Shown piece after piece: positions 1-64,000 of a stretch of DNA of 64,000 bases. The translations under genes and the position numbers were made by a program. The notes beneath the pieces are model-generated. The model was not told where the DNA came from. It searched no databases and worked only from the letters and a program-made list of their open reading frames with translations. How positions within the stretch are numbered: the stretch's first letter is position 1; each line of letters opens with the position of its first letter. This DNA comes from Actinomycetota bacterium (GTDB lineage: Bacteria > Actinomycetota > Thermoleophilia > Miltoncostaeales > Miltoncostaeaceae): the NCBI GenBank assembly GCA_963169235.1, contig CAUJCX010000026.1, positions 1 to 64,000 on the forward strand, given 5' to 3'.

Positions 1-42
1 TCATACTCACCACCGCTGCCCACCCACTCGTCAAGGATCGTG

Positions 43-1008
43 ATGGCTGACTTCTCGCTGGCCGAGGCCGTGCTCTTCTCGCTCGCGGAGGACAGCGGCG
101 TGATGCCCGACGACGACCTGCTGGAGCGGGTCGAGAAGGCGCCGCCGGGCGTGCGTCGGCGGCTGGGAAGGCTCGACCCCCTGGTGTTCGGCCTGTGCGG
201 CACGCTACCGCTGGAGATGAGCGGCCACCTGGCCGCCCTGGTGGCCGACGGCACCGGCGACGACGGCCGCGTGGACACCGAGAAGGCCTGGGACGCGGTG
301 GTCGCGGCCCGCGAGGGCGCCGCGCCCGACGCCCCGGACGCCACCGCCGACCGCCTGCTGGAGGCCGCCCACCGGGCCCTTGGCCTCGACTGGCCGTGCC
401 AGCCGTGCGCCGACTGGCAGCCGGAGGACGACGAGGACGAGGACGAGGACGACGGCGACCAGGACGACGCCGACCACGCGCCGTCGGACGATGCCGGGGA
501 CGATGACGACGAGGGCGAGGACGATCCGCACGATGGGCCGGCGTCGCTGTTGGAGCGCGTGTTCTCGGTGCACGACGAGGCCCTCGACACGTGGCCCGCG
601 CAGGTGGCCTACCGCATCGCCGCCAACGCGGGTGACACGCTCAGCGACATCGCCGGGTTCGACGTGATGCACGATGTGGTGGGCCACACGGAGCGCGTCG
701 ACGGCGTCTCGCGCGAGCAGCGGTACGAGCTGCACATCGTGCAGCACGTGGGCATGAACCTGTGCCTCGACGCCGCCCAGGTGCACGCCCTCGCCCTGGC
801 GCACGCCGAGTTGGCCGACGCCGACGGGGTCACCGAGCCCCTCGCCGCGGCCGAGCGGGTCGCCGCGCAGGAGACGGGCGTGCTGGGCGCCGTGGTCGCG
901 TCGGTGATGGTCGACCGCCTCGCCCCCCAGGTGGACGACGCGCTCACCAGCGCCCCGCCGTCGGGCCCTCCCAACCGCCCCGCGCGCCGGCGCAAGCCGA
1001 GGCGGTAG
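43..1008 (+). CDS. Acidic hypothetical protein
   Basis: I do not recognise this protein (321 aa). It has an N-terminal helical part, a middle stretch (about residues 125-165) made almost only of Asp and Glu, and a C-terminal helical part (about 165-295) containing a His-rich segment around DVMHDVVGHTERVDG and LHIVQHVGMNLCLD; the tail is basic and Pro-rich. No signal peptide or membrane segment is visible, so it is probably cytoplasmic. ATG at 43 is preferred over GTG at 40 because AAGGA at 33-37 is correctly spaced for it. A long opposite-strand frame also exists here but has the Arg/Gly-rich composition of a shadow. The acidic stretch and His/Asp content could suit cation or basic-protein binding, but that is speculation. 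Confidence 0.75.
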   Translation: MADFSLAEAVLFSLAEDSGVMPDDDLLERVEKAPPGVRRRLGRLDPLVFGLCGTLPLEMSGHLAALVADGTGDDGRVDTEKAWDAVVAAREGAAPDAPDATADRLLEAAHRALGLDWPCQPCADWQPEDDEDEDEDDGDQDDADHAPSDDAGDDDDEGEDDPHDGPASLLERVFSVHDEALDTWPAQVAYRIAANAGDTLSDIAGFDVMHDVVGHTERVDGVSREQRYELHIVQHVGMNLCLDAAQVHALALAHAELADADGVTEPLAAAERVAAQETGVLGAVVASVMVDRLAPQVDDALTSAPPSGPPNRPARRRKPRR

Positions 1009-1041
1009 ATACGGCCCTGGGCACGTCCGCCCCGGGCACCG

Positions 1042-1062
1042 CCCGCACACCCCCGGTGCGGG
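1042..1062. terminator. Hairpin between convergent genes
   Basis: A 7-bp inverted repeat, CCCGCAC and GTGCGGG, encloses a 7-nt loop. It lies between the stop of the acidic protein gene and the stop of the convergent antiporter gene, so it may act in both directions. There is no U tract, as is common in GC-rich actinobacteria. Confidence 0.45.
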
Positions 1063-1066
1063 TCGC

Positions 1067-2245
1067 CTAGCGGACGGGTGGCGGTGACGCGCCGACGGAG
1101 CCCGTCGCGTCCGCGTCACCGTCCGCCGCTGCGCCTACCCGGCGGGCGGCGATCGCCACGGCCACCACGGTGACCAGCGCGCCCAGCAAGAGCGCGGTGT
1201 CCTCCGACGGCCGCAGCACGCCCGCGCGCATGCCCATGGTGGCGGCCGCGATGGGCACGCCCAGCTGCGCGGCCGTGATGACGGCCAGCGGCAGCGGCTG
1301 CCGGGTGAGCGCCATCGCGCCGTGGACGCCGACCGCGGCGACGCCCAGCGCCATCCCCAGGGCGAGCGCCCTGGGGTGATCCGCCAGCGCGCGCAGGTCG
1401 AGCGACGCGCCCAGCCAGACGAAGAACACCGGCCCGAAGAAGCCCTCGGTCAGCGCGAACAGCTGCTTGGCCAGGCGGCGCGGCGGGCCGACCGCGGCGA
1501 CCGCGAGGCCCAGCGCGAAGCCCGCCAGCATCACCGAGACGTGCAGCCACACGGCCAGCGCAGCGAGCGCGAACAAGAGCACCAGCGACGTGCGCAGCTC
1601 GATGGCCAGCAGGCGATCCTCCGAGACGCGGTGCACCCGGCGGCGCAGTCCCGACGATTCCAGCGCCCGCAGCGCCGCCCACATCGCCGCCGCCGCCGCG
1701 GCCACGGCTGCCGCCCCCACCGCCGCCCGCGCGACGTGCGCGGTGTCGATCACCAGCGGCAGCAACACGATGCACGCCGTGTCGGCGATGGCGACCTGCG
1801 CCACCATCGCGGGGTACCCGGCCGGTTGCTCGCCCGCACCGCCCATCGCGGGGAGGATGAGCGCCGCGGACGACGACGCCAGGATGACGGCGTACAGCGG
1901 CCCGTGGCCGGTGCCGAACCAGGCGGCGATGCCGAGGCCCGCCGGCACTGCCACGAGCCCGACGAGCGCCGCGCGCGCGGCACCCACGCGCAGCCCCGCC
2001 CGCAGCGCGGGATCGCGCACCGGCACGTGGGTGCCGGCGACGAACATCACCAGCGCGAAGCCGATCTCGGCGAGGAACGCGAACTCGGGCTGGGACGCCG
2101 ACACCAGCCTCAGGCCGGTGGCGCCGATGGCGATGCCCACCACCAGCTCGCCGATCACCACCGGGACGCGGGTGAGCCGCGACACGCTCACGAGCGGCCC
2201 CACCAGCGCGGCGAGGCAGACGATCGCGAGCGCGCCGAACGTCAT
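1067..2245 (-). CDS. Cation:proton antiporter, CPA2 family
   Basis: This is a 392-aa integral membrane protein with about 12 hydrophobic segments, of the Na+/H+ exchanger domain type. Features typical of CPA2 are the early TRVPVVIGELVVGIAIG helix, the following FLAEIGFALVMFVAGTH segment and the later EGFFGPVFFVWLGASLDL segment. It probably exchanges Na+ or K+ for H+ across the cytoplasmic membrane; the ion cannot be told from sequence. It has no C-terminal RCK/TrkA domain, so it is the short form. It starts 24 bp after the proS stop on the same strand and is probably co-transcribed with it. Confidence 0.85.
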   Translation of the reverse strand: MTFGALAIVCLAALVGPLVSVSRLTRVPVVIGELVVGIAIGATGLRLVSASQPEFAFLAEIGFALVMFVAGTHVPVRDPALRAGLRVGAARAALVGLVAVPAGLGIAAWFGTGHGPLYAVILASSSAALILPAMGGAGEQPAGYPAMVAQVAIADTACIVLLPLVIDTAHVARAAVGAAAVAAAAAAMWAALRALESSGLRRRVHRVSEDRLLAIELRTSLVLLFALAALAVWLHVSVMLAGFALGLAVAAVGPPRRLAKQLFALTEGFFGPVFFVWLGASLDLRALADHPRALALGMALGVAAVGVHGAMALTRQPLPLAVITAAQLGVPIAAATMGMRAGVLRPSEDTALLLGALVTVVAVAIAARRVGAAADGDADATGSVGASPPPVR

Positions 2246-2269
2246 GGCGTCCGCGTCCCGCGCACGGTG

Positions 2270-3676
2270 TCAGTAGGAGCGCGCCACCACCGCCAGGGCA
2301 TCCGGCTCCTCGTGTGCCGTGGGCACGGATCCGTCGGGCATCACGAGGCAGCGCACGGTGATGGCCGACTCGGCCAGCCGCGCCTCCCCATCGATGCCGA
2401 CCGTCCTCCACGGGATGGTGGCCCACCCGGTGGTGGCGGCCTCGGCGGCCTCGTCGATGGTGGTGGCCGCCACCGTGCGGTCCTCCCGGCGGGCCAGCGC
2501 CTCGGCGTACAGGGCGTCGTGGTCGGTGGCCAGCGCCTGCGTGACATGGTCGACCAGGCCGCCCAGCGGCACGGAGCTCTTGCCGCCCGCGATGCGGCGC
2601 GCGACGGTGACCGAGCCCTCGGCGAGGTCGCGCGGTCCCACCTCGACGCGCACCGGGACGCCCTTCAGCTCGGCGTCCACGGCGCGGCGCCCGAACGCGC
2701 TGTCGCGGTCGTCCAGCTCGGCCCGCACGCCGGCCTTCAGCAGGTCGTCGGTGATGCTGCGGGCGGCCTGGGCCACGCCCTCGCCGTCCTTCACGATCAT
2801 CACCAGCACCTGCACGGCGGCGATGCGCGGCGGCACCCGCAGGCCGGCGTCGTCGCCATGGCACATGATGAGCCCGCCCACCATGCGGGTGGACGTGCCC
2901 CACGAAGTCGTCCACGCCAGCTCGCGCTCGTTCGCCTCGGTGAGGAAGTTCATGTCGAACGCGCGCGCGAAGTTCTGGCCCAGCTCGTGCGACGTGCCCA
3001 TCTGCAGGGCCTTGCCGTCGCCCATCATGCCCTCGCACGTCAGCGTGTTGGTGGCGCCGGCGAACCGCTCCCGGGCGGTCTTGCGGCCCAGCACCACGGG
3101 CATCGCGAGCTCCTCACGCATGAAGCGGGCGTACACCTCCTCGTGGATGTGCTTGGCGTACAGGCGGGCGTCCTCCTCGGTGGCGTGGGCGGTGTGCCCC
3201 TCCTGCCACAAGAACTCGGACGTGCGCAGGAACAGCCGCGGGCGCAGCTCCCAGCGCACCACGTTGGCCCATTGGTTCAGCAACAGGGGCAGGTCGCGGT
3301 ACGACTGCACCCACTTGGCCATGTACTCGCCGATGACGGTCTCGGACGTGGGCCGCACCACCGCGGGCTCCTCCAGCCGCTTGCCGCCCGCGTGGGTCAC
3401 CACGGCCAGCTCGGGGCTGAAGCCCTCGACGTGCTCGGCTTCGCGCCTGAGGTACGACTCGGGGATGAACAGCGGGAAGTAGGCGTTCTTCGCGCCCGCG
3501 ACCTTGATGCGCCGATCCATCGCGGCCTGCATCCGCTCCCAGATGGCGTACCCGTACGGGCGGATGACCATCGTGCCGCGCACCGGTCCGTTGTCGGCCA
3601 GCTCGGCCTTCTGGATGACGTCCTGGTACCACCGCGGGAAATCGTCGCCCTGGGGTGTGATCACATTCTTGGCCAT
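2270..3676 (-). CDS. proS: Prolyl-tRNA synthetase, archaeal/eukaryote-like type
   Basis: A class II aminoacyl-tRNA synthetase of 468 aa that attaches proline to tRNA-Pro. The N-terminal FPRWYQDVIQKAELADN is characteristic of the ProRS3 (archaeal/eukaryote-like) group. Motif 2 (LFLRTSEFLWQEGHTAH) and the motif 3 region (TSWGTSTRMVGGLIM followed by HGDDAGLRVPPRIA) are intact. No bacterial INS editing insertion is seen, and the protein ends in Tyr, as in this subtype. ATG at 3676 (MAKNVITPQ) is chosen: the homologous region begins there, while an upstream in-frame ATG adds only an Arg/Gly-rich leader. The antiporter gene follows by 24 bp. Confidence 0.95.
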   Translation of the reverse strand: MAKNVITPQGDDFPRWYQDVIQKAELADNGPVRGTMVIRPYGYAIWERMQAAMDRRIKVAGAKNAYFPLFIPESYLRREAEHVEGFSPELAVVTHAGGKRLEEPAVVRPTSETVIGEYMAKWVQSYRDLPLLLNQWANVVRWELRPRLFLRTSEFLWQEGHTAHATEEDARLYAKHIHEEVYARFMREELAMPVVLGRKTARERFAGATNTLTCEGMMGDGKALQMGTSHELGQNFARAFDMNFLTEANERELAWTTSWGTSTRMVGGLIMCHGDDAGLRVPPRIAAVQVLVMIVKDGEGVAQAARSITDDLLKAGVRAELDDRDSAFGRRAVDAELKGVPVRVEVGPRDLAEGSVTVARRIAGGKSSVPLGGLVDHVTQALATDHDALYAEALARREDRTVAATTIDEAAEAATTGWATIPWRTVGIDGEARLAESAITVRCLVMPDGSVPTAHEEPDALAVVARSY

Positions 3677-3914
3677 GCGCCGGATCCTATGGACACCACC
3701 GGGCGACGGCCTCCCCGCGCCCGGCGCACGACCGCGACGCATTGCATAACATCGCAAGTCGTTCTCAACCGAAGCATCTCAAGATCGACAAACTTGGGAA
3801 AAACGCCGACGACCTGACCGGTGGTGCAGGTGACCTGTCTGTCCGAGGAGCTGCGGCCGCGCGGGCAATTGTTAGCGTCATGCAAGAAGCGGTCCACGGC
3901 GTCACGGGAAGCCC

Positions 3915-4298
3915 ATGGCAAGCGCGCTGCGTACGGCGGTCGAGGAGGAAGGCGGCGAGCTCATCACGACGGTGAGGGCGCTGCGTGACGGCTACGGGTT
4001 CAGCCAGCTCACCGCGGCCGCCCGGGCACACATCGCCGGGGAGCTGGCCAAGCAGGGCCTCGAGACGCATCCCCCCATCGAAGCCGCCGCGCCGGAGGAC
4101 ACCGTCGCCGTGCGTGTGCGCTCTCTGCCACGCTTCCCGGCGACGGCGCGCTCCCGCCCCGGAGGCGCCGCACCCGCGGCGGGCGCCGGGCCCCCGGCGG
4201 GCCCGGAGGCCCGGCGCCGCTGGTGGGCGCGGGGGGGACGAGGGCCGGTGTCACCTCCCGATGCCGGCGCCCCGGGCGACGAGGGCCGCGACGCCTAA
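3915..4298 (+). CDS. Small hypothetical protein
   Basis: A 127-aa protein whose first 60 residues form a plausible conserved helical domain (starting MASALRTAVEEEGGELI, later QLTAAARAHIAGELAKQGL and PEDTVAVRV). The remaining half is Pro/Gly/Ala/Arg-rich and low in complexity. I do not recognise the family; the LTAAARAHIAGELAKQGLETHPPI pattern resembles small helix-turn segments found in actinobacterial proteins, but no function follows. GGGAAG lies just before the ATG. Its TAA stop overlaps the TAG stop of the convergent beta-helix gene by two bases. Confidence 0.55.
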   Translation: MASALRTAVEEEGGELITTVRALRDGYGFSQLTAAARAHIAGELAKQGLETHPPIEAAAPEDTVAVRVRSLPRFPATARSRPGGAAPAAGAGPPAGPEARRRWWARGGRGPVSPPDAGAPGDEGRDA

Positions 4299-5269
4299 CG
4301 GGACAGCGTCGAGCGGACGACCACGGGCGGACGGGCGCCCAGGAAGAAGATGCCCGGCAGCCCCCGCGTCTCGAACCCGAGGCTCGGGTTGCCACGCAGC
4401 GTCGAGCCGGTGATGCGCGCGGTGCCGGTGCGGTTGTTCGAGACGAAGAACACCGCCCCGCCGCCCTCGGGGGCCACGTTGCGCTCGATCGTCGTGTCGC
4501 GCAGGTCGAGGCGGATGAGGTTGCCGTCCATGTAGATGGCGCCGCCGTTGCCGCCCCCCGGCGTGCCGGGACGCTGAGGGTTGGCCCCGCGCCCGGTGGC
4601 CCGGTTGCCGGTGAACGTGCTGCGCACGATGCGCCACGACACGCCGATGCCGCCGATGCCGCCGCCGTTGCTGCAGCGCCCGCCGGTGAACGTGCTGTTG
4701 ATCACCGGGATAGGCCGGTTGCGGTGCTGGCTGAACGCCCGCACGGCTGCGCCGGCCACGTCGGGCCCCGTGGCGTCGCAGCGGTTGCCCGCGAAGCGCA
4801 CGTTGCGGATGGTGAGCGTGCCGCCGCGGGCGAACACCGCGCCACCGCCGCCGTTGTCGGCCAGGTCACCCGTCGAGTTGCCCCGCACCATGGCGATGTC
4901 GCGGATCTCGAGTCGCGGCGTGGCCTGGTCCTGGCAGTGCGACGTGGTCCACACCTGCCGCTGGTCGCACGTGTTCTGGTAGAGGATGCGGCGTCGTCCC
5001 TGACCGTCGAGCGTCACCGTGCCCCCGCCGTCGATCACCACGCGGGGCGACGTGTTGACCACCTTCGCGGTGCGGGTCATGCGGATCACGACGGGCTTCG
5101 AGCCGCAGTCGAACGTGATGACGCCGCCCTTCGCGACCGCGGCGACCACGCGGGCCGACGTGCAGCTGGCCGGGGTCCCGGTGCCGACGACGGCGGCGGT
5201 GGCGGGCGATGTGGCCATGCCGACGGCCGCGGCGAGGTACGCGAGGCGTACGAAGGGACGAGCGGGCAC
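4295..5269 (-). CDS. Secreted right-handed beta-helix protein
   Basis: A 324-aa secreted protein with an N-terminal signal peptide (MPARPFVRLAYLAAAVGMAT, cleavage near TAA). The rest is made of short beta-helix rungs: VVIDGGGTVTLDGQ, LEIRDIAMVRGNS, LTIRNVRFAGNRC, VINSTFTGGRCSNGGGIGG, WRIVRSTFTGNRAT, LDLRDTTIERN and ARITGSTLRGNPS. This is the pattern of polymorphic/Chlamydia-type outer-membrane-like and pectate-lyase-like parallel beta-helices, with Gly-rich GGAVF and GGAIY turns. No catalytic pectate-lyase residues are recognisable, so a surface or structural role is as likely as an enzymatic one. Several Cys residues suggest disulfides outside the cell. Confidence 0.8.
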   Translation of the reverse strand: MPARPFVRLAYLAAAVGMATSPATAAVVGTGTPASCTSARVVAAVAKGGVITFDCGSKPVVIRMTRTAKVVNTSPRVVIDGGGTVTLDGQGRRRILYQNTCDQRQVWTTSHCQDQATPRLEIRDIAMVRGNSTGDLADNGGGGAVFARGGTLTIRNVRFAGNRCDATGPDVAGAAVRAFSQHRNRPIPVINSTFTGGRCSNGGGIGGIGVSWRIVRSTFTGNRATGRGANPQRPGTPGGGNGGAIYMDGNLIRLDLRDTTIERNVAPEGGGAVFFVSNNRTGTARITGSTLRGNPSLGFETRGLPGIFFLGARPPVVVRSTLSR

Positions 5270-5361
5270 GGAGAGACGTTACCGCGTCGCCCGGCGGCGC
5301 GGCGTCACCAGGGACGCTTACCCCGTGTGGGTGGCGCGGGATTCGCCTACCATCGGTCGTC

Positions 5362-6207
5362 ATGCCCCGGATCGACGATCTTCTGCGCCAGGGACGCACC
5401 TGGTCGTTCGAGTTCTTCCCGCCCAAGACCGAGGACGGCGCGCGGGAGTTCGAGGTGGCCGTGCGCGAGCTGGCCGGGCTCGACCCGTCGTACGTGTCGG
5501 TCACGTACGGCGCACTCGGCGGCGTCCGCCACCTGACCCGCGACATCGTGCTGCGCGTGAACGCGGAGTACGCGTTCCCGGTGATGCCGCACCTCACGTG
5601 CGTCGGCCACCGGCACGCTGAGATCGCGTCGCTGCTGGGGACATACCGGGACGGCGGCGTCGAGAACATCCTCGCGCTGGCCGGCGATCCCCGCGACGAT
5701 GCCGACGAAGGCGACTTCCGCTACGCCACCGACCTGGTCGAGTTGATCCGCGCCACCGGCGACTTCGCGGTGGGCGTCGCGGCGTTCCCCGAGGTGCACC
5801 CACGTTCGCGTGACCGGGCGTCGGACCGGCGGCGGCTGGCCGACAAGCTCGCCCTGGCCGACTTCGGTCTGTCCCAGTTCTTCTTCGACGCGGAGCACTA
5901 CCGCGTGATGATGGAGGAGCTGGCCGACCTGGACTGCGACACACCCGTGGTGCCCGGCGTGATGCCGTTCACCAGCGTCGCGGGCACGCGGCGCATGGCC
6001 GCGGTGAACGGCACCGAGATCCCCGCCGACCTCGCCCGGCGCATGGACGCCGTGGCCGACGACCCCGAGGCCACCCGCCGGCTGGGGGTGGAGGTCGCCG
6101 CCGAGCTCGTCGCCCGCCTCATCGAGCTGGGCGCCCCCGGCATCCACCTGTACGCGATGAACCGGGCAGCGTCCATCCGCGACATCTACGCCGCGCTGGG
6201 GCGCTGA
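5362..6207 (+). CDS. metF: 5,10-methylenetetrahydrofolate reductase
   Basis: A 281-aa FAD-dependent TIM-barrel enzyme that reduces 5,10-methylene-THF to 5-methyl-THF for methionine synthesis. The N-terminal WSFEFFPPKTEDGAREFE is the family signature, followed by YVSVTYGALGG, HLTCVGH, ILALAGDP and VGVAAFPEVHP, then QFFFDAEHY and PGVMPFTS. Length agrees with bacterial MetF. ATG at 5362 (MPRIDDLLRQGR) is used because homology begins at once, while the longer upstream frame is Arg-rich. Neighbours are secreted-protein genes on the other strand, so it appears to be transcribed alone. Confidence 0.95.
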   Translation: MPRIDDLLRQGRTWSFEFFPPKTEDGAREFEVAVRELAGLDPSYVSVTYGALGGVRHLTRDIVLRVNAEYAFPVMPHLTCVGHRHAEIASLLGTYRDGGVENILALAGDPRDDADEGDFRYATDLVELIRATGDFAVGVAAFPEVHPRSRDRASDRRRLADKLALADFGLSQFFFDAEHYRVMMEELADLDCDTPVVPGVMPFTSVAGTRRMAAVNGTEIPADLARRMDAVADDPEATRRLGVEVAAELVARLIELGAPGIHLYAMNRAASIRDIYAALGR

Positions 6208-6214
6208 GCCGCCG

Positions 6215-7795
6215 CTACCGCACCGGCCGCGTGGCGGTCGTCGCGACGCTCAGCGGGTCGAAGCCGACGCGCCGGTAGGTGACCACGGCGGTGATGCGGC
6301 GACCGCGGTCGCGCGCCGTCACCCGGTACGTGGCACCCCTCGCCGCCAGCCGGGTGGTGCCGCGGCGCCACGCGACGCTGATCCGGTCGGGCCGCGGGAC
6401 CACGCCGCCGAGGCGCACGCGCACCACGCCGCGCACGCGGGCGGTACCCACGAGGCGCGGACGCGCGACGGGGCCGAACCGCGCGGTGACGGCAGCGGTC
6501 GCATCGCTCGCCACCGTCGTGGGCGCGTAGTGCTCACGCTCCGCCGTGACCTGCACCGAGATGCGCGCCCCCGCGTCGGCCGCCGTGACGGCGTACGAGG
6601 GCGCCGCGGCCCCGGCGTCGACATCGGCGCTCGCCACGGCCGCGCCGTCGCGCCTCCACGTGATGCGCACGCGGTCCGGGGTGGGCGAGAACGCCGACAC
6701 CTGCGCGGTAAGCGCCTGCCCGGCGCGCGGGGTTCCGCTGAGGGACGGACGCGCGGCGCTCGCGAGCGGCCGGTCGGGGGCGAACAGCGTCACCGAGTAC
6801 GAGTGGGGCGGCAGGGTCACCCCCGCGCGCCGCACGTTGGCGACGGTCACGTCGTAGCGCACGTCCGCGCCGATCGCGGGCTGCCGCAGGCCGGCGGCCT
6901 CCCACACCAGGGTGTTCGGCCCATAGCCGTTCACGGTGGGGTTCACGACCACGGTCACGGGCGCACCGCCCGGTCCGGTCATGCTGACGGACGCCGCTGA
7001 GAAGTCGGTGTCGCTGTCGGACGCGCTCAGCGACCAGCGGCCCTCCGGTTCGAGCGGGCCGGGGAAGTAGCCCTGCGCCGGGTACGGCATCCACTCCGGT
7101 CCCGTCAGCGACGTGTCGGTCGTCCCCGGGTACCCGAAGACCACCAGGGCGTGCCCGGCCGCGGGGAAGCCGGCGCGCACGTCGGTGGCGCCCGCACCCA
7201 TCCTCGCCGCGACGGGGTTGAGAACCCACCGCCGGTGCCCGGCGCTGGTGTTGCTCGCGCCGGGGTCGCGCATGTACTGGCCGATGAAGGCGCCGGCACC
7301 GGGTTCCCAGTCCATCGCCAGGTTGGCCCGGCCGGCCGCGGTCTCGCCCGCGGCGGTGTGGCACGCCCAGTCCGCTCCGGGGCTGTGCGACAAGCGCCCG
7401 TTGGCCGACATGATCAGCGCCGCCTTCTGGGCCTCGGCGTTCATGGCGGCGTCCAGCGTCACCTGCCCCAGGCCGTAGAAGCTGCGGTAGTAGTTGATCT
7501 GATCCTGCATCGCCGTGGCGGCGCCCGCGCCGAGGCTGCCCGGGTCGCACGCCGCCTGGGAGCCCGTCCACTCCAGCGGCGTCGCATCGTTGGCGAGCGC
7601 GACGTCGTAGTAGCGCATCATCTCGTGCGCGCGGTCGGTGCCGGCGCCGCCCGCCGCGGGTGCGATCCACGCCGCCGACGCCGGCGCCGCGCACACGGCC
7701 ACGCCCACCGCGCCGCCCACCAGCAGGCGCCACGCGCGCACCGCCGTGCCTCGCCCCGCCGCCCGCCGCGCGAGCATCCGCTGGTGCCGCCGCAT
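6215..7795 (-). CDS. Secreted CAP (SCP/PR-1) domain protein
   Basis: A 526-aa exported protein. It has a signal peptide ending around AAPASA, then a CAP domain: LNDATPLEW-like start, MNAEAQKAALIMSANGRLSHS, AGRANLAMDWEPG and the closing AGHRRWVLNPVAARMG, where the His of SHS and of GHRRW are typical CAP residues. After it comes an Ig-like or beta-sandwich region (residues about 250-340), then two C-terminal Ig-like modules with a shared pattern (RPSLSGTPRAGQALTA, and RPRLVGTARVRGVVRVRLGG). CAP proteins of bacteria are extracellular with varied or unknown roles. It converges on metF with 7 bp between stops. The start at 7795 is one of two close ATGs. Confidence 0.85.
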   Translation of the reverse strand: MRRHQRMLARRAAGRGTAVRAWRLLVGGAVGVAVCAAPASAAWIAPAAGGAGTDRAHEMMRYYDVALANDATPLEWTGSQAACDPGSLGAGAATAMQDQINYYRSFYGLGQVTLDAAMNAEAQKAALIMSANGRLSHSPGADWACHTAAGETAAGRANLAMDWEPGAGAFIGQYMRDPGASNTSAGHRRWVLNPVAARMGAGATDVRAGFPAAGHALVVFGYPGTTDTSLTGPEWMPYPAQGYFPGPLEPEGRWSLSASDSDTDFSAASVSMTGPGGAPVTVVVNPTVNGYGPNTLVWEAAGLRQPAIGADVRYDVTVANVRRAGVTLPPHSYSVTLFAPDRPLASAARPSLSGTPRAGQALTAQVSAFSPTPDRVRITWRRDGAAVASADVDAGAAAPSYAVTAADAGARISVQVTAEREHYAPTTVASDATAAVTARFGPVARPRLVGTARVRGVVRVRLGGVVPRPDRISVAWRRGTTRLAARGATYRVTARDRGRRITAVVTYRRVGFDPLSVATTATRPVR

Positions 7796-8165
7796 CCGCG
7801 CCTCCGCGTGCTGGCGCCGTCGGCGCCGGTGACCCCCTCTGTCGCTCTATCGGCCCCGCGGCGCACGACCCTGACGTGCCGCGCGCCGCGGGGTGCGGGC
7901 GATTCCTCTACTCCCGTTGCGCGCGGGAACCGCGGCGCCGATGCGAGGGGGGACGTGGTCGGCATCCCCGGGGAGTACCTGCATGTCTCTCCCCCGCCTC
8001 GCGGTCCTGGAGGCCGTGGCCACCGCCGCCCTCGCCTCGAGCGCCATGGCGGCACCCCACGTGATCGTCGCCCGCCCCGGTGGCGCGACGGTCGCCGGCG
8101 TCACGATGCCGCGCCCACACGCCGGGGGCCGCGCGGCTCTCCACACCTCCCGAGAAAGGACTCCC
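7796..8165. other. 370-bp gap with a possible signal-peptide ORF
   Basis: The gap separates the divergent CAP gene and a frameshifted secreted gene. On the plus strand an ATG at 7983, preceded by GGGGAG at 7970-7975, opens a frame starting MSLPRLAVLEAVATAALASS, which looks like a signal peptide. It then runs in the same frame, without a stop, into the next signal peptide at 8166. It may be a decayed secreted gene or an alternative upstream start. Nothing else is seen here. Confidence 0.4.
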
Positions 8166-8677
8166 GTGAACCACCGTTTCACCAGCGCCGCCCTCGCCGT
8201 GGTCGGGCTGGTCGCGTGCGCGGCCCCCGCGTGCGCCGCCGACTTCGTCATCGCCCCCGCGCCGTGGACCCCCCGGGCGGCGCCCCGACCAGGCTCGGGG
8301 TGACGCTGTCCACCCTCACCAGCGCCTGGGGAGCGCCCACCGTCTCCGGCGACGAGATCCCCGTCCGCGGCTGGCGCAGCCTGCAGGTCACGTTCACCTC
8401 GCCGTCGCCCGGCGGACGGGCCGTGATGTTCACCGCGAGCGGCTCGCGGTGGCGGACGCCGCAGGGCATCCGTGGCGGCGCGCCGGTCGCGGCCTTGCGC
8501 CGTGCGTACGGGGGGCGCCTGCAGGGGTACGTGAGCCCGTCGGGCATCCAGCGCTTCATGGTCCCGTTCGGCCGCACCGCGCTGGGATTCCAGATGCGCG
8601 ATGGACGCGTCGCGTTGGTCTTCATGGGCTCCACCGCCACGGTGCGCAGCACGCTGCGCTCGCCCTTGGCGCACTGA
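8166..8677 (+). pseudogene. Small secreted protein gene with a -1 frameshift
   Basis: A GTG at 8166, preceded by GAAAGGA at 8154-8160, begins a clear signal peptide (VNHRFTSAALAVVGLVACAA, then PACAADFVIAPAPW). That frame stops at 8303. A different frame takes over exactly at the run of six C followed by three G (8269-8277) and continues PPGGAPTRLGVTLSTLTSAW up to the stop at 8677. It contains a compact domain with WRTPQGIRGGAPVAALRRAYG and RTALGFQMRDGRVALVFMG. Adding one base in the C/G run restores a continuous protein of about 170 aa. The domain is of a type seen in small secreted actinobacterial proteins and has no known function. The cause may be a real mutation or a homopolymer error. 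Confidence 0.7.
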
Positions 8678-8684
8678 GTCCCGG

Positions 8685-9365
8685 CTACCCCGGAGACGCC
8701 GCGGCGGGCATCGGCACGGTGGCGCACATGTCGGCCCACTGCTGGGCCGCAGCGGCGTCGCCCGCGACCTCCACGGCTCCTCCGGCGGCCATGTGGGCGA
8801 CGGGCAGCGGCCCGTACATGGTCATCACGATCGCGTTGCCCGGTCCTCGCAGCACGAAGTCGCCGTCGGCCGCGTCCACCGCCTCGGGCAAGGGGCGGCC
8901 ATCGCGGCTGATGTGGACGGTGAACTGCTCGCGCCCCATGTCGAAGCCCGCCACCAGGGACGATCCCGCCGCGAGGTCGGGGTCCATCATCAGGTTCAGC
9001 GACACCACGGCTGACGTGGGGCTGATGAACTTGCGCGGATCGTGTCCGGGCTGGGTCAGGCCCCAGCGGGCGACCTCCAGCAGCACGCCGCGGAGCCCCC
9101 GGCCGGACGGGGTCAGCGCGTAGTACCCCAGGCCGGGCGGGTGGATCACGAGGCCCGCGTCGATCAGCTGGTCGAGGCGCCCCTTCAGCACACCCGGGGT
9201 GATGCCGGGCAGGCCCTCACGGATCGCCTGGAACCGCTTGGCGCTGAGCATGAGCTCGCGTACCACCAGCAAGGCCCAGCGATCACCGATGATGTTGAGG
9301 GCGTGTCCCAGCGGGCAGCCCTCGTCGTAGCGCAGGCGTCGTTCGCCGCCCTCAGACGAAGTCAT
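8685..9365 (-). CDS. HxlR-family transcriptional regulator with SCP2-like domain
   Basis: A 226-aa protein. Residues about 10-105 are an HxlR winged helix: the conserved Cys of DEGCPLGHALNIIGDRWALLVVREL, then FQAIREGLPGITPGVLKGRL, the recognition helix, and the wing ending YALTPSGRGL. Residues about 115-225 resemble a sterol-carrier/alkyl-sulfatase-like (SCP2) ligand pocket, a fusion seen in this subgroup. It probably senses a small molecule or redox state and controls the divergent DUF1428/VOC genes, whose start lies 87 bp away. It converges on the frameshifted secreted gene, 7 bp apart. Confidence 0.85.
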   Translation of the reverse strand: MTSSEGGERRLRYDEGCPLGHALNIIGDRWALLVVRELMLSAKRFQAIREGLPGITPGVLKGRLDQLIDAGLVIHPPGLGYYALTPSGRGLRGVLLEVARWGLTQPGHDPRKFISPTSAVVSLNLMMDPDLAAGSSLVAGFDMGREQFTVHISRDGRPLPEAVDAADGDFVLRGPGNAIVMTMYGPLPVAHMAAGGAVEVAGDAAAAQQWADMCATVPMPAAASPG

Positions 9366-9452
9366 GTTTCAATACTACCGGTTGCTTTTTCATACCGTCG
9401 CGTGTTGGATCGTCCCCATCGCACCGATCGACACCGACGAAAGGTTGCTCCG
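9366..9452. promoter_or_regulatory. Divergent promoter region of the HxlR gene
   Basis: This 87-bp space is AT-rich next to the regulator. On the minus strand TAGTAT (9372-9377) could be a -10 box almost adjacent to the regulator start. ACCGGT at 9377-9382 is a 6-bp palindrome flanked by partly matching bases. GAAAGG at 9439-9444 is the ribosome binding site of the plus-strand gene. The operator itself is not certain. Confidence 0.3.
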
Positions 9453-9815
9453 ATGACGTACTACTCGGGATTCGTACTCGCGGTTCCCACGGCCCAAAAA
9501 CAGGCTTATGTGGATCATGCCCGCGACTCATGGTCGATCCTCCGACGTTTCGGCGCTGTACGCAACGTGGAGTGCTGGGGCGATGACGTCCGTCATGGCG
9601 AGGTGACCGATTTTCCGCGGGCCGTGAAGGCGACGGCCGACGAGACCGTGGTGTTCTCGTGGATCGAGTGGCCCGACCGTGCGACCGCAGATCGTGCCGA
9701 GAAGGCCATGATGGACGATCCTGAGATGCACGAGATGGCGAAGAACATGCCGTTCGACGCCGGCCGCATGATCTACGCCGGGTTCGCCCCGGTGTTCGAC
9801 AGCGGCGCCTCGTAA
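9453..9815 (+). CDS. DUF1428 family protein
   Basis: A 120-aa protein of the DUF1428 (YbaA-like) family, which has a dimeric alpha/beta barrel fold of unknown biochemical role. It opens MTYYSGFVLAVPTAQKQAY, and the family core is seen in ECWGDDVRHGEVTDFPRAV, ETVVFSWIEWPDRATAD and MPFDAGRMIYAGF. Length matches the family. GAAAGG lies 8 bp before the ATG. The VOC gene follows after 33 bp and is probably in the same operon, under the divergent HxlR regulator. Confidence 0.9.
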   Translation: MTYYSGFVLAVPTAQKQAYVDHARDSWSILRRFGAVRNVECWGDDVRHGEVTDFPRAVKATADETVVFSWIEWPDRATADRAEKAMMDDPEMHEMAKNMPFDAGRMIYAGFAPVFDSGAS

Positions 9816-9848
9816 CGACCCTCCCCCCACGACGGAAAGGCACCACTC

Positions 9849-10634
9849 ATGGCGACGTACAGCGTGCCCCAGGGAACCCCGTGCTGGTACGAGCTGACGA
9901 CCACCGACCTCGGCGCCGCGGAGGCGTTCTACGGCACGGTGCTGGGCTGGACCTGCCAGGACTCGGGCATGGAGGGCTTCACGTACCACCTGGCCTCGAG
10001 CCCGCACGGCATGGTCGCGGGCATGATGACCAACGAGCAGATGCCCCCGGGCGTCCCGCCGAACTGGCTCATCTACTTCGTGGTCGACGACTGCGACCGG
10101 GCGACCGCCGACATCACCTCCCGGGGCGGCGGCGTGCTGCACGGGCCGGTCGACGTCCCCGGCACCGGGCGGTTCGCCGCGTGCGCCGACCCGCAGGGAG
10201 CGGTGTTCGGCGTGCTCCAGCCGGAGGCGATGGACGCGCCGCCGCCCGGCACGCCCGCGTTCGACCAGGAGACTCCCGGGCACGGCAACTGGCACGAGCT
10301 GATGACCAGCGACCCGGACGCGGCGTTCGCGTTCTACGCGCAGCTGTTCGGCTGGGCCAAGGACGAGGCGCTGCAGATGGACGGCATGGAGGGCTCGTAC
10401 CAGACGTTCAGCCACGACGGCCGGCGCATCGGCGGGATGATGGGCCTGGGTGACGCGCCGGTGCCCGCGTGGCTGCCGTACTTCGCCATCGACGGGGTCG
10501 AGGCGGCCATGGGCCGCATCAGCGGTGCCGGGGGCACCGTGATCCACGGGCCCACCGAGGTGCCGGGGCCGGCGGTCATCGCCGTCGCGCACGACCCCCA
10601 GGGTGCGTACTTCGCGGTGGTCGGGCCGAAGTAG
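9849..10634 (+). CDS. VOC family protein with two glyoxalase-like domains
   Basis: A 261-aa protein built of two vicinal-oxygen-chelate modules (residues about 8-120 and 137-258). Each begins with W-[HY]-E-L-[MT]-T and ends in DPQGA-[VY]-F. The first half has PCWYELTTTDLGAAEAFYG and the second GNWHELMTSDPDAAFAFYA. VOC proteins bind metals or hydrophobic ligands and include glyoxalase I, dioxygenases and drug-binding proteins; the substrate is not predictable. The domain pair resembles hydroxylase-type (CFP30-like) actinobacterial proteins. The ribosome binding site GGAAAGG precedes the ATG. It probably shares an operon with the DUF1428 gene. Confidence 0.9.
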   Translation: MATYSVPQGTPCWYELTTTDLGAAEAFYGTVLGWTCQDSGMEGFTYHLASSPHGMVAGMMTNEQMPPGVPPNWLIYFVVDDCDRATADITSRGGGVLHGPVDVPGTGRFAACADPQGAVFGVLQPEAMDAPPPGTPAFDQETPGHGNWHELMTSDPDAAFAFYAQLFGWAKDEALQMDGMEGSYQTFSHDGRRIGGMMGLGDAPVPAWLPYFAIDGVEAAMGRISGAGGTVIHGPTEVPGPAVIAVAHDPQGAYFAVVGPK

Positions 10635-10649
10635 CCCGCGACGTCGGGC

Positions 10650-10680
10650 GGCCGGGTCCCGGAGCGCCGGGGACCCGGCC
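10650..10680 (+). terminator. Rho-independent type hairpin after the VOC gene
   Basis: An 11-bp perfect inverted repeat, GGCCGGGTCCC and GGGACCCGGCC, with a 9-nt loop lies 15 bp after the VOC stop. No U tract follows. Confidence 0.6.
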
Positions 10681-10807
10681 GTGGGACGACATTCACCGCG
10701 CAGGGAGTGACATCCGGCCCCATCGGACGGTGGCGGGGTCAAGTTCGCGCGGGGTGTGCCGATGCCACGCGAGCCCCCCACCCGCACCCCGACGAACGGA
10801 AACGGCG

Positions 10808-12934
10808 TTGCTCCTTTGTTCCCGTCGCGCGCTGCGCGGCGCCCTCGTGGTCCTCGCGACGCTCCTCGCCGGCCTGCCGGCCGTGCCCAGCGCGCAGGCC
10901 GCCGACATCACCCCTCGGGCCGCGCTGGCGGTCAGCGTCGACAGCACCGGGATCCCCAACGGCTCGACGGGTGCACCCGTCTACTGGGACTGGCAGCGCA
11001 TCACCATGCGCCTCACGTGGTCGGTGCCGGACGGCTCGGCGCCGGGCGACACGTTCAGCGTGGCGCTGGACCCCGCGCTGCGCGCGAGCAGCTTCATCCC
11101 GTTCGACCTGCGTGATTCGTCGGGTGCCGTGGTGGCGACGGCCGCGGTGGCGGGCGGCAACGTGGTGTTCACGCTGACCGACTACGTGCGCACCCACACG
11201 GGCGTGCACGGCGACGCGTTCTTCGCACTCGCGTTCAACACGTCGTCGTTCTCCTCGACGACACCCAACTACGTCGACGTGTACGGCACCCGGGTGGGCG
11301 TGAACATGGACCCGGGCCCGGACGGCCTGTGGAACTACAAGTACGGCTACTGGCAGCCCAACGAGACCACGGCCACCGCCCGCGACGCCAACGGGGTGCT
11401 GGTGCAGCGCGACAAGCCGCACATCCGCTGGGTGGTGCAGCTCAAGTCGCGGGTCGCCTCGCCCGAGCGCGACTGGTCGTCGCTCACCATCACCGACGTG
11501 CCGTCGACCGGATCTCACTTCAACTGCACCCAGGCGGGTGCCGCATGGCCGGGCCTGCGTCCCGAGGTGGACGTGGTGCGCCAGGGCGCCGCGACGGCGC
11601 CGCAGGTGACCGTGGTGTCGTGCGCACCCGACAAGCTGGTGCTGCGGGTGACCAAGCAGGCCTCCGACCGGGGCGTGTACCGCGTCGGCTTCGACGGCTG
11701 GCTCGACGTCGACACGCAGGGCCGCCCGGTGTACCGCGACGCGCAGAACAACTGGCACCTGGGCTTCAACCCCGAGGGCTACGGCAACGAGGCAGCCCTC
11801 GACTACGACGGCTGGAAGGACTCTTTCGCGACCGTCACCGAGCGCACCGCCCAGGGCGGGGCCGCGACGGGTACCGGCGTGGCGCCGCGGGTGGACGTCG
11901 AGAAGTACGCGGGCACGTGGGCGGGCGTAAAGTTCGTCAACGGCGTCGCCGTGCTGGACGAGTCGGGTCAGCCCGCGTCGCTGCCGCAGCTCGACCACGA
12001 CGCCGCCCCGGGCCTCGCGGTGTCACCCGAGAACGCGACGGCGATCACCATCACCGTCACCAACACGGGCACCGAGGTGCTCAACGACGTGGTCGTGACC
12101 GACGAGGACGGCGCCGCCGACCCCGACCTGTCGGGCTTCTCGTGCACGTACAAGGGCGCCACCACGATGCCGTTCCAGGGCTTCGCACCCGCCGACACGA
12201 TCACGTGCACCGTGTCGCTGCGGGGGGCGTTCGGCAGCACCCACCGCGACACCGCCGTCGTCACCGCGCGCGGCGCGGGCACCGGCACCGCGGTGCGCGA
12301 CGCCGACCAGTTCAACGCCGTGTACAGCCTGGGCGCGCCCGTCGTGTACATGCCGCCCGCCACCGTGGCGCAGATCATCGTGAACCCGGTCGACGCGCCC
12401 AGCACCACGCCCCTGGCGCCCACCGTGGCCGTCGCCACCGACAGCCCGGTGCTGGTGTCACCGGCCCCGGCGGACGCGGGCATCTCGGGCCGTCCGGCGA
12501 ACCGTCCCCAGCTGGCGCTGCGCAAGCGGGCGCTGGCCCGGGCGGTGCGCGTGGGCGGCACCGCCCGCTGGCAGATCGTCGTGCGCAACACGGGCGGCGG
12601 CGTCGCCCAGCGCGTGCGCGTGTGTGACACCCCGCCGGCGCACCTGGTCGTCACCGGCCCCCGCACGGCGACCGTGCGCGTCGCCGGAAAGGCCCAGCGC
12701 CTGCGCGTCGCCGCCGTGCGTGGCGCGTCGTGCATCACCGTGCCCCGCCTCGCGCCGGGCGCGTCCGTGGTGTGGACCGTCACCGCGACCGTCACCCCCG
12801 GCGCCCGCCGGAGCGTGGCGAACTCGGCCACCGCCACGGCGGCCGGCCTGCCCGTGGCCCGCACCGTGTCGGCCCCCACCCTGGTGGCGCCGCCGCGTCC
12901 GCGTCCCCGGGTGACGCCCGCCGTCACGGGCTGA
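10808..12934 (+). CDS. Large secreted MSCRAMM-like adhesin with DUF11-type repeats
   Basis: A protein of about 708 aa. The signal peptide is MLLCSRRALRGALVVLATLL, cleaved near AQAAD. The N-terminal half resembles the Ig-like ligand-binding domains of MSCRAMM adhesins: VYWDWQRITMRLTWSVPDG, SFIPFDLRDSSG and FTLTDYVRTHTG, which recalls the TYTFTDYVD motif of staphylococcal SdrG/ClfA. Then come a beta-sandwich (DRGVYRVGFDGWLDVD), a DUF11-like module (ITITVTNTGTEVLNDVVVTD) and a second one near the C terminus. It ends RVTPAVTG with no LPXTG motif, membrane anchor or basic tail. TTG at 10808 is the best start before the signal peptide, but the ribosome site is weak. A close paralogue lies at 43800-45908. 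Confidence 0.8.
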   Translation: MLLCSRRALRGALVVLATLLAGLPAVPSAQAADITPRAALAVSVDSTGIPNGSTGAPVYWDWQRITMRLTWSVPDGSAPGDTFSVALDPALRASSFIPFDLRDSSGAVVATAAVAGGNVVFTLTDYVRTHTGVHGDAFFALAFNTSSFSSTTPNYVDVYGTRVGVNMDPGPDGLWNYKYGYWQPNETTATARDANGVLVQRDKPHIRWVVQLKSRVASPERDWSSLTITDVPSTGSHFNCTQAGAAWPGLRPEVDVVRQGAATAPQVTVVSCAPDKLVLRVTKQASDRGVYRVGFDGWLDVDTQGRPVYRDAQNNWHLGFNPEGYGNEAALDYDGWKDSFATVTERTAQGGAATGTGVAPRVDVEKYAGTWAGVKFVNGVAVLDESGQPASLPQLDHDAAPGLAVSPENATAITITVTNTGTEVLNDVVVTDEDGAADPDLSGFSCTYKGATTMPFQGFAPADTITCTVSLRGAFGSTHRDTAVVTARGAGTGTAVRDADQFNAVYSLGAPVVYMPPATVAQIIVNPVDAPSTTPLAPTVAVATDSPVLVSPAPADAGISGRPANRPQLALRKRALARAVRVGGTARWQIVVRNTGGGVAQRVRVCDTPPAHLVVTGPRTATVRVAGKAQRLRVAAVRGASCITVPRLAPGASVVWTVTATVTPGARRSVANSATATAAGLPVARTVSAPTLVAPPRPRPRVTPAVTG

Positions 12935-13000
12935 CGCCGGGGTCCGAGGAGGGTGGCGGCTATGGCCGTCGCCCCCCTCGGGATGCCGCAGGCGCCCGGC

Positions 13001-13006
13001 TATGAT
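13001..13006 (+). promoter_or_regulatory. -10 box of the tRNA-Met gene
   Basis: TATGAT lies 11 bp before the first base of the tRNA, an excellent match to a housekeeping -10 box. No convincing -35 box is seen. Confidence 0.5.
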
Positions 13007-13016
13007 CCGGCGCCAG

Positions 13017-13090
13017 GGGCGTGTAGCTCAGTTGGTCAGAGCAGGGGACTCATAATCCTTTGGTCGCTGGTTCGAGCCCAGCCGCGCCCA
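13017..13090 (+). tRNA. tRNA-Met (CAT anticodon)
   Basis: A full 74-nt cloverleaf can be drawn. The acceptor stem GGGCGTG pairs with CGCGCCC and is followed by discriminator A. The D-arm is GCTC/GAGC. The anticodon stem GGGGA pairs with TCCTT (two G-U pairs) around loop CTCATAA, giving anticodon CAT. The T-arm is GCTGG-TTCGAGC-CCAGC. CCA is not encoded. An initiator tRNA would normally show three G-C pairs at the lower anticodon stem and a C-A mismatch at 1-72. Here the acceptor is paired at position 1, so it is an elongator Met tRNA, or a CAT-anticodon Ile2 tRNA modified with lysidine. Confidence 0.95.
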
Positions 13091-13115
13091 CTCCCGCGCG
13101 ACCGTGGCGCGCCCG

Positions 13116-14150
13116 TCAGCGGGGAGCGCGGTACACGAGGACCGGGCGGAACACCCCGGCCCAGACCGCCCGCCCCGGCGCCGCGCTGCGCACGTCCTGC
13201 TCGATGTCGAGCGTCTCGCCGCCGCCGAACACGCGGGGCGTGCGCACCCGGCACCGCCCCGACGCACCGAACGCGGCGGCGGGCGCACACAACACGTTGC
13301 CGCCCAGGCTGACGCGCCAGGCGGCCCGCGAACCCCACTGACGGCGCTCGGACTCGTCGAACACGAACTCCCCCTCCACGCCGACGATCTTCGCCCCCGC
13401 CGGGACCCGGAGGGCGCTCAACCGAAACCGCATCACCCCGATGGCGTCCACCGACGAGTACCGGCTGCCGCACTGCACCACGTCGCGGTACCGGCGCTCG
13501 CCCCGCACCTGCATCCACGCCACCTTGCCCCCCGGCCGGCTTCCGGGGCCGAAGCAGACGTCGCGGGGATCGTCGGCGTCGTTGCGTACGAACACCGGTG
13601 TCAGCCGCGCCCGCCTCACCGGGCCCCACGACCGCCGAGGCGGCGACGCCGCCGCGGCCCCGGCGTGCGGCGCGGGGGCCGCCTCGCGCGTCGCGGCCGC
13701 AGGCGGCGGCGCCGGGGATGGCGGGGCGGCGCCGTGCTGCCCGAGGCCCGGGATGCCCGTGCCGCTCGCGATGAGGAACCCCGCTCCCCCGGCGAGCGCG
13801 GCGGCGCACGCCGTCAGCGCCAGCCCGCGCGGGCCGCCCCGGCGACCGCGGGGCTCCCGCCCGGGAAGCACGGCGGTCTCGGACGACGAGGCCGGCGTCC
13901 CACCGGCCGGCGGGGGCGGTGCGGGCACGATCACCGTGTCCTCATCCCTGTCCACCGGGGGCACCAGAACGGTGTCCGTGGCCACGCGCGGCGGAGGGGG
14001 CGGCACGACCGCCGTGTGCCCGTCGCGAACAGCCGGTGCAGCCGCCTGCGACGCCGCGGCTGAGACGTCGGCACCGCACGCACCGCACGTCGCCTGCCCC
14101 GGCACGACGGGCGCCCCGCATGCCGCGCACGCACCGAGCTCACCGGGCAT
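13116..14150 (-). CDS. Zinc-ribbon membrane protein with extracytoplasmic domain
   Basis: A protein of about 344 aa. It begins with a double CxxC zinc ribbon (CAACGAPVVPGQATCGACG), then a Pro-rich linker with repeated TVLVPP, DTVIVPAPPP and TAVLPG segments, then one transmembrane helix (LALTACAAALAGGAGFLIAS, about residue 120). The C-terminal domain after it (about 170-344) is all-beta with conserved Cys (DVCFGPGSRPGG, DVVQCGSRYSS, NVLCAPAAAFGASGRC). The topology would put the ribbon in the cytoplasm and the domain outside. The TVL/TVI segments resemble Thr-Val sites of phospho-signalling linkers, but that is a guess. ATG at 14150 is chosen next to the ribbon; ATG at 14207 is a longer option. 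Confidence 0.75.
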   Translation of the reverse strand: MPGELGACAACGAPVVPGQATCGACGADVSAAASQAAAPAVRDGHTAVVPPPPPRVATDTVLVPPVDRDEDTVIVPAPPPPAGGTPASSSETAVLPGREPRGRRGGPRGLALTACAAALAGGAGFLIASGTGIPGLGQHGAAPPSPAPPPAAATREAAPAPHAGAAAASPPRRSWGPVRRARLTPVFVRNDADDPRDVCFGPGSRPGGKVAWMQVRGERRYRDVVQCGSRYSSVDAIGVMRFRLSALRVPAGAKIVGVEGEFVFDESERRQWGSRAAWRVSLGGNVLCAPAAAFGASGRCRVRTPRVFGGGETLDIEQDVRSAAPGRAVWAGVFRPVLVYRAPR

Positions 14151-14263
14151 CGTCACGCCGGGCTCCCCGGCCTCACCGGCCGGCGCCACCGGCTCCCCAC
14201 GCCGCATCCCCTTCCACCTGGTGATCGCGTCACGGTCGCCGACATCGCCTGCAAGGCCCCCGG

Positions 14264-14773
14264 CTAGCGGATGTAGACCACCGCGTTGTTGCCCCCGCGG
14301 CAGACGGTGGGCGCCCCACCCGCGCAGTACATGGAGTACGACTGCCCGGTGACGGTGCTGTACGCGTACACGGTGGTCGTCCCCCCGCCCGCGCTGTACC
14401 ACTCCGAGCGCACCGCCTCGGCGAAGGCGCAGCTGGTGTTGGGTCCCACGCTCAGGCCCCCTCCACACGACGAACCCGGCGACGACGGCGCGGCGGGGGC
14501 CGCGTGGGCGGCGGTCGCCTGGGCGGCGGCGCGGCGCTTGTCGGCCGCGGCGCGGCGGGCGGCCTGGCGCTGCTGCTGCTCGAGGCGGCGGATGCGCTCG
14601 GTGAGAGCCTTCTGGCGCGCCTTCTCGGCCGCGGCCTTCTGACGCGCCTTCTCGAGCGCGACGCCCTGGGCGCGGGCCTCGTCCACGGCCTTCTGATCGG
14701 TTTCCACCTTGCTGCAGCCCGCCAGCGCGACGGACGCGGCGACACACACTGTGAGGAAAGCCCGGATGCGCAT
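14264..14773 (-). CDS. Coiled-coil lipoprotein of unknown function
   Basis: A 169-aa lipoprotein. The signal peptide ends in the lipobox VALAGC (Cys 20). A highly charged Ala/Lys/Arg/Gln coiled coil follows (about residues 25-90, VDEARAQGVALEKARQKAAA and LTERIRRLEQQQRQAARRAA). The C-terminal domain (about 102-169) contains paired Cys (SSCGGGLSVGPNTSCAFAEA, SMYCAGGAPTVCRGG), probably disulfide-bonded outside the cell. This Cys pattern (NTSCxFAxxV ... Y.V.C) is found in secreted actinobacterial proteins of unknown role. It is divergent, only 20 bp apart, from another coiled-coil lipoprotein gene, so the two may act together. Confidence 0.8.
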   Translation of the reverse strand: MRIRAFLTVCVAASVALAGCSKVETDQKAVDEARAQGVALEKARQKAAAEKARQKALTERIRRLEQQQRQAARRAAADKRRAAAQATAAHAAPAAPSSPGSSCGGGLSVGPNTSCAFAEAVRSEWYSAGGGTTTVYAYSTVTGQSYSMYCAGGAPTVCRGGNNAVVYIR

Positions 14774-14793
14774 AGTGGTAATAAGATAGCCCG

Positions 14794-15876
14794 GTGACCA
14801 TGGGTTTCGGAAGCAGAATCAGCCCTCCGCGCGGCAAAGGGTTCATACGTACTCACCGCGCCGCGTGCGCGGGCGCAGCGACGCTGATGGCGGCCGTCGT
14901 CGTGGCCGGATGCGGCGGAGGCACCGACGCCGCCGACCGGGCCGACACCGCGGCCGCGCAGGCCGAGTGGCAGGCGCGCAGCAAGGCCCTGGAGGCCGAG
15001 CAGGAGACCGCCCGCCTCGAGCAGCAGGTCAAGGACCTCGAGGCGAAGGGGCGCCGGCAGGCCGAGGAGCTGCAGCGCCAGCGAGAGCGGGCCGCCCGCG
15101 AGCGCGCCGAGGCCGTTCGCAAGGCCGCGGCCGCCCGCCGTCGCGCCGCGTCACCGCCGGCCGCGCCGTCGCCAGGCGGCCGCCCCGCGGCGCCGGGGCT
15201 GCGGAGCCTGGTGTCGGGCCAGGTGGGCGTCGCGTACGGCCCCCCCGGGCAGGCGCCCACGGTGGTCGGCGACCTGGCGTCGGGTCCCGGATGGTCCACC
15301 ATGAAGGTGCCGGTCGCCATCGCCGTGTCGCAGCGCAACGGGGGCGCGGCCACCAGCACCATGACGGCCGCCATCACGCAGTCCGACAACGCCTCCGCCA
15401 TGGCGATGTGGACGTCGCTGGGGTCTCCCTCCCGTGCGGGCGCCGCGGTCCAGAGCGTGCTCGCCGCCGGCGGCGACACGGGCACGGTGGTGCAGACGCA
15501 GGTGGTGCGCTCGGGGTTCACGCCGTTCGGCCAGACCGACTGGAGCCTGGCGGCCCAGCAGACGTTCGCCCAGAACCTCGCGTGCATCGAGGGCGCGGCA
15601 CCGGTCGTGCGCCTGATGGGGCAGGTCGACGGGAGCCAGAGCTGGGGGCTGGGGTCGGCCGGCTCCGACCAGCACTTCAAGGGTGGCTGGGGACCGGATC
15701 CCGACGGCAAGTACCTGGTGCGCCAGTTCGGCACCATCCGGGTGCCCTCCGGGGTCGTCGCCGTGGCCATCGCGGTGAGGCCCGCAGACGGACAGTTCGG
15801 TACGGGCACGAGCGAGCTCACCCGCGTGGCCCAGTGGGTGGCTCAGAACGCCAGGGGAGGATCCCCCGCCTGCTGA
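14794..15876 (+). CDS. Coiled-coil lipoprotein with penicillin-recognising serine-hydrolase fold
   Basis: A 360-aa protein. The lipobox is VVAGC (Cys about 40), followed by a coiled coil (about 55-115). The C-terminal domain carries the three active-site motifs of the class A beta-lactamase/PBP fold: STMK at about 168-171, SDN at about 197-199 and KGG at about 296-298. The Omega-loop region (GFTPFGQTDWSLAAQ) shows no Glu equivalent to Glu166 of class A enzymes, so a simple beta-lactamase is less likely than a peptidoglycan peptidase or binding protein. It is anchored outside the membrane. The next gene is a clear tandem paralogue without coiled coil. GTG at 14794 or ATG at 14800 can start it. 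Confidence 0.8.
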   Translation: MTMGFGSRISPPRGKGFIRTHRAACAGAATLMAAVVVAGCGGGTDAADRADTAAAQAEWQARSKALEAEQETARLEQQVKDLEAKGRRQAEELQRQRERAARERAEAVRKAAAARRRAASPPAAPSPGGRPAAPGLRSLVSGQVGVAYGPPGQAPTVVGDLASGPGWSTMKVPVAIAVSQRNGGAATSTMTAAITQSDNASAMAMWTSLGSPSRAGAAVQSVLAAGGDTGTVVQTQVVRSGFTPFGQTDWSLAAQQTFAQNLACIEGAAPVVRLMGQVDGSQSWGLGSAGSDQHFKGGWGPDPDGKYLVRQFGTIRVPSGVVAVAIAVRPADGQFGTGTSELTRVAQWVAQNARGGSPAC

Positions 15877-15962
15877 CGGCCGCAGGGGTCTACGATGCGC
15901 TGGCAGGTCGGCTCCATGGGCGCCATCGCAAATCGTGGTGGCAGACAACGATGGGACAGCGC

Positions 15963-16790
15963 ATGACACGAGGGCCATCGGCACTGCGGGTATTCGGCGT
16001 CGCCGGCTCCGCGCGTCGCCCCTTCCCGGCGGCGCGCGGACTCACGTGCGCCGCGATCGCCGCAGCGGCGCTGTGGGCCCCCGCCGCGGACGCAGCCCCG
16101 ACGCCGCCCGGCCTCGCCAAGCTCGTGTCCGGACGCGTCGGCGTCGCGTTCGGCCCTCCCGGGCGACCGCCCACCGTCGTCGGCGACCTGCGCTCGGGCC
16201 CCGCGTGGTCCACCATGAAGGTGCCCGTCGCCATCGCCGTCTCCCGCCGCAACGGGGGGACGGCCACCAACGACATGACGGCGGCCATCACGCGCTCCGA
16301 CAACGCGGCGGCCATGGCCCTGTGGAGCTCCCTGGGCCGGCCGTCTCGCGCCGGGGCGTTGTCGCGGCGGGTGCTGGTGGACGGCGGCGACCGCACGACG
16401 GTCGTGCAGACCCGCGTGGTGCGCTCGGGCTTCACTCCGTTCGGCCAGACCGACTGGAGCCTGGCCGCCCAGCAGACCTTCGCGCAGCACCTGCCGTGCG
16501 TGCGGCGGGCCGCACCCGTGGTCCGCCTGATGGGGCAGATCGACTCGAGCCAGCGCTGGGGCCTGGGGACCGTGGGCAGGGACCAGCGCTTCAAGGCCGG
16601 CTGGGGGCCCGACACGCGGGGCCGCTACCTGGTGCGCCAGTTCGGGCTCATCCGCGTGCCGTCCGGCACCGTGGCCGTGGCCATCGCCGTCATGCCGGCC
16701 GACGGCCAGTTCGCGACCGGCGTCACCGAGATCACCCGGGTCGCCGCGTGGGTCGCGAAGAACGCCAGGGGCGGCCGCTTGGCCTGCTGA
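15963..16790 (+). CDS. Secreted serine-hydrolase paralogue (class A beta-lactamase-like fold)
   Basis: A protein of about 275 aa with a signal peptide (cleavage near ADAAP) but no lipobox or coiled coil. The catalytic domain closely resembles that of the previous gene: STMK at about 83-86, SDN at about 112-114 and KAG at about 211-213, with shared stretches such as TMKVPVAIAVS, RSGFTPFGQTDWSLAAQQTF and YLVRQFG. It too lacks an obvious Glu166 equivalent. The pair is a tandem duplication after which one copy is lipid-anchored and the other soluble. Start: ATG at 15963 has GGGAC 6 bp upstream; ATG at 15951 is also possible. Confidence 0.75.
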   Translation: MTRGPSALRVFGVAGSARRPFPAARGLTCAAIAAAALWAPAADAAPTPPGLAKLVSGRVGVAFGPPGRPPTVVGDLRSGPAWSTMKVPVAIAVSRRNGGTATNDMTAAITRSDNAAAMALWSSLGRPSRAGALSRRVLVDGGDRTTVVQTRVVRSGFTPFGQTDWSLAAQQTFAQHLPCVRRAAPVVRLMGQIDSSQRWGLGTVGRDQRFKAGWGPDTRGRYLVRQFGLIRVPSGTVAVAIAVMPADGQFATGVTEITRVAAWVAKNARGGRLAC

Positions 16791-16801
16791 GCCGGCGCCG
16801 G

Positions 16802-17017
16802 CTACAGACGGCGGCCCGTGATCTTGCGCCAGATGCGCGCCAGGCCGTCGGTGGTCGCGGTGTCCACGCCGTAGTACCGCTTCCAGTGCTCATCCCCCCG
16901 GGGCCGGGGCGGGTACGGGCGCAGCGCTCCGCTGCCGACGCCGATGGTGGGCGTCCCAGGGTCGCTGCGCGCCTCGCCGGGGCGGAACACCGGGCGCTCG
17001 TCGTCGTGGCGTTCCAT
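16802..17017 (-). CDS. Small hypothetical protein
   Basis: A 71-aa basic and acidic protein, unknown to me (MERHDDERPVFRPGEARSDP, ending LARIWRKITGRRL). There is no signal peptide or membrane segment. It is supported by a good ribosome site (GAAAGGA, 7 bp before the ATG) and by the protein-like composition of the chosen frame. It ends 12 bp after the convergent serine-hydrolase gene. It is divergent from the HNH gene with about 145 bp between starts. Confidence 0.6.
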   Translation of the reverse strand: MERHDDERPVFRPGEARSDPGTPTIGVGSGALRPYPPRPRGDEHWKRYYGVDTATTDGLARIWRKITGRRL

Positions 17018-17162
17018 GGGGCATCCTTTCCACGTGGTGTCAGCAGACCAGGCACCCGCAAGGATACCGCCCCGCCCCGGTGAGGCGACCATGGTCCGCA
17101 GGCCGCCATGGGCCGCAGGACGAGGGCTTCTGCGACCCGCCGGGGCGGAATATGGTGGCGTC

Positions 17163-18044
17163 ATGCCCGACGAGCGCGATGACGAGCTGCGGATGCAGTG
17201 CTTCCTGGCGCTCGACGCGCTGCGAGCCCAGTTCGGATCCGAGCTGCCGTACAAGGGCGTGCTCGACCGGGGCTTCGAGTACGGCGGCCAGAGGGTCCCG
17301 TTCTTCAACGCCATGAAGGGCATCTTTCGCGCGGTGGCGCAGCGGGGACCGGCCGCCCTGGCGCTGATGACGTCCGCCAAGTCACCGTACGACGACGAGC
17401 AGACCGACGAGGGCTTCTGGTACGCGTTCCGCGACGGAGCGGAGGAACTCGCCGACAACCGGGCGCTGCGGGCCGCGCTCGCCGATCAGGTGCCGCTGGT
17501 CTACTACGTCGGCGTGCGCCCCGGCTGGTACGAGCCCATCTACCCATGCTGGGTGGTCGACCGCGAGCTACGGCGCGTGCTGGTCACCCCGTCGCCCGCG
17601 GGAGCTGCCGCGCTGGTGCCGCCCGCCGAGCCCGAGCGCCGCTACGCCACGCGGCAGGTGCGCCAGCGGCTGCACCAGAGCCGGTTCCGCGGCGTCGTGC
17701 TGCCCGCATACCGCGACCTGTGCGCGGTATGCCGGTTGAAGGAACGGCGCCTCCTCGATGCGGCCCACATCATCGACGATCGCGCCGAGCGCGGGCAGCC
17801 CGTGGTGCCCAACGGGCTCAGCCTGTGTTCCATCCACCACCGCGCGTTCGACGCCGACCTCATCGGCATCGACGCCGACTACTCCGTGCACGTGTCCCGG
17901 CGCCTTCTGGACGACGAGGACGGCCCCATGCTGGAGCTCTTGAAGACGTTCCACGGCGCGCCCATCCAGCTGCCCCGGACGCATGCGAAACGGCCCGACC
18001 GGGACCGCCTGGCCGAGCGCTTCGAGCGGTTCTCCCGCGCGTAG
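17163..18044 (+). CDS. HNH endonuclease domain protein
   Basis: A 293-aa protein. The C-terminal HNH nuclease domain (about residues 195-245) has the zinc Cys pair CAVCRLKERRLLDAAHIID, the catalytic His of AHI, the central Asn of VVPNGLSLCSIHHRAFD, and the second Cys/His set. The N-terminal part (GFEYGGQRVPFFNAMKGIFR, ALMTSAKSPYDDE) is a conserved domain in this type of HNH protein, where it often carries DNA-recognition functions. No methylase or specificity gene is nearby, so it is probably not part of a complete restriction system. ATG at 17163 (MPDERDDEL) is used; the upstream frame is Pro/Arg-rich. Confidence 0.85.
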   Translation: MPDERDDELRMQCFLALDALRAQFGSELPYKGVLDRGFEYGGQRVPFFNAMKGIFRAVAQRGPAALALMTSAKSPYDDEQTDEGFWYAFRDGAEELADNRALRAALADQVPLVYYVGVRPGWYEPIYPCWVVDRELRRVLVTPSPAGAAALVPPAEPERRYATRQVRQRLHQSRFRGVVLPAYRDLCAVCRLKERRLLDAAHIIDDRAERGQPVVPNGLSLCSIHHRAFDADLIGIDADYSVHVSRRLLDDEDGPMLELLKTFHGAPIQLPRTHAKRPDRDRLAERFERFSRA

Positions 18045-18160
18045 CCCGTCCGCTCGTACCCCTCCGCGAGTGGCGACCTCACAGGTTCCGAGCGGGCAAC
18101 TCGACCCGGTAGCATCGCCGCGATGGACGGATCCCTCACCATCGCCCCCGCCCCCGGGTA

Positions 18161-19153
18161 GTGGCGGTGCAGAACCTGTGGTGGCTGGCCGCCGTGCCCG
18201 GGGCCATCGTGATCGTCAGGATGCTCGTCGGCGTGCTTCACGGGCTGCGCTGGTGGTCGGCGTGGACGCACCAGAAGCCGACGGGCGACCTCATCGGTGC
18301 GCAGGTGACCGGGGGCGACGTGACCCACCGGTGCGGCCCCGACGACGTGCCGTTCGCGATGGGATCGGTGACCAAGGCGCTCACCGGCATGCTGATGCAG
18401 ATCGCGATCGAGCGGGGCGAGGTGACGCCCGACGACGCGCTGGGCGAGCACCTGCCGCTGGGCGACGCGCCCGCCGCCGGGGTGACGCTGCGCGCGCTCG
18501 CCGACCACACGTCGGGCCTCCCGCGGCTGACCGGGAGCCTCGGCACCGACACGCGGTCGACGCTCGACCTGATTCTCGGTCGTGACCCGTACGTGTGGGA
18601 CGAGGACCGGATGCTCGGCTTCGCCCGCGCCGCCCGGCTGGCGAAGGCCGGTACGCACGCCTACTCCAACCTGGGCGCCGCCCTGGCGGGCCAGGCCCTC
18701 GCCCGGGCCGCGGGGTGCGGGTACGCCGAGCTCGTGCGCGATCGCATCTTCACGCCGCTCGGCATGTCGTCGTCGTACATCGCCGGCGATCGCCACCCGG
18801 CCCCCTCGGGGCGGTCCATCTTCGGCCGGCGCGTCGCGCCGTGGAACCTGGGCCCGTTCTCGCCCGCCGGCGGATTCGTCACCACGCGAGGCGACCTGGA
18901 GCGGCTGCTGGTGGCGCTGGCCGACGGCAGCGCACCGGGCATCGGCGCCCTCGACGTGCACTCCGACGCCGCCAAGGGCATGGGCTGGTTCTGGATGCGC
19001 AGCGGCGACGTCGCCTGGCACAACGGCCAGGTGGGTGGCGCGAGCGCCGCGGTGGCGGTGGTCCCCGGAGGCGGCAGCGGCGTGGCGCTCGCCGGGCGCC
19101 TCGGCAAGGCGCAGACGCTGACGCTGTGGGCCACGACCCGGGCCAAGGGCTGA
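18161..19153 (+). CDS. Membrane-anchored class C-type serine hydrolase
   Basis: A 330-aa protein with one N-terminal transmembrane anchor (LWWLAAVPGAIVIVRMLVGV), then a beta-lactamase-related domain. It has the SVTK active-site motif (about residue 69), the YSN tyrosine motif in THAYSNLGAAL, and the third motif HNGQVGG near the C terminus in the place of the usual HTG. Family members include class C beta-lactamases, D-alanyl-D-alanine carboxypeptidases and esterases; the true substrate is unknown. The short first part is compact, with no C-terminal lipocalin domain. The start is GTG at 18161. It converges on kup, 25 bp apart. Confidence 0.85.
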   Translation: MAVQNLWWLAAVPGAIVIVRMLVGVLHGLRWWSAWTHQKPTGDLIGAQVTGGDVTHRCGPDDVPFAMGSVTKALTGMLMQIAIERGEVTPDDALGEHLPLGDAPAAGVTLRALADHTSGLPRLTGSLGTDTRSTLDLILGRDPYVWDEDRMLGFARAARLAKAGTHAYSNLGAALAGQALARAAGCGYAELVRDRIFTPLGMSSSYIAGDRHPAPSGRSIFGRRVAPWNLGPFSPAGGFVTTRGDLERLLVALADGSAPGIGALDVHSDAAKGMGWFWMRSGDVAWHNGQVGGASAAVAVVPGGGSGVALAGRLGKAQTLTLWATTRAKG

Positions 19154-19178
19154 GCCCACAGAGGCGGCGCGCGGTGCG

Positions 19179-21086
19179 TCAGATGTCGACCTGCGTGCCG
19201 ATCTCCATCACCCGGTCGGACGGCACGCGCAGGTACGTCGACGCCCGGAACGAGTTCTTGCTCATCGCCGCGAACAGCTTCTTGCGCCACAGCGCCATGC
19301 CCTTCGAGTCGACGGGGTTCAGCGTGAAGTGCCCCAGGAAGTAGCTGGCGGTCGTCTCGTCGATGTCGAGGCCCTTCGCGCGGGCCAGGCGCAGGGCCGC
19401 GGGCACGTCGGGCTGCTCCTGGAACCCGAACGAGGCCACCACCCGCGCCACGCCCTGCGGCAGCATCGTCACCTGCACGCGCTCGGCGTCCGGTACCCGC
19501 GGCACCGCCTCCACGCGCGACGTGAACAGCACCACGTGCTGGTGCAACACATGGTTGTGCTCGACGTTGCGGGCCAGCGACATGGGCGTGCCCAGGTCGA
19601 ATGCCGTCAGGTACACGCCGGTGCCGGGCACCCGCTGCAGCGGCACGCCGGGGATCTCGCGCGCCCACTGCGCGCGCAGCAACTGGATGAACGTGCGCAG
19701 CGGCATCTCGCGGGCCGCCAGGCGCCGGGCCGTCAGCGCCCGGCCCGACCGCCACGTCGACAACAGCGTGAACACCACCAGCGCCATCACGATGGGGAAC
19801 CACCCGCCGTGCACCACCTTGGTGAGGTTGGCGCCGAAGAACGCCAGCTCCACCGTGAGGAAGAACACCGCACCCGCGACGCACAGCCCCAGCGGCACGC
19901 GCCAGATGGTGCGGAACACGTAGAACGCCAGCACGGTGTTGATGGCGAACGTGCCGGTCACGGCGATGCCGTACGCCGACGCCAGGTGTGACGACGAACG
20001 GAAGCCCAGCACCAGCAGCACCACCGACACCGCCAGGAGCGCGTTGACGGCGGGGATGTAGATCTGCCCCTGCTCGCGGGCCGACGTGTGGCGCACCTCC
20101 ATGCGGGGCAGGAACCCCAGCTGGATCGCCTGCCGCGTCACCGAGAACGCCCCCGAGATCACCGCCTGGGACGCGATCACGGTCGCCAGCGTCGCGAGCA
20201 CGACCAGCGGCAACTGCCCCCACGCCGGGGCCAGCCGGTAGAACGGGTTGTCCTGGGCACCGGGGTCGCTGAGAAGCAACGCGCCCTGGCCCATGTAGTT
20301 GAGCAGCAGCCCCGGCAGCGCCAGCCCCATCCACGCCCACGTGATCGGCACCCTGCCGAAGTGGCCCATGTCGGCGTACAGCGCCTCACCGCCGGTGACG
20401 GCCAGCACCACCGAGCCGAGGGCCAGGAACGCCCCCACCCCGTGGTCGGCGAAGAACGACACCGCGTACGTGGGCGACAGCGCCCGCAGGATGCCGGGGT
20501 GCCGCGCCACCGACGCGGCGCCCATGGCCCCCAGCAGCACGAACCACACCAGCATCACGGGGCCGAACACCACGCCCACCCGCGCGGTGCCGAACCGCTG
20601 CACAGAGAACAGCGCCACGATCACCACCAGGGCGATGGGCACCACCAGCGGGGCGACCCCGGGCGTCGCCACCTCCAGCCCCTCCACCGCCGACAGCACC
20701 GACACCGCGGGCGTGATCATGCCGTCGCCATAGAAGAGCGACGCCCCGAACACCCCGGCCAGAACCAGTCCGGTGCGGGTCAGGCCCGTGGCCCGCGGCG
20801 CGCGCTCCACCAGCGCCACCAGCGCCATGATGCCGCCCTCGCCGTTGTTGTCGGCCCGCATGATCAGCAGCACGTACTTCAGGGTCACCACGATCATCAG
20901 CGACCAGAAGACCAGCGACACCACCCCGTACACGCTCACGGGGTCGGGGTGGAGGTTGTGCGGCCCCTCGAACACCTCCTTCATGGCATACAGGGGGCTC
21001 GTGCCGATGTCGCCGAACACCACCCCCAGCGCCGCCAGCGCCAAGCCCGCGCCCGCGGGGCGCGCAGCGGGGTGGGCGCCGCTCAC
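19179..21086 (-). CDS. kup: Potassium uptake protein Kup
   Basis: A 635-aa H+-coupled K+ transporter of the KUP/HAK/KT family, in the cytoplasmic membrane. It begins with the family signature GVVFGDIGTSPLYAMKEVFE and contains VFWSLMIVVTLKYVLLIMRADNNGEGG, YGDGMITPAVSVLSAVEGLE and GGEALYADMGHFGR. About 12 membrane segments are followed by a C-terminal cytoplasmic tail that includes RVVASFGFQEQPDVP. Length agrees with bacterial Kup. Its ATG overlaps the murD2 stop by 4 bp, so translation is coupled to the peptidoglycan genes. K+ uptake beside wall synthesis may link turgor to growth, but this is inference. Confidence 0.95.
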   Translation of the reverse strand: MSGAHPAARPAGAGLALAALGVVFGDIGTSPLYAMKEVFEGPHNLHPDPVSVYGVVSLVFWSLMIVVTLKYVLLIMRADNNGEGGIMALVALVERAPRATGLTRTGLVLAGVFGASLFYGDGMITPAVSVLSAVEGLEVATPGVAPLVVPIALVVIVALFSVQRFGTARVGVVFGPVMLVWFVLLGAMGAASVARHPGILRALSPTYAVSFFADHGVGAFLALGSVVLAVTGGEALYADMGHFGRVPITWAWMGLALPGLLLNYMGQGALLLSDPGAQDNPFYRLAPAWGQLPLVVLATLATVIASQAVISGAFSVTRQAIQLGFLPRMEVRHTSAREQGQIYIPAVNALLAVSVVLLVLGFRSSSHLASAYGIAVTGTFAINTVLAFYVFRTIWRVPLGLCVAGAVFFLTVELAFFGANLTKVVHGGWFPIVMALVVFTLLSTWRSGRALTARRLAAREMPLRTFIQLLRAQWAREIPGVPLQRVPGTGVYLTAFDLGTPMSLARNVEHNHVLHQHVVLFTSRVEAVPRVPDAERVQVTMLPQGVARVVASFGFQEQPDVPAALRLARAKGLDIDETTASYFLGHFTLNPVDSKGMALWRKKLFAAMSKNSFRASTYLRVPSDRVMEIGTQVDI

Positions 21087-22435
21087 CCGGGCTCGACCTC
21101 CGCGCCGACCAGACGCAGGAAGTGCCGGCCGCGCTCCTCGAAGTCACGGTGCTCGCCGCACGACGCGGCCCCGGGCGACAGCACCAGAGCGCCCCGGCCC
21201 TCGGCCTCGATCCAGGCGCGTCCCACCGCGACGGCCTCGGCCAGGTCGGCCGCGTCGTGGGTGAGCACGCGGTCACCCGCCGCATCGCGCACCGCGGTGA
21301 GCGCGCGCGGGCCGGTGAGCGGCAGGCCCACCACCCCCCGCACGCGGGCGTCGGCGGCGACGGCGGCGGCCAGGTCGGCGTAGTGCTGCCCGCGCTCGCG
21401 CCCTCCCACCAGCAGTACCAGCGGCCACCCGGGCGGCAGGGCCGCCAGGGCTGCGGCGCTCGCCTCCGGCACCGTCGAGATGCTGTCGTTCACGAAACGC
21501 ACGGGGCCCTCGCCCACCAGTTGCAGCCGGTGGGGTAGCGGGGCGAACCCGCGGATGCCGTCGAGGGCCGCATCGGCTGTCACGCCGGCCTCGCACAGAA
21601 CGGTCAGGGCGGCCGCGACGTTGTGCAGATTGTGGGCGCCCAGAAGCGCCGTCTCGCCCGCGTCGAGCACGCGGTCGCCGCCGCGCCACACGGCGCCGTC
21701 ACGCACGTGGAAGCCCGGCGGCTCGGCGAACGGCACCCGCGTCGGGGCACCGGCGGTGAGGCGCATCACGTCGCCGTCGGCGGCGTTGGCCACCAGCGTC
21801 ACGTCGTCGCGATGCCGCCAGATGTGCTGCTTGTCGGCCGCGTAGTTCTCGAACGTGCGGTGCCAGTCGAGGTGCTCGCGGTACAGGTTGAGCAGCACCG
21901 CCCACCGCGGCGACGCGGCCAGGTCGGCCAGCTGGTAGCTGGAGAGCTCCAGCACCCACAGGTCGGGGTGCACGTCCTCGAGCAGCGTGCTGATGAGCGG
22001 CCGGCCGATGTTGCCGCCCAGCTCGACGTCGTACCCGGCCGCCCGGGCGCCCGCGGCGATGAGGCTCGACGTGGTGGACTTGCCCTTGGTGCCCGTGACG
22101 CCGATGGCGCGGTCGCCGCCGTTCTCGGCGAACCAGACGGCGGTGCCGGACGTGAACGGCACGCCCCGGCGGCGCAGCTCCACGGCCTCGTCGAGGTACA
22201 CCGACACGCCGGGCGAGCGCACCACCACGTCGCAGGCCGCCAGGGCGCCCGGTACGGCGTCCCCGGTGGCGACGTCGTCCACCAGCGCGGCCACGTCCGG
22301 TGCCACGTCGCCGTCGTCAGCCAGCACCAGCCGCGCCGAGGGCGCCCGCTCGCGCAGCACCCGCGCGGCGGCCAGGCCCTCGCGGCCGGCGCCCCACAGG
22401 CCGACGCGGCGGCCCTCAAAGTCCGACAGCCGCAC
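21083..22435 (-). CDS. murD2: UDP-MurNAc-L-Ala--L-Glu ligase, MurD2 type
   Basis: A 450-aa Mur ligase. An N-terminal UDP-binding domain is followed by the central ATPase domain with P-loop GTKGKST (about 115-121), ELGGNIGRPL, WVLELSSYQLA and NLYREHLDWHRTFENYAADK, and a C-terminal substrate domain with VRFVNDSISTVPEA, LVGGRERGQHY and LSPGAASCGEHRDFEERG. It looks like MurD, but its place next to murL makes it the MurD2 type, which adds L-glutamate rather than D-glutamate. GTG at 22435 overlaps the murL stop by 20 bp. The L-Glu specificity rests on context and family resemblance, not on a tested residue. Confidence 0.85.
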   Translation of the reverse strand: MRLSDFEGRRVGLWGAGREGLAAARVLRERAPSARLVLADDGDVAPDVAALVDDVATGDAVPGALAACDVVVRSPGVSVYLDEAVELRRRGVPFTSGTAVWFAENGGDRAIGVTGTKGKSTTSSLIAAGARAAGYDVELGGNIGRPLISTLLEDVHPDLWVLELSSYQLADLAASPRWAVLLNLYREHLDWHRTFENYAADKQHIWRHRDDVTLVANAADGDVMRLTAGAPTRVPFAEPPGFHVRDGAVWRGGDRVLDAGETALLGAHNLHNVAAALTVLCEAGVTADAALDGIRGFAPLPHRLQLVGEGPVRFVNDSISTVPEASAAALAALPPGWPLVLLVGGRERGQHYADLAAAVAADARVRGVVGLPLTGPRALTAVRDAAGDRVLTHDAADLAEAVAVGRAWIEAEGRGALVLSPGAASCGEHRDFEERGRHFLRLVGAEVEPG

Positions 22436-23759
22436 GCACCCTCTCCAACAGCCCGGCGGGCACGGCGTGGGGCGTGCGCGCCACCAGCGCCGCGTCCAGA
22501 TGACGGCCGGCCTCGACGCCGGTGGGGTACGCGCCCGCCAGCGCCCGCACCACGTCGGCGTCGCGCCACGCGTCGTCTCCCGCCAGCACCCCCATCGCGG
22601 CCCGCGCCTCCCCCACCTCGCCGACGCACTCGAACGGCTTGTGCGCGCCGTCCACCTCCAGGAGCGCCGCGAACCCGTCGCGCTGGGACGCATCGCGCAG
22701 CAGGTCGCGCCCGAAGATGCCCACCAGGTGGTCGCGCTCGACGAACGGGGCAAGGCCCAGAAACACGAAGCGGCACTTGGGGCAGTCGCCGCACCAGCGG
22801 GAGCCGTCGTCGCCCCGGATGCGGTACGCGCTGTTGCACGACACGAACACGTCGTGGAACTGCGGCATCGTGGCGAACGCCCGCAGCACCGCCAGCTCGG
22901 AGAACGGCCGCAGCAACGAGTAGTAGCCCACGTCGGCGGCGACGTACCGGTGCACCAGACGGCGCAGCGCGGCCTCGGCCCACCACCCCTTGCTGAACTG
23001 GTGGTTGACGTCCATGCCCGCCTCGGGCCAGGCCACGTTGGGGCTCGACGCCGAGCGTTCGTTGGCCATCACCACGGTGTCGTGGCCGTGCAGCAGAGCG
23101 GTGATCACCGCCGCCAGCGACACGATGGCCGTCACCGGCACGTGGCCGTTGTACGCCCCCTTCGCGTTCTCCTCGAACAAGCGGGGGTCGAGCCTGCGCT
23201 CGGCCACCACGTGCGGGTACCCCGCGACGCGGGCGGTGGCCCGCATCGGCTCGCGGTCGCCCACCGAGAACGCGCTGTGCGGCACCGGCTCGTCGGCCAG
23301 CCCGCGCAGCACGACGGCCGAGTCCTTGCCCCCGCCCACGGGGACGAGGAAGCCGGCGGCGTTGCCGGAGGCGGCCGCGAGCCCCGGCGCGGCGGCCGCC
23401 CCGGCGGGAAACGACACGCGCCCCACCTCGGGCAGACCGTTGCGCCAGCCGAACTCTCCCAAGCCGTTGCGGTACAGCGTGGTGAGGACCTGGGCCAGCT
23501 CGGGATCGAGCGGCTGCGTGTGCACCTCGATGCGGGGGGGCAGGAACGCCTTGAAGTAGCTGACGCCCGCCACCAGGTGAAGAAGGCGCACGGCGCGCTC
23601 GACGGCGGCACGTACCTCGGCCGTGGGGCGCTCGGGCACGGGGAACGCGAACCGCTCCACGAACGCGATATCGCGGTCGACGCGGTATGCCAGCGACACC
23701 TCGCCCGATGCCCAGTCGATGTGGTGCTCGTCGAAGTGGAACGTGTCAGCGCGCGGCAA
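22416..23759 (-). CDS. murL: UDP-MurNAc-L-Ala-L-Glu epimerase MurL
   Basis: A protein of about 447 aa. MurL converts the terminal L-Glu of UDP-MurNAc-L-Ala-L-Glu into D-Glu using ATP, replacing glutamate racemase. Visible traits are an early AYRVDRDIAFVERFAFP, a PP-loop-like nucleotide motif PVGGGKDS (about 140-147), GHVPVTAIVSLAAVITAL, VMANERSASSPN and a CxxC-type cluster WCGDCPKC (about 322-329) followed by FVFLGLAPF. This is the pattern described for the Xanthomonas enzyme. The likely start is TTG at 23759 (MPRADTFHF), with GGGAG just upstream; no other in-frame start is near. The C terminus overlaps murD2. A candidate -10 box, TACACT, is at 23803-23808 on the minus strand. Confidence 0.85.
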   Translation of the reverse strand: MPRADTFHFDEHHIDWASGEVSLAYRVDRDIAFVERFAFPVPERPTAEVRAAVERAVRLLHLVAGVSYFKAFLPPRIEVHTQPLDPELAQVLTTLYRNGLGEFGWRNGLPEVGRVSFPAGAAAAPGLAAASGNAAGFLVPVGGGKDSAVVLRGLADEPVPHSAFSVGDREPMRATARVAGYPHVVAERRLDPRLFEENAKGAYNGHVPVTAIVSLAAVITALLHGHDTVVMANERSASSPNVAWPEAGMDVNHQFSKGWWAEAALRRLVHRYVAADVGYYSLLRPFSELAVLRAFATMPQFHDVFVSCNSAYRIRGDDGSRWCGDCPKCRFVFLGLAPFVERDHLVGIFGRDLLRDASQRDGFAALLEVDGAHKPFECVGEVGEARAAMGVLAGDDAWRDADVVRALAGAYPTGVEAGRHLDAALVARTPHAVPAGLLERVRAAVGL

Positions 23760-23882
23760 TGGGCTCCCACAGGTGCGGCCGGACCCGGTGGTCCAACCGC
23801 GCGAGTGTAGGCGAGGGGTCGTGGTGTTGCCCAGGAGCCCGGGCGACCCGTCAAGGCGGCCCCCGGGAATGCCGATCCACAC

Positions 23883-26130
23883 GTGGTGAGCCCTCTCCCC
23901 GGCCGCCGTACGGCGAGCCTCGCTGCCCTGTTCGCCATCCCTGCCGTGATCGCCCTGGCGGCGGGTGCCGCGCGCCAATCGGGCGTGGTCGCGCTGCCGG
24001 CCGCCGCGCTGGCGATGGTGCTCGCGGCGATCACGGCGGCGTGCCTCGCGGCGCTCGTGCTGCTGCGCACCGCCCGCCGCGCCACCGGGCTGGGCCGCCG
24101 CGTGCCCCGGCTGCTGGCCTTGGGCGCCGTCCTGTGGGCCGCGGGCGCGGTGCCGCTGGCGGTGTGGACGTCGCTCGGGGGCCACCAGGGTCCGCCGCCG
24201 TTGATCGCCCAGCTGTGCTTCGTACCGGCGTACGTGCCGTGGGCCCGGGCGCTGTGGTTCCTGCGCCAGCCGGTGGTGAGCCACAGTCGCCGCGCCGCGC
24301 ACGACACGATCGCGGTGGAGGCCGCCGCCGGCGCCATACTGGCCCTCACGCTGCTGGTCGCGATGTGGGTGCCGTCGCTGGCCGTCTCGACGCGCGTCGG
24401 GCTGCTGGTGCCCGTGGTGGCCGACATGGCCCTGGTGATGGTGGGCTACAACGCGCTGCGCCGCGGCTCACTGCGCTCCGAGGCCGTGTACGTCTGGCTG
24501 CTGGGGGCGTTCACGCTGCTGCTGGCCGCCGACGTGGTGTGGGCCTGCATGGCCACCCGCGCGCCCGGCGGCGCCGTGGTGGGTGCCACCCGCGCGGCGT
24601 TCGTGGTGGCGTTCGCCCTGTTGGCGCTCAGCACGGAGCGCTCGACGACGGTGCGCGGCGTGGGCGGCGGCGACGGTCACGCCACCGTCGCCGTGGCCTG
24701 CATGGGCCTGGCGGTCGCCGGCGCGGCCGCGTACACGCTGCCGGTACCCGCTGCGGCCGCGGTGTGGGTGCTGGCCGGTTTCCTCGCCTGGCGGCTGTTC
24801 GACCTGGTGCGCCGTCAGCGGGTGCCGGAGGACGACCCGCTGACGGGCCTGTACGAGGTGCGCGCGTTCCTGCGCCACGCCCAGCGCCTGGTGACGGACG
24901 CCCAGCCCGACGCGCCCGTGTGCGTCGTGGGCGTCGACCTCACCGGCTTCGGCCGCTGGAACGCCGTGAACGGCCTTCCACGCCGGCGACTCGGTGCTGG
25001 GCGGCCTGGCGCGGGACTTCGCACGGGCCGGCCTGCGCCCCGGCATCTGGGGCCGCATCGAGGCCGACCGCTTCGCGTGGGCGGGACGGGTGGCCGACGC
25101 CGGCGAGGCGCGGGCGAAGGCGCGCGAGATCCAGCGCATCGCGACGGCCAACCTCGCGGGCCTGCCGGCCCGCACCGCGTACGTGGTGTGCCCCCACGAG
25201 GCCGGCACGGGCGAGAAGGCCCGCGCCGCGGTGCGCGAGGCGCTGGAGGCCGCCCGCTCCGTCCCCGACGGGTTGGTGGGCTACGACGGCGGGCTGATGG
25301 AGGGCAACGCCGCCGCCGCGCCGTCGGCGTCGTACGAGGCGCGCCACCGCGCCGTGTCCCGCGTGCTGGCCGATCCCGGCGCCGTGCACAGCGTCTTCCA
25401 GCCGATCGTGCACCTCGGCACGCTCGACATCGTCGGCTACGAGGCCCTGTCGCGGGTGGAGGCCGAGCCGCGGCGCGGTCCCGACCAGTGGATCCACGAG
25501 GCGTCCGAGGTGGGCCTGGGCATCGAGTTCGAGGCGCACTGCATCCGCACGGCACTGGCCGTGTACAACTCGTTGCCGCCCGGCGTGTACGTGTCGGTGA
25601 ACGCCAGCCCCCAGCTGGTGCTCGACGACGGCTTCACGACGCTGTTCCCCGAGGGCGACCTGTCGTGGCTGCTGGTGGAGATCACCGAGCACCACGAGGT
25701 GGACGACTACGCGCAGCTGGGCGCCCGGCTGGACGGCCTGCGCGCGCGCGGCGCCCGCATCGCCGTCGACGACGTGGGCGCGGGTCACTCCACCCTGCGC
25801 CACGTGATGCAGATGAGCCCCGACTACGCCAAGCTCGACCGCTCGCTGGTGCGGGGCATCGACGGCGACCCCGCCCGCCGGGCCCTGGTGAAGTCGATGG
25901 TGGCGTTCGCCCACGACGTCGGCCTCACGCTGGTGTCGGAGGGCGTCGAGACGCGGGCCGAGTACGACGAGCTGCGCGGCCTCGGCATGCAGCTGGGCCA
26001 GGGCTACCTGTTCCAGCGTCCCACGTCGGCGCTCATCCGCGCGCTTCCCCCCAACGTGCACGAGGCCGTGCAGGGCAAGATCGTGGACGCGCCGAGCGAC
26101 GTCGTCGCGGAGTCGTCCCGGGCGGCGTGA
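23883..26130 (+). pseudogene. Membrane GGDEF/EAL c-di-GMP phosphodiesterase gene with a +1 frameshift
   Basis: The first frame (from GTG 23883) encodes about eight hydrophobic segments and the start of a GGDEF domain (DDPLTGLYEVRAFLR, VVGVDLTGFGRWNAVNG). At about 24972-24975 the reading moves by one base. Removing one G there gives WNAVNAFHAGDSVLGGLARD, which matches GGDEF spacing exactly. The second frame runs to 26130. Its GGDEF signature is degenerate (RIEADRFAWAG). The EAL domain is complete: FQPIVHL, YEALSR, VNASPQ, VEITEH, DDVGAG, KLDRSLV and EGVETRAEY. If intact, it would be a membrane-bound PDE with a non-catalytic GGDEF. It may be a real pseudogene or an assembly error. Confidence 0.75.
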
Positions 26131-26136
26131 GGCCGG

Positions 26137-26922
26137 TCAGGGTCCGGCGCTCGGCCGCACGCGGGCGGTGAGGCGTCGCGCCAGGCCGGGTGCCAGCGCC
26201 TGGATCCACGCCGCCACCCGCCAGTAGCCCGGCACGAACACCTCGCTGCGGCCGGAGTGGAGCGCCCGCAGGATGTCGTCGGCGCAGCGGTCGACGTCGA
26301 TCACCGCGCACCGCGCGAGGCGGCTGCGCAGCAGCTCGGTCTGGGGGAACCCGGGCGTCACCACGGGCCCCGGGTTGACGGTCAGCACGTGCACCCCGTC
26401 GCGCGGGGCGACGGCCGCAAGTGACCGCGACCAGGCCAGCGCCGCGTGCTTGGACGCCGTGTACGGCGCGTCATACGCCGTCGCCACCGTGCCCGCCACG
26501 CTGACGACGTTCACCACGGTGCCGCGGGCCGACGCGAGCCCCGCCCACAGGCCGCGGGTGACGTCGGCCATGCCGTGCAGGTTCACGCCCATCACGTGCC
26601 GCAGCACGGCGGGGTCGGTGGCGAGGGCGTCCTGCCGGGCCGGCACGCCCGCGTTGCACACCAGCAGGTCGATGCCCTGGAAGCGCCCCAGCGTGCCCGC
26701 GCAGAACTGCGCGACCGCGTCCGGGTCGGCGACGTCGACGGCCTCCACCACGGCATCGGTGGCCCCCAGCGCGTCCCGGGCGGCGTGCAGCCGGCCGGCG
26801 TCGCGGCCCACCAGCACCAGCCGGTAGCGACGGTCGTGGAGACGGCGGGCAAGCGCCAGCCCGATACCCGACGTGGCTCCGGTGACGACGGCCACGCGGG
26901 GGGTGGATGACGAAGCGCTCAC
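26137..26922 (-). CDS. Short-chain dehydrogenase/reductase
   Basis: A 261-aa classical SDR. The Rossmann motif TGATSGIG sits at about residues 15-22, then NAG in LLVCNAGVPA, the catalytic Ser in VNVVSVAGTVA and YTASK for the Tyr-Lys pair. After NPGPVVTPGF the C terminus has FVPGYWRVAAWIQALAPGLA, similar to reductases acting on lipid-like substrates. The NAD(P) preference is uncertain (GRDAGRL suggests NADP). GTG at 26922 (MSASSSTPRVAVV) is chosen because a longer frame adds an Arg/Pro-rich leader, but no ribosome site is seen, so it could be leaderless. It converges, 7 bp apart, with the frameshifted EAL gene. Confidence 0.85.
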   Translation of the reverse strand: MSASSSTPRVAVVTGATSGIGLALARRLHDRRYRLVLVGRDAGRLHAARDALGATDAVVEAVDVADPDAVAQFCAGTLGRFQGIDLLVCNAGVPARQDALATDPAVLRHVMGVNLHGMADVTRGLWAGLASARGTVVNVVSVAGTVATAYDAPYTASKHAALAWSRSLAAVAPRDGVHVLTVNPGPVVTPGFPQTELLRSRLARCAVIDVDRCADDILRALHSGRSEVFVPGYWRVAAWIQALAPGLARRLTARVRPSAGP

Positions 26923-27173
26923 GGCGCCGCGATCATGCCACGCGCGGTGGAGAACCGGCGGGCGCTTGGAGGCCGGCCCTGCCCGGGGGGACGGAATCGG
27001 GATCGGCACAAGCGCCCGTTGCGGCGGAGCCGCCGTCTTCTCCGCGTGACCGCGTCGACGCGCGGATGAACGACGACACCGACGATGTTGCCAACGCTGC
27101 CGACGCGCGACAAGTGCGCGTTTGCAATGCTTCCCCCCCAGGGCTGCGAAGGTTGCGAACGAAAGGGTGGGCC
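26923..27173 (+). promoter_or_regulatory. Divergent intergenic region with possible RamB-type site
   Basis: 251 bp between the SDR and the RamB/ScfR-like regulator. TTTGCAA at 27121-27127 resembles the core of the RamB operator (TTTGCAAA) known in Corynebacterium, and GGTTGCGAAC (27151-27160) is a weaker partner. Autoregulation would be expected for this family. GAAAGGG at 27161-27167 is the ribosome site of the next gene. Confidence 0.3.
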
Positions 27174-28589
27174 GTGGGCGACAAGTTGTTCGTCGGGGTG
27201 CAGGTGCGCCGGGCGCGCGAACGCCACGGGCTCAGCCAGGCGGCGCTGGCCCGGCGGGCGGGCATCTCGCCCAGTTACCTCAACCAGATCGAGCGCGACC
27301 AGCGGCCGCTCACCGTCACCGTGCTGCTGCGCTTGCGCGACGTGCTGGGCGTCGACTTCGCGGAGGTCGCGGGTGACGATCGGGCGCGCCTGGTGACCGA
27401 CGTGCACGCCGCCCTCAGCGACCCGATGCTGACGGGCCGCGACGACCACCCGGGCGCCGTGCGCGAGCTGGTGACGTCGTACCCCGACGTGGCCCGCGCG
27501 CTGGTGCACTGGCACCACCAGGCCGTCGCCGCCCACACCCGCATCGAGGAGATGGCCGTGGGCCTGGGGGCGCGGCTGCCGGAGGGCACCCGCCTGCCGG
27601 TGTCGCCGTACGAGGACGTGCTCGACTTCGTCTACGACCGCCGCAACCACTTCCCCGCCCTCGACGAGGCCGCCGAGGCGCTGGTGGAGGGCGAGGGACT
27701 GCACGGGCAGGCGGCCGAGGCGGGCCTGGCGCGCCTTCTGCGCAGCCGCCACCGCGTGCGGGTGGCGCTGGGCGACGACGCCCGCAACCGCCGCCACTAC
27801 GACGCCGCCACGCGCCGCCTCACGCTGCCGCGGCAGCTCACGTCCCGCCGGCGCGCGTTCCAGCTGGCGGTGCAGTGGGCGTTCATCGAGCACGGGCCGC
27901 TGCTGGACGAGCTGACCGACACCCCGGGGCTCGCCGACCCCGATTCGCGGGGGCTGGCCCGCATCGGGCTGGCGAACTACTTCGCGGGCGCGACGCTGCT
28001 GCCGTACGTGCGCTTCCGGCAGGCGGCCGAGGACCTCGCGTACGACATCGACCTGCTGGCCGAGCGCTTCGACGTGGGCATCGAGGCCGTGTGCCACCGC
28101 CTGTCGACGCTGCAGCGCCCGGGGCACGAGGGCGTGCCGTTCTTCTTCGTGCGGGTCGACCGCGCCGGCAACATCTCGAAGCGCCACAGCGCCACCGACC
28201 TGCACCTGTCGCGCGTGGGCGGCACGTGCCCGCTGTGGAACGTGTACGCCGCGTTCTCGTCCCCCGGGCGGTTCATCACCCAGGTGGCGCAGATGCCCGA
28301 CGGGCGCACGCACCTGTGGATCGCCCGCACCGTCACGCACCGGGCGGGCGCGTACGGCACCCCCCCGGTGGAGTTCGCCCTGGGCCTCGGGTGCGACCTG
28401 CAGCACGCCCCGCGCCTGGTCTACGGGCGCGGCGTCACGCCCGGCGACGCGGCCAGCGCGGTGCCCATCGGCCCCGGATGCCGCCTGTGCGAGCGGCGCG
28501 AGTGCCGTCAGCGCGCCTACCCCCTGGTGGGACGCGCGCTCGACGTCGACGAGCGGCACAGCCGCGAGGCGCCCTACCCCGCCGCCTGA
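27174..28589 (+). CDS. Short-chain fatty-acyl / RamB-type XRE regulator
   Basis: A 471-aa regulator of the ScfR/RamB family (DUF2083). The N-terminal helix-turn-helix is VQVRRARERHGLSQAALARR with AGISPSYLNQIERDQR. A middle IrrE/ImmA-like region (AFQLAVQWAFIEHGPLL) precedes the long sensory C-terminal half (GVPFFFVRVDRAGNISKRHS, GGTCPLWNVYAAFSSPGRF). It ends with the Cys cluster PGCRLCERRECRQRAYP. Relatives control acetate, glyoxylate-cycle and propionate genes. No isocitrate lyase or similar target is in this window, so it probably acts elsewhere. GTG at 27174 has AAAGGG 6 bp upstream. Its 3' end overlaps the convergent MFS gene by 16 bp. Confidence 0.9.
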   Translation: MGDKLFVGVQVRRARERHGLSQAALARRAGISPSYLNQIERDQRPLTVTVLLRLRDVLGVDFAEVAGDDRARLVTDVHAALSDPMLTGRDDHPGAVRELVTSYPDVARALVHWHHQAVAAHTRIEEMAVGLGARLPEGTRLPVSPYEDVLDFVYDRRNHFPALDEAAEALVEGEGLHGQAAEAGLARLLRSRHRVRVALGDDARNRRHYDAATRRLTLPRQLTSRRRAFQLAVQWAFIEHGPLLDELTDTPGLADPDSRGLARIGLANYFAGATLLPYVRFRQAAEDLAYDIDLLAERFDVGIEAVCHRLSTLQRPGHEGVPFFFVRVDRAGNISKRHSATDLHLSRVGGTCPLWNVYAAFSSPGRFITQVAQMPDGRTHLWIARTVTHRAGAYGTPPVEFALGLGCDLQHAPRLVYGRGVTPGDAASAVPIGPGCRLCERRECRQRAYPLVGRALDVDERHSREAPYPAA

Positions 28590-30010
28590 TCGGACCCGGT
28601 GCGGCCCGTGAGCACCCAGCAGATGGCGCCCGCCACCAGGCACAGGAGCCCGCCGGTGACGCACGTGGCCGCGTACGCGTCCCGCCCCGGCGAGACGGCC
28701 CCGTCCCCGAACACGCGCAGAAGCGTCACGGCCAGGCCCGCCCCGAACGAGAAGCCCAGGTAGCGCGCCACCTGGTAGAAGCTCATGGCGCTGGCCGTCT
28801 CGCGCAACGGCACCGCCTTGACGATGAGGCTCGGCATCGCGGCAAACGTGAACCCCACGCCCAGGCCCACCAGGCCCATCGCCGCCCCCGCCTTCCACGC
28901 CGTGTCGGCCAGCACGCCGAAGTACGCCAGGGCCGCGGCCAGCAGCGACGTACCGAGCGGGATCACCGCCCGCGCCCCGAGGGTGGCCGAGACCAGGGGC
29001 ACCATGCGGTTGGCTGCCAGCGACGTCACCGACAGCGGCACCAGGCACAGACCCGCGACGAACACCGACTCGCCCATGCCGATGGGCAGCTGCACCAGCT
29101 GGGTCATCAGCGAGATGCCCAGGTACATCGCGGTGCCCAGCACCAGGGCCGTGACGTTGGCGGCGAGCACGCCGGGATGGCGCAGGAGGCGCAGTTCCAC
29201 CAGCGGCGCGTCGATGCGCAGCTCGCGCCGGGTCGCGACGGCCAAGAGCACCGCGGCGAGCGCCATGCCGGCCAGCGTGCCGGGCGACGTCCAGCCGCCG
29301 TCGGTGGCCCGCTCGAACGCCAAGAGCAGCGCCAGCACGCCGCCGCCGATGGTGAGGGCGCCCCACCAGTCGAGCCGTCCGGGCGCGGTGCGCGCCGTCG
29401 GCCTCGGCACGTACATCGCGGCCAGGGCCAGGCACACGGCGCTGGCGGCGGTGCCGAGCCAGAACGCACCGGCCGCTCCCCCGTGATCGGCCACGAAACC
29501 GGTGATGGGGTAGCCCAGCCCCACGCCCACGGCAGCCACCACCGACAGCGTGGCGATGACCTCGCCGGAGCGCAGCGTCGCCAGGTGCTCGCGCGCCGAC
29601 GCCATGGTCAGCGGCATCAGCGCCAGGCCCACCCCCTGCAGCGCCCGGCCCGTCACCAGCACCCACAGCCCGGGTGCGAGCGCCGCGATGGCGCCGCCGG
29701 CCGTGACGATGGCCAGGCACGCGATCAGCACGGTGCGGCGATGGGGCCCGTCCCCCAGCCGCCCGACCAGGGGCGAGACCATCGCGCCCACCAGCATCGG
29801 AGCGGTGAGCGACCACTGCGTCGCCTGCAGCGACTGGTGGTACTCGGTGGCCAGGGTGGGGATGAGCGGCGCGCCGAGCGCGCTCACCACCGACGTCACC
29901 AGGCCGATGGCGATGAGGGTGGGCACGAACGCCCGTCCCACGGCACGCATGCGGGCGGCCGGGTCGTCGACGGGGGCGTCGCGGGTGGTGAGGGTGGCGG
30001 TCTTGGTCAT
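28574..30010 (-). CDS. MFS transporter, drug-efflux type
   Basis: A 478-aa major facilitator of the DHA2-like type, with about 14 hydrophobic segments. Typical motifs are the loop 2-3 motif MVSPLVGRLGDGPHRRTVL, the motif C-like VGLGYPITGFVADHGGAAGAFW and LALMPLTMASAREHL. It probably exports drugs or metabolites using the proton gradient. The start ATG at 30010 (MTKTATLTTRDAP) faces the TetR gene at 30062. A perfect palindrome between them is a likely repressor operator, so the exporter is probably inducible and repressed by that TetR protein. Its stop overlaps the RamB-like gene by 16 bp in the other direction. Confidence 0.9.
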   Translation of the reverse strand: MTKTATLTTRDAPVDDPAARMRAVGRAFVPTLIAIGLVTSVVSALGAPLIPTLATEYHQSLQATQWSLTAPMLVGAMVSPLVGRLGDGPHRRTVLIACLAIVTAGGAIAALAPGLWVLVTGRALQGVGLALMPLTMASAREHLATLRSGEVIATLSVVAAVGVGLGYPITGFVADHGGAAGAFWLGTAASAVCLALAAMYVPRPTARTAPGRLDWWGALTIGGGVLALLLAFERATDGGWTSPGTLAGMALAAVLLAVATRRELRIDAPLVELRLLRHPGVLAANVTALVLGTAMYLGISLMTQLVQLPIGMGESVFVAGLCLVPLSVTSLAANRMVPLVSATLGARAVIPLGTSLLAAALAYFGVLADTAWKAGAAMGLVGLGVGFTFAAMPSLIVKAVPLRETASAMSFYQVARYLGFSFGAGLAVTLLRVFGDGAVSPGRDAYAATCVTGGLLCLVAGAICWVLTGRTGSDQAAG

Positions 30011-30017
30011 GGCATCG

Positions 30018-30037
30018 TGCGGAATCCACATTCCGCA
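30018..30037. promoter_or_regulatory. Palindromic operator between MFS and TetR genes
   Basis: TGCGGAAT and ATTCCGCA form a perfect 8-bp inverted repeat with a 4-nt spacer CCAC. A -10-like TATAAC (minus strand, 30043-30048) and TATAGC (plus strand, 30045-30050) lie beside it. The position, in the 51-bp divergent gap, is what a TetR-family operator would occupy. Confidence 0.65.
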
Positions 30038-30061
30038 TGTGGGTTATAGCATGCTCAGGGT

Positions 30062-30649
30062 ATGGAATCCGTCTCCGACAGCCCCGTCCACGACGCCGAC
30101 CCGACGTGGTCCACCCTCGACGCCGCCTCCAAGCGCACGCGCATCCTCGACGCGGCCGAGGCGGTGTTCACCGCCCACGGCTTCGAGGCCACCATGCCCC
30201 AGGTGGCGAGCGCCGCGGGCGCCGGCGTGGGCAGCCTGTACCGCCAGTTCCCGTCCAAGGAGGCGCTGGTGGAGGCGCTCGCGGTGCGGCGGCTGGAGAC
30301 CATCGTGCCGATGATCGCCGAGGCCACCGCACACGACGACGCCTGGGACGGCCTGCGCCGGCTGGTCGACACCCTGCTGGGCGACGACGCCGACGACCCG
30401 GTGTCGGCCCGCGCCGTGGCGGCGCGCCCCCAGGGGGCAAGCGTGGCCGAGGCCCGCGGCCGTGCCCACGCCGCCCTGCAGGCGCTGCTCGACGCGGGCA
30501 AGCGCCAGGGCACCGTGCGCGCGGACGCGACGCACGTGGACTTCATCATCCTGATCCGGTCGGCGCGCGCCGTGCGCGACGCCGCCCCGGGCGCGTGGCA
30601 GCGGTGCGTCACCCTGATGCTCGACGGACTCCGCCCGCCGCGGGCGTGA
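30062..30649 (+). CDS. TetR/AcrR family regulator
   Basis: A 195-aa protein with an N-terminal TetR HTH (about residues 20-70): KRTRILDAAEAVFTAHGFEA, then MPQVASAAGAGVGSLYRQFPSKEALVEAL. The C-terminal ligand domain follows the usual helical pattern and is not assignable. It starts 51 bp from the divergent MFS exporter and very probably represses it and itself. The stop overlaps GTG of the following small membrane protein gene. Confidence 0.9.
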   Translation: MESVSDSPVHDADPTWSTLDAASKRTRILDAAEAVFTAHGFEATMPQVASAAGAGVGSLYRQFPSKEALVEALAVRRLETIVPMIAEATAHDDAWDGLRRLVDTLLGDDADDPVSARAVAARPQGASVAEARGRAHAALQALLDAGKRQGTVRADATHVDFIILIRSARAVRDAAPGAWQRCVTLMLDGLRPPRA

Positions 30650-31068
30650 GCGTTCCCGGCCGCAGGATGTCGCGGCGCACCGTCGGCGTGCTGCTCGCCG
30701 TGATGCTCGGGTGCGTGGCGTTCGTGACCGCGACGGAGGTCGCCGAACACGGCATGACGCGGCAGGGCCTGCGCACTCCCCTCTGCGCCGCCGCGGCGCT
30801 GGTGGTGTGGTGGGCCGTGGATCGCGCGGGCCGCCGCCTCGCCGCCCGCAGCCCCGGCGGGGAACGCGGAGCCGGGAGGACGCGGCCGCTCACCCTCGCC
30901 ACCCGGCTCACCGCGCTCGCCGCCGCCGGGGTCGTGGGGCTCGCCGTGACCGCGTGGGCCACGCCCGGCGGCGCCACCTGGTCGATGGTGGCGGCGAACG
31001 GAGTGCCCGCCGCCCTGGTCGCCGCAGCGATCGTGGTCGCCGAGCGCCGCCGCGCCCGCCCCGCCTGA
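30646..31068 (+). CDS. Small four-helix membrane protein
   Basis: About 140 aa (or 133 from ATG 30667). Four hydrophobic segments: VGVLLAVMLGCVAFVTATEV, PLCAAAALVVWWAVDRAGRR, LTALAAAGVVGLAVTAWATP and MVAANGVPAALVAAAIVVAE. I do not recognise the family. GTG at 30646 shares a GTGA overlap with the TetR stop, so it may be co-expressed with the regulator. The internal ATG at 30667 is another start; neither has a strong ribosome site. Confidence 0.6.
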   Translation: MSVPGRRMSRRTVGVLLAVMLGCVAFVTATEVAEHGMTRQGLRTPLCAAAALVVWWAVDRAGRRLAARSPGGERGAGRTRPLTLATRLTALAAAGVVGLAVTAWATPGGATWSMVAANGVPAALVAAAIVVAERRRARPA

Positions 31069-31072
31069 CCCC

Positions 31073-31933
31073 TCAGGCCACCGCCACGATCTGCGTGAGC
31101 GCGCTGGCCGCGTCCAGCCCGTGCTCGCGCCCCTCGGCGACCGCCCGCGCGACGGCGTCCGGCGCGTGGATCCGGGCGTCGTAGACCACCACCACCGACT
31201 CGTCGCCCGCATCGAGGAACGTCGCCTCGCCCAGGGGCGTGTAGCGCGTGGCGCCGATGCCCACCACCAGATGGCCGGGTCGGCCCGCCAGCGCGAGGTA
31301 GTCGCCCACCGGCTCGAGCGGCGTGTCGTCGCTGCCCGCCTGGTGCACGAGGCGGTCGACGATCCAGTCCACCAGCGTGGCGCCCGCGTACGAGTAGTCG
31401 GCAGCGGCGCTGTCGATGCCGTACGCGTGCGCCTCGCCGTCGCGGCGCAGGAAGCTGGCGATGCGCAGGCCCGCCAGGCCGCCGCCGGGCTCCAGGTCGC
31501 CCACGGGCATCAGCGGGCCGAGGCCCTTGGAGCACGGACCCCAGTTCTTCTTGTGGCTGATCTTGGCGGCGTTGGCGCGCCGGATGGAGCAGTCGTTGAA
31601 CGCCCCCAGCGCCACCGGCGTAAGCGCGCAGACCCGGTCGCCGTCATACCGAGTGGCGAAAACCACCCCTACCTCAGGCTCGATCTGAAGGTGATGGTTG
31701 CCGCTCGCGTCGGGCAGGAGCAGGCGGTCCGGCGACACAGGGTACTCGCCCAGGAACCCCGAGAAATGCGGCATATACCAGGGGAAGATGCCCTTGGGCG
31801 CCGTGGCGTCGACGGCCGCCACCCGGGCGAAGTCGGCCGCCTCCCCCGCCTGCTCGAGGTGGCCCGCGAAGTTCCCGGCCACGCCGACGCCCGCGGCCTC
31901 CCGCAGGTCGATGGCCGGCACGCGCGCGGTCAC
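31073..31933 (-). CDS. DUF5718 family protein (fumarylacetoacetase-like)
   Basis: A 286-aa protein I place in DUF5718 by recall of its conserved AGVGVAGNFAGHLEQAGEAA, APKGIFPWYMPHFSGFLGEY, LQIEPEVGVVFATRY and NDCSIRRANAAKISHKKNWG. The family resembles the fumarylacetoacetase fold (cf. EPEVGV with acidic metal ligands), suggesting a metal-dependent hydrolase, but no substrate is known. It begins at GTG 31933, overlapping the stop of the upstream glutamate-cysteine-ligase-like gene by GTGA, so the two are translationally coupled and may act in the same pathway. Confidence 0.8.
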   Translation of the reverse strand: MTARVPAIDLREAAGVGVAGNFAGHLEQAGEAADFARVAAVDATAPKGIFPWYMPHFSGFLGEYPVSPDRLLLPDASGNHHLQIEPEVGVVFATRYDGDRVCALTPVALGAFNDCSIRRANAAKISHKKNWGPCSKGLGPLMPVGDLEPGGGLAGLRIASFLRRDGEAHAYGIDSAAADYSYAGATLVDWIVDRLVHQAGSDDTPLEPVGDYLALAGRPGHLVVGIGATRYTPLGEATFLDAGDESVVVVYDARIHAPDAVARAVAEGREHGLDAASALTQIVAVA

Positions 31934-33324
31934 GACGGCGCGTCGGGGGGCCACGTGTGCACCGGCTCCCCGCCGTACGACAGCTCCATGTACGCCTGCA
32001 ACATGCGGGCCAGCGCGCGCTGGCGCCCGAGGCGCGGTTCGTGGGCCGCGACGGCGTTGCGCTGCCACACCGAGCCGGTCTGGCCGCTGCGCAGGCGCCC
32101 GCGCAGCACGTTCAGCTGCCGCTCGCGCTCGTCGGCCGCGACGCCCGCGGCCTCCAGGCCCACGTCGGCCGCGTCGATGAGGCGCGACAACAGGTCGCGG
32201 GCGGCCACGGGGCGGGGCGACGGGGCCCGGCGGGCCGGCCACAGGAACGTCGCGTCGAGCCCGCGCCGCGCCGCCTCGATGAAGTTGTACTCGGCGTACC
32301 GGAACGGCAGCGCCGCGACCATCCAGTCGGTCTCCTCGGCGATGGCCTCGGTGACGCCCACCAGCAGCGCCGCGTTGGCGATCATGTCGGCCACGGTGGG
32401 GCCCGCCGGCAGGGCCCGCATCTCGAGGCGCAGGCTGCCGCCGTCGCCGGGGTCGTAGATGGCCCGGTTCCACCGCCACACCGTGCCGTGGTGAAGGCGC
32501 AGGTCGGTCAGCTGCGGCAGCTGCCCCGCGGCCATGTCGGCGGCCGGGTCGTCGTCGCCGCACACGGGCAGAAGGGGCGCGTGCAGGGCGACGGTCTCGG
32601 CGAACAGCTCGTGCGCGCCGCTGCGGGCCCAGCCGTGGCCGAACGACACCCGCGCGGGCCTCCAGGCCCCGGTGGGCTCGCGGTCGTCCACCGCCTGGCG
32701 GAACAGCGCCACGCGGGTCTCCTCCCAGCCCAGGCGCCCGCAGAGGAACGGCGAGTTGCCGCACAGGGCCAGCACCGGCCCCGTGGCGATCTGGGCGGCG
32801 TTGAACACCCGCGCGAAGTCGGCCGGCGTGGTCTGCAGGTGCACCTGCAGCGACGTGTTGGCGCCCTCGAGCGTCACGTCGTCGCACGTGATGTCCACGG
32901 TCTCGGGGCCGTCCACCAGCACCCGGAACGGCGCCTGGCGCACCTGACGGATGCGCTCGGACAGCGCCCGGAAGCGTGGCCGGTCGGTGAGCGCGTCGCG
33001 CTGCAGGTCGGCCTCGTCGAGCGTCGGCAGGATGCCCGACATCACCACGTGGCCGCCGCACGTCGCCGCCGCGCGGGACGTCTCGGTGAGCGCCGCCCGC
33101 ATGTCGGCCCCCAGCGCCGAGAACGGCGCCCCGCTGAGCAGCACGGGCACGGAGTTGTACTCCACGTTGAAGCGGTTCAGCTCGACGTCGAGGCGCTCGC
33201 CCCGGTACGCCGCCAGCACGTCGTCGTTGCGCAACAGCGGACGACCGGAGTCGTCCACCAGCGACATCTCGAGCTCCATGCCGAGGCGCTGCGGGCCCTG
33301 GCTGAAGCCGGGCAGCGCCAGCAC
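31930..33324 (-). CDS. GCS2-family carboxylate-amine ligase (glutamate-cysteine ligase-like)
   Basis: At least 464 aa. GCS2 enzymes make gamma-glutamyl bonds with ATP (glutathione synthesis or related). Catalytic-type motifs are QRLGMELEMSLVD, the metal/ATP-binding acidic LDVELNRFNVEYNSVP, GGHVVMSGILPTLDEADLQ, TSLQVHLQTTP, SGAHELFAETVALHAP and GSLRLEMRALPAGPTVADM. Start: GTG at 33324 is the first normal in-frame codon. However, conserved-looking sequence (GREIHTSTFTREDEDRYSAR) continues upstream to an ATC at 33417, just after an in-frame TAA. The true start may thus be an ATC or a mutated ATG. The downstream DUF5718 gene overlaps by 4 bp. Confidence 0.8.
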   Translation of the reverse strand: MLALPGFSQGPQRLGMELEMSLVDDSGRPLLRNDDVLAAYRGERLDVELNRFNVEYNSVPVLLSGAPFSALGADMRAALTETSRAAATCGGHVVMSGILPTLDEADLQRDALTDRPRFRALSERIRQVRQAPFRVLVDGPETVDITCDDVTLEGANTSLQVHLQTTPADFARVFNAAQIATGPVLALCGNSPFLCGRLGWEETRVALFRQAVDDREPTGAWRPARVSFGHGWARSGAHELFAETVALHAPLLPVCGDDDPAADMAAGQLPQLTDLRLHHGTVWRWNRAIYDPGDGGSLRLEMRALPAGPTVADMIANAALLVGVTEAIAEETDWMVAALPFRYAEYNFIEAARRGLDATFLWPARRAPSPRPVAARDLLSRLIDAADVGLEAAGVAADERERQLNVLRGRLRSGQTGSVWQRNAVAAHEPRLGRQRALARMLQAYMELSYGGEPVHTWPPDAPS

Positions 33325-33471
33325 GCGGGCCAGCGCCGCCAGCCCGTCACGGACGCGGGCCGAGTAGCGGTCCTCGTCCTCGCGGGTGAACGTGGAGGTA
33401 TGGATCTCGCGGCCGATGGCGGGAAGTTAGCGCCTCGCGCGGCCGCGCGGGAGGGGCGGGGCGCCGCCGCG

Positions 33472-34134
33472 TCACGTGGACGCCTGCGCCTCCCGCCACG
33501 TGGTCTCGAGCGCCTCCACGAAAACCTCCTCCGGCTGCGCCCCCGACAGGCCGTACCGGCCGCCCAGCACGTAGAACGGCACGGCGTGGATGCCGAGCCG
33601 CGCGGCCTCGGCGATGTCGGCGTCGACGGCGGGTCCGAAGCGGTGGTCGGCGAGGGCCTCAGCCACGTCGGCGCCCGGGATGCCGGCGCCCTGGCCGATG
33701 CCCCCGAGCACGGCCTGGTCGCCGATGTCGAGCCCGTCGGCGAAGTGGGCCTGCATGAGAGCCTCGTTCACGGCGGGCCCCACGCCGTGCTCGCCCGCGA
33801 GCTGCAGGAGCTCGTGCGCGGGACGGGTGTTGGCCACCACCACGCGGTCGAACGCGAACGCGATGCCCACCTCGGCACCGACACCGGCGACGTGCGCCAT
33901 CATCTGGTCGACGGCGTCGGCGCCCGTGCCCATCTTCTTCATCAGCCGGTCGCGCTCGCTGTCGCCGGACCGCGCGGGCAGGCTCGGGTCGAGCTGGAAG
34001 CTGTGGTACCGCACCACCACGTCCCCGGGGTGCGCGAACCGGGCGACGGCCGCGTCGAGGCGGCGCTTGCCGATGAAGCACCACGGGCACGCGACGTCCG
34101 ACCACACGTCCACCGTCAGGGCGTTCACGTCCAC
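33472..34134 (-). CDS. DsbA-family oxidoreductase, FrnE-like
   Basis: A 220-aa thioredoxin-fold protein of the FrnE-type DsbA group. The active site CPWCFIGKRRL is near the N terminus, after VDVWSDVA. The helical insertion follows and the cis-Pro region is GIHAVPFYVLGG. There is no signal peptide, so it is cytoplasmic, like most FrnE proteins, where dithiol/disulfide exchange or isomerase roles are proposed. GTG at 34134 is chosen because GAGGAGG lies 6 bp before it; GTG at 34128 is the alternative. It overlaps the end of the aldo/keto reductase gene and closes the operon that starts near 37.9 kb. Confidence 0.85.
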   Translation of the reverse strand: MDVNALTVDVWSDVACPWCFIGKRRLDAAVARFAHPGDVVVRYHSFQLDPSLPARSGDSERDRLMKKMGTGADAVDQMMAHVAGVGAEVGIAFAFDRVVVANTRPAHELLQLAGEHGVGPAVNEALMQAHFADGLDIGDQAVLGGIGQGAGIPGADVAEALADHRFGPAVDADIAEAARLGIHAVPFYVLGGRYGLSGAQPEEVFVEALETTWREAQAST

Positions 34135-35096
34135 GAGAGTCCTCCTCGGTAGGTCCAGTAGTCGTCGGCGGGCACCGCGAGATCGTCGAGGTCGTCGGGC
34201 GTGACGCCGACGTCGAGGGCCGCCAGGTTCTCGTGCAACTGGGTGACGGTGGCGGCCCCCGACAGCACGCAGTCGACGAACGGGTGCGCCAGCACCCACG
34301 CCAGGGCCAGCGCGTCCGGGGTGGTGCCGCGGGCGGCGGCGGCCGCGGCGAAGCGCGGGGTGTCGCCCCGCGACGTGAGCCGCCCGTTGGCGACCGCCTC
34401 CTTGACGATGACGCCCATGCCCTGCCGGTGGGCCACCTCCAGCGCCTCGCCCGCCGACGGCTCGAGCACGTTGAACGTGCTCTGCACCGTGTCGAACAGC
34501 CCCAGCCCCACGGCGCGGCGGATGGTGTGGTGCTGGCGCGGCCCGCTGGTGGACAGGCCGATCGCGATGCCCTGGTCCTTCAGGGCCGCCAACCCGTCCA
34601 GCACGTCGGCGTCGTCCAGCACGCCGGAGTCCTCCGTGGCGGAGTGGATCTGGTACAGCCGCACCGCGTCACCGAGAAGCGCCCGGGTCTCGGCCCACTG
34701 GGTGTCGAGGTGGGCGCGGGTGTGCTCCTTCACCTCGTGCACGTCGGCGTCGTCCCGCCAGCCTGCGGTGTAGCGGTAGCCCCATTTCGACCCCACGGTG
34801 ACGCCACGGCGGACGTCCGACGGCAGCGACGCGAGCCACGTGGCGACGAACTCCTCGGCCCTGCCGTAGCTGCGCGCGCAGTCGACGTAGCGCACGCCCG
34901 CGGCGTAGGCGGCGTCCAGCACCTGGTGGGCCCGCTGCCCCAGCGCCGCCGGGTCGCGGTGGCGTCCCAGGTCGTCGCGGTGCCCCAGGTTGATGTAGCC
35001 CGGGCGGCCCAGCGCCGCCATCCCCAGGCCGATGCGGGTGGCGGGCACGCCGCTCGAGCCCAGGACGGTGGCGGGGACGTGGCTCATGCGCTGCAT
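34125..35096 (-). CDS. Aldo/keto reductase
   Basis: A 323-aa AKR with a TIM barrel. VRYVDCARSYGRAEEFVATW carries the conserved Asp and Tyr of the AKR tetrad, SKWGYRYTAG the Lys, and IHSATEDSG begins the DVxLxH-like strand with its His. The NADP-binding end has VLSGAATVTQLHENL. It resembles the AKR groups that act on aldehydes or quinones rather than sugar-specific forms; the substrate is unknown. It lies in the DUF2249 operon, overlapping the DsbA gene, with about 40 bp to the cupin gene upstream. ATG at 35087 is an alternative start. Confidence 0.85.
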   Translation of the reverse strand: MQRMSHVPATVLGSSGVPATRIGLGMAALGRPGYINLGHRDDLGRHRDPAALGQRAHQVLDAAYAAGVRYVDCARSYGRAEEFVATWLASLPSDVRRGVTVGSKWGYRYTAGWRDDADVHEVKEHTRAHLDTQWAETRALLGDAVRLYQIHSATEDSGVLDDADVLDGLAALKDQGIAIGLSTSGPRQHHTIRRAVGLGLFDTVQSTFNVLEPSAGEALEVAHRQGMGVIVKEAVANGRLTSRGDTPRFAAAAAARGTTPDALALAWVLAHPFVDCVLSGAATVTQLHENLAALDVGVTPDDLDDLAVPADDYWTYRGGLSWT

Positions 35097-35135
35097 GCTG
35101 GCACAGCCGCGTGCCCCGCCACCGCGGGGACCGGC

Positions 35136-35447
35136 TCAGGCGACCAGCGTGACCACCAACAGCGTCGGCTCGTGCGCCTCGACCGCGTGCACCATGCCCG
35201 CGGGCAGGTGGAACCACGTACCGGCCGCGGCGTCGTCCAGCTGCCCCTCGGCGTGCCGGAACGCGACCCGCCCCAGGGCGACGTGGATGTTGACCGGCCC
35301 GGGGGCGGCGTGCTCGGCCAGGCTGCTGCCCGCCGCCATGCCGATGGCCACGACCCGCTGGGAGTCGTCGCGGTACACGGCCTGTGCCTTGGTGCCGTCG
35401 GCGGGGATGAGGCTCGCGTCGAGCGACGCGGTGACGACGTCGCTCAC
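35136..35447 (-). CDS. Small cupin-domain protein
   Basis: A 103-aa single-domain cupin. Motif 1 is recognisable in GSSLAEHAAPGPVNIHVALGRVAF with His at two positions, and motif 2 in WFHLPAGMVHAVEAHEPTLLVVT. It probably binds a metal or small molecule; cupins in such clusters may bind nitric oxide or redox signals, but that is inference. GTG at 35447 overlaps the DUF2249 gene's stop by GTGA, so it is translated with the upstream gene. Confidence 0.85.
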   Translation of the reverse strand: MSDVVTASLDASLIPADGTKAQAVYRDDSQRVVAIGMAAGSSLAEHAAPGPVNIHVALGRVAFRHAEGQLDDAAAGTWFHLPAGMVHAVEAHEPTLLVVTLVA

Positions 35448-35671
35448 GTCCGGCCGATCCGCACGCGCCACACGGGGCCCTGCTCGAGGTAGTCCCACGA
35501 GAACGCGCCGTCGTGCTCGGCCTCGAACTGGTAGCGCAGCGGCACCGGGTCGTGGTCGTTGACCAGCTCGAACGACTCGCCCGGGGCCAGCGCCTCGAAC
35601 GTCGAGAAGATCAGCGGGTGGCGTTCGCGCGGCACGATGGTGCGCACGTCGATGGTGGTCGATTCGGTCAT
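35444..35671 (-). CDS. DUF2249 domain protein (first)
   Basis: A 75-aa single DUF2249 domain (SirA/TusA-like alpha/beta fold). It has TIDVRTIVPRERHPLIFSTF, PGESFELVNDHDPVPLRYQF and a C-terminal WDYLEQGPVWRVRIGR, the family's typical shape. DUF2249 genes commonly sit with hemerythrin, denitrification and NO-stress genes, which is the main hint of function. It overlaps by 4 bp with both the upstream 12-TM gene and the downstream cupin gene. Confidence 0.9.
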   Translation of the reverse strand: MTESTTIDVRTIVPRERHPLIFSTFEALAPGESFELVNDHDPVPLRYQFEAEHDGAFSWDYLEQGPVWRVRIGRT

Positions 35672-37050
35672 GCGTGGGCTCCTTGGTGGGGAACGTGATG
35701 TGGGTGGGCCGCCTGGGCGGTGACCTTCGGCGTGACGGTGATGCAGATCACGACGGCGACCAGCACGGTGAGCGCGGCGGCCGCGAGCGCGAGCGCGCCC
35801 GCGAGGATCAGCGCGGACGTGGCCGACGCGACTCCGGCCACGACCAGCACGAGGCCCAGCGCGAAGGCCGCGGCCTCCACCAGGGCCAGTCGCGCGGGGT
35901 ACATGTCGGTGAGGCGGGGCGCGCCGGGGGTGCCCGCCAGATGCGCGTAGCGCCCGGTCCAGACCAGCATCGGGACGACCTTGAAGACGTGACCGGACGT
36001 GACCCCGCCGCCGAAGCCGATGAGCACCAGCAGCACCGCGACCACGCCCGCGCGCGCGGTGCCGACGACGCCGAACGCGGCCAGCAGCGCCACGCACGCG
36101 GCGGCCACCGCACACGCGACGCCGGCGACCAGGTGCATCAGCGGGGCCTCCAGGCTGCGGCGCCGGTGGCGGCCCACGCTGACCAGGAACGACCCGGCGA
36201 TGAGGGCGGCGCCGGCCAGCACCACGAAGCCCGCGTACGTGATCGCCTCCACCTGCACCAGCACCCCGGCGCACGTCAGCACCACGCCCACGTGCCACGC
36301 GCCCAGGGCCCACGCGCCGTCGCGGGCGCGGTACCCGTGCGACAGGGCGAACATGGGTCCCAGGCGCAGCGCGATGGCCATGATCATGCCGCCGATCCAT
36401 CCCAGCAGGGCGGCGGCGGCGTGCGCCTCGACCACGCGGGTGTGGGCGGTGCCCAGGAACGGGTCGCCGCGGTCGGCCGCCAGCACCAGGCCCACGCCCA
36501 CCACGACGGCGAGCCAGAAGCCGGACATCGCCAGGCCCCGGCCGGTGCCCCCCAGGCCGGTGGGGCTGCGATGGGCACGCCACAGCGCCGCCGCCAGATC
36601 GACCACGACGGTGAGGAGACCCAGCGCCAGCAGGACGCCCCCGGCCGCGGACAGGGCCGTGACACCCTGTCCGAGGCCGGCGGCGAGGCTCGATGCGCCG
36701 ACGATCAGGGCGACCCCCGCCCCGCATTGCCGAACGGTCGAGCCCACGCGCTGGCGCAGGATCACCGGGACCAGCTGCAGCATCGCCGCGACGATCGTCA
36801 CGGTGAGGAAGGCCAGCCCGTAGACGTGCACGGCGGCCAGGATGCCGGGCGCGGCGTACGCGGCCCGCGCCAGGTTGTCCGCCGACAGCGCCAGCACCAC
36901 CAGGGCCACCACGTGGGCCACGCAGGCCGCGGCGATCATGCCCGTCGGCAGCGGCCACGGGGGCCCTCCGACGGTGCCCTGACGCGCCAGCGTGCGCTCG
37001 CCCGGGGTCTTGCACCCGGCCGAACCCGCCGCCGACTTCCCCTCCGCCAT
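35668..37050 (-). CDS. 12-TM membrane protein, haem-copper oxidase/NnrS-like
   Basis: A 460-aa protein with about 12 membrane segments. Haem-oxidase-like patterns are seen: AAVHVYGLAFLTVTIVAAML then QLVPVI, VEAHAAAALLGWIGGMIMAI then LRLGPMF, and GHVFKVVPMLVWTGRYAHLA. Intramembrane His residues (HVYG, EAHAA, GHVFK, RYAHL) could bind haem or a metal. It lacks the full set of six His of true oxidase subunit I. I infer a role in NO or redox handling, as for NnrS, but family placement is by resemblance only. It starts 1 bp after the Fe-S factor gene stop and overlaps the first DUF2249 gene by 4 bp. Confidence 0.65.
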   Translation of the reverse strand: MAEGKSAAGSAGCKTPGERTLARQGTVGGPPWPLPTGMIAAACVAHVVALVVLALSADNLARAAYAAPGILAAVHVYGLAFLTVTIVAAMLQLVPVILRQRVGSTVRQCGAGVALIVGASSLAAGLGQGVTALSAAGGVLLALGLLTVVVDLAAALWRAHRSPTGLGGTGRGLAMSGFWLAVVVGVGLVLAADRGDPFLGTAHTRVVEAHAAAALLGWIGGMIMAIALRLGPMFALSHGYRARDGAWALGAWHVGVVLTCAGVLVQVEAITYAGFVVLAGAALIAGSFLVSVGRHRRRSLEAPLMHLVAGVACAVAAACVALLAAFGVVGTARAGVVAVLLVLIGFGGGVTSGHVFKVVPMLVWTGRYAHLAGTPGAPRLTDMYPARLALVEAAAFALGLVLVVAGVASATSALILAGALALAAAALTVLVAVVICITVTPKVTAQAAHPHHVPHQGAHA

Positions 37051-37051
37051 C

Positions 37052-37339
37052 TCAGCCCACCGTGCCGGCGCCCGAGGTGCCGATGCGGTCGGGCGTCCAC
37101 GGGGGGTCCCACACCACGTCGACCTCGACGGGGGGTTCGCCGGGGAGCTCGAGGGCCCGCCGCACGCCGCCGGTGATGGCCTCGTGCAGGGGGCACCCCG
37201 GCGTGGTGAGGGTCATGCGGATGTACGTGCTGTCGGGCGCCAGGTCCACCTCGTACACCAGGCCTAGCTCGACGATGTCCATGCCCAGCTCGGGATCGAT
37301 GACGGTCGCGAGCCGCTCCCACGCCTCCTCGGTGGTCAT
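37052..37339 (-). CDS. MIP18/DUF59 metal-sulfur cluster assembly factor
   Basis: A 95-aa protein of the PaaD/SufT/MIP18 type. The signature is EAWERLATVIDPELGMDIVE then LGLVYEVDL, with TLTTPGCPLHEAITGGV carrying the conserved Cys. It probably aids maturation of Fe-S proteins. In this operon the client could be a haem or Fe-S protein, perhaps the adjoining membrane protein, but none is proven. ATG at 37339 overlaps the upstream DUF2249 gene's stop by ATGA, a coupled arrangement. Confidence 0.9.
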   Translation of the reverse strand: MTTEEAWERLATVIDPELGMDIVELGLVYEVDLAPDSTYIRMTLTTPGCPLHEAITGGVRRALELPGEPPVEVDVVWDPPWTPDRIGTSGAGTVG

Positions 37340-37584
37340 GCGGCGCCCTTGTGCCACGCGCCACGCCAGATGGTGGTGACCGTGCCACGCTCGTCCTCGG
37401 CCAGCCGGTACTGGTAGCCGCGGGCGTCGAGCAGTGGCAGCAGGAACACCGGCACGCGGTCGTTCAGCTGCACGAGGCGTTCCCCGTCCGGCAGGGTCTC
37501 CAACGCCTCCAGGGTGAGCTCCATCGGCTGGGGCGGGGTCAGGCCCCGCACGTCGAGCTCCACATCCCCCACTGCCCTTTCCAT
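37336..37584 (-). CDS. DUF2249 domain protein (second)
   Basis: An 82-aa DUF2249 domain: LDVRGLTPPQPMELTLEALE, then TLPDGERLVQLNDRVPVFLLP and RGYQYRLAEDERG. The N-terminal VELDVRGL is close to the TusA/SirA start, but the Cys of TusA is replaced, so sulfur transfer through that Cys is not expected. ATG at 37584 shares one base with the stop of the third DUF2249 gene, and the MIP18 gene overlaps its end. The gene sits between its paralogue and the Fe-S factor. Confidence 0.9.
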   Translation of the reverse strand: MERAVGDVELDVRGLTPPQPMELTLEALETLPDGERLVQLNDRVPVFLLPLLDARGYQYRLAEDERGTVTTIWRGAWHKGAA

Positions 37585-37868
37585 CACTGCCTCCAGTACC
37601 ACGTCGTCCAGTCGTCGGGAGCGACCTCCGCCACCGAGTGCGCGAAGCCCTTCTTCGCCAGCACGCTGTGCAGCGGCACCGGCTCGAACGGGCTGCGCAA
37701 CTCGAGCGCCGTGCCGTCGGGCAGCGATTCGACCGCGTCCATGATCAGGCGGAAGGGCTCCTCGCCGCGCGCCAGCGCGGGCCGCACGTCAAGCACGCTC
37801 ACCGGACCAGGAGGCCGTCCGCCCGCCTCGTCGGTGCGGGACGTCACGTCGGTGGATTCGGGCGGCAT
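37584..37868 (-). CDS. DUF2249 domain protein (third, first in operon)
   Basis: A 94-aa protein with a short polar leader and then a DUF2249 domain: VSVLDVRPALARGEEPFRLI, MDAVESLPDGTALELRSPFE then PVPLHSVLAKKGFAHS, and a C-terminal WTTWYWRQ. It is the promoter-proximal gene of the minus-strand operon. An AT-rich region with a 13-bp palindrome lies about 70 bp upstream. Three DUF2249 paralogues in one operon suggest several partner-specific subunits of one system. Confidence 0.9.
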   Translation of the reverse strand: MPPESTDVTSRTDEAGGRPPGPVSVLDVRPALARGEEPFRLIMDAVESLPDGTALELRSPFEPVPLHSVLAKKGFAHSVAEVAPDDWTTWYWRQ

Positions 37869-37937
37869 GGGTACCTCGTGGTCGGGTGAGCGTGCCGATA
37901 TTCCACACCATCCGCGACAATTATTCTACTGATCATT

Positions 37938-37950
37938 GGATAAATTATCC
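37938..37950. promoter_or_regulatory. 13-bp palindrome in an AT-rich control region
   Basis: GGATAA-A-TTATCC is a perfect inverted repeat with one central base, inside an AT-rich patch (about 37905-37952) that stands out in this GC-rich DNA. It lies about 70 bp before the DUF2249 operon start and 75 bp before aceE, so it could control either direction. It does not match the FNR half-site pattern TTGAT-N4-ATCAA well; a NO-, redox- or iron-responsive regulator is possible. Confidence 0.5.
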
Positions 37951-38024
37951 GTGGCCTCCGGCGCGAAAGGCTACGTGCTGACGGGTTGTCTGGAACCCGG
38001 CGCGGGCGCGCGTAGGATGTGGTC

Positions 38025-40709
38025 ATGGCCACCACCCACGGTACCGGCGACGGCGTCCCCGACGTCGAGGGCATCGACCGCGATGAGCTGCTCGACTGGC
38101 TCGACTCACTCGACGGCCTCCTCGACCGGGTCGACCCCCAGCACGCGGCGGGGCTCCTCGAGACCCTGATCACCGAGGCGCGGCACGCGGGCGTGTCGGT
38201 GCCCGTCCCCGACAGCACGCCGTACGTCAACACCATCGCGCCCGAGGACGAGGTGCCCATCCCCGGCGACCCCGAGGTGGAGCGGCGCCTACGCTCGGCC
38301 GTGCGCTGGAACGCGGCGGCGATGGTGCTCCAGGCCAACAAGGAGTCGTCGGAGCTCGGCGGCCACATCGCCTCGTACCAGTCGGCGGCGACGCTGTACG
38401 AGGTCGGCTTCAATCACTTCTGGCGCGCTCCCGACGAGAACCACGGCGGCGACCTGGTGTACATCCAGGGGCACTCCTCGCCCGGCATCTACGCCCGGGC
38501 CTACCTCGAGGGGCGCCTCGACGACGAGCAGCTGGCCAACTTCCGCGAGGAGGTGGGCGGAAACGGCCTGTCGTCGTACCCGCACCCGTGGCTGATGCCC
38601 CGCTTCTGGCAGTTCCCCACCGTGTCCATGGGCCTCGGCCCCCTGATGTCCATCTACCAGGCGCACTTCCTCAAGTACCTGCAGGGGCGCAGCATGGCCG
38701 ACACGGCCGACCGCAAGGTGTGGGCGTTCCTGGGGGACGGCGAGATGGACGAGCCCGAGTCGATGGGCGCCATCGCCATGGCCGGCCGGGAGAAGCTCGA
38801 CAACCTCATCTTCGTCATCAACTGCAACCTGCAGCGCCTCGACGGCCCGGTGCGGGGCAACGGCAAGATCATCCAGGAGCTCGAGTCGAGCTTCCTCGGC
38901 GCGGGCTGGAACGTCATCAAGGTGATCTGGGGCGAGAACTGGGATCCGCTGCTGGCGGCCGACCACGACGGCCTGCTGCGGCGCCGCATGACCGAGGCGG
39001 TCGACGGCGAGTACCAGGTCTTCAAGTCGCGCGACGCGGCGTTCGTGCGCGACAAGTTCTTCGGCGCGTACCCCGAGCTGAAGGAGCGGGTCGCGCACCT
39101 GAGCGACGCCGACATCTGGGCGCTCAACCGCGGCGGGCACAGCCCCCGCAAGGTGTACGCGGCGTACCACGCGGCCGTCCACCACGTGGGGCAGCCCACG
39201 GTCATCCTCACGAAGACCATCAAGGGCTACGGCATGGGACGCGCCGGCGAGGCGCAGAACATCACGCACCAGCAGAAGAAGATGAAGGACGACGCGCTGG
39301 TGGCGTTCCGCGACCGCTTCAACGTGCCGCTCAGCGACGAGGACGCCCGGAAGGCGTCGCTCTACACGCCCGACGCCGGCACGCCCGAGATGGTGTACCT
39401 GCGCGAGAACCGCGAGAAGCTGGGCGGCTACCTGCCCAGCCGCACGCCGTCGCAGGCGACGCTCGAGGTGCCCCCGCTCGACGCGTTCAGCGCGCTGCTC
39501 GACGGCACCGGCGACCGCGAGATGTCGACGACCATGGCGTTCGTGCGGGTGCTGTCGACGCTGCTGCGCAACAAGGCGCTGGGCAAGCACGTGGTGCCCA
39601 TCGTCGCCGACGAGGCGCGCACGTTCGGCATGGAGGGCATGTTCCGCCAGCTCGGCATCTTCAGCCAGGTGGGCCAGCTCTACAGCCCCGAGGACGCCGA
39701 ACAGCTGATGTTCTACCGCGAGGACAAGGCCGGCCAGATGATCCAGGAGGGGATCAACGAGGCCGGCGCGTTCGCGTCGTGGATCGCCGCGGCCACGTCG
39801 TACGCCAACAACGGCGTGCCCATGATCCCGTTCTACGTCTATTACTCGATGTTCGGCTTCCAGCGGGTGGGTGACCTGGCCTGGGCGGCGGGCGACTCGC
39901 GCTCGCGCGGGTTCCTGCTGGGCGGCACGTCCGGCCGCACCACGCTGAACGGCGAGGGGCTGCAGCACGAGGACGGCCACAGCCACGTGCTGTCGTCGAC
40001 CATCCCCAACTGCCGCTCGTACGACCCCACGTTCGCCTACGAGGTGGCGGCCATCATCCAGGACGGCCTGCGCTGCATGGTGGGCGAGGGCCAGGACGTC
40101 TTCTACTACCTCACGCTGCTGAACGAGAACTACGCGCACCCGCCCATGCCCGAGGGTTCGCGCGAGGGCATCGTGCGCGGCATGCACCGCGTGCGCACCG
40201 GCCACGGTGACGGCCCGCGCGTGCAGCTGCTGGGCTCGGGCGCCATCCTGCGCGAGGTGCTGGCCGGGGCCGAGTTGCTGGAGGCCGACAACGGCGTCGC
40301 CGCCGACGTGTGGAGCGTGACCAGCTTCACCGAGCTGCGCCGCGACGGCATGGAGGCCGAGCGCTGGAACCGCCTGCATCCCGGTGAGGACGCCCGCATC
40401 CCGTTCGTGACGCAGTGCCTCGAGGCGGCCGACGGCCCGGTGATCGCGTCCACCGACTACATGCGGGCGCTGGCCGACGGCATCCGCGAGTACGTGCCGG
40501 GCACGTACGTGGTGCTGGGCACCGACGGCTACGGCCGCAGCGACTACCGCGTGCGGTTGCGCCGGTTCTTCGAGGTCGACCGCCACCACGTCGCGGTGGC
40601 CGCGCTGAGCGCCCTCGCCCGCGAGGGCATCGTGGGCCCGGCGACCGTCGCGAAGGCCATCGCACGCTATGACATCGACACGGAGGCGGACGCGCCATGG
40701 CATCGGTGA
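38025..40709 (+). CDS. aceE: Pyruvate dehydrogenase E1, homodimeric
   Basis: An 894-aa ThDP enzyme that decarboxylates pyruvate and acetylates the lipoyl group of E2. The ThDP motif GDGEMDEPES ... NCNLQRLDGPVRGN is complete. Other typical stretches are GHIASYQSAATLYEVGFNHF, FVRDKFFGAYPELKERV and EDAEQLMFYREDKAGQMIQ. The length fits the single-chain AceE class rather than the alpha/beta E1. ATG at 38025 has TAGGA 7 bp upstream. aceF overlaps its end by 13 bp and lpd follows, so all three PDH parts form one operon. It is divergent from the DUF2249 operon. Confidence 0.97.
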   Translation: MATTHGTGDGVPDVEGIDRDELLDWLDSLDGLLDRVDPQHAAGLLETLITEARHAGVSVPVPDSTPYVNTIAPEDEVPIPGDPEVERRLRSAVRWNAAAMVLQANKESSELGGHIASYQSAATLYEVGFNHFWRAPDENHGGDLVYIQGHSSPGIYARAYLEGRLDDEQLANFREEVGGNGLSSYPHPWLMPRFWQFPTVSMGLGPLMSIYQAHFLKYLQGRSMADTADRKVWAFLGDGEMDEPESMGAIAMAGREKLDNLIFVINCNLQRLDGPVRGNGKIIQELESSFLGAGWNVIKVIWGENWDPLLAADHDGLLRRRMTEAVDGEYQVFKSRDAAFVRDKFFGAYPELKERVAHLSDADIWALNRGGHSPRKVYAAYHAAVHHVGQPTVILTKTIKGYGMGRAGEAQNITHQQKKMKDDALVAFRDRFNVPLSDEDARKASLYTPDAGTPEMVYLRENREKLGGYLPSRTPSQATLEVPPLDAFSALLDGTGDREMSTTMAFVRVLSTLLRNKALGKHVVPIVADEARTFGMEGMFRQLGIFSQVGQLYSPEDAEQLMFYREDKAGQMIQEGINEAGAFASWIAAATSYANNGVPMIPFYVYYSMFGFQRVGDLAWAAGDSRSRGFLLGGTSGRTTLNGEGLQHEDGHSHVLSSTIPNCRSYDPTFAYEVAAIIQDGLRCMVGEGQDVFYYLTLLNENYAHPPMPEGSREGIVRGMHRVRTGHGDGPRVQLLGSGAILREVLAGAELLEADNGVAADVWSVTSFTELRRDGMEAERWNRLHPGEDARIPFVTQCLEAADGPVIASTDYMRALADGIREYVPGTYVVLGTDGYGRSDYRVRLRRFFEVDRHHVAVAALSALAREGIVGPATVAKAIARYDIDTEADAPWHR

Positions 40710-42103
40710 CCAAGGTTCTCGTCCCCGACATCGGGGACTTCGACGCCGTCGACGTGATCGAGGTGCTGGTGGCGGCCGGCGACACGGTGGAGCTCGAGCA
40801 GCCGCTGATCGTGCTGGAGTCCGACAAGGCCACCATGGAGGTGCCGTCCAGCGCGGCGGGCACCGTGGCCGAGGTGTCCGTGGCGGTGGGCGACAAGGTG
40901 GCCCAGGGCGACCTGATCCTCACCGTGGAGGGCGGCGACGACGACGGGGACGCGGCTCAGGAGCCCGCCGACGGGGACGAGGCCGAGGACGACGGCGGAG
41001 CCGAGGATGAGGCGGACGACGAAGCCGATGCGGAAGCCGACGCCGAGGTTGCGGCCGACGACGAGCAGGAGGCCGCCGACGAGGCCGAGCGCGAGGATGG
41101 TGACGACGACAGCGGGCGGCGCAGCGCCAAGGGCCAGGCCCCCGTGCGTGACGACGGCACCCGCCGGCCCGCCCCCGCTCGCGGCGACGTGGTGTACGCC
41201 GGCCCGGCGGCGCGCCGGCTGGCCCGCACGCTGGGCATCGACCTCAACGACGTCACGGGCACCGGCCGCGGCGACCGGGTCACCCGCGAGGACGTGGCGG
41301 CCTTCGGCCAGAAGTCGGGCCTCGACCAGCGCCGCGACGGCGGAGGGACCGGCGGCGGCGGGGCGGCGGTCGCCGGCCTGCCCGAGTGGCCGCAGGTCGA
41401 CTTCGCCGCGTACGGCCCCATCGACCGCGAGCCGCTGTCGCGCGTCACGCGCATCGCCGGGCCCTACCTGGCGCGCAACTGGGTGATGATCCCGCACGTC
41501 ACGCAGTTCGACGAGGCCGACATCACCGAGCTGGAGGCGTTCCGCAAGGAGATCAACGAGGCCCACAAGGACGAGGGCGTCAAGGTCACCATGGTCGCGC
41601 TGCTGCTGAAGGCGTGCGCCTCGGCGCTGCGCGCGTTCCCCCACTTCAACGCGTCGCTCGACGGCGACGAGCTGGTGCTGAAGCGTTACTTCCACCTGGG
41701 CTTCGCGGCCGACACGCCGCAGGGGCTGATGGTGCCCGTGATCCGCGACGTCGACCGCAAGGGCCTGCTGGAGATCGCCCGCGAGCTCACCACGCTGTCG
41801 GGCAAGGCGCGCGACGGCAGCATCAGCCGCGAGGAGATGCAGGGCGGCACGTTCACCATCTCAAGCCTGGGAGGCATCGGCGGCACGGCGTTCACGCCCA
41901 TCGTCAACGCCCCCGAGGTGGCGATCCTGGGCGTCTCGCGCTCGGCGACGAAGCCCGTGTGGCAGGGCAGCACGTTCGTGCCCCGCCTGATGCTGCCGCT
42001 GTCGCTGTCGTACGACCACCGGGTCGTCGACGGAGCCGCCGGCGCCCGCTTCACCACCCACCTCACCGAGCTGCTCTCCGATCCCCGCCGGATGCTGCTG
42101 TGA
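40697..42103 (+). CDS. aceF: Dihydrolipoamide acetyltransferase (PDH E2)
   Basis: A 468-aa E2. One N-terminal lipoyl domain has the acceptor Lys in LESDKATMEVPSSA (about 44). A strongly acidic linker follows (about 79-138, almost all Asp, Glu and Ala), then the E3/E1-binding domain (VYAGPAARRLARTLGIDLND, VTREDVAAF). The catalytic domain includes NWVMIPHVTQFDEADITELE, GGTFTISSLGGIGGTAFTPI and the active-site DHRVVDGAAGARF. The acidic linker is unusual, since most E2 linkers are Ala/Pro-rich. The TGA overlaps the GTG of lpd. Confidence 0.97.
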   Translation: MASVTKVLVPDIGDFDAVDVIEVLVAAGDTVELEQPLIVLESDKATMEVPSSAAGTVAEVSVAVGDKVAQGDLILTVEGGDDDGDAAQEPADGDEAEDDGGAEDEADDEADAEADAEVAADDEQEAADEAEREDGDDDSGRRSAKGQAPVRDDGTRRPAPARGDVVYAGPAARRLARTLGIDLNDVTGTGRGDRVTREDVAAFGQKSGLDQRRDGGGTGGGGAAVAGLPEWPQVDFAAYGPIDREPLSRVTRIAGPYLARNWVMIPHVTQFDEADITELEAFRKEINEAHKDEGVKVTMVALLLKACASALRAFPHFNASLDGDELVLKRYFHLGFAADTPQGLMVPVIRDVDRKGLLEIARELTTLSGKARDGSISREEMQGGTFTISSLGGIGGTAFTPIVNAPEVAILGVSRSATKPVWQGSTFVPRLMLPLSLSYDHRVVDGAAGARFTTHLTELLSDPRRMLL

Positions 42104-43506
42104 GCGACCGCCCCGACGTGGTGGTCATCGGGGGCGGCCCCGGCGGCTACACCGCGGCGTTCCGCGCCGCCGACCTGGGGCTCGACACGGTGCTGGTGGA
42201 GCGCGACGCTACGCTCGGCGGCGTGTGCCTCAACGTGGGCTGCATCCCCTCCAAGGCCCTGCTGCACGCCGCCGCCATCGTCAACGAGGCGGCCCACGCC
42301 CGCGACATCGGCATCGACCTGGGCACGCCCAGCATCGATCTGCCCCGGCTGCGCGCGTCGACGGCCAAGGTGGTGTCGACGCTCACGGGCGGTCTGGCCG
42401 GGCTGGCCAAGAAGCGTGGCGTGCGGGTGGTGCGCGGTGCGGCCACGTTCGCGTCGCCGACGCGCATCGCCGTGACCACCGACGACGGCGCGGTCGAGAC
42501 GCTCGATTTCGGCACCGCGATCGTGGCGGTGGGGTCGCGCCCCATCGGCCTGCCGGGCCTCCCCGACGATCCCCGCATCATGGACTCCACCGGCGCGCTG
42601 GCGCTGGCCGACGTGCCGAAGCGCCTGCTGGTGATCGGCGGCGGCATCATCGGCCTCGAGATGGCCACCGTGTACGACGCCCTGGGGTCGGACGTGACCG
42701 TGGTGGAGGCGCTCGACCAGATCATCCCCGGCTGCGACCCCGACCTGGTGAAGCCGCTGGCCACGCGCATCGGGCGCACGTACCGGGGCGTGTACGTGAA
42801 CACGAAGGTCACGTCGATCGAGGCGGGGCCGGCCCTCTTGATCGCCCACCTCGAGGGCGAGGGGGCGCCTGCGACCGTCGAGGTGGACCGGGTGCTGGTG
42901 TCCATCGGGCGCCGCGCCAACGGCGACCGCATCGGGGCCGAGAACGCGGGCCTCGACGTGGACGAGCGCGGCGTGATCCGCGTGGACGATCGCATGCGCA
43001 CCAACGTCGACGGCATCCTGGCCATCGGCGACGTCACCGGCAACCCGATGCTGGCCCACCGCGCCACGCATCAGGGCTCCATCGCCGCGGAGGTCGCCGC
43101 GGGACACGACGCGCAGTTCGATGCCAAGACCGTCCCGTCCGTGGCGTACACCGATCCCGAGATCGCCTGGATGGGCCTCACCGAGACGCAGGCGAAGGCC
43201 GACGGCACCCCCTACGAGTTGGCCGCGATCCCGTGGGCCGCGTCGGGCCGGGCGCTGACGCTGGGGCGTACCGAGGGCCGCACCAAGCTGCTGGTGGACC
43301 CCGAGACCCACCGGGTGCTGGGCGGGGGCATCGTGGGCGTCAACGCCGGGGAGATGATCGCCGAGCTGGTGCTGGCGCTCGAGATGGGGGCGGTGGCCGA
43401 GGACCTGGCGGTGGCCATCCACGCCCACCCCACCCTGTCCGAGACCTCGGCGCTGGCCGCCGAGTGGGCGGAGGGCACCATCACCGACCTGCTGCGCAAG
43501 GGCTGA
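42100..43506 (+). CDS. lpd: Dihydrolipoyl dehydrogenase (E3)
   Basis: A 468-aa flavoprotein disulfide reductase. The FAD motif is VVVIGGGPGGYTAAFRAADL, the redox-active disulfide is in GGVCLNVGCIPSKALLH, the NAD motif is LLVIGGGIIGLEMATVYDAL, a second FAD motif is TNVDGILAIGDV, and the catalytic His-Glu pair is in HAHPTLSET. It reoxidises the dihydrolipoyl arm of aceF using NAD+. GTG at 42100 overlaps the aceF stop by 4 bp. No terminator hairpin is obvious after its stop. Confidence 0.97.
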   Translation: MSDRPDVVVIGGGPGGYTAAFRAADLGLDTVLVERDATLGGVCLNVGCIPSKALLHAAAIVNEAAHARDIGIDLGTPSIDLPRLRASTAKVVSTLTGGLAGLAKKRGVRVVRGAATFASPTRIAVTTDDGAVETLDFGTAIVAVGSRPIGLPGLPDDPRIMDSTGALALADVPKRLLVIGGGIIGLEMATVYDALGSDVTVVEALDQIIPGCDPDLVKPLATRIGRTYRGVYVNTKVTSIEAGPALLIAHLEGEGAPATVEVDRVLVSIGRRANGDRIGAENAGLDVDERGVIRVDDRMRTNVDGILAIGDVTGNPMLAHRATHQGSIAAEVAAGHDAQFDAKTVPSVAYTDPEIAWMGLTETQAKADGTPYELAAIPWAASGRALTLGRTEGRTKLLVDPETHRVLGGGIVGVNAGEMIAELVLALEMGAVAEDLAVAIHAHPTLSETSALAAEWAEGTITDLLRKG

Positions 43507-43799
43507 CCCCGGCCGTACGGGCCTCCCGGCGCACCGATGGGCTCTTCGCGATCCCGCGATACGTGAGGATTGCGAAAGAAGCGCCCGGGATCTCATGTGC
43601 GTCGCGCCACGAACGACGCCGGAATGTGGTCTGATTGTCCCGGCGGGGACAGGCGGGACGTCCTGTCTCCCTCGCATGCGTGCCCTCTGCCTCCGGCGTC
43701 ACGCAGTCCTGAAACCCCATCAGGTGGCCCTTTGCGGCCACGTTCGCCGCGTTCGTGGCCTGTGCCCCGGGCCCTGCGGCAGAAAGGACCACACACGGG
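43507..43799. other. 293-bp gap before the second adhesin
   Basis: This holds the 3' flank of lpd and the leader of the adhesin gene. AGAAAGGA at 43781-43788 is a ribosome binding site, 11 bp before the ATG. I see no other gene, hairpin or clear promoter here. Confidence 0.4.
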
Positions 43800-45908
43800 A
43801 TGGCAGCAACACTCCCCCATCAACGTCACCGGCTCGGCCTCATGGTCGTGCTCGCGCTCGCCGTGCTGTCGCTGCTGGCAGCCACCGCGGGACGCGCATC
43901 CGCGGCCGACATCACGGGGTCGGCGACGACCACGGTCAGCGTCGACAAGACGGGCGTTCCCACCAACCCCGCAGGCGACCCTGTGTACTGGGACTGGCAG
44001 CGCATCACCATGAACGTCGCCTGGTCGGTGCCCAACGGCACGACCACCGGTGACTACTTCACGGTGCCCCTCGACTCCGACCTGCTCGGTGGCAGCTTCA
44101 TCCCGTTCGATCTCACCGACCCGGCCAGCGGCGCGGTCGTCGCGCGGGCGACGTACGACGCGTCCGGCACGGTGGTGCGGTTCACGATGACCGACTTCGT
44201 CACCACCCACCGCGACGTCCACGGCACGGCGCGCTTCGCGCTGGCCTTCGACAAGACGTCGCTGAGCCAGACGCTGCCGAACGTGCGCGACGTCTACGGC
44301 ACCCGCATCGTGATCAACCGCGACCCGGGACCGAACGGCACGTCGACGTACAAGTACGGGTACTGGACGCCGTCCGAGTCCGCGGCGACCGCCCGTGACG
44401 CCAACGGCGCGCTGGTGCAGCGCGACCGGCCGCAGCTGGGGTGGGCCGTGCAGCTGAAGTCCCAGGTCGACACGCCGCTGCGCGACTGGGCCACGCTGAC
44501 CATCACCGAGACCGCGCAGCCCGGCTGGCACTTCGACTGCACGCAGGACCCGTCCGGCGCGTACTCGCAGCTCACCCCGGTCGTGCGCACGTACACCGAC
44601 GGTGACGGACCCACACCGATCGTCGCTGTCACGGCGTGCTCGTCCACGTCCCTCACGCTGCAGGTCACGAAGGACCTCACCGACCGCGGCGTGTACGAGG
44701 TGCGCTTCTCGGCGTGGCTCGACACCGACGACGCGGGTCGCCCGGTGTACACCGACGACAACGGCAACGTCCACGCCGGCTTCAGCCCCAACGGGTACGG
44801 CAACGAGGCGGTGCTGAACTACGACGGCTGGACGCGCACCATCAGCACCGAGCTCAGCCGCACGTCGCAGAGCGGCACCGGCGAGGGCGACGGCGTCTCC
44901 CCGCGCATCGACGTCGAGAAGTTCACGGGCCCGTGGGACGGCGTCGCCGTGCGCGACGGCATCCCGGTGCTCGACGAGCAGGGCCAGCCGGCGACGCTGC
45001 CGGCGGGCGACCACGACTCGGCGCCCGGCCTGGCGGTCGCGGCGGGCGCGTCCACCCCGATCACGATCCGCGTGACCAACACCGGCACCGAGGTGCTCAA
45101 CGACGTGGCCTTGCAGGACGTCACCGAGGCGGGCCCGGCGGTGGAGGGTCTCGTCTGCACGTTCAACGGCTCCACCGCGATGCCGTTCAACGGCCTGCAG
45201 CCCGGCGACTCGTTCGTGTGCAGCGGCACGCTGCCCGCGTTCACCGACCTGCACCGTGACCGCGTCACCGTCACCGGCGTCGGGGTGGAGACCGGCACGG
45301 CGGTGAGCGACAGCGATGCGTTCAACGCCACCGCACCGGCCGCGTCGACGCCGTCGGGCGGGACGGCCGGCACGCCCGGCACCCCGCCGGCAACGCCGGC
45401 GCCGTCACCCACGACCACGACGCCGTCGCCGACGCAGGTGTCGCCGGCAACGGTGGGGACGCCGATCTCCAACGTGCAGGCCACCGCACCGCGGCTGCGC
45501 ATCGTGAAGACCGCGCTCTCCCGTCGCGCCGTCGCCGGGGGCACGGTGAACTGGCGCGTGGTCGTCACCAACGTGGGTGGCGTGCCCGTCCGCGCGGTGA
45601 GGGTGTGCGACACGCCCCGGCGTGCCGTCATCGCGGCGCGTGGCGTGAAGTACCGGTTGGCGGGCGCGGCGCGCACCGCCAGGCTGCGGGTGACCCGTGG
45701 CTCCGGTTGCTTCACGGTCCCCGTGCTGGCGCCGGGCCGCTCGGTCAGCGTCGTCATCCGCACGAAGTTGGCGGGTAACGCCCTGTCGGGCTCGGTGCCC
45801 AACACGGCGACGGCCACGGCCCGCCGGGTCGCCAAGGTGACCGCCCGCGCCGTGGTGCGCGTGCTGCCGCCCGCCGGCCCGCGCGTGTCGCCCGCCGTCA
45901 CGGGCTGA
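43800..45908 (+). CDS. Large secreted MSCRAMM-like adhesin (paralogue)
   Basis: A 702-aa secreted protein, a clear paralogue of that at 10808-12934. Signal peptide, then VYWDWQRITMNVAWSVPNGT, SFIPFDLTDPASGAVV and FTMTDFVTTHRDVHG, similar to the MSCRAMM N2 domain with its TYTFTDYVD-like motif. Next come ALNYDGW-like, EVRFSAWLDTDDAGRPVYT and the DUF11-like ITIRVTNTGTEVLNDVALQD. A Pro/Thr-rich linker (about 540-570) precedes a last DUF11-like module (NWRVVVTNVGGVPVRAVRVC). It ends RVSPAVTG with no membrane anchor. ATG at 43800 follows AGAAAGGA. A perfect terminator follows the stop. Confidence 0.85.
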   Translation: MAATLPHQRHRLGLMVVLALAVLSLLAATAGRASAADITGSATTTVSVDKTGVPTNPAGDPVYWDWQRITMNVAWSVPNGTTTGDYFTVPLDSDLLGGSFIPFDLTDPASGAVVARATYDASGTVVRFTMTDFVTTHRDVHGTARFALAFDKTSLSQTLPNVRDVYGTRIVINRDPGPNGTSTYKYGYWTPSESAATARDANGALVQRDRPQLGWAVQLKSQVDTPLRDWATLTITETAQPGWHFDCTQDPSGAYSQLTPVVRTYTDGDGPTPIVAVTACSSTSLTLQVTKDLTDRGVYEVRFSAWLDTDDAGRPVYTDDNGNVHAGFSPNGYGNEAVLNYDGWTRTISTELSRTSQSGTGEGDGVSPRIDVEKFTGPWDGVAVRDGIPVLDEQGQPATLPAGDHDSAPGLAVAAGASTPITIRVTNTGTEVLNDVALQDVTEAGPAVEGLVCTFNGSTAMPFNGLQPGDSFVCSGTLPAFTDLHRDRVTVTGVGVETGTAVSDSDAFNATAPAASTPSGGTAGTPGTPPATPAPSPTTTTPSPTQVSPATVGTPISNVQATAPRLRIVKTALSRRAVAGGTVNWRVVVTNVGGVPVRAVRVCDTPRRAVIAARGVKYRLAGAARTARLRVTRGSGCFTVPVLAPGRSVSVVIRTKLAGNALSGSVPNTATATARRVAKVTARAVVRVLPPAGPRVSPAVTG

Positions 45909-45913
45909 CGCGA

Positions 45914-45953
45914 GGGATCACCGGGAGCGCCCTGACGCGCTCCCGGTGATCCC
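45914..45953 (+). terminator. Perfect 17-bp hairpin after the adhesin
   Basis: GGGATCACCGGGAGCGC and its exact reverse complement flank a 6-nt loop. It begins 5 bp after the adhesin stop and lies before the convergent small secreted gene. The stem is perfect; there is no U run. Confidence 0.75.
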
Positions 45954-45974
45954 CTGCGCGCCAGCCGGCCGGGG

Positions 45975-46235
45975 TCAGGTTCCGGAGCTCGACGCGTCCG
46001 GGGCCGCACCCTGGGACTCCCCCGGGCAGTCACCGGCGCCCGGCGCCGACGGGGTCGCCGGGGCGGTCGACTCGGGGGCCGTGGTGGTGCTCTGCACGTT
46101 GAGCGTCTCGGCGTTGGGCGCCGCCGCCGACGTCGCGCCGTCGGTGGCGGCGTATCCGTATCCGGCCAGGCCGAGGCCCAAGGCGGCGGTGGCGGCAAGG
46201 GCGAGGCCCCGCCGGGTCACTGTCGTACGGCTCAT
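45975..46235 (-). CDS. Small secreted protein
   Basis: An 86-aa protein with an N-terminal signal (MSRTTVTRRGLALAATAALG, then LAGYGYAATDG) and a Ser/Thr/Pro/Ala-rich mature part (TTTAPESTAPATPSAPGAGD). It ends with CPGESQGAAPDASSSGT, which holds a single Cys. There is no family I recognise. It might be a glycosylated or wall-associated peptide. GAAAGG lies 6 bp before the ATG. It converges on the adhesin gene; the terminator hairpin sits between them. Confidence 0.7.
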   Translation of the reverse strand: MSRTTVTRRGLALAATAALGLGLAGYGYAATDGATSAAAPNAETLNVQSTTTAPESTAPATPSAPGAGDCPGESQGAAPDASSSGT

Positions 46236-46459
46236 GGTCACACCTTTCTCGTGGGATCGCGCCGAGGGTCCTTGGCGCGTGCACGCCACCATCCCGTGCT
46301 CGTCTGAGAGACCGCTGAGACCGGGGCCCGGCCGCCCCCGGGCCCTCACGCATGGGCACCCGCTCTAGGGGCGTTGTGCAATCGGGCGCCGGCGCCGATC
46401 AACTTCTCGTGGGATCCATCGCTTCCGTCTCAGGCGGAACCGGCACGAGGAGGGGTTCG

Positions 46460-46774
46460 ATGTCCATGATGCTCGTCGCAGCGGCTGCGCTGGTCGTCCT
46501 CGGCCTCGTGCTGCCGTTCGTCCACGGCCTCCACCGCACGACGCCGGCGCCTGACGGCCGCGTGTTCTCCGGCGTCGATCTGAGCCACGCCGACCTGCGC
46601 GGGGAGGAGCTGCGCGGGGCCGACTTCCGCAACGCCCGCCTGGTGAACGCCGACTTCGCCGACGCCGACCTGCGCGATGCCGACTTCCGCGGGGCCGACG
46701 TGACCGGCGCACGCATGCGGGGAGCGCTGCTGGCGGGAGCCCGCGGCGTCGACCTCGCCCGCGTGCAGCTGTAA
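46460..46774 (+). CDS. Membrane-anchored pentapeptide-repeat protein
   Basis: A 104-aa protein. One N-terminal transmembrane segment (MLVAAAALVVLGLVLPFV) is followed by a short pentapeptide-repeat helix with A-(D/N)-(L/F/V)-x-x periodicity: GVDLSHADLRGEELRGADFR, NARLVNADFADADLRDADFR and GADVTGARMRGALLAGA. It is too short to be a Qnr/MfpA-like DNA mimic (two or three coils at most) and its function is unknown. GAGGAGG is about 6 bp before the ATG, an excellent ribosome site. Confidence 0.8.
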   Translation: MSMMLVAAAALVVLGLVLPFVHGLHRTTPAPDGRVFSGVDLSHADLRGEELRGADFRNARLVNADFADADLRDADFRGADVTGARMRGALLAGARGVDLARVQL

Positions 46775-46888
46775 CGCCTGCGAGGGCCATCGGTCCTCCG
46801 TGCATACGCTCGTCCTTGCGGGGGGTTGACACCGGCACCCGGCGGCCGCGAGCGTGGACGAGCCCACCACCCGTTCCCGGAGGTTCCC

Positions 46889-47329
46889 ATGCTGCGCGTG
46901 TCCACCCTCGTCGCCGGCGCCGCCGTGGCGTTCGCCCTGGCGGCACCCGCGCACGGCGCGTTCCACATCACGACGCCGTCCGGCAACATCGACTGCCGGT
47001 CCGACGCCGCCAACCAGGTGTGGTGCACGGTGGAGAAGGGCAGCTGGGGCAAGGCCCGGCCCGCGTCCGGGTGCCCCAACGACTGGTTCCCGCGCGACGT
47101 CCGCATCGAGCGGGGGCGGGTGATTCAGGGCTCGTGCCGGGGCGACATCGGCCCCCTGTGCGTCAAGGGCCCGGGCAACGACAAGTGCCGCGTGCTGGCC
47201 TACGGCCGCAGCGTCCGCTCGGGACGGATCGTGTGCACCTCACGCGTCGCCGGCGTGACGTGCCGCTTGGGCGACGGGCGCGGCAAGGGTTTCCGCGTGG
47301 CGCGTGAGGGCCTCCGCATCTTCCGCTGA
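46889..47329 (+). CDS. Secreted DUF6636 family protein
   Basis: A 146-aa exported protein. The signal peptide is followed by FHITTPSGNIDCRSDAANQV, the start typical of DUF6636, and conserved Cys at several positions (GCPNDWFPRDV, GSCRGDIGPLCVKG, NDKCRVLAYG, RIVCTSRVAGVTCRLG). Cys pairing suggests two or three disulfides. The function is unknown. GGAGG precedes the ATG by 5 bp. It is a single gene, convergent with the transglycosylase-like gene, with 24 bp between stops. Confidence 0.85.
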   Translation: MLRVSTLVAGAAVAFALAAPAHGAFHITTPSGNIDCRSDAANQVWCTVEKGSWGKARPASGCPNDWFPRDVRIERGRVIQGSCRGDIGPLCVKGPGNDKCRVLAYGRSVRSGRIVCTSRVAGVTCRLGDGRGKGFRVAREGLRIFR

Positions 47330-47353
47330 CCCCCGCGGGGGCGCGGTGAGCGA

Positions 47354-48046
47354 TCAGGCGCGGATGGAGCCCGTGGGCGATCCGCCCATCTCGGCGTAGA
47401 ACTTCGACACCCCGGTGGTCCAGTTGCTGTTGAGGCCGCCGGGGTCGTTCGCGGCGCCCACGGGGGCCCACTTGGCCTGGACCGCCGCGATGGTCTCGCG
47501 CCCCTCGCCCAGGTAGCCCTTGGCAAGGCCCGCGGCGACGGTCTCGATGTTCTCCTGCCAGCTGGCGAACGGGATCGCCGGTCCCCAGCCGAACGCGTTG
47601 TGGATGTTCTTGCCCGACCCGGCGGTGCCCAGCCCGCTCTCCTGCGCGGCGACGGCCACCAGGAAGCGCGGGTCGATGCCGTGGCGCTGGCCCGCCGCCA
47701 CGAACTCGGCGCCCATGCCGATGAGCGGCGATCCGGGCGTGCGCTGCGCCATCCACGCGTCGAGGCGCGCGGCCATCTGCGGGTCGTTCGCGGCCACCGA
47801 CGCCGCGGGCGTGGTGGTCGCGGCCGCGACGGCGGGGGTGGCGGTCGTCGCCGATGTGGACGTCGTCAGGGAGTCCAGGCCGGTGGCGGGCGTCACGGAG
47901 GTGGCGGTGCTCTGGGCGGTCGCCAGCTGCTGCGCGAACCCGCTGGTGGTCGTCTGCACGGGGCGCCCGAACGACTCCACCTGGTGGGCCATCGAGAAGA
48001 TCTGCTGCACGCGCGAGGCGGCCGACGTGATGGAGATGTCGTCCAT
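47354..48046 (-). CDS. Transglycosylase/glucosaminidase-like wall hydrolase
   Basis: A 230-aa protein. A leading helix (SAASRVQQIFSMAHQVESFG) and a long Thr/Ala/Ser linker precede a compact lysozyme-like domain (about 115-210): GHGIDPRFLVAVAAQESGLG-type core with the catalytic Glu in AQESGLGT, NIHNAFGWGPAIPF, then a tail SNWTTGVSKFYAEMGG. This fits a family of lytic transglycosylase or N-acetylglucosaminidase enzymes. No clear signal peptide is present; the N-terminal helix with RVQQI recalls Thermoleophilia flagellum-linked proteins, though no flagellar genes are near. ATG at 48046 is chosen over a TTG at 48058. Confidence 0.75.
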   Translation of the reverse strand: MDDISITSAASRVQQIFSMAHQVESFGRPVQTTTSGFAQQLATAQSTATSVTPATGLDSLTTSTSATTATPAVAAATTTPAASVAANDPQMAARLDAWMAQRTPGSPLIGMGAEFVAAGQRHGIDPRFLVAVAAQESGLGTAGSGKNIHNAFGWGPAIPFASWQENIETVAAGLAKGYLGEGRETIAAVQAKWAPVGAANDPGGLNSNWTTGVSKFYAEMGGSPTGSIRA

Positions 48047-48112
48047 GTGGTGGCGCAATCGGCACGGTGACCGTGCGACTTGAGCGCGGGTGTCGGCGCG
48101 CGCCCGGTGGCG

Positions 48113-48709
48113 TCAGCCCTCGCCGCCGCGCACGTCGGCCTCGGACGCCGTCACCAGCCGCGCGCCCGCATCGCGCATCGCGGCGAGCGCCCGGTCGCCG
48201 TCGCCGGCCTCCACGTCTACCGCGCGCACCGCGTCGGTGACCACCCGCACGTCGAAACCGGCGCGCAGGGCGTCGAGCACCGACTCCTTGACGCAGTAGT
48301 CGGTGGCCAGCCCGGCCACGGTGACGCGGTCGACGCCGCGGGCCGTGAGCGCCTCGGCCAGGCCCGTCGACTGGAACGCCGAGTACCCCTGGTTGTCGCG
48401 GTCGACGCCCTTGTCGAGCACCACGTCGATCGCGTCGAGGTCGAGCCGCGGATGGAGCTGCGCCCCCTCGGTGCCGGCGACGCAGTGCACCGGCCAGATG
48501 CCCGGCGGGTCGACGCCCGACCACGTCGGCACGTCGACGCCCGCGAACGATCCGTGGTCGGGCGGGTGCCAGTCGCGCGTGGCCACCACCAGCGGAAAGC
48601 GAGGGGCCAGCGCGTTGACGGGCGCCACCACGGCGTCGCCGTCGGTGACGGCCAGGGCACCCCCGGGACAGAAGTCGTTCTGCACGTCGACCACGAGCAA
48701 TGCGTCCAT
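48113..48709 (-). CDS. pncA: Nicotinamidase (isochorismatase-like)
   Basis: A 198-aa cysteine hydrolase that converts nicotinamide to nicotinate for NAD salvage. The catalytic Asp is in VVDVQNDFCPGGAL, metal ligands in ATRDWHPPDHGSF, the Lys in VLDKGVDRD and the nucleophile Cys in VAGLATDYCVKESVLDA. All three of the Asp-Lys-Cys triad are present. The size agrees with PncA. ATG at 48709 (MDALLVVDVQ) is used over a longer frame with a Pro-rich leader. It is separate from its neighbours. Confidence 0.93.
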   Translation of the reverse strand: MDALLVVDVQNDFCPGGALAVTDGDAVVAPVNALAPRFPLVVATRDWHPPDHGSFAGVDVPTWSGVDPPGIWPVHCVAGTEGAQLHPRLDLDAIDVVLDKGVDRDNQGYSAFQSTGLAEALTARGVDRVTVAGLATDYCVKESVLDALRAGFDVRVVTDAVRAVDVEAGDGDRALAAMRDAGARLVTASEADVRGGEG

Positions 48710-48749
48710 GCGCCCATCATCCCACCCCGGTGCGAGGGGTGCAGGCACG

Positions 48750-48778
48750 CCTCGGCCCGCCGGGAAGGCGGGCCGAGG
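48750..48778 (-). terminator. Hairpin terminator of the repeat-protein gene
   Basis: A perfect 12-bp inverted repeat, CCTCGGCCCGCC and GGCGGGCCGAGG, with a 5-nt loop GGGAA. It lies downstream (minus strand) of the secreted repeat protein and upstream of pncA. Confidence 0.65.
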
Positions 48779-48816
48779 GGACGATCAGGTCCGGCGGACG
48801 CCGGACGGGTGCAGTG

Positions 48817-49701
48817 CTACGGGCGCACGACACCGGGCGCGAGGTCCACGCCGGTGATGGTGTTGACCCGGAAGTCACTGCCGTTCAGGCCGGTGCGCAG
48901 GTGGGCCATGAGGCCGTTGGAGCGGCGCACGGCGGCCTGCGAGATGCGCTGGTTGATCAGCAGCTGCCCGGCCGACAGGCGGATCCCCGCCGGGTTACCC
49001 GCGGCCTTCGGCGCCAGCACCGTGGTGCTGGCCGCGGCCGGGGTCACCGCCGGCGCCTTCATGATGCGCAGGCCCTGACGCAGGTTGTTGGCCACGATGG
49101 TGCCGTCCTTGACGTCACCGCCCGTGAGGCCCGTCTCGAGGCGCTTGCGCAGCGCGTTGGACCGGCGCACGGCCTCCTGCGAGATGCGCTGGTTGATGAG
49201 CAGCTGGTCGCGCGACAACTTCACCTTGCCGGGGTTGCCACCGCCCACGCCCTTCACGTCGAGCGCGCGCGGCGTCGGCGGCTTGGGCAGCGGGCCGGCG
49301 GGCTCGGTGCTGAGCGTCATGCCGCCCAGGTCCTCGGCGGCCAGGGCGCCGCCACAGATGTCGGTGCCGACGACGCCGGCGTCGAGCCACTGCTGCACGG
49401 CGTTCACGCGGCGGATGGCGGCCTGCGAGATGCGCTGGTTGATGAGGAGCTGGTTGCGCGTCAGCGCAACCTTCGCGGCGTTGCCCTTCTTGGCGTTCTC
49501 ACCACCGTTGAAGCCGTACTGCGGGCCCATGCCGCCGCCGGGGCCATAGGCCGGCGGGGTGGCGCACACCACCCCCGCGGGGGCCGTGGCCGGACGGGCC
49601 TGGGTGGCCGTCGTGGTGGTGGTCTGCGCCGTGGCGGCGGCCGCGGCGATCGTGCCGATCACGGCTGCACCGCCGGCAAAGCGAAGGGTTCTGCGCATCA
49701 T
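48817..49701 (-). CDS. Secreted three-repeat protein of unknown function
   Basis: A 294-aa exported protein (signal peptide MMRRTLRFAGGAAVIGTIAA, then AAATAQ). It holds three copies of a module, at about residues 79-124, 159-209 and 239-289. The shared pattern is L-[ST]-x-x-QLLINQRISQ-x-A-[IV]-RR-x-N, then L-x-x-G-[LV]-x-G-x-D and a TI-[VT]-x-x-[ND]-L ending. Linkers are Pro/Gly/Ala-rich. The QLLINQRISQ core is identical in all three. I know no family with this repeat. The mature part is probably extracellular. GGAGG is about 9-16 bp before the ATG. A terminator follows. Confidence 0.8.
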   Translation of the reverse strand: MMRRTLRFAGGAAVIGTIAAAAATAQTTTTTATQARPATAPAGVVCATPPAYGPGGGMGPQYGFNGGENAKKGNAAKVALTRNQLLINQRISQAAIRRVNAVQQWLDAGVVGTDICGGALAAEDLGGMTLSTEPAGPLPKPPTPRALDVKGVGGGNPGKVKLSRDQLLINQRISQEAVRRSNALRKRLETGLTGGDVKDGTIVANNLRQGLRIMKAPAVTPAAASTTVLAPKAAGNPAGIRLSAGQLLINQRISQAAVRRSNGLMAHLRTGLNGSDFRVNTITGVDLAPGVVRP

Positions 49702-49983
49702 TATGGGGAGCTCCTCCCGTCGAGGTCGTCCTGACCCGTCAAGGCTTCTCGGCGGGGGTGGTAAGCGCAAGCGGACGTGTCGCGCGCCGACACGGGCGCC
49801 GGTGACGCCCATGCGCGCAGACGTCCCATTCCATGGCGTTCTGGCACCTCGCCCGCCGGGACGCGCACACACAAGTCACGATCCACGCTCACGTGCGCCA
49901 CACAAAGGGGGACGCGCGCCGCCCGAGGGGCGGCGCTAGTGTTCCTGCGTTTCGCCCCCGCCCCCCCGCGCCCAAGGAACCCC

Positions 49984-51450
49984 GTGGACAACACCCGTCG
50001 CGCATCGCCCGGAATGCTCTTGGCCACGCTGTCGCTGGCCGGCGGCACGTTCGCCGTGATGCAGGCCGCCGTGGTGCCCGCGTTGCCACACATCCAGGCC
50101 GGGCTCGACACCACCACGGCCTGGGCGGCGTGGACCGTGTCCGTCTACCTGCTGAGCGCGGCGGTCGCCACGCCCCTGCTGGGCAAGCTCGGCGACCAGT
50201 TCGGCAAGGACCGCATGCTGCTGGTGACGCTGGCGCTGTTCACGGTCGGCTCGGTCGCCTCCATCTTCGCCTGGGACATCTGGTCGCTGATCGCGTTCCG
50301 CGCGGTGCAGGGCATGGGCGGGGCCGTCTACCCGTTGTGCTTCTCGGTGATCCGCGACGAGGTGCCGCCGCAGCGCATGGGCATCGCGATGGGGCTCATC
50401 TCGTCGATGCTGGGCGCGGGCGGCGGCCTGGGCATGGTGATGAGCGGCCTCATCATCGACCAGGTGTCGTGGCGCTGGCTGTTCGTCGCGGGCGCCGTGA
50501 TCGGCGTGGTCGCGATGGCCCTGGTGGCGCGGTACGTCCCGCCGTCCCCCCACCGCGCGCCGGCGGTGCTCGACATCCCGGGCGCCCTGCTGTTGTCGGC
50601 GGGCCTCGTGGCCGTGCTGGTGGCGCTCACCGAGGGGCGCGGGTGGGGATGGGGGTCGGGCCGCTTCGTGGGAGTGCTGCTCGCCGGCCTCGTGATCATC
50701 GTGATCTGGGGCGTGGTGGAGACGCGCACCGCCCAGCCGCTGGTGGACATGCGGATGCTTGCGCGGCGGCCCGTGCTGCTCACCAACCTGGCGGGCCTGT
50801 TCTGCGGGTTCGCGATGTACGCGACGTTCACGGTGCTGCCGCTGTTCGCCCAGATGCCCCACGGCCTGCCGGACGCGCTGGCGGGGCGCGTGGACTACGG
50901 CTACGACGCCACGGCGACGATGGCGGCGCTGTTGATGCTGCCCGCCGCCGCGCTGATGGTGCCGGCCGGCCCGTGGGGAGGTCTTCTGGGACGCCGCATC
51001 GGCTACCGGTTCGCGCTGGCGCTGGGAATGCTGGTCGCCGCGGCCGGCACCGCGGCGTTCGCCGCGTTCCACGCCCACAGGTGGCAGCTGGTGGTGTTCT
51101 ACGCCGTCGGCGCGGCGGGCGTGGCCATCGCGTTCGGGGCCATGCCGAAGCTGATCGCCGACGCGGTGTCACCCACCGAGACCGGCATCGCGACCGGCAT
51201 GAACACGGTGGTGCGCACCATCGGCAGCGCCATCGGCGCGCAGGTCGCCGTGACGCTCCTGGCCGCCCGCACCATCCCCGGCACGCCCGTGCCCGCCGTG
51301 GACGGTTTCACGCTGTCGCTGTGGCTCGGGGCGGGTGCCTCCGTGATCGCGGCGGTGTTCGCGCTGATGCTGCGCGAACGCCCTCCCCATGCCCACGTGA
51401 CCACCGTGCCCGGGGCCGCCGCGCCGGGCGCCGCCGGCGGCGGGGCGTAG
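49984..51450 (+). CDS. MFS transporter, DHA2 drug:H+ antiporter type
   Basis: A 488-aa transporter with about 14 membrane segments. Family marks are VVPALPHIQAGLDTTTAWAA, WTVSVYLLSAAVATPLLGKL then GDQFGKDRML, AFRAVQGMGGAVYPLCFSVI and GLGMVMSGLIIDQVSWRWLF. It probably exports drugs or hydrophobic metabolites. GTG at 49984 is preceded by AAGGA with a 5-bp spacer. There is no adjoining regulator. A hairpin lies about 60 bp after the stop. Confidence 0.9.
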   Translation: MDNTRRASPGMLLATLSLAGGTFAVMQAAVVPALPHIQAGLDTTTAWAAWTVSVYLLSAAVATPLLGKLGDQFGKDRMLLVTLALFTVGSVASIFAWDIWSLIAFRAVQGMGGAVYPLCFSVIRDEVPPQRMGIAMGLISSMLGAGGGLGMVMSGLIIDQVSWRWLFVAGAVIGVVAMALVARYVPPSPHRAPAVLDIPGALLLSAGLVAVLVALTEGRGWGWGSGRFVGVLLAGLVIIVIWGVVETRTAQPLVDMRMLARRPVLLTNLAGLFCGFAMYATFTVLPLFAQMPHGLPDALAGRVDYGYDATATMAALLMLPAAALMVPAGPWGGLLGRRIGYRFALALGMLVAAAGTAAFAAFHAHRWQLVVFYAVGAAGVAIAFGAMPKLIADAVSPTETGIATGMNTVVRTIGSAIGAQVAVTLLAARTIPGTPVPAVDGFTLSLWLGAGASVIAAVFALMLRERPPHAHVTTVPGAAAPGAAGGGA

Positions 51451-51508
51451 CGGGGGCCGTACCCGGCGCGAAAAAGCTCCAGATCCTGCGGAACAGGTCG
51501 ACCACGTC

Positions 51509-51528
51509 CCCCACCGTGCGCGGTGGGG
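51509..51528 (+). terminator. Hairpin after the MFS gene
   Basis: CCCCACCG and CGGTGGGG enclose a 4-nt loop TGCG, followed by TGTT. It is 58 bp after the MFS stop and before the propeller gene. Confidence 0.5.
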
Positions 51529-51592
51529 TGTTCCCGTCGGCCCGCCGATGACGGAGAGTGACCCGGACGTGCCCACCACCCGAGAGGTCTCC

Positions 51593-53593
51593 ATGTCCCG
51601 CAGGATCGTCGCCGTCACGGCCGCCGCCGGCATCGCCGCGACCCTGGCGGTGGCCGCCCCCGGCGACCTCGCCCGGGTGAGCGTGCAGTCGGACGGCACC
51701 GAGGCGGCCACGGGCGGCTTCCGGGGCGTGACGGCCGGAGACGGGCGCTACGTGCTGTTCGTCAGCGGCGATTCGCTGGCGGGGGTGCCCACGGGCGGGA
51801 CGCTGCAGCTGTACGCGCGTGACCGCGTCGACGGCCGCACGGTGCTGGTGTCGGCGACGGCCGCGGGGGCCGTGGCCAACCAGGCGGTGATCGAGGGCGA
51901 CTTCTTCAACCCGTTCGCGGACATCACGCCCGACGGCCGGTACGCGGTGTTCGCGTCGGCCGCGTCCAACCTGGTGGCGGGCGACGGCAACGGCGTGGCC
52001 GACGTGTTCCGCAAGGACCTCCGCACCGGAGAGGTGCAGCTGGTGTCCGTGTCGGCCACCGGAGCGCCCGCCAACGCGGCGGTGGGCGGCGACACCTCCA
52101 TCAGCGCGGACGGCACCCGCGTGGCGTACACCACGGGTGCCGCGACCAACCTGGTGCCGGGCACCGACGGCAACGCCGCGGCCGGCGACGTCGTGGTGCG
52201 TGACCTGTTGGCCGGCACCACCACGCTGGCGTCGGCCAACAGCCAGGGAGTGCAGGCCAACGACTTCACCGAGCGTCCCACCATCAGCGCCGACGGCAAC
52301 GTGGTCGCGTTCGAGGCCGGCCCCGACACCACCAACCTGTACGCGGGCGACGTCGACTCCGGCAGCGGCGGGGTGAACGACCCCATCGTGAAGAACCTCG
52401 GGACGGGTGTCGCGACCCCCGTCGCCGTCGTGGACCAGGCGACGGTGGTGGCCGCCAACGTGCTGGGGGGCAACAACCCGGACATCTCCGGCGACGGGCG
52501 CTACGTGGCGTTCCAGACGTCGGCCAAGCTCGACCCGGCGAACGACACCAACGCGCACCAGGACGTGTACCTGCGCGACACGCAGACCGGCCGCACGACG
52601 CTCGTCTCGGCGCGCAACGGCGTGGACGCGGCGGGCAACCAGGACGCGACCGTGGGCCGGGTGTCGGCGGACGGGGCGCGGGTGGCGTTCGCGTCGGCGG
52701 CGACCGATCTGGTGACGGGCGACGGCAACGCCGCCACGGACGTGTTCCGGCGCACGCTCGCCACGCGCGACACCACGAGGGCCAGCACGCGCGCCGACGG
52801 CACCGAGGCCACGCAGGGTGCGGAGACGCCGGGCATGTCCGACAACGGCGGCGTGGTGGTGTTCACGGGGCAGGCGCAGTACACGCCCGAGAGCGGCGCC
52901 GACGACGACGTGTTCGTGCGCGAGGCCGCCCCCACCGACGCCACCGCGCCCCAGCTCACCGTCGACCCGGTGGTGACGTCCGGCGACAAGTTGCGGGTCA
53001 CCGGCCGGGTCGAGGACGCCGCCTCGGGCGTGGGGGCGGTGCGCGTGGCGGGCACCACCGTGCGCGTCTCGTCCGGCGGCCTCTTCTCCGCACAGACCGC
53101 CCCGTCTGCGGGCGGCGGGCGCACCGACGTCGAGGTCATCGCCATGGACGGGGCCGGCAACCAGGTGAGCACCACCGCGTCGTACACGGCCTCCAGCCCG
53201 GGGACGGGCGCGCCTCCCGCGGCGGGCGGTCCGGGCGCCGCCGGTGGCGGGTCCGCCGGTACCCGCGCCCGGGTGCGCATGACCCGCGTGAGCGTCACCC
53301 GGCGTCAGGTGAGGGTCACGATGGTGGTCTCGGCCCCCGCGCGCCTCCTCGCCACGCTCGACCGCCGCGTCGTGCGCCGCGTCGCGCGCAAGCGCCCGGT
53401 GGTGCGCTGGGTCACCACCCGCCGCCGCGGGCTGCGGGTGACGTCGGCGCGCATGGTCGTGATCGCCCTGGCGCGCCCCCGCCCGGGTACGTACCGCGTG
53501 CGCATCCGCGCGACGAACGCGGCCGGCGCGACGACGGCGACGCGCCGGGTGGTGGTGCGGGCCGTGGCGCGGCGCGCTCCGGCACGCAAGTGA
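51593..53593 (+). CDS. Secreted TolB-like beta-propeller protein
   Basis: A 666-aa secreted protein. A signal peptide is followed by about seven propeller-type repeats of the PD40/TolB kind. Each has S-x-DGRYVAF, D-V-[FY]-x-[KR]-D and TxLVS motifs: ITPDGRYAVFASAASNLVAG, GVADVFRKDLRTGEVQLVSV, SISADGTRVAYTTGAATNLV and ISGDGRYVAFQTSAKL. The C-terminal third has an Ig/bacterial-like domain and a basic, Arg-rich Ig-like tail. The role outside the cell is unknown. ATG at 51593 follows GAGAGG by 6 bp; an upstream ATG adds only a polar leader. Confidence 0.85.
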   Translation: MSRRIVAVTAAAGIAATLAVAAPGDLARVSVQSDGTEAATGGFRGVTAGDGRYVLFVSGDSLAGVPTGGTLQLYARDRVDGRTVLVSATAAGAVANQAVIEGDFFNPFADITPDGRYAVFASAASNLVAGDGNGVADVFRKDLRTGEVQLVSVSATGAPANAAVGGDTSISADGTRVAYTTGAATNLVPGTDGNAAAGDVVVRDLLAGTTTLASANSQGVQANDFTERPTISADGNVVAFEAGPDTTNLYAGDVDSGSGGVNDPIVKNLGTGVATPVAVVDQATVVAANVLGGNNPDISGDGRYVAFQTSAKLDPANDTNAHQDVYLRDTQTGRTTLVSARNGVDAAGNQDATVGRVSADGARVAFASAATDLVTGDGNAATDVFRRTLATRDTTRASTRADGTEATQGAETPGMSDNGGVVVFTGQAQYTPESGADDDVFVREAAPTDATAPQLTVDPVVTSGDKLRVTGRVEDAASGVGAVRVAGTTVRVSSGGLFSAQTAPSAGGGRTDVEVIAMDGAGNQVSTTASYTASSPGTGAPPAAGGPGAAGGGSAGTRARVRMTRVSVTRRQVRVTMVVSAPARLLATLDRRVVRRVARKRPVVRWVTTRRRGLRVTSARMVVIALARPRPGTYRVRIRATNAAGATTATRRVVVRAVARRAPARK

Positions 53594-53674
53594 CACGCCG
53601 TCACCACGCGGGCACCGTAAGGTTGCTCGCGTCCGCGCGCCGCACCGCGTAGCGCCACCCACCGGAGGAGCCCC

Positions 53675-54424
53675 ATGACCCCGCCACCCCGCCAGGCCCT
53701 GGTGTTCGTGGCCGACGCGCCCGTCGAGCGGCCGAGGGCGTCCGCGTTCTTCCGCCTCGTGCTGGCCATCCCCCACCTCGTCTGCCTGGGGCTGCTGTCC
53801 GCCGTGGCCGGCATCTGCCTGGTGTGCGCGTGGTTCGCGATCGCGTTCACCGGGCGCTTCCCGGCCAGCCTGTACAGCCTGGTGACGCTGTACGACCGCT
53901 ACAGCGCGGCGGTGTCGGGGTACGTGGCCCTGGTGACCGACGTCTACCCGCCGTTCTTCGGCCCCGGCGCGGACGCCACGTACGACATCGAGGTGCGGGT
54001 TCCGCCCGTGCAGGACCGCTACCACCGCGGCAAGGCCGTGTTCCGCATGATCGTGGGCATCCCCGTCATGATCCTGGCCAACGCCGCGGGGATGCTGATG
54101 AACGGCGGGGCGTTTCTGTCGTGGTGCTCCATCGTGTTCACGGGCAAGCAGTCGCCCCGGTTCCGCGAGGCGGCGATCATGGGCCTGTCGTACCAGACGC
54201 GCGCGTCCGTCTACCTCAACCTGCAGACCGAGGACTGGCCGACGCTGCTGGACCCGCCCGCGCCGGTCCCCGCCGGCCACGTGGGACGGCCGCCCGCCGC
54301 CCCCACGCCGCGCCCCGCGCCACAGCCCACGACACCCATGGGACAGCCCCTGCCATCCCACGAGTCGCCGCCGGTCGTGCCCCCGCCACCCCGGCCCGGA
54401 CCGCCCCCTCCTCCCAGGAACTGA
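53675..54424 (+). CDS. DUF4389 membrane protein
   Basis: A 249-aa membrane protein of the DUF4389 family. It starts with a beta-rich VFVADAPVERPRASAFFRLV, then two hydrophobic segments (AIPHLVCLGLLSAVAGICLV and IVGIPVMILANAAGMLMNGG). The middle holds SLVTLYDRYSAAVSGYVALV then TDVYPPFFG. The C-terminal 50 residues are Pro-rich and low in complexity (PPPPRPGPPPPPRN). Such proteins have unknown roles. GGAGGAG is 6 bp before the ATG. The SDR gene starts 8 bp later, so they form an operon. Confidence 0.85.
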   Translation: MTPPPRQALVFVADAPVERPRASAFFRLVLAIPHLVCLGLLSAVAGICLVCAWFAIAFTGRFPASLYSLVTLYDRYSAAVSGYVALVTDVYPPFFGPGADATYDIEVRVPPVQDRYHRGKAVFRMIVGIPVMILANAAGMLMNGGAFLSWCSIVFTGKQSPRFREAAIMGLSYQTRASVYLNLQTEDWPTLLDPPAPVPAGHVGRPPAAPTPRPAPQPTTPMGQPLPSHESPPVVPPPPRPGPPPPPRN

Positions 54425-54431
54425 GGCCGCT

Positions 54432-55124
54432 GTGAACGATCGCGTACTGCTCATCACGGGAGCGTCCGGCGGCTTCGGCGCGGCGGTGGCCCGCGCCGCG
54501 GCCGCGTCCGGCTGGAGGCTCGCGCTCGCGGCCCGGCGCGCCGACCGGCTCGAGGCGCTTGCGGCCGAGTTGGGCGGCCCCGAGCGCGCGCTGCCCATCG
54601 CGTGCGACGTGACCGAGTGGGACCAGGTCGAGGCGATGGCCGCGGCCGCCCGCGCGCATTTCGGGGGCATCGACGCCGTGTTCGTGAACGCCGGGTTCGG
54701 CGCCGCCCGCGGTTTCCTGGCCGAGTCTCCCGAGCAGTGGCGTTCGATGATCCTCACCAACGTGTACGGCGCCGCCATCACCATCCGCGCGACGGTCGAC
54801 GACCTGCGCGCCCGCCGCGGGCACGTGGTGCTGACGGGCTCGGTGGCGGGCGAGGTGAACCTGCCGGGGTCGGTCTACTCGGCCACCAAGTGGGCGGTGT
54901 CGGCGCTGTCCGAGTCGGCGCGCATGGAGCTCACGTCCGCCGGCGTGCGGGTGACGCTGATCGCGCCCGGTGCCGTGGCCACCGAGTTCTGGGACGACCC
55001 GCCCGCCGGCATGCAGATGCTGACCGCCGACGACATCGCCGGGGCCGTGATGTTCGCGCTCGATCAACCGGAGCATGTCGCCGTCAACCACATCGTGGTG
55101 CGCCCCCGCTCGCAGGAGACGTGA
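54432..55124 (+). CDS. Short-chain dehydrogenase/reductase
   Basis: A 230-aa SDR. TGASGGFGAAVARAA begins the NAD(P) site, DVTEWDQV holds the adenine Asp, FVNAGFG the NAG-like motif, VLTGSVAGEV the catalytic Ser and VYSATKWAVSAL the Tyr-Lys pair. It is the short form with no C-terminal extension. The substrate is unknown. GTG at 54432 is the start. It follows the DUF4389 gene by 8 bp, which gives a likely operon, and converges on a TetR gene. Confidence 0.88.
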   Translation: MNDRVLLITGASGGFGAAVARAAAASGWRLALAARRADRLEALAAELGGPERALPIACDVTEWDQVEAMAAAARAHFGGIDAVFVNAGFGAARGFLAESPEQWRSMILTNVYGAAITIRATVDDLRARRGHVVLTGSVAGEVNLPGSVYSATKWAVSALSESARMELTSAGVRVTLIAPGAVATEFWDDPPAGMQMLTADDIAGAVMFALDQPEHVAVNHIVVRPRSQET

Positions 55125-55155
55125 TCGCCCGCGGTGGCGCGGCGGCGCCGCAGGG

Positions 55156-55782
55156 TCACCCGTACAGGCGCAGGAACGCGTCCACCGCGTCCCGGGCGCG
55201 GGTGTGCATCTGCGCCTCGGACGGCGGCGGCTCGCCCAGTAGCACCCGGATCTGGGTGTCCTGTACCACCAGCCCGAACAACACCCGGTAGGCGTCGGCG
55301 GGGTCGTCCACGCGCAGGCGCCCGGCGGCGGCCAGCCGGGCCAGGTCGCGCTCCACTCGGGGCCCCGCGCGGTGGCGCCCCGAGTGCAGGAGGCGCGACG
55401 CGAGCGCTGGGTTGCCCATGGCCGCCCGGTTGAGGGCCACCGAGGCGTCGCCGGTCAGCAGGGCGAGGAGCGCGCGGGCGTAGGTCTCCAGGACGTCACG
55501 CACGGACTCCGGACCCCCGGGGGCCGCCCCGAGGGCCTGCGTCACCCGCTCGACGGATGCGTCCGCGTTCGCCTCGATCAACGCGCCGATGAGTGCGTCG
55601 CGGTTGCCGAACCACGCGTACAAGGTCTCCTTCGACGCGTCCGCCCGCCGGGCGACGCCCGCCATCGTGAGGCCGCCCGGTCCGTTCTCGACCAGCTCGT
55701 CGAGGGCGGCGGCGAGCACCTGGCGTCGGCGGGCGTCGCGCTGGCTGGCGGGCAGCCGCCCGCGGCGGGAGGGGTTGGCCAC
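55156..55782 (-). CDS. TetR/AcrR family regulator
   Basis: A 208-aa regulator. The HTH is DARRRQVLAAALDELVENGP, LTMAGVARRADASKETLYAW and FGNRDALIGALIEAN. The C-terminal domain belongs to the AcrR-C type (FGLVVQDTQIRVLLGEPP). GTG at 55782 is chosen (MANPSRRGR). It is divergent from a DUF1772 gene with 66 bp between starts, where an inverted repeat could be its operator, so it probably controls that gene and itself. Confidence 0.88.
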   Translation of the reverse strand: MANPSRRGRLPASQRDARRRQVLAAALDELVENGPGGLTMAGVARRADASKETLYAWFGNRDALIGALIEANADASVERVTQALGAAPGGPESVRDVLETYARALLALLTGDASVALNRAAMGNPALASRLLHSGRHRAGPRVERDLARLAAAGRLRVDDPADAYRVLFGLVVQDTQIRVLLGEPPPSEAQMHTRARDAVDAFLRLYG

Positions 55783-55790
55783 CGCATAAT

Positions 55791-55806
55791 CGTACCACGT
55801 AGTACG
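55791..55806. promoter_or_regulatory. Inverted repeat between TetR and DUF1772 genes
   Basis: CGTAC and GTACG flank a 6-nt CACGTA. ATCGTAC occurs again at 55818-55824. This is a good candidate TetR operator in the 66-bp divergent gap; it overlaps the area where the promoters must lie. Confidence 0.5.
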
Positions 55807-55848
55807 CTTCTCTTGAATCGTACTCGTGAGTTCGCTTAAGGAGGCACT

Positions 55849-56388
55849 GTGTACCGCCTGTTCGTCACCGCGTCGGCTGCGGCCGTTCTGTCCACCGGCG
55901 CGATCTTCGGGTTCTTCTACGCGTGGGTGTGCTCGACGATGTGGGGCCTCGACGACGCCGCCCCGCACGTCGCCATCGAGGCGATGCGGGCGATGAACGC
56001 CTCGGTGCGCAACATCGTGTTCGCACCCGCGTTCTTCGCCACCCCGTTCGTGCTGGTGGCCACCGCAGCCCTGGCCCGCCGCCTGCGCCTGCACCGGGCC
56101 GCCCTGTTCTTCCTGGCGGCGGGGCTGGTGTACCTCGTCGGGGGCATGGTGCTGACGCTGGCGATCAACGTGCCCCTGAACGACGCGCTTGCCGCCGCCA
56201 CCGTCCCCGGCGACACCGCCGGGGCGCAGCGCGTGTGGGACGACTACTCGGGGCGCTGGCAGGCGTGGAACCTGGCGCGCACGGTGGCAAGCGGCCTCGC
56301 CCTGCTGCTTGCGACGGTCGGCGTCGCCGTGGCCGCGGCCGGGCGGGCGGCCAGCATGCCCGGCGCCGCGTCACACCGAGGGGTGTAA
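55849..56388 (+). CDS. DUF1772 membrane protein
   Basis: A 179-aa membrane protein of the DUF1772 (anthrone oxygenase-like) family, with four hydrophobic segments. It includes TGAIFGFFYAWVCSTMWGLD, AMRAMNASVRNIVFAPAFFA, and LTLAINVPLNDALAA with the conserved NVPLN, then DYSGRWQAWNLARTVASGLA. GTG at 55849 follows TAAGGAGG by 4 bp. Some relatives oxidise aromatic polyketides, but the general role is unknown. The divergent TetR gene suggests ligand-dependent regulation. Confidence 0.88.
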   Translation: MYRLFVTASAAAVLSTGAIFGFFYAWVCSTMWGLDDAAPHVAIEAMRAMNASVRNIVFAPAFFATPFVLVATAALARRLRLHRAALFFLAAGLVYLVGGMVLTLAINVPLNDALAAATVPGDTAGAQRVWDDYSGRWQAWNLARTVASGLALLLATVGVAVAAAGRAASMPGAASHRGV

Positions 56389-56475
56389 CCCCACGCGGCC
56401 GGCGGTTGTCGTTTACGGTGGCAACACACATCCGCGCGCCACCCGGCGCGCGGACCCCTCCGGAAGGAGCCACGC

Positions 56476-56655
56476 ATGGGATTCCTGGACAAGGCGAAGG
56501 ACCTCATCAACAAGAACGACGAGAAGGTCGACCAGGCCATCGAGAAGGCCGGCGACATGGTCGACGACAAGACCGGCGGCAAGTACAAGGACCAGGTCGA
56601 CAAGGCCCAGGACTTCGCCCAGGAGCACACCGGCGAGGGCGACACCGCCAAGTAG
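56476..56655 (+). CDS. Rv0909/MT0933-like small protein (putative antitoxin)
   Basis: A 59-aa charged helical protein (MGFLDKAKDLINKNDEKVDQ, AIEKAGDMVDDKTGGKYKDQ, then VDKAQDFAQEHTGEGDTAK). It matches the MT0933-type family in which the mycobacterial member is called an antitoxin. No toxin gene is adjacent: the next genes are DUF1772 before it and an AI-2E transporter after it on the other strand. In such orphan cases a stress or CsbD-like role is as likely. The ribosome site GGAAGGAG precedes ATG by 5 bp. Confidence 0.85.
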   Translation: MGFLDKAKDLINKNDEKVDQAIEKAGDMVDDKTGGKYKDQVDKAQDFAQEHTGEGDTAK

Positions 56656-56671
56656 CAGCGGCTCCGCACCC

Positions 56672-56704
56672 GGGCGGGGGCACGGCACCGTCTCTCCCCC
56701 GCCC
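56672..56704 (+). terminator. Hairpin after the Rv0909-like gene
   Basis: GGGCGGGGG and CCCCCGCCC form a 9-bp stem with a 15-nt loop, 16 bp after the stop. The position fits a terminator for the small gene, and it may serve the convergent AI-2E transporter gene too. Confidence 0.45.
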
Positions 56705-56731
56705 CGAGTGACGCCGAGCCGACCGGTGCCG

Positions 56732-57868
56732 TCAGCCGTCCGGAGCGTCCGGTTCGGCGCCCTCGTCGGGAGGGTCCTCCTTCAGATCGTCCGGCACGTC
56801 CCCCTCGGGCGCGTCACCCACGGTGATCCACCCGGCCGCGGCACCGATGACCGTCATGATGGGCGCCGCGACCAGCGCCCCGACGGTGCCCAGCAGCGCG
56901 GTGCCCACGCCGACGCCCAGGATCATCGCGAGCGGGTGGATGCTGACCGAGCGCCCCACCAGGATCGGGTACAGGATGTTGCCCTCCACCTGCTGCACGA
57001 TCACCGCGATCACGATGGCCCACACCATCCCCGAGACGCCGTTGCTCGACAGGGCCACCAGCGCCGACAGGCCGCCCGCCAGGATCGCGCCGATGGTGGG
57101 GATGAGGGACAGCACGGCGGTCAGCACGCCCAGCGGCAGCCACAGGGGTACGCCCACGAGCCACAGCCCGAACCCGACGCCGATGCCGTCGATGGCCGCC
57201 ACCAGCACCTGACCGCGCACGAACACCTTCAGCGCGCGCCACGCGCGGGCCCCGCCGTCGGCCCAGCCCTGGCGGCGACCGGTCGGGGCGAACTTCAGCA
57301 GGCCGTTCCAGAAGCCCTCCCCGTCGATCAGCACGTAGATCAGCACCATCAGGGTCAGCACCATCCCCCCGACCACGGTGGTCACGGTGCCGGCGACGCT
57401 CAGCACGCCCGACCCGACCCGCGACGCGATGGTGCCCCCCTCGCTGCGCAGCGACTTCGTGGCCGAGTCCAGCATCTGCTGGAAGTCCTGGTCCTTGATG
57501 CCCAGGTCGCGCGCGAGCTGCGGGATCTGGTCCACTCCGGCGCGCAGCTGCTCGACCACCTGGGTGATCTGCGTGGCGATGTCGGGAGCGATCAGCACCA
57601 GCACGGCGCCCACGCCGGCGATGGTGCCCAGCACGGTCACGATGGACGCAAGCGCACGGGGTACCCGCAGCCGTTCCAGACCGTCGCGTACCGGTACCAG
57701 CAGCGCCGTCAGCATCAGCGCGATCACCAGCGGAAGCAGGATGAACGACAGCATCCGCCACGCGTACAGCGCGGCGAAGAACGCCAGCGCGATCACGAGC
57801 AGGCGGGCGGCCGTCTCGGACCAGTGCCTCAGCGAGATGCGGTCGCGCGGTGGCGGGGAGGCGGTCAT
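56732..57868 (-). CDS. AI-2E family transporter
   Basis: A 378-aa protein of the PerM/AI-2E exporter superfamily. Eight or so membrane segments, with RLLVIALAFFAALYAWRMLS, ALMLTALLVPVRDGLERLRV, PRALASIVTVLGTIAGVGAV and the central PTIGAILAGGLSALVALSSN. The C-terminal VEGNILYPILVGRSVSIHPL and ILGVGVGTALLGTVGALVAA are the family's hallmark. The tail is acidic. These permeases export AI-2, peptides or other small molecules in different species; no specific substrate can be named. It is transcribed alone or with the alpha/beta hydrolase gene 53 bp upstream. Confidence 0.92.
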   Translation of the reverse strand: MTASPPPRDRISLRHWSETAARLLVIALAFFAALYAWRMLSFILLPLVIALMLTALLVPVRDGLERLRVPRALASIVTVLGTIAGVGAVLVLIAPDIATQITQVVEQLRAGVDQIPQLARDLGIKDQDFQQMLDSATKSLRSEGGTIASRVGSGVLSVAGTVTTVVGGMVLTLMVLIYVLIDGEGFWNGLLKFAPTGRRQGWADGGARAWRALKVFVRGQVLVAAIDGIGVGFGLWLVGVPLWLPLGVLTAVLSLIPTIGAILAGGLSALVALSSNGVSGMVWAIVIAVIVQQVEGNILYPILVGRSVSIHPLAMILGVGVGTALLGTVGALVAAPIMTVIGAAAGWITVGDAPEGDVPDDLKEDPPDEGAEPDAPDG

Positions 57869-57921
57869 GGCCGGGCAACGCTACACGGCGGGCGCCGTGG
57901 GCGGATCGCCCCGCCGAGAGG

Positions 57922-58665
57922 TCACGCCGGCCCGGCGTCGGGGACCGCGTCGCGCACCACCGCCGCGATGGCCTCGGGCGCGTCCAGGTTGACCATGTGG
58001 CCGCAGCGCGGCACCACCACCAGCGGGGCGCAGGCGAGGGCCCACGCCGGCACGTCCCACCCGGCGCGCGAGCGGGCGCCTGCGACGAGGCGCACGGGGG
58101 TCTGCGCGAACACGGTGCGCAGCAGCGCGTCGTAGGCATCGTCCGACGTGGCGTCCAGCACGGCGCGGCTCATCGCCCGCACCACGGCGGGGGGCTGATG
58201 GTCGAGCAGGGCGGCGGCGGTCTCGGGTGCGGGGTGGCGCGGGTCGAGGCCCATCGACCGCAGCCACGCGGCCGGCTCGCGCCGGGCGCGGGCGAAGTGG
58301 GTCGCAAGCTCCTCGTCGTCCATGGCGGCGAACCGGCGCGACGCGAACGCGTCGTTCAGCGTGAAGTTGCCCTCGACGCTGACGAGGCACGCGACGCGCT
58401 CGGGATGCGCGTGCGCCACGTGGGCCGCCACCACCCCTCCCACCGAGTGCCCCACCAGCACGGCGCGCTCGCCGAGGCCGTCGAGCACCGCGGCGATGTG
58501 CGCGGCCTGGCGGGCGATGGTGAGCGTGGCGGGGTCGACGTCGCGGTGCTCGCCGTACCCCAGCATGGCCGGGGCGCGGGCGCCGGGCGCGATGGACGCC
58601 ACCGTGGCGCGGTCGCCGAACGCACCCATGAGACCGTGGACGAGGACCACCGGCGGCACCGTCAC
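57922..58665 (-). CDS. Alpha/beta hydrolase
   Basis: A 247-aa hydrolase. The oxyanion-hole motif VLVHGLMGAFG is near the start, the nucleophile elbow is GHSVGG (Ser about 91), and the C-terminal His is in PRCGHMVNLDAPEAIAAVV. An Asp for the triad is probably in the LVAGARSRAGWDVP strand. Substrates for such small enzymes include esters and lactones; it cannot be told here. GTG at 58665 overlaps the stop of a crcB gene by GTGA, so the hydrolase is co-translated with fluoride-channel genes. Confidence 0.88.
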   Translation of the reverse strand: MTVPPVVLVHGLMGAFGDRATVASIAPGARAPAMLGYGEHRDVDPATLTIARQAAHIAAVLDGLGERAVLVGHSVGGVVAAHVAHAHPERVACLVSVEGNFTLNDAFASRRFAAMDDEELATHFARARREPAAWLRSMGLDPRHPAPETAAALLDHQPPAVVRAMSRAVLDATSDDAYDALLRTVFAQTPVRLVAGARSRAGWDVPAWALACAPLVVVPRCGHMVNLDAPEAIAAVVRDAVPDAGPA

Positions 58666-59027
58666 CAGCCCCCGGCCGCCCGGCCCGCGACGAACGCCAC
58701 GGCTCCCACCACCAGGCTGGCGGCCAGGTACGCGCCCCCCGTGCGCGCCCGGTGCGCCTCGATCAGGCGGTGCGCCTCGAGCATCCACGTCGAGAACGTG
58801 GTGAACGCGCCCAGCGTCGCCGTGCCCGCCAGCAGCAGGGCGTCCCCCGCCACATGGCGCCCCGCCAGGACGCCCAGCGCGAGGCACCCCAGCACGTTGA
58901 CGGCGAACGTGCCCCACGGGAAGTCGCCCGGCGCGCGCCGCGACACGGCGGTGCCCAGCATGAACCGCGCGCACGCCCCGGCACCGCCCAGGAGGCCCAT
59001 CCCGACCCACACGAGCGCGGCGGTCAC
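58662..59027 (-). CDS. crcB: Fluoride exporter CrcB/FluC (second subunit gene)
   Basis: A 121-aa membrane protein with four helices. Family motifs are GLLGGAGACARFMLGTAVSR, GTFAVNVLGCLALGVLAG with the conserved Asn, and LGAFTTFSTWMLEAHRL with the FTTFSTW signature. FluC channels conduct F- out of the cell as dimers. Two adjacent genes may encode a heterodimer, as in other bacteria. GTG at 59027 overlaps the stop of the first crcB gene by GTGA, and its own stop overlaps the hydrolase gene. Confidence 0.93.
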   Translation of the reverse strand: MTAALVWVGMGLLGGAGACARFMLGTAVSRRAPGDFPWGTFAVNVLGCLALGVLAGRHVAGDALLLAGTATLGAFTTFSTWMLEAHRLIEAHRARTGGAYLAASLVVGAVAFVAGRAAGGW

Positions 59028-59449
59028 CGGTGCCCCCCGTCGCGGAGGCGGGCGATGCGGGCCCCGACGTCGACGGCCACGAGGCCCGCGGCCAGGCTGA
59101 CCGCCACGTAGGCTGCGGCCGTCGTGCCGCGTCCGGCCTGCGCCATGCGGATGACCTCCCACTGGAACGTCGAGAACGTCGTCAGCGCCCCGCAGAAGCC
59201 GGTACCGGCCAGCGCCCCGCGCCACGACGTCGCCGCCCCCTCGCGCAGGCGCTCGTTCACGAACCCCAGTATCAGGGTCCCCACGACGTTCACGACCAGC
59301 GTGGCCCACGGCCACCCGGCGGGCGATGCGGAGAGAACGTGGCCCACGCCCACCCGGGCCAGCGCTCCGGCTGCGCCACCGACGAACACGGCGCCCAGAA
59401 GCGTGACCCGCGACGCGGGCGCCGGGCCCCGCGTGGCCACGGGGATCAT
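59024..59449 (-). CDS. crcB: Fluoride exporter CrcB/FluC (first subunit gene)
   Basis: A 141-aa FluC paralogue: FVGGAAGALARVGVGHVLSA, WPWATLVVNVVGTLILGFVN, and GFCGALTTFSTFQWEVIRMA with the TTFSTF signature. The conserved Asn (NVVGT) and the Phe residues that line the pore (FST.F) are present. It differs enough from its partner to suggest a heterodimer in inverted orientation. ATG at 59449 is chosen. No fluoride riboswitch is obvious upstream. Confidence 0.93.
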   Translation of the reverse strand: MIPVATRGPAPASRVTLLGAVFVGGAAGALARVGVGHVLSASPAGWPWATLVVNVVGTLILGFVNERLREGAATSWRGALAGTGFCGALTTFSTFQWEVIRMAQAGRGTTAAAYVAVSLAAGLVAVDVGARIARLRDGGHR

Positions 59450-59625
59450 CGCGGCGCCCGCGCGGGGCGGGGATGGCGTGCCGTCGGCGGGGGACTCACG
59501 GCGACGACGCGGGCGTACGGTTGGACGTGGCGACGACGCCCTGCGCGGGGGCCCCGTCGGGCCGATCCACGCCCCGCCCCCGAGACCGACGCACGCCGTC
59601 GCCGGCACTCTGGGAGGAGACCGAC

Positions 59626-59964
59626 ATGGCACGCGATGTGTACCCGCCGTCCACACCGGAGACGGCGAAGCGGCGCAAGGAGCTGGCCCCCGCCACCCAC
59701 GACGCGTTCGTGGCGTTCAGCAAGGCCGTGTTCGCCGACGGTGCGCTGGACGAGCGCACGAAGCAGCTGATCGCGGTGGCGGTGGCTCACACCACCCAGT
59801 GCGGATACTGCATCAGCGGCCACACGCGCGCGGCGAAGCGCACGGGCGCGACGGACGAGCAGATCATGGAGGCCATCTGGGTCGCCGCGGAGATGCGGGC
59901 GGGCGGCGCATACGCGCACAGCACGGTGGCGCTGCACACGCTGGCCGGGGGCGCGCCCGCGTAG
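59626..59964 (+). CDS. Carboxymuconolactone decarboxylase family protein (AhpD-like)
   Basis: A 112-aa CMD-family protein. The redox motif CGYCISGHTRAAKRTGAT (CxxC and the following His) is the AhpD type. The rest follows the helical fold: FSKAVFADGALDERTKQLIA and EQIMEAIWVAAEMRAGGAY. It probably reduces hydroperoxides or thiols, as AhpD proteins do, though no AhpC lies near. ATG at 59626 has GGGAGGAG 6-7 bp upstream. A hairpin follows the stop. Confidence 0.9.
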   Translation: MARDVYPPSTPETAKRRKELAPATHDAFVAFSKAVFADGALDERTKQLIAVAVAHTTQCGYCISGHTRAAKRTGATDEQIMEAIWVAAEMRAGGAYAHSTVALHTLAGGAPA

Positions 59965-59967
59965 CCC

Positions 59968-59991
59968 CGCCCGGCCGCCGCTCGCCGGGCG
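59968..59991. terminator. Hairpin after the CMD gene
   Basis: CGCCCGGC and GCCGGGCG form an 8-bp stem with an 8-nt loop, 3 bp after the CMD stop. It lies between convergent genes and may serve both. Confidence 0.5.
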
Positions 59992-60029
59992 ACGCCACGC
60001 CGCGCACGGGGGGACGTCGACGCCGGTGC

Positions 60030-60764
60030 TCAGCCGACCGACGTCCCCACCAGCCTGCCGATGCCCATCGTGATGCCCATCGCGAAGATGCCGCCGGCGA
60101 CGACGCGCACCGCCGCGGGCAGGCGCGGCGCCCCGCCGATGGCGGCCCCCGAGAGTCCCAGCACCGCCAGCGCCACCAGCGTGACGGCCCACGTGGCCCA
60201 CACCCGCGCGCCCGCCGTCACCGCCGCGATGGTCACCAGCGGCATCGCGGCGCCGAGCGCGAACGACACGGCCGACGTCCACGCGGCCTGGAAGGGCCGC
60301 GACAGCGCGTCGGGATCGACACCCAGTTCGTCGCGCGCATGCGCCCGCAGCGCGTCCGTCGCCGTCAACTGGCGGGCCACCTCCCACGAGACCTCCTCCG
60401 ACACGCCGCGCTGCTGGTAGATGCGCGCCAGCTCACCCAGCTCGTACTCGGGCATGGTCTCGAGCTCGCGGCGCTCGCGGGCGAGCTCGGCCTTCTCGGT
60501 GTCGCGCTGCGAGCTGACCGACACGTACTCGCCTGCCGCCATCGACATGGCGCCCGCCACCAGCCCGGCGACTCCCGCCGTGACGATGGCCGTGCGCCCC
60601 GCCCCGGCGGCCGCGACGCCCAGCACCAGGCTGGACGTCGACAGGATGCCGTCGTTGGCGCCCAGCACCGCGGCACGCAACCACGGCGCCCGGTGCATCA
60701 GGTGCTCCTCGGCAACCACCTCGCCCGACGCCCGCCCGGGGGCCGGCGCAGGCGTCGTGCTCAC
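60030..60764 (-). CDS. VIT1/CCC1 family iron/manganese transporter
   Basis: A 244-aa protein of the VIT family. HLMHRAPWLRAAVLGANDGI and LSTSSLVLGVAAAGAGRTAI start the first helices; MSMAAGEYVSVSSQRDTEKA shows the conserved membrane motif before the cytoplasmic metal-binding domain rich in Glu (LARERRELETMPEYELGELA). The last three helices contain VSFALGAAMPLVTIAAVTAG. It probably moves Fe2+ or Mn2+ out of the cytosol. GTG at 60764 overlaps the MBL hydrolase stop, so it ends the formaldehyde-enzyme operon, an unusual partnership. Confidence 0.92.
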   Translation of the reverse strand: MSTTPAPAPGRASGEVVAEEHLMHRAPWLRAAVLGANDGILSTSSLVLGVAAAGAGRTAIVTAGVAGLVAGAMSMAAGEYVSVSSQRDTEKAELARERRELETMPEYELGELARIYQQRGVSEEVSWEVARQLTATDALRAHARDELGVDPDALSRPFQAAWTSAVSFALGAAMPLVTIAAVTAGARVWATWAVTLVALAVLGLSGAAIGGAPRLPAAVRVVAGGIFAMGITMGIGRLVGTSVG

Positions 60765-61516
60765 GCGGCGTCGCGGGTGACGCGCGAACCGAAGTAGATG
60801 CCCTCCGTGCCGTCGGGGAAGCGCACCAGCGCCTTGTTGCCCCCGTCGTAGTCGGGCGCCCACACCAGCAGCTCGCCCGTGCCCATGTCCTTCACCTCGA
60901 CGGTCTCGCCCAGCGGCGCGTCGAGCCCGCGCCAGAAGCGGATGAGCGCGTTGTTCTCCCACTCGTCGCCGATGGTGGTGGGCCCCATGTGCCCCGGGTG
61001 CACGGTCAGGTGGTGCGGCAGCTGCATCAGCACGTCCATGGTGGACGCCTTCAGCTCGGGGAAGTTGCCGCCCGGCCGGGCGTGGCCGCCGAGCGTGCGA
61101 TGGAACAGCACGTCCGCCGTGAACACGTCGCCGTCGTTCAGCAGGTACGCGAAGTGCCCCTGGCAGTGGCCCGGCGTGTCGAGGGCCGTGAACCGGAGGG
61201 AGCCGGTCTCGACCACGTCGCCGTCGCCGATGATCTGGTCGAGCGTGCCCGCGCCAAGCACCTCGTCGGTGCCCGCGTGGCCCACGAACGGCACGCCGGG
61301 GAAGCGCTCGCGGTAGAAGTCGTTGCTGAGGACGTGGTCCTCGTGGTGGTGGGTCAGGAGGATGTGCGTGATGTCGATGTCGTCACGCTCGATGCGCTCC
61401 AGCAGCGGATCGAGCACGGCGTTGCCGTCGATCAGCACGCCCTTGCCCCCGGGGCCCTCGGCCACCAGATACGTGTTCACAAGCCATTTGTCGTCCTGCG
61501 TGCGTTCGATGATCAT
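60761..61516 (-). CDS. MBL-fold metallo-hydrolase
   Basis: A 251-aa beta-lactamase-fold hydrolase with the metal-binding HHHEDH motif in ILLTHHHEDHVLSNDFYRER, the further His in TPGHCQGHF, the Asp in FTADVLFH, and HPGHMGPT later. It is coupled to a class III formaldehyde dehydrogenase by a 4-bp overlap. In mycobacteria a similar MBL gene sits beside the thiol-dependent formaldehyde dehydrogenase gene, so this is probably a formyl- or acyl-thiol hydrolase of the same pathway. ATG at 61516 is the start (MIIERTQDD). Confidence 0.88.
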   Translation of the reverse strand: MIIERTQDDKWLVNTYLVAEGPGGKGVLIDGNAVLDPLLERIERDDIDITHILLTHHHEDHVLSNDFYRERFPGVPFVGHAGTDEVLGAGTLDQIIGDGDVVETGSLRFTALDTPGHCQGHFAYLLNDGDVFTADVLFHRTLGGHARPGGNFPELKASTMDVLMQLPHHLTVHPGHMGPTTIGDEWENNALIRFWRGLDAPLGETVEVKDMGTGELLVWAPDYDGGNKALVRFPDGTEGIYFGSRVTRDAA

Positions 61517-62619
61517 GAGAACTCGATGATGCTCCGGATGCCGTTTTGCTCTTCCATGAGGTGGAAGCCCTTGTTGACGTCGTCCAGCGAGATGCGGTGC
61601 GACACCATGGCCGCGGCGTCGAACTCGCCGTCCATCCAGCGGTCGATGAGCACGGGCAGGTGCGTGCGCCCCTTGACCCCGCCGAACGACGAGCCCGTGA
61701 CGCGCCGCCCCGTGATGAGGAGCCGGGGAACGATGTCGAGCGTGTCGCCCTTGCCCGCGACGCCGCACATGGTGGCCTGGCCCCAGGCCTCGCGGGCGGC
61801 CTCGACGGCCTGCCCCATCACCTTCACCAGGCCGGTCGCCTCGAACGTGTAGTCGGCGCCGTAGCCGTCCGTCTCGTCGCGGATCCACTGCACCACGTCG
61901 GCGTCCGGCACCTGCACGTCGGTGGCGCCGTGGCGGCGGGCCTCCTCCAGGCGCTCGGGCGACAGGTCGAACGCCATGATGCGCCCCGCGCCCTGGAGCT
62001 TGGCGCCGATGATGGCCCCCAGCCCCACCAGGCCGCAGCCGAACACGGCCACCGTCGATCCCTCCGCGACGGGCGACGTGTACATCGCCGCCCCGATGCC
62101 GGTGGACAGGCCGCACGCGAACGGGGCGACGGCGTCCAGGGGAGCCTCCGGGTTCACCACCGCCAGCGCGATCTCGGGCATCACGGTGTACTCGGCGAAC
62201 GTCGAGCAGCCCATGAAGTGGCGCAGCGGCTCACCCCCGCGCGACAGGCGCGTGGTGCCGTCGGGCAGGTAGCCGAGACCCTGCTGGTCGCGGATGGCGA
62301 TGCACCGGTTGGTGCGGCCGCTGCGGCAGTGGACGCACTTGCCGCACTCCGGCGCGAACAGGGTGACGACGTGATCGCCCGGCTTCACCAGCGTGACGCC
62401 CGGGCCGACCTCCTCGACGACGCCCGCGCCCTCGTGCCCCAGCACGCACGGCGCGTAGCCGGTGGGGTCGACGCCGGACGCCGTGTACGCGTCGGTGTGG
62501 CACACCCCGCACGCGGACAGGCGCACCAGCACTTCCCCCGCCTGCGGCTCGGCCAGGTCGACCTCGTCGATCACGAGTGGCGCGCCGAACTCCTCCAACA
62601 CCGCTGCGCGGATCCTCAC
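61513..62619 (-). CDS. Thiol-dependent formaldehyde dehydrogenase (class III alcohol dehydrogenase)
   Basis: A 368-aa zinc alcohol dehydrogenase of class III type. Catalytic zinc Cys is in SACGVCHTDAYTASGVDP, the His in LGHEGAGVVEEVG, structural-zinc Cys in APECGKCVHCRSGRTNRC, and the Rossmann motif in VFGCGLVGLGAI. HFMGCSTFAEYTVMPEIALA and the C-terminal VTGSSFGGVKGRTHLP are close to glutathione-dependent FrmA enzymes. Which thiol cofactor is used (glutathione or mycothiol) is not shown; a GCS2-like ligase gene lies in this window. GTG at 62619 has GGAGGT 5 bp upstream. Confidence 0.9.
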   Translation of the reverse strand: MRIRAAVLEEFGAPLVIDEVDLAEPQAGEVLVRLSACGVCHTDAYTASGVDPTGYAPCVLGHEGAGVVEEVGPGVTLVKPGDHVVTLFAPECGKCVHCRSGRTNRCIAIRDQQGLGYLPDGTTRLSRGGEPLRHFMGCSTFAEYTVMPEIALAVVNPEAPLDAVAPFACGLSTGIGAAMYTSPVAEGSTVAVFGCGLVGLGAIIGAKLQGAGRIMAFDLSPERLEEARRHGATDVQVPDADVVQWIRDETDGYGADYTFEATGLVKVMGQAVEAAREAWGQATMCGVAGKGDTLDIVPRLLITGRRVTGSSFGGVKGRTHLPVLIDRWMDGEFDAAAMVSHRISLDDVNKGFHLMEEQNGIRSIIEFS

Positions 62620-62851
62620 GCGATACCTCCGAGGGGTGGTCTGGTCGGTGGCGGACTCCCCCCGGATGGCCGATGCCATGGCCGCGACAACGGCCATGCC
62701 TTCGACGTGTACGGGGTGCGAGCGCCACCGGGTACCCCGGTATCGTATCCCGCGCCCGGTCACAAAGTGCTCGAGCGAAGGGTTCTCGCTGTCGAAGGGG
62801 AAAATGGGAACCCCCCGGGGGCATCCCGAACGACACCTGTCCGGAGACGAC
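62620..62851. promoter_or_regulatory. Divergent intergenic region with inverted repeats
   Basis: 232 bp between the formaldehyde dehydrogenase and L,D-transpeptidase genes. CATGGCC and GGCCATG (62677-62698) form a 7-bp inverted repeat with an 8-nt spacer. GGGTACCC is an 8-bp palindrome nearby, followed by TATCGTAT. Either could be an operator for the formaldehyde genes. GGAG at 62842-62845 is the ribosome site of the plus-strand gene. Confidence 0.3.
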
Positions 62852-63919
62852 ATGCCACGATCACGCGCCCTGCGGCTTGCCGCGTTCGGCACCGCCGCCC
62901 TCGCCGCGGCCGCCGCGTCCGCCCACGCCCAGGCTCCCGCCACCACGCCGACCACCGCGGCGCAGGCGCCCACCGGCACCGCCGTCACCGGCCGCGTGCT
63001 GCGCATCGACTCGCCCACCACCATCACCGTGCGCGTCAAGCGCCGCGCGGTGCGCGTCACGCTGGCCGGCGTCGGCGACCCGGGCGGCAAGGACTCCCGC
63101 GCCGTCTGCCTGCGCGAGAACGCCACGCAGTACCTGCAGGGGCGGCTGCGCCCCGGCAAGGCCGTCACCGTGCGCAGCCGCGCCGCCGTGCGCAAGGGTG
63201 CCGTGACGGGGTGGGTGTACCTGGGCGCCAACACGGGTGCCGGGTCGGTCAACCGGGCTCTGGTGATGAGCGGGTACGCGCCCGTCAGCAGCACCGTCGC
63301 CCGGGCGCAGTACGCCAAGGCCCTGCGCGCCGCCGAGGCGCGTGCCCGCAAGCGCAAGGCGGGACGCTGGGGCGTGGCGTGCAGCCTGTCCACCACGGCC
63401 GGCGTGCAGCGCCGCCTGGTGAGCCTGGGCTACCTGCCCACGGGTGCGGTGAACGGCGTCTACGACTACCGCACTCAGCAGGCGGTGATGGCGTTCCAGG
63501 GCTGGAGCGGCCTCAGCCGCGACGGCGTGCTGGGCACCACCACCCGCAAGCGCCTGGGAGGCGCGGCACGGCCGCAGCCGTGGCGCCGGTCGAAGGGCCG
63601 CTACATCGAGGTGCACATCAGCCAGCAGGTGCTGCTGTTGGTGGAGGACGGCCAGGTGAAGCGCGCCATCCACGTCTCGTCGGGCGGCGCGACCCCGCGC
63701 GGCAGCTTCAGCATCATCCGGCGCGAGCGCTACTCGTGGTCACGCCCGTTCAGCGTGACGCTGCCGTACGCCCAGTACTTCTACAGCGGGTTCGCGTTCC
63801 ACGAGTACCCGTACGTGCCGGGATACGCGGCGTCGCACGGCTGCGTGCGGCTGCCCTCCCCCGAGGCTCCGGTGGTGTGGGACTTCGGCGCGCACGGCAT
63901 GCCCGTGGCCGTCCGCTAG
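62852..63919 (+). CDS. Secreted L,D-transpeptidase with SNase-like and PG-binding domains
   Basis: A 355-aa exported protein. The signal peptide is followed by an OB-fold region like staphylococcal nuclease (about 44-175: VTGRVLRIDSPTTITVRVKR, then AGVGDP, and ALRAAEARARKRKAGRWGVA). Key acidic and Arg residues of active nucleases are not kept. Next is a peptidoglycan-binding domain (about 183-235, VQRRLVSLGYLPTGAVNGVY, QAVMAFQGWSGL, DGVLGTTT), then YkuD (about 250-355) with GATPRGSFSI, the His of AFHEYP and the catalytic Cys 331 in ASHGCVRLP. It probably makes 3-3 cross-links in the wall. The fusion order is unusual. Confidence 0.9.
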   Translation: MPRSRALRLAAFGTAALAAAAASAHAQAPATTPTTAAQAPTGTAVTGRVLRIDSPTTITVRVKRRAVRVTLAGVGDPGGKDSRAVCLRENATQYLQGRLRPGKAVTVRSRAAVRKGAVTGWVYLGANTGAGSVNRALVMSGYAPVSSTVARAQYAKALRAAEARARKRKAGRWGVACSLSTTAGVQRRLVSLGYLPTGAVNGVYDYRTQQAVMAFQGWSGLSRDGVLGTTTRKRLGGAARPQPWRRSKGRYIEVHISQQVLLLVEDGQVKRAIHVSSGGATPRGSFSIIRRERYSWSRPFSVTLPYAQYFYSGFAFHEYPYVPGYAASHGCVRLPSPEAPVVWDFGAHGMPVAVR

Positions 63920-63946
63920 GACCTCTCGGGGCTCGCGCCCGCCGTG

Positions 63947-64000
63947 TCAGGCCGGCGCGAGCTCCCGCAGGCGCGCGACGTGCCCCGGGTCGGTGGCCGC
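63947..64000 (-). CDS. C-terminal end of a gene continuing past the window
   Basis: The minus-strand frame from 64000 gives 17 residues (AATDPGHVARLRELAPA) and a stop at 63947-63949. The composition is protein-like (a helix rich in Arg, Leu and Ala), which suggests the end of a real gene converging on the transpeptidase gene. It is too short to name. Confidence 0.35.
   Translation of the reverse strand, partial: AATDPGHVARLRELAPA

Follow-up and report, generated by a model that had tools for sequence, protein, structure and literature searches.

A DUF2249 gene module with a putative haem-copper oxidase homologue and a MIP18 protein, probably accessory to nitrate/NO respiration

The window analysed here, a stretch of 64,000 nucleotides from a Thermoleophilia genome, carries at 33472-37868 a run of eight minus-strand genes, the first five of which are the core and encode DUF2249-A, DUF2249-B, a MIP18 protein, a 12-TM membrane protein (MEM) and DUF2249-C. 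The operon probably helps cells to run or control nitrate/NO respiration. An accessory role in this respiration is very likely, and on balance we favour reading the five genes as a Drp-type accessory module with MEM as its anchor or receptor, while the anchor/receptor mechanism taken by itself is tentative. What appears to be new is that, in several phyla, DrpA/DrpB-type proteins are tied to MIP18 and to a homologue of haem-copper oxidases. DUF2249 is common in nitrate/NO gene clusters and no function is known for the family.

Gene order and conservation

All eight genes of the packed minus-strand run that had been claimed for this region are present by open reading frames and Pfam assignments (Table 1). 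The junctions are close, with overlaps of 1 bp (A/B) and 4 bp (B/MIP18, MEM/DUF2249-C and DUF2249-C/cupin), a gap of 1 bp (MIP18/MEM) and a spacing of ~5 bp (aldo/keto reductase/DsbA), and the sole wider spacing, ~40-50 bp, separates the cupin gene from the aldo/keto reductase gene, 5' of the latter. The module adjoins pyruvate dehydrogenase genes and has its upstream region in common with them; a scan of viral contigs with a pyruvate dehydrogenase fragment was uninformative. DUF2249-A and aceE are divergent, and the intergenic region that separates them contains the perfect palindrome GGATAATTTATCC, a possible operator. No second copy within one mismatch was found in the window genome, and no common operator was seen upstream of the relatives' operons and the genome's own nar, NOR and NirK-like genes.

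Table 1. Features of the operon and its upstream region (positions in the window)
Feature	Position	Strand	Length and assignment
DsbA-fold protein, FrnE-like, CPWC	33472..34119	-	DSBA (Pfam)
Aldo/keto reductase	34125..35084/35096	-	Pfam assignment
Small cupin	35136..35447	-	103 aa; Cupin_7
DUF2249-C, DrpA-like	35444..35671	-	75 aa; DUF2249 (Pfam), 107 bits
MEM, putative haem-copper-oxidase-homology protein	35668..37050	-	460 aa; twelve long helices predicted
MIP18/FeS_assembly_P (DUF59)	37052..37339	-	95 aa; PF01883, 67 bits
DUF2249-B	37336..37584	-	82 aa; DUF2249 (Pfam), 65 bits; TusA, 31 bits
DUF2249-A	37584..37868	-	94 aa; DUF2249 (Pfam), 57.5 bits
Palindrome GGATAATTTATCC, possible operator	37938..37950	.	

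The genomic setting of the module is well supported. The same gene set occurs in four other Thermoleophilia loci, with MEM proteins of 46-50% identity (L015, L016, L017 and L085, the contig of the last stopping inside MEM), and in the first three of these the twin DUF2249 unit is one fused protein, where the window has the two genes A and B. On pSymA of Sinorhizobium meliloti the order is DUF2249, MEM homologue (BLAST E 2e-10, profile E 9e-24), twin DUF2249 and MIP18, between hemN/norDQBC and nnrS/nirK. The whole set was also found in Shinella, R. phaseoli, Rhizobium CB3090, a second S. meliloti and Roseateles, and in Sinorhizobium, Rhizobium, Shinella and Roseateles it lies within denitrification clusters, beside nirK/nnrS/nor. 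A three-gene version (MEM, twin DUF2249, MIP18) stands directly before nirK in Paracoccus and near nos genes in Mesorhizobium and Aminobacter. The clustering is not due to chance, because related genomes and other phyla alike keep the first four or five genes as a group, and with this both the conserved set and the nitrate/NO link of the original prediction are borne out, the set standing beside nitrate/NO-respiration genes in unrelated bacteria.

The possibility that relatives keep the genes apart was checked as well, and it applies to the last two genes: the first five stay together, whereas the aldo/keto reductase and DsbA genes are absent from the loci of the three closest relatives. These two genes are probably lineage-specific additions, and they are ruled out as core parts since they are not kept with the module. 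The cupin is an optional accessory; among the three closest relatives one locus has a cupin. In a genome of the same genus (G001) a different cupin gene stands first, at the operon's 5' end, and G025 has a similar cupin close to a DUF2249 gene. A general redox or oxidative-stress operon built on the aldo/keto reductase, DsbA and cupin, with nothing specific for nitrogen oxides, would agree with the closeness of all eight genes here and the upstream region common to the pyruvate dehydrogenase genes, but it is improbable, as the reductase and DsbA do not accompany the module in relatives and the settings elsewhere are denitrification clusters.

Correspondence to the Thermus Drp system

The system had been proposed as undescribed, which does not fully hold, for its DUF2249 parts correspond to Thermus DrpA and DrpB, studied by deletion (PMC6282519). 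DUF2249-C matches the single-domain DrpA (69% identity over 70 aa) and a Sinorhizobium DUF2249 protein (58%); a search of solved-structure sequences with it gave no significant relative. The two tandem DUF2249 domains of DrpB correspond to A and B: DUF2249-A is 45% identical to the first domain of DrpB and, equally, of the Sinorhizobium twin-DUF2249 protein, and DUF2249-B is 39% and 42% identical, respectively, to their second, DUF2249/TusA-like domains. In DUF2249-B the Cys-Pro-x-Pro motif of TusA reads PPQP (PPEP in relatives), so the protein has no sulphur-carrier Cys, the catalytic residue of TusA carriers.

The Thermus cluster also holds homologues of MEM and MIP18. In Thermus thermophilus the order is narGHJIKT, drpA, drpB, a 4TM protein, a protoglobin, the MEM homologue and MIP18, and this arrangement is an extended drp operon; in strain TTHNAR1 a transposase gene follows drpB. 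The available part of the Drp paper treats drpAB as bicistronic and does not mention MEM and MIP18 (PMC6282519). The window MIP18 shares 51% identity with its Thermus homologue and 41% with that of Sinorhizobium, and at sequence level it has both the FeS_assembly_P domain and the conserved Cys of Fe-S assembly factors, the latter in the TxxGCP motif (TTPGCP). Among the papers searched, none links DUF59/MIP18 with NnrS and denitrification. The two systems differ in that DrpB is one protein with an N-terminal DUF1858, whereas the window has two genes and its operon gave no Pfam match to DUF1858, a domain present in L076 and encoded by a separate gene in Mesorhizobium. They differ also in location, as Thermus drp lies at the nar operon and the window module does not (own nar operon on contig C18, module on contig C26).

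According to the same paper, drpAB is induced by anoxia plus nitrate, and deletions of DrpA and DrpB disturb nitrate control and nitrate reductase (NR) activity; the double mutant has little NR activity though NarG is made. DrpB is partly membrane-associated though it has no TM helix, and the work leaves open how a membrane signal reaches it (PMC6282519). MEM, annotated as a hypothetical protein, and MIP18 are candidates for the missing partners of DrpA/DrpB, and MEM could serve the DUF2249 proteins as membrane anchor or transducer. If true, a membrane sensing or maturation complex would give the DUF2249 family a function. In Haloferax mediterranei four DUF2249 genes likewise lie near nar, nir/nor and nos and are all induced under denitrification, but the MEM/MIP18 pair is not reported in the part of that source at hand (PMC11218638).

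The membrane protein MEM

MEM matched no Pfam or NCBIfam family at E<=1. Its AlphaFold model (pLDDT 78.6) matches the cbb3 oxidase subunit CcoN in Foldseek (TM-score 0.72, chain 8smr_E) and also qNOR, which suggests a haem-copper oxidase subunit I fold and, by structural inference, a haem-type protein. Of the six His ligands of oxidases and NO reductases it keeps those of TM2 (His75, in 28/28 members) and TM6 (His210, in 26/28), a near-universal pair that differs from the bis-His pair, on TM2 and TM10, by which haem is usually held. His354 (TM10) varies among relatives, which have His, Gln (rhizobia) or Met (Thermus) at this position. The fold is that of CcoN, qNOR and cNOR as far as the model goes, but MEM has neither the His pair of TM7 nor the HxH motif of TM10, a helix with one His at most. 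MEM could itself be an enzyme, an NO reductase or oxidase with the small proteins as subunits or assembly factors, and the modelled fold and the adjoining nirK/nor genes would suit such a role; with these binuclear-centre ligands missing, dedicated NOR genes in the same clusters and an sNOR-like gene in its own genome, this is very unlikely.

The predicted resemblance to NnrS or oxidase subunit I is retained for the subunit I fold and dropped for NnrS. None of 14 MEM members matched PF05940 at E<=10, hhalign against S. meliloti NnrS gave a probability of 1.5%, and the window genome has no PF05940 match; comparisons of MEM with a NorB profile and with solved chains gave no significant match either. 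Pei et al. in 2014 reportedly described 12-TM haem-copper-oxidase-homology (HCOH) proteins, NnrS among them, with about two conserved His and a single haem, and are said to have noted an association with DUF2249. MEM would resemble these proteins in its modelled subunit I fold with 12 TM helices, its few conserved His and its denitrification setting, but it matches neither PF05940 nor any other curated family. A direct contig search with the single window MEM protein gave no relatives and tblastn against plasmids nothing convincing, while the family alignment as query led to four Thermoleophilia/actinobacterial loci. The link of MEM to rhizobia surfaced via pSymA, the source of the NnrS sequence for the profile comparison.

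Probable role in nitrate/NO respiration

Among 399 genomes of the class, MEM co-occurs with DUF2249 (p=1e-10) and with narG (p=2e-4), and DUF2249 with narG (p=7e-19), all p-values ignoring phylogeny. In the incomplete genomes of the MEM carriers G001, G010 and G053 no narG was found above the curated cut-off. The window genome encodes narGHJI and a NarK-like transporter; it also has genes for a NirK-like protein and for one that resembles CuA oxidases and carries the sNOR-type Asn.

In the module that we favour, the parts would be the DrpA-like C, the DrpB-like twin unit split into A and B, the Fe-S factor MIP18, and MEM. MEM would bind haem or a metal and act as the membrane receptor or anchor where the DUF2249 proteins assemble, sensing NO, species derived from nitrate, or the redox state. 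Its signal may be relayed by the DUF2249 proteins to regulation and to the maturation of the iron enzymes that serve nitrate respiration, whose Fe-S cofactors MIP18 may supply or repair. The original prediction of a multi-subunit sensor, carrier or detoxification complex holds for the gene set kept with a membrane partner; the complex itself we infer, as we do the mechanism, haem binding and the direction in which a signal or cofactor would pass.

The same genes could instead serve solely to mature one enzyme, NarGHI or, in alphaproteobacteria, NirK, with no sensing. The set stands before nirK in Paracoccus, after nar in Thermus and, in L067, with MEM directly after narI, and the NR phenotype of the drpAB double mutant, as far as reported, would fit. 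This is unlikely, as the partner enzyme changes by taxon (nar, nirK, nos), an Fe-S cluster is lacking in NirK, and narG was not seen in some of the genomes that carry MEM. Somewhat less doubtful is Fe-S repair and iron protection against NO, with an NnrS-like MEM limiting dinitrosyl-iron complexes, MIP18 and DUF2249 rebuilding Fe-S enzymes, and regulation secondary. MIP18 is an Fe-S targeting factor, and NnrS, which likewise has 12 TM helices and resembles haem-copper oxidases, protects the iron pool but does not remove NO (PMC9246220). Hemerythrin-domain genes adjoin MEM in L072 and lie one gene away in L079, a hemerythrin-DUF2249 fusion occurs in L081, and ric is near the MEM/DUF2249 genes in Paracoccus. 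Yet the rhizobial clusters contain a separate NnrS gene, which is not simply replaced, and the available Thermus drpAB results favour nitrate-dependent expression and NR activity (PMC6282519).

The widest form of the favoured reading, an ancient membrane nitrate/NO sensing or cofactor-maturation complex of an HCO-derived 12-TM receptor, DrpA/DrpB-type adaptors and MIP18, common to Actinomycetota, Pseudomonadota and Deinococcota, is put forward as a speculative possibility. Against the module, roughly half of the actinomycetotal relatives of MEM stand without these partners. In Agrobacterium both DUF2249 genes are present while MEM and MIP18 are missing, so the parts can act separately.

The operon and its Thermus counterpart

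The eight minus-strand genes of the original prediction are all present by sequence and Pfam. They encode DUF2249-A, DUF2249-B, a MIP18 protein (FeS_assembly_P, DUF59), the 460-aa membrane protein MEM with 12 TM helices, DUF2249-C, a small cupin, an aldo/keto reductase and a DsbA-fold protein, in this order, and each junction among the first six is an overlap or a gap of 1–4 bp. The pyruvate dehydrogenase E1 gene (aceE) is positioned divergently upstream. The genome is 2.9 Mb long in 65 contigs, and the G+C content of the window is ~74%. A perfect palindrome, GGATAATTTATCC, lies between DUF2249-A and aceE, and no further copy with ≤1 mismatch was found in the whole genome. Directly downstream of the operon and on its strand, a DUF5718 gene and a GCS2-like gene (glutamate-cysteine ligase family) overlap by 4 bp.

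Coordinates of the features discussed (L006, L111 and L114, other contigs of the same genome; L123, plasmid of T. thermophilus strain TTHNAR1, NZ_LR027520.1; L125, Agrobacterium fabrum; remaining loci, relatives)
Feature	Locus	Position	Strand
Eight-gene operon	window	33472-37868	-
aceE	window	from 38019	
Palindrome	window	37938-37950	
DUF5718 and GCS2-like genes	window	31073-33324	-
Second DUF2249 pair	L006 (contig C21)	7293-7759	
Oxidase-like subunit I	L111 (contig C36)	5188-7209	
4-TM COX1-like protein	L114 (contig C4)	7889-8344	
4-TM COX1-like protein	L015	9095-9577	
4-TM COX1-like protein	L123	9493-9864	
Transposase gene	L123	8609-9454	
narGHJI and MEM-family gene	L067	847-8688	
CPF...C/H HTH regulator	L016	4725-6184	
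CPF...C/H HTH regulator	L018	9312-10049	
CPF...C/H HTH regulator	L019	11489-12169	
CPF...C/H HTH regulator	L091	6462-7181	
DUF2249 and twin DUF2249	L125	5602-6519	

The first five genes (core module) are most economically read as a Drp-type accessory module in the control and maturation of nitrate/NO respiration. In T. thermophilus, narGHJI and two transporter genes precede drpA and drpB. Four more genes come next, for a COX1-like protein with 4 TM helices (4-TM protein), a protoglobin, a MEM homologue (E 4e-25 to MEM by profile comparison) and MIP18. DUF2249-C is 69% identical to DrpA, DUF2249-A and -B are 45% and 39% identical to DrpB, and the MIP18 proteins share 51%. Strain SNM7-6 has an equal drp-MEM-MIP18 run with nar not adjoining. 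In strain TTHNAR1, a transposase gene stands between drpB and the four genes that follow. Since no transposase follows drpB in SNM3-3 and SNM7-6, where the run is unbroken, the published drpAB study may have overlooked the rest of the operon. The 4-TM protein, a single-unit oxidase homologue, also adjoins MEM in a relative (L015) and is encoded on another contig of the genome studied here.

According to the drpAB study, drpAB expression requires anoxia and nitrate; DrpA resides in the periplasm and DrpB in the cytoplasm, the latter partly membrane-associated and without a TM helix; the double mutant lost both the nitrate dependence and most NR activity (PMC6282519). A maturation role alone is a less likely rival, which the loss of NR activity would fit. 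In the Drp-type reading, MEM would be a membrane receptor or anchor, the DUF2249 proteins adaptors and MIP18 an Fe-S supplier, jointly acting on the control and maturation of nitrate/NO respiration; the analysis shows the module, its setting and the predicted fold of MEM, and we infer complex formation, haem in MEM and signal flow. The component domains are already known and DrpA/DrpB are published, and a literature search of partial coverage found no paper uniting DrpA/DrpB-type proteins, the MEM family and MIP18 as one module.

The membrane protein MEM

MEM has no Pfam or NCBIfam match at E≤1, and among 14 family members scanned, COX1 and ccoN matches were weak and limited to a few. The AlphaFold model (5 sequences; pLDDT 78.6, pTM 0.78) predicts 12 long helices, and its Foldseek matches in the PDB include cbb3 CcoN (8smr_E; TM 0.72/0.71, E 1e-3) and qNOR (E 7e-4). 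Among 28 aligned members, His75 (TM2) is kept in all and His210 (TM6) in 26. Position 354 (His354, TM10) varies: most Actinomycetota have His, rhizobia have Gln, and inspection of the Thermus homologue shows Met. A catalytic role is an unlikely rival, which the modelled likeness to CcoN and qNOR would favour; in contrast to haem-copper oxidases, MEM lacks both the TM7 His pair and the TM10 HxH, so no standard binuclear centre is expected. DUF2249 has reportedly been linked to haem-copper-oxidase homologues (by Pei et al. in 2014).

Nitrogen-oxide genes and Actinomycetota relatives

The same genome encodes narGHJI with a NarK-like transporter, a NirK-like cupredoxin protein under the curated cut-off, and, beside a CuA-type subunit II, an oxidase-like subunit I whose TM6 contains HSVAN, where Asn replaces the usual Tyr. 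Asn is listed for sNOR and CuANor in a table of PMC8756737, and the pair is likely an sNOR-type NO reductase. On sequence grounds alone, NO chemistry is plausible in this organism because narGHJI, NirK-like and sNOR-like genes are present. A second DUF2249 pair, its first member similar to DUF2249-C, lies upstream of a large proline-dehydrogenase-like gene.

MEM is present in 8/61 relatives, 24/399 genomes of the class and 15/397 of the phylum sample; the named relatives carrying the operon are Thermoleophilia MAGs. The order fused DUF2249-A/B, MIP18, MEM is maintained in L015, L016, L017 and L085, where the contig stops within MEM, and DUF2249-C comes after MEM in L016 and L017. The aldo/keto reductase and DsbA genes were not found at these loci, which speaks against the rival of a general redox operon. 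L016 has cupin and HTH regulator genes at its 5' end and molybdenum-cofactor genes downstream. Across 26 MEM loci, the recurring neighbours are DUF2249, MIP18, HTH regulators and hemerythrin (beside MEM in L072 and L079). A MEM-family gene lies directly 3' of narGHJI, ~10 bp from narI (L067), a NirK-like gene shares the locus (L018), and a DrpB-like DUF1858-2xDUF2249 protein adjoins MEM and MIP18 (L076, and L077 by similarity to L076). About half of the MEM loci lack neighbours of these kinds. MEM or DUF2249 genes repeatedly have as neighbours HTH regulators whose C-terminal CPF...C/H motif is reminiscent of SufR-like Fe-S regulators.

In the 399 class genomes, with p values that ignore phylogeny, DUF2249 occurs in 15/24 MEM genomes vs 27/375 others (p=1e-10), narG above cut-off in 11/24 vs 50/375 (p=2e-4), and DUF2249 goes with narG in 30/42 vs 31/357 (p=7e-19).

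Counterparts in Pseudomonadota

On pSymA of S. meliloti 1021, a DUF2249 gene is followed by those of a MEM homologue, a twin DUF2249 protein and MIP18, with nnrS/nirK on one flank and hemN/norDQBC on the other. Identities to the window are 45%, 42% and 58% for DUF2249-A, -B and -C and 41% for MIP18, and the MEM proteins match at BLAST E 2e-10 (26%) and profile E 9e-24. The MEM profile gave probabilities of 1.5% to NnrS and 0.3% to NorB of the pSymA region, single-sequence targets of limited power. An NnrS-like role in iron protection or repair is another rival. Among annotated plasmids, the full four-gene set is found in Shinella, R. phaseoli, S. meliloti ml56, Rhizobium CB3090 and Roseateles, and MEM, twin DUF2249 and MIP18 lie near nos genes or nirK in Mesorhizobium, Aminobacter and Paracoccus. 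The denitrification cluster of Agrobacterium fabrum retains DUF2249 and twin DUF2249 without MEM and MIP18, which suggests that these two were lost as a pair. Consistent with expression of a DrpB-type domain that responds to NO, the DUF1858 gene located between nnrR and hemN2 of B. diazoefficiens falls 29-fold when nnrR is mutated (PMC6710368).
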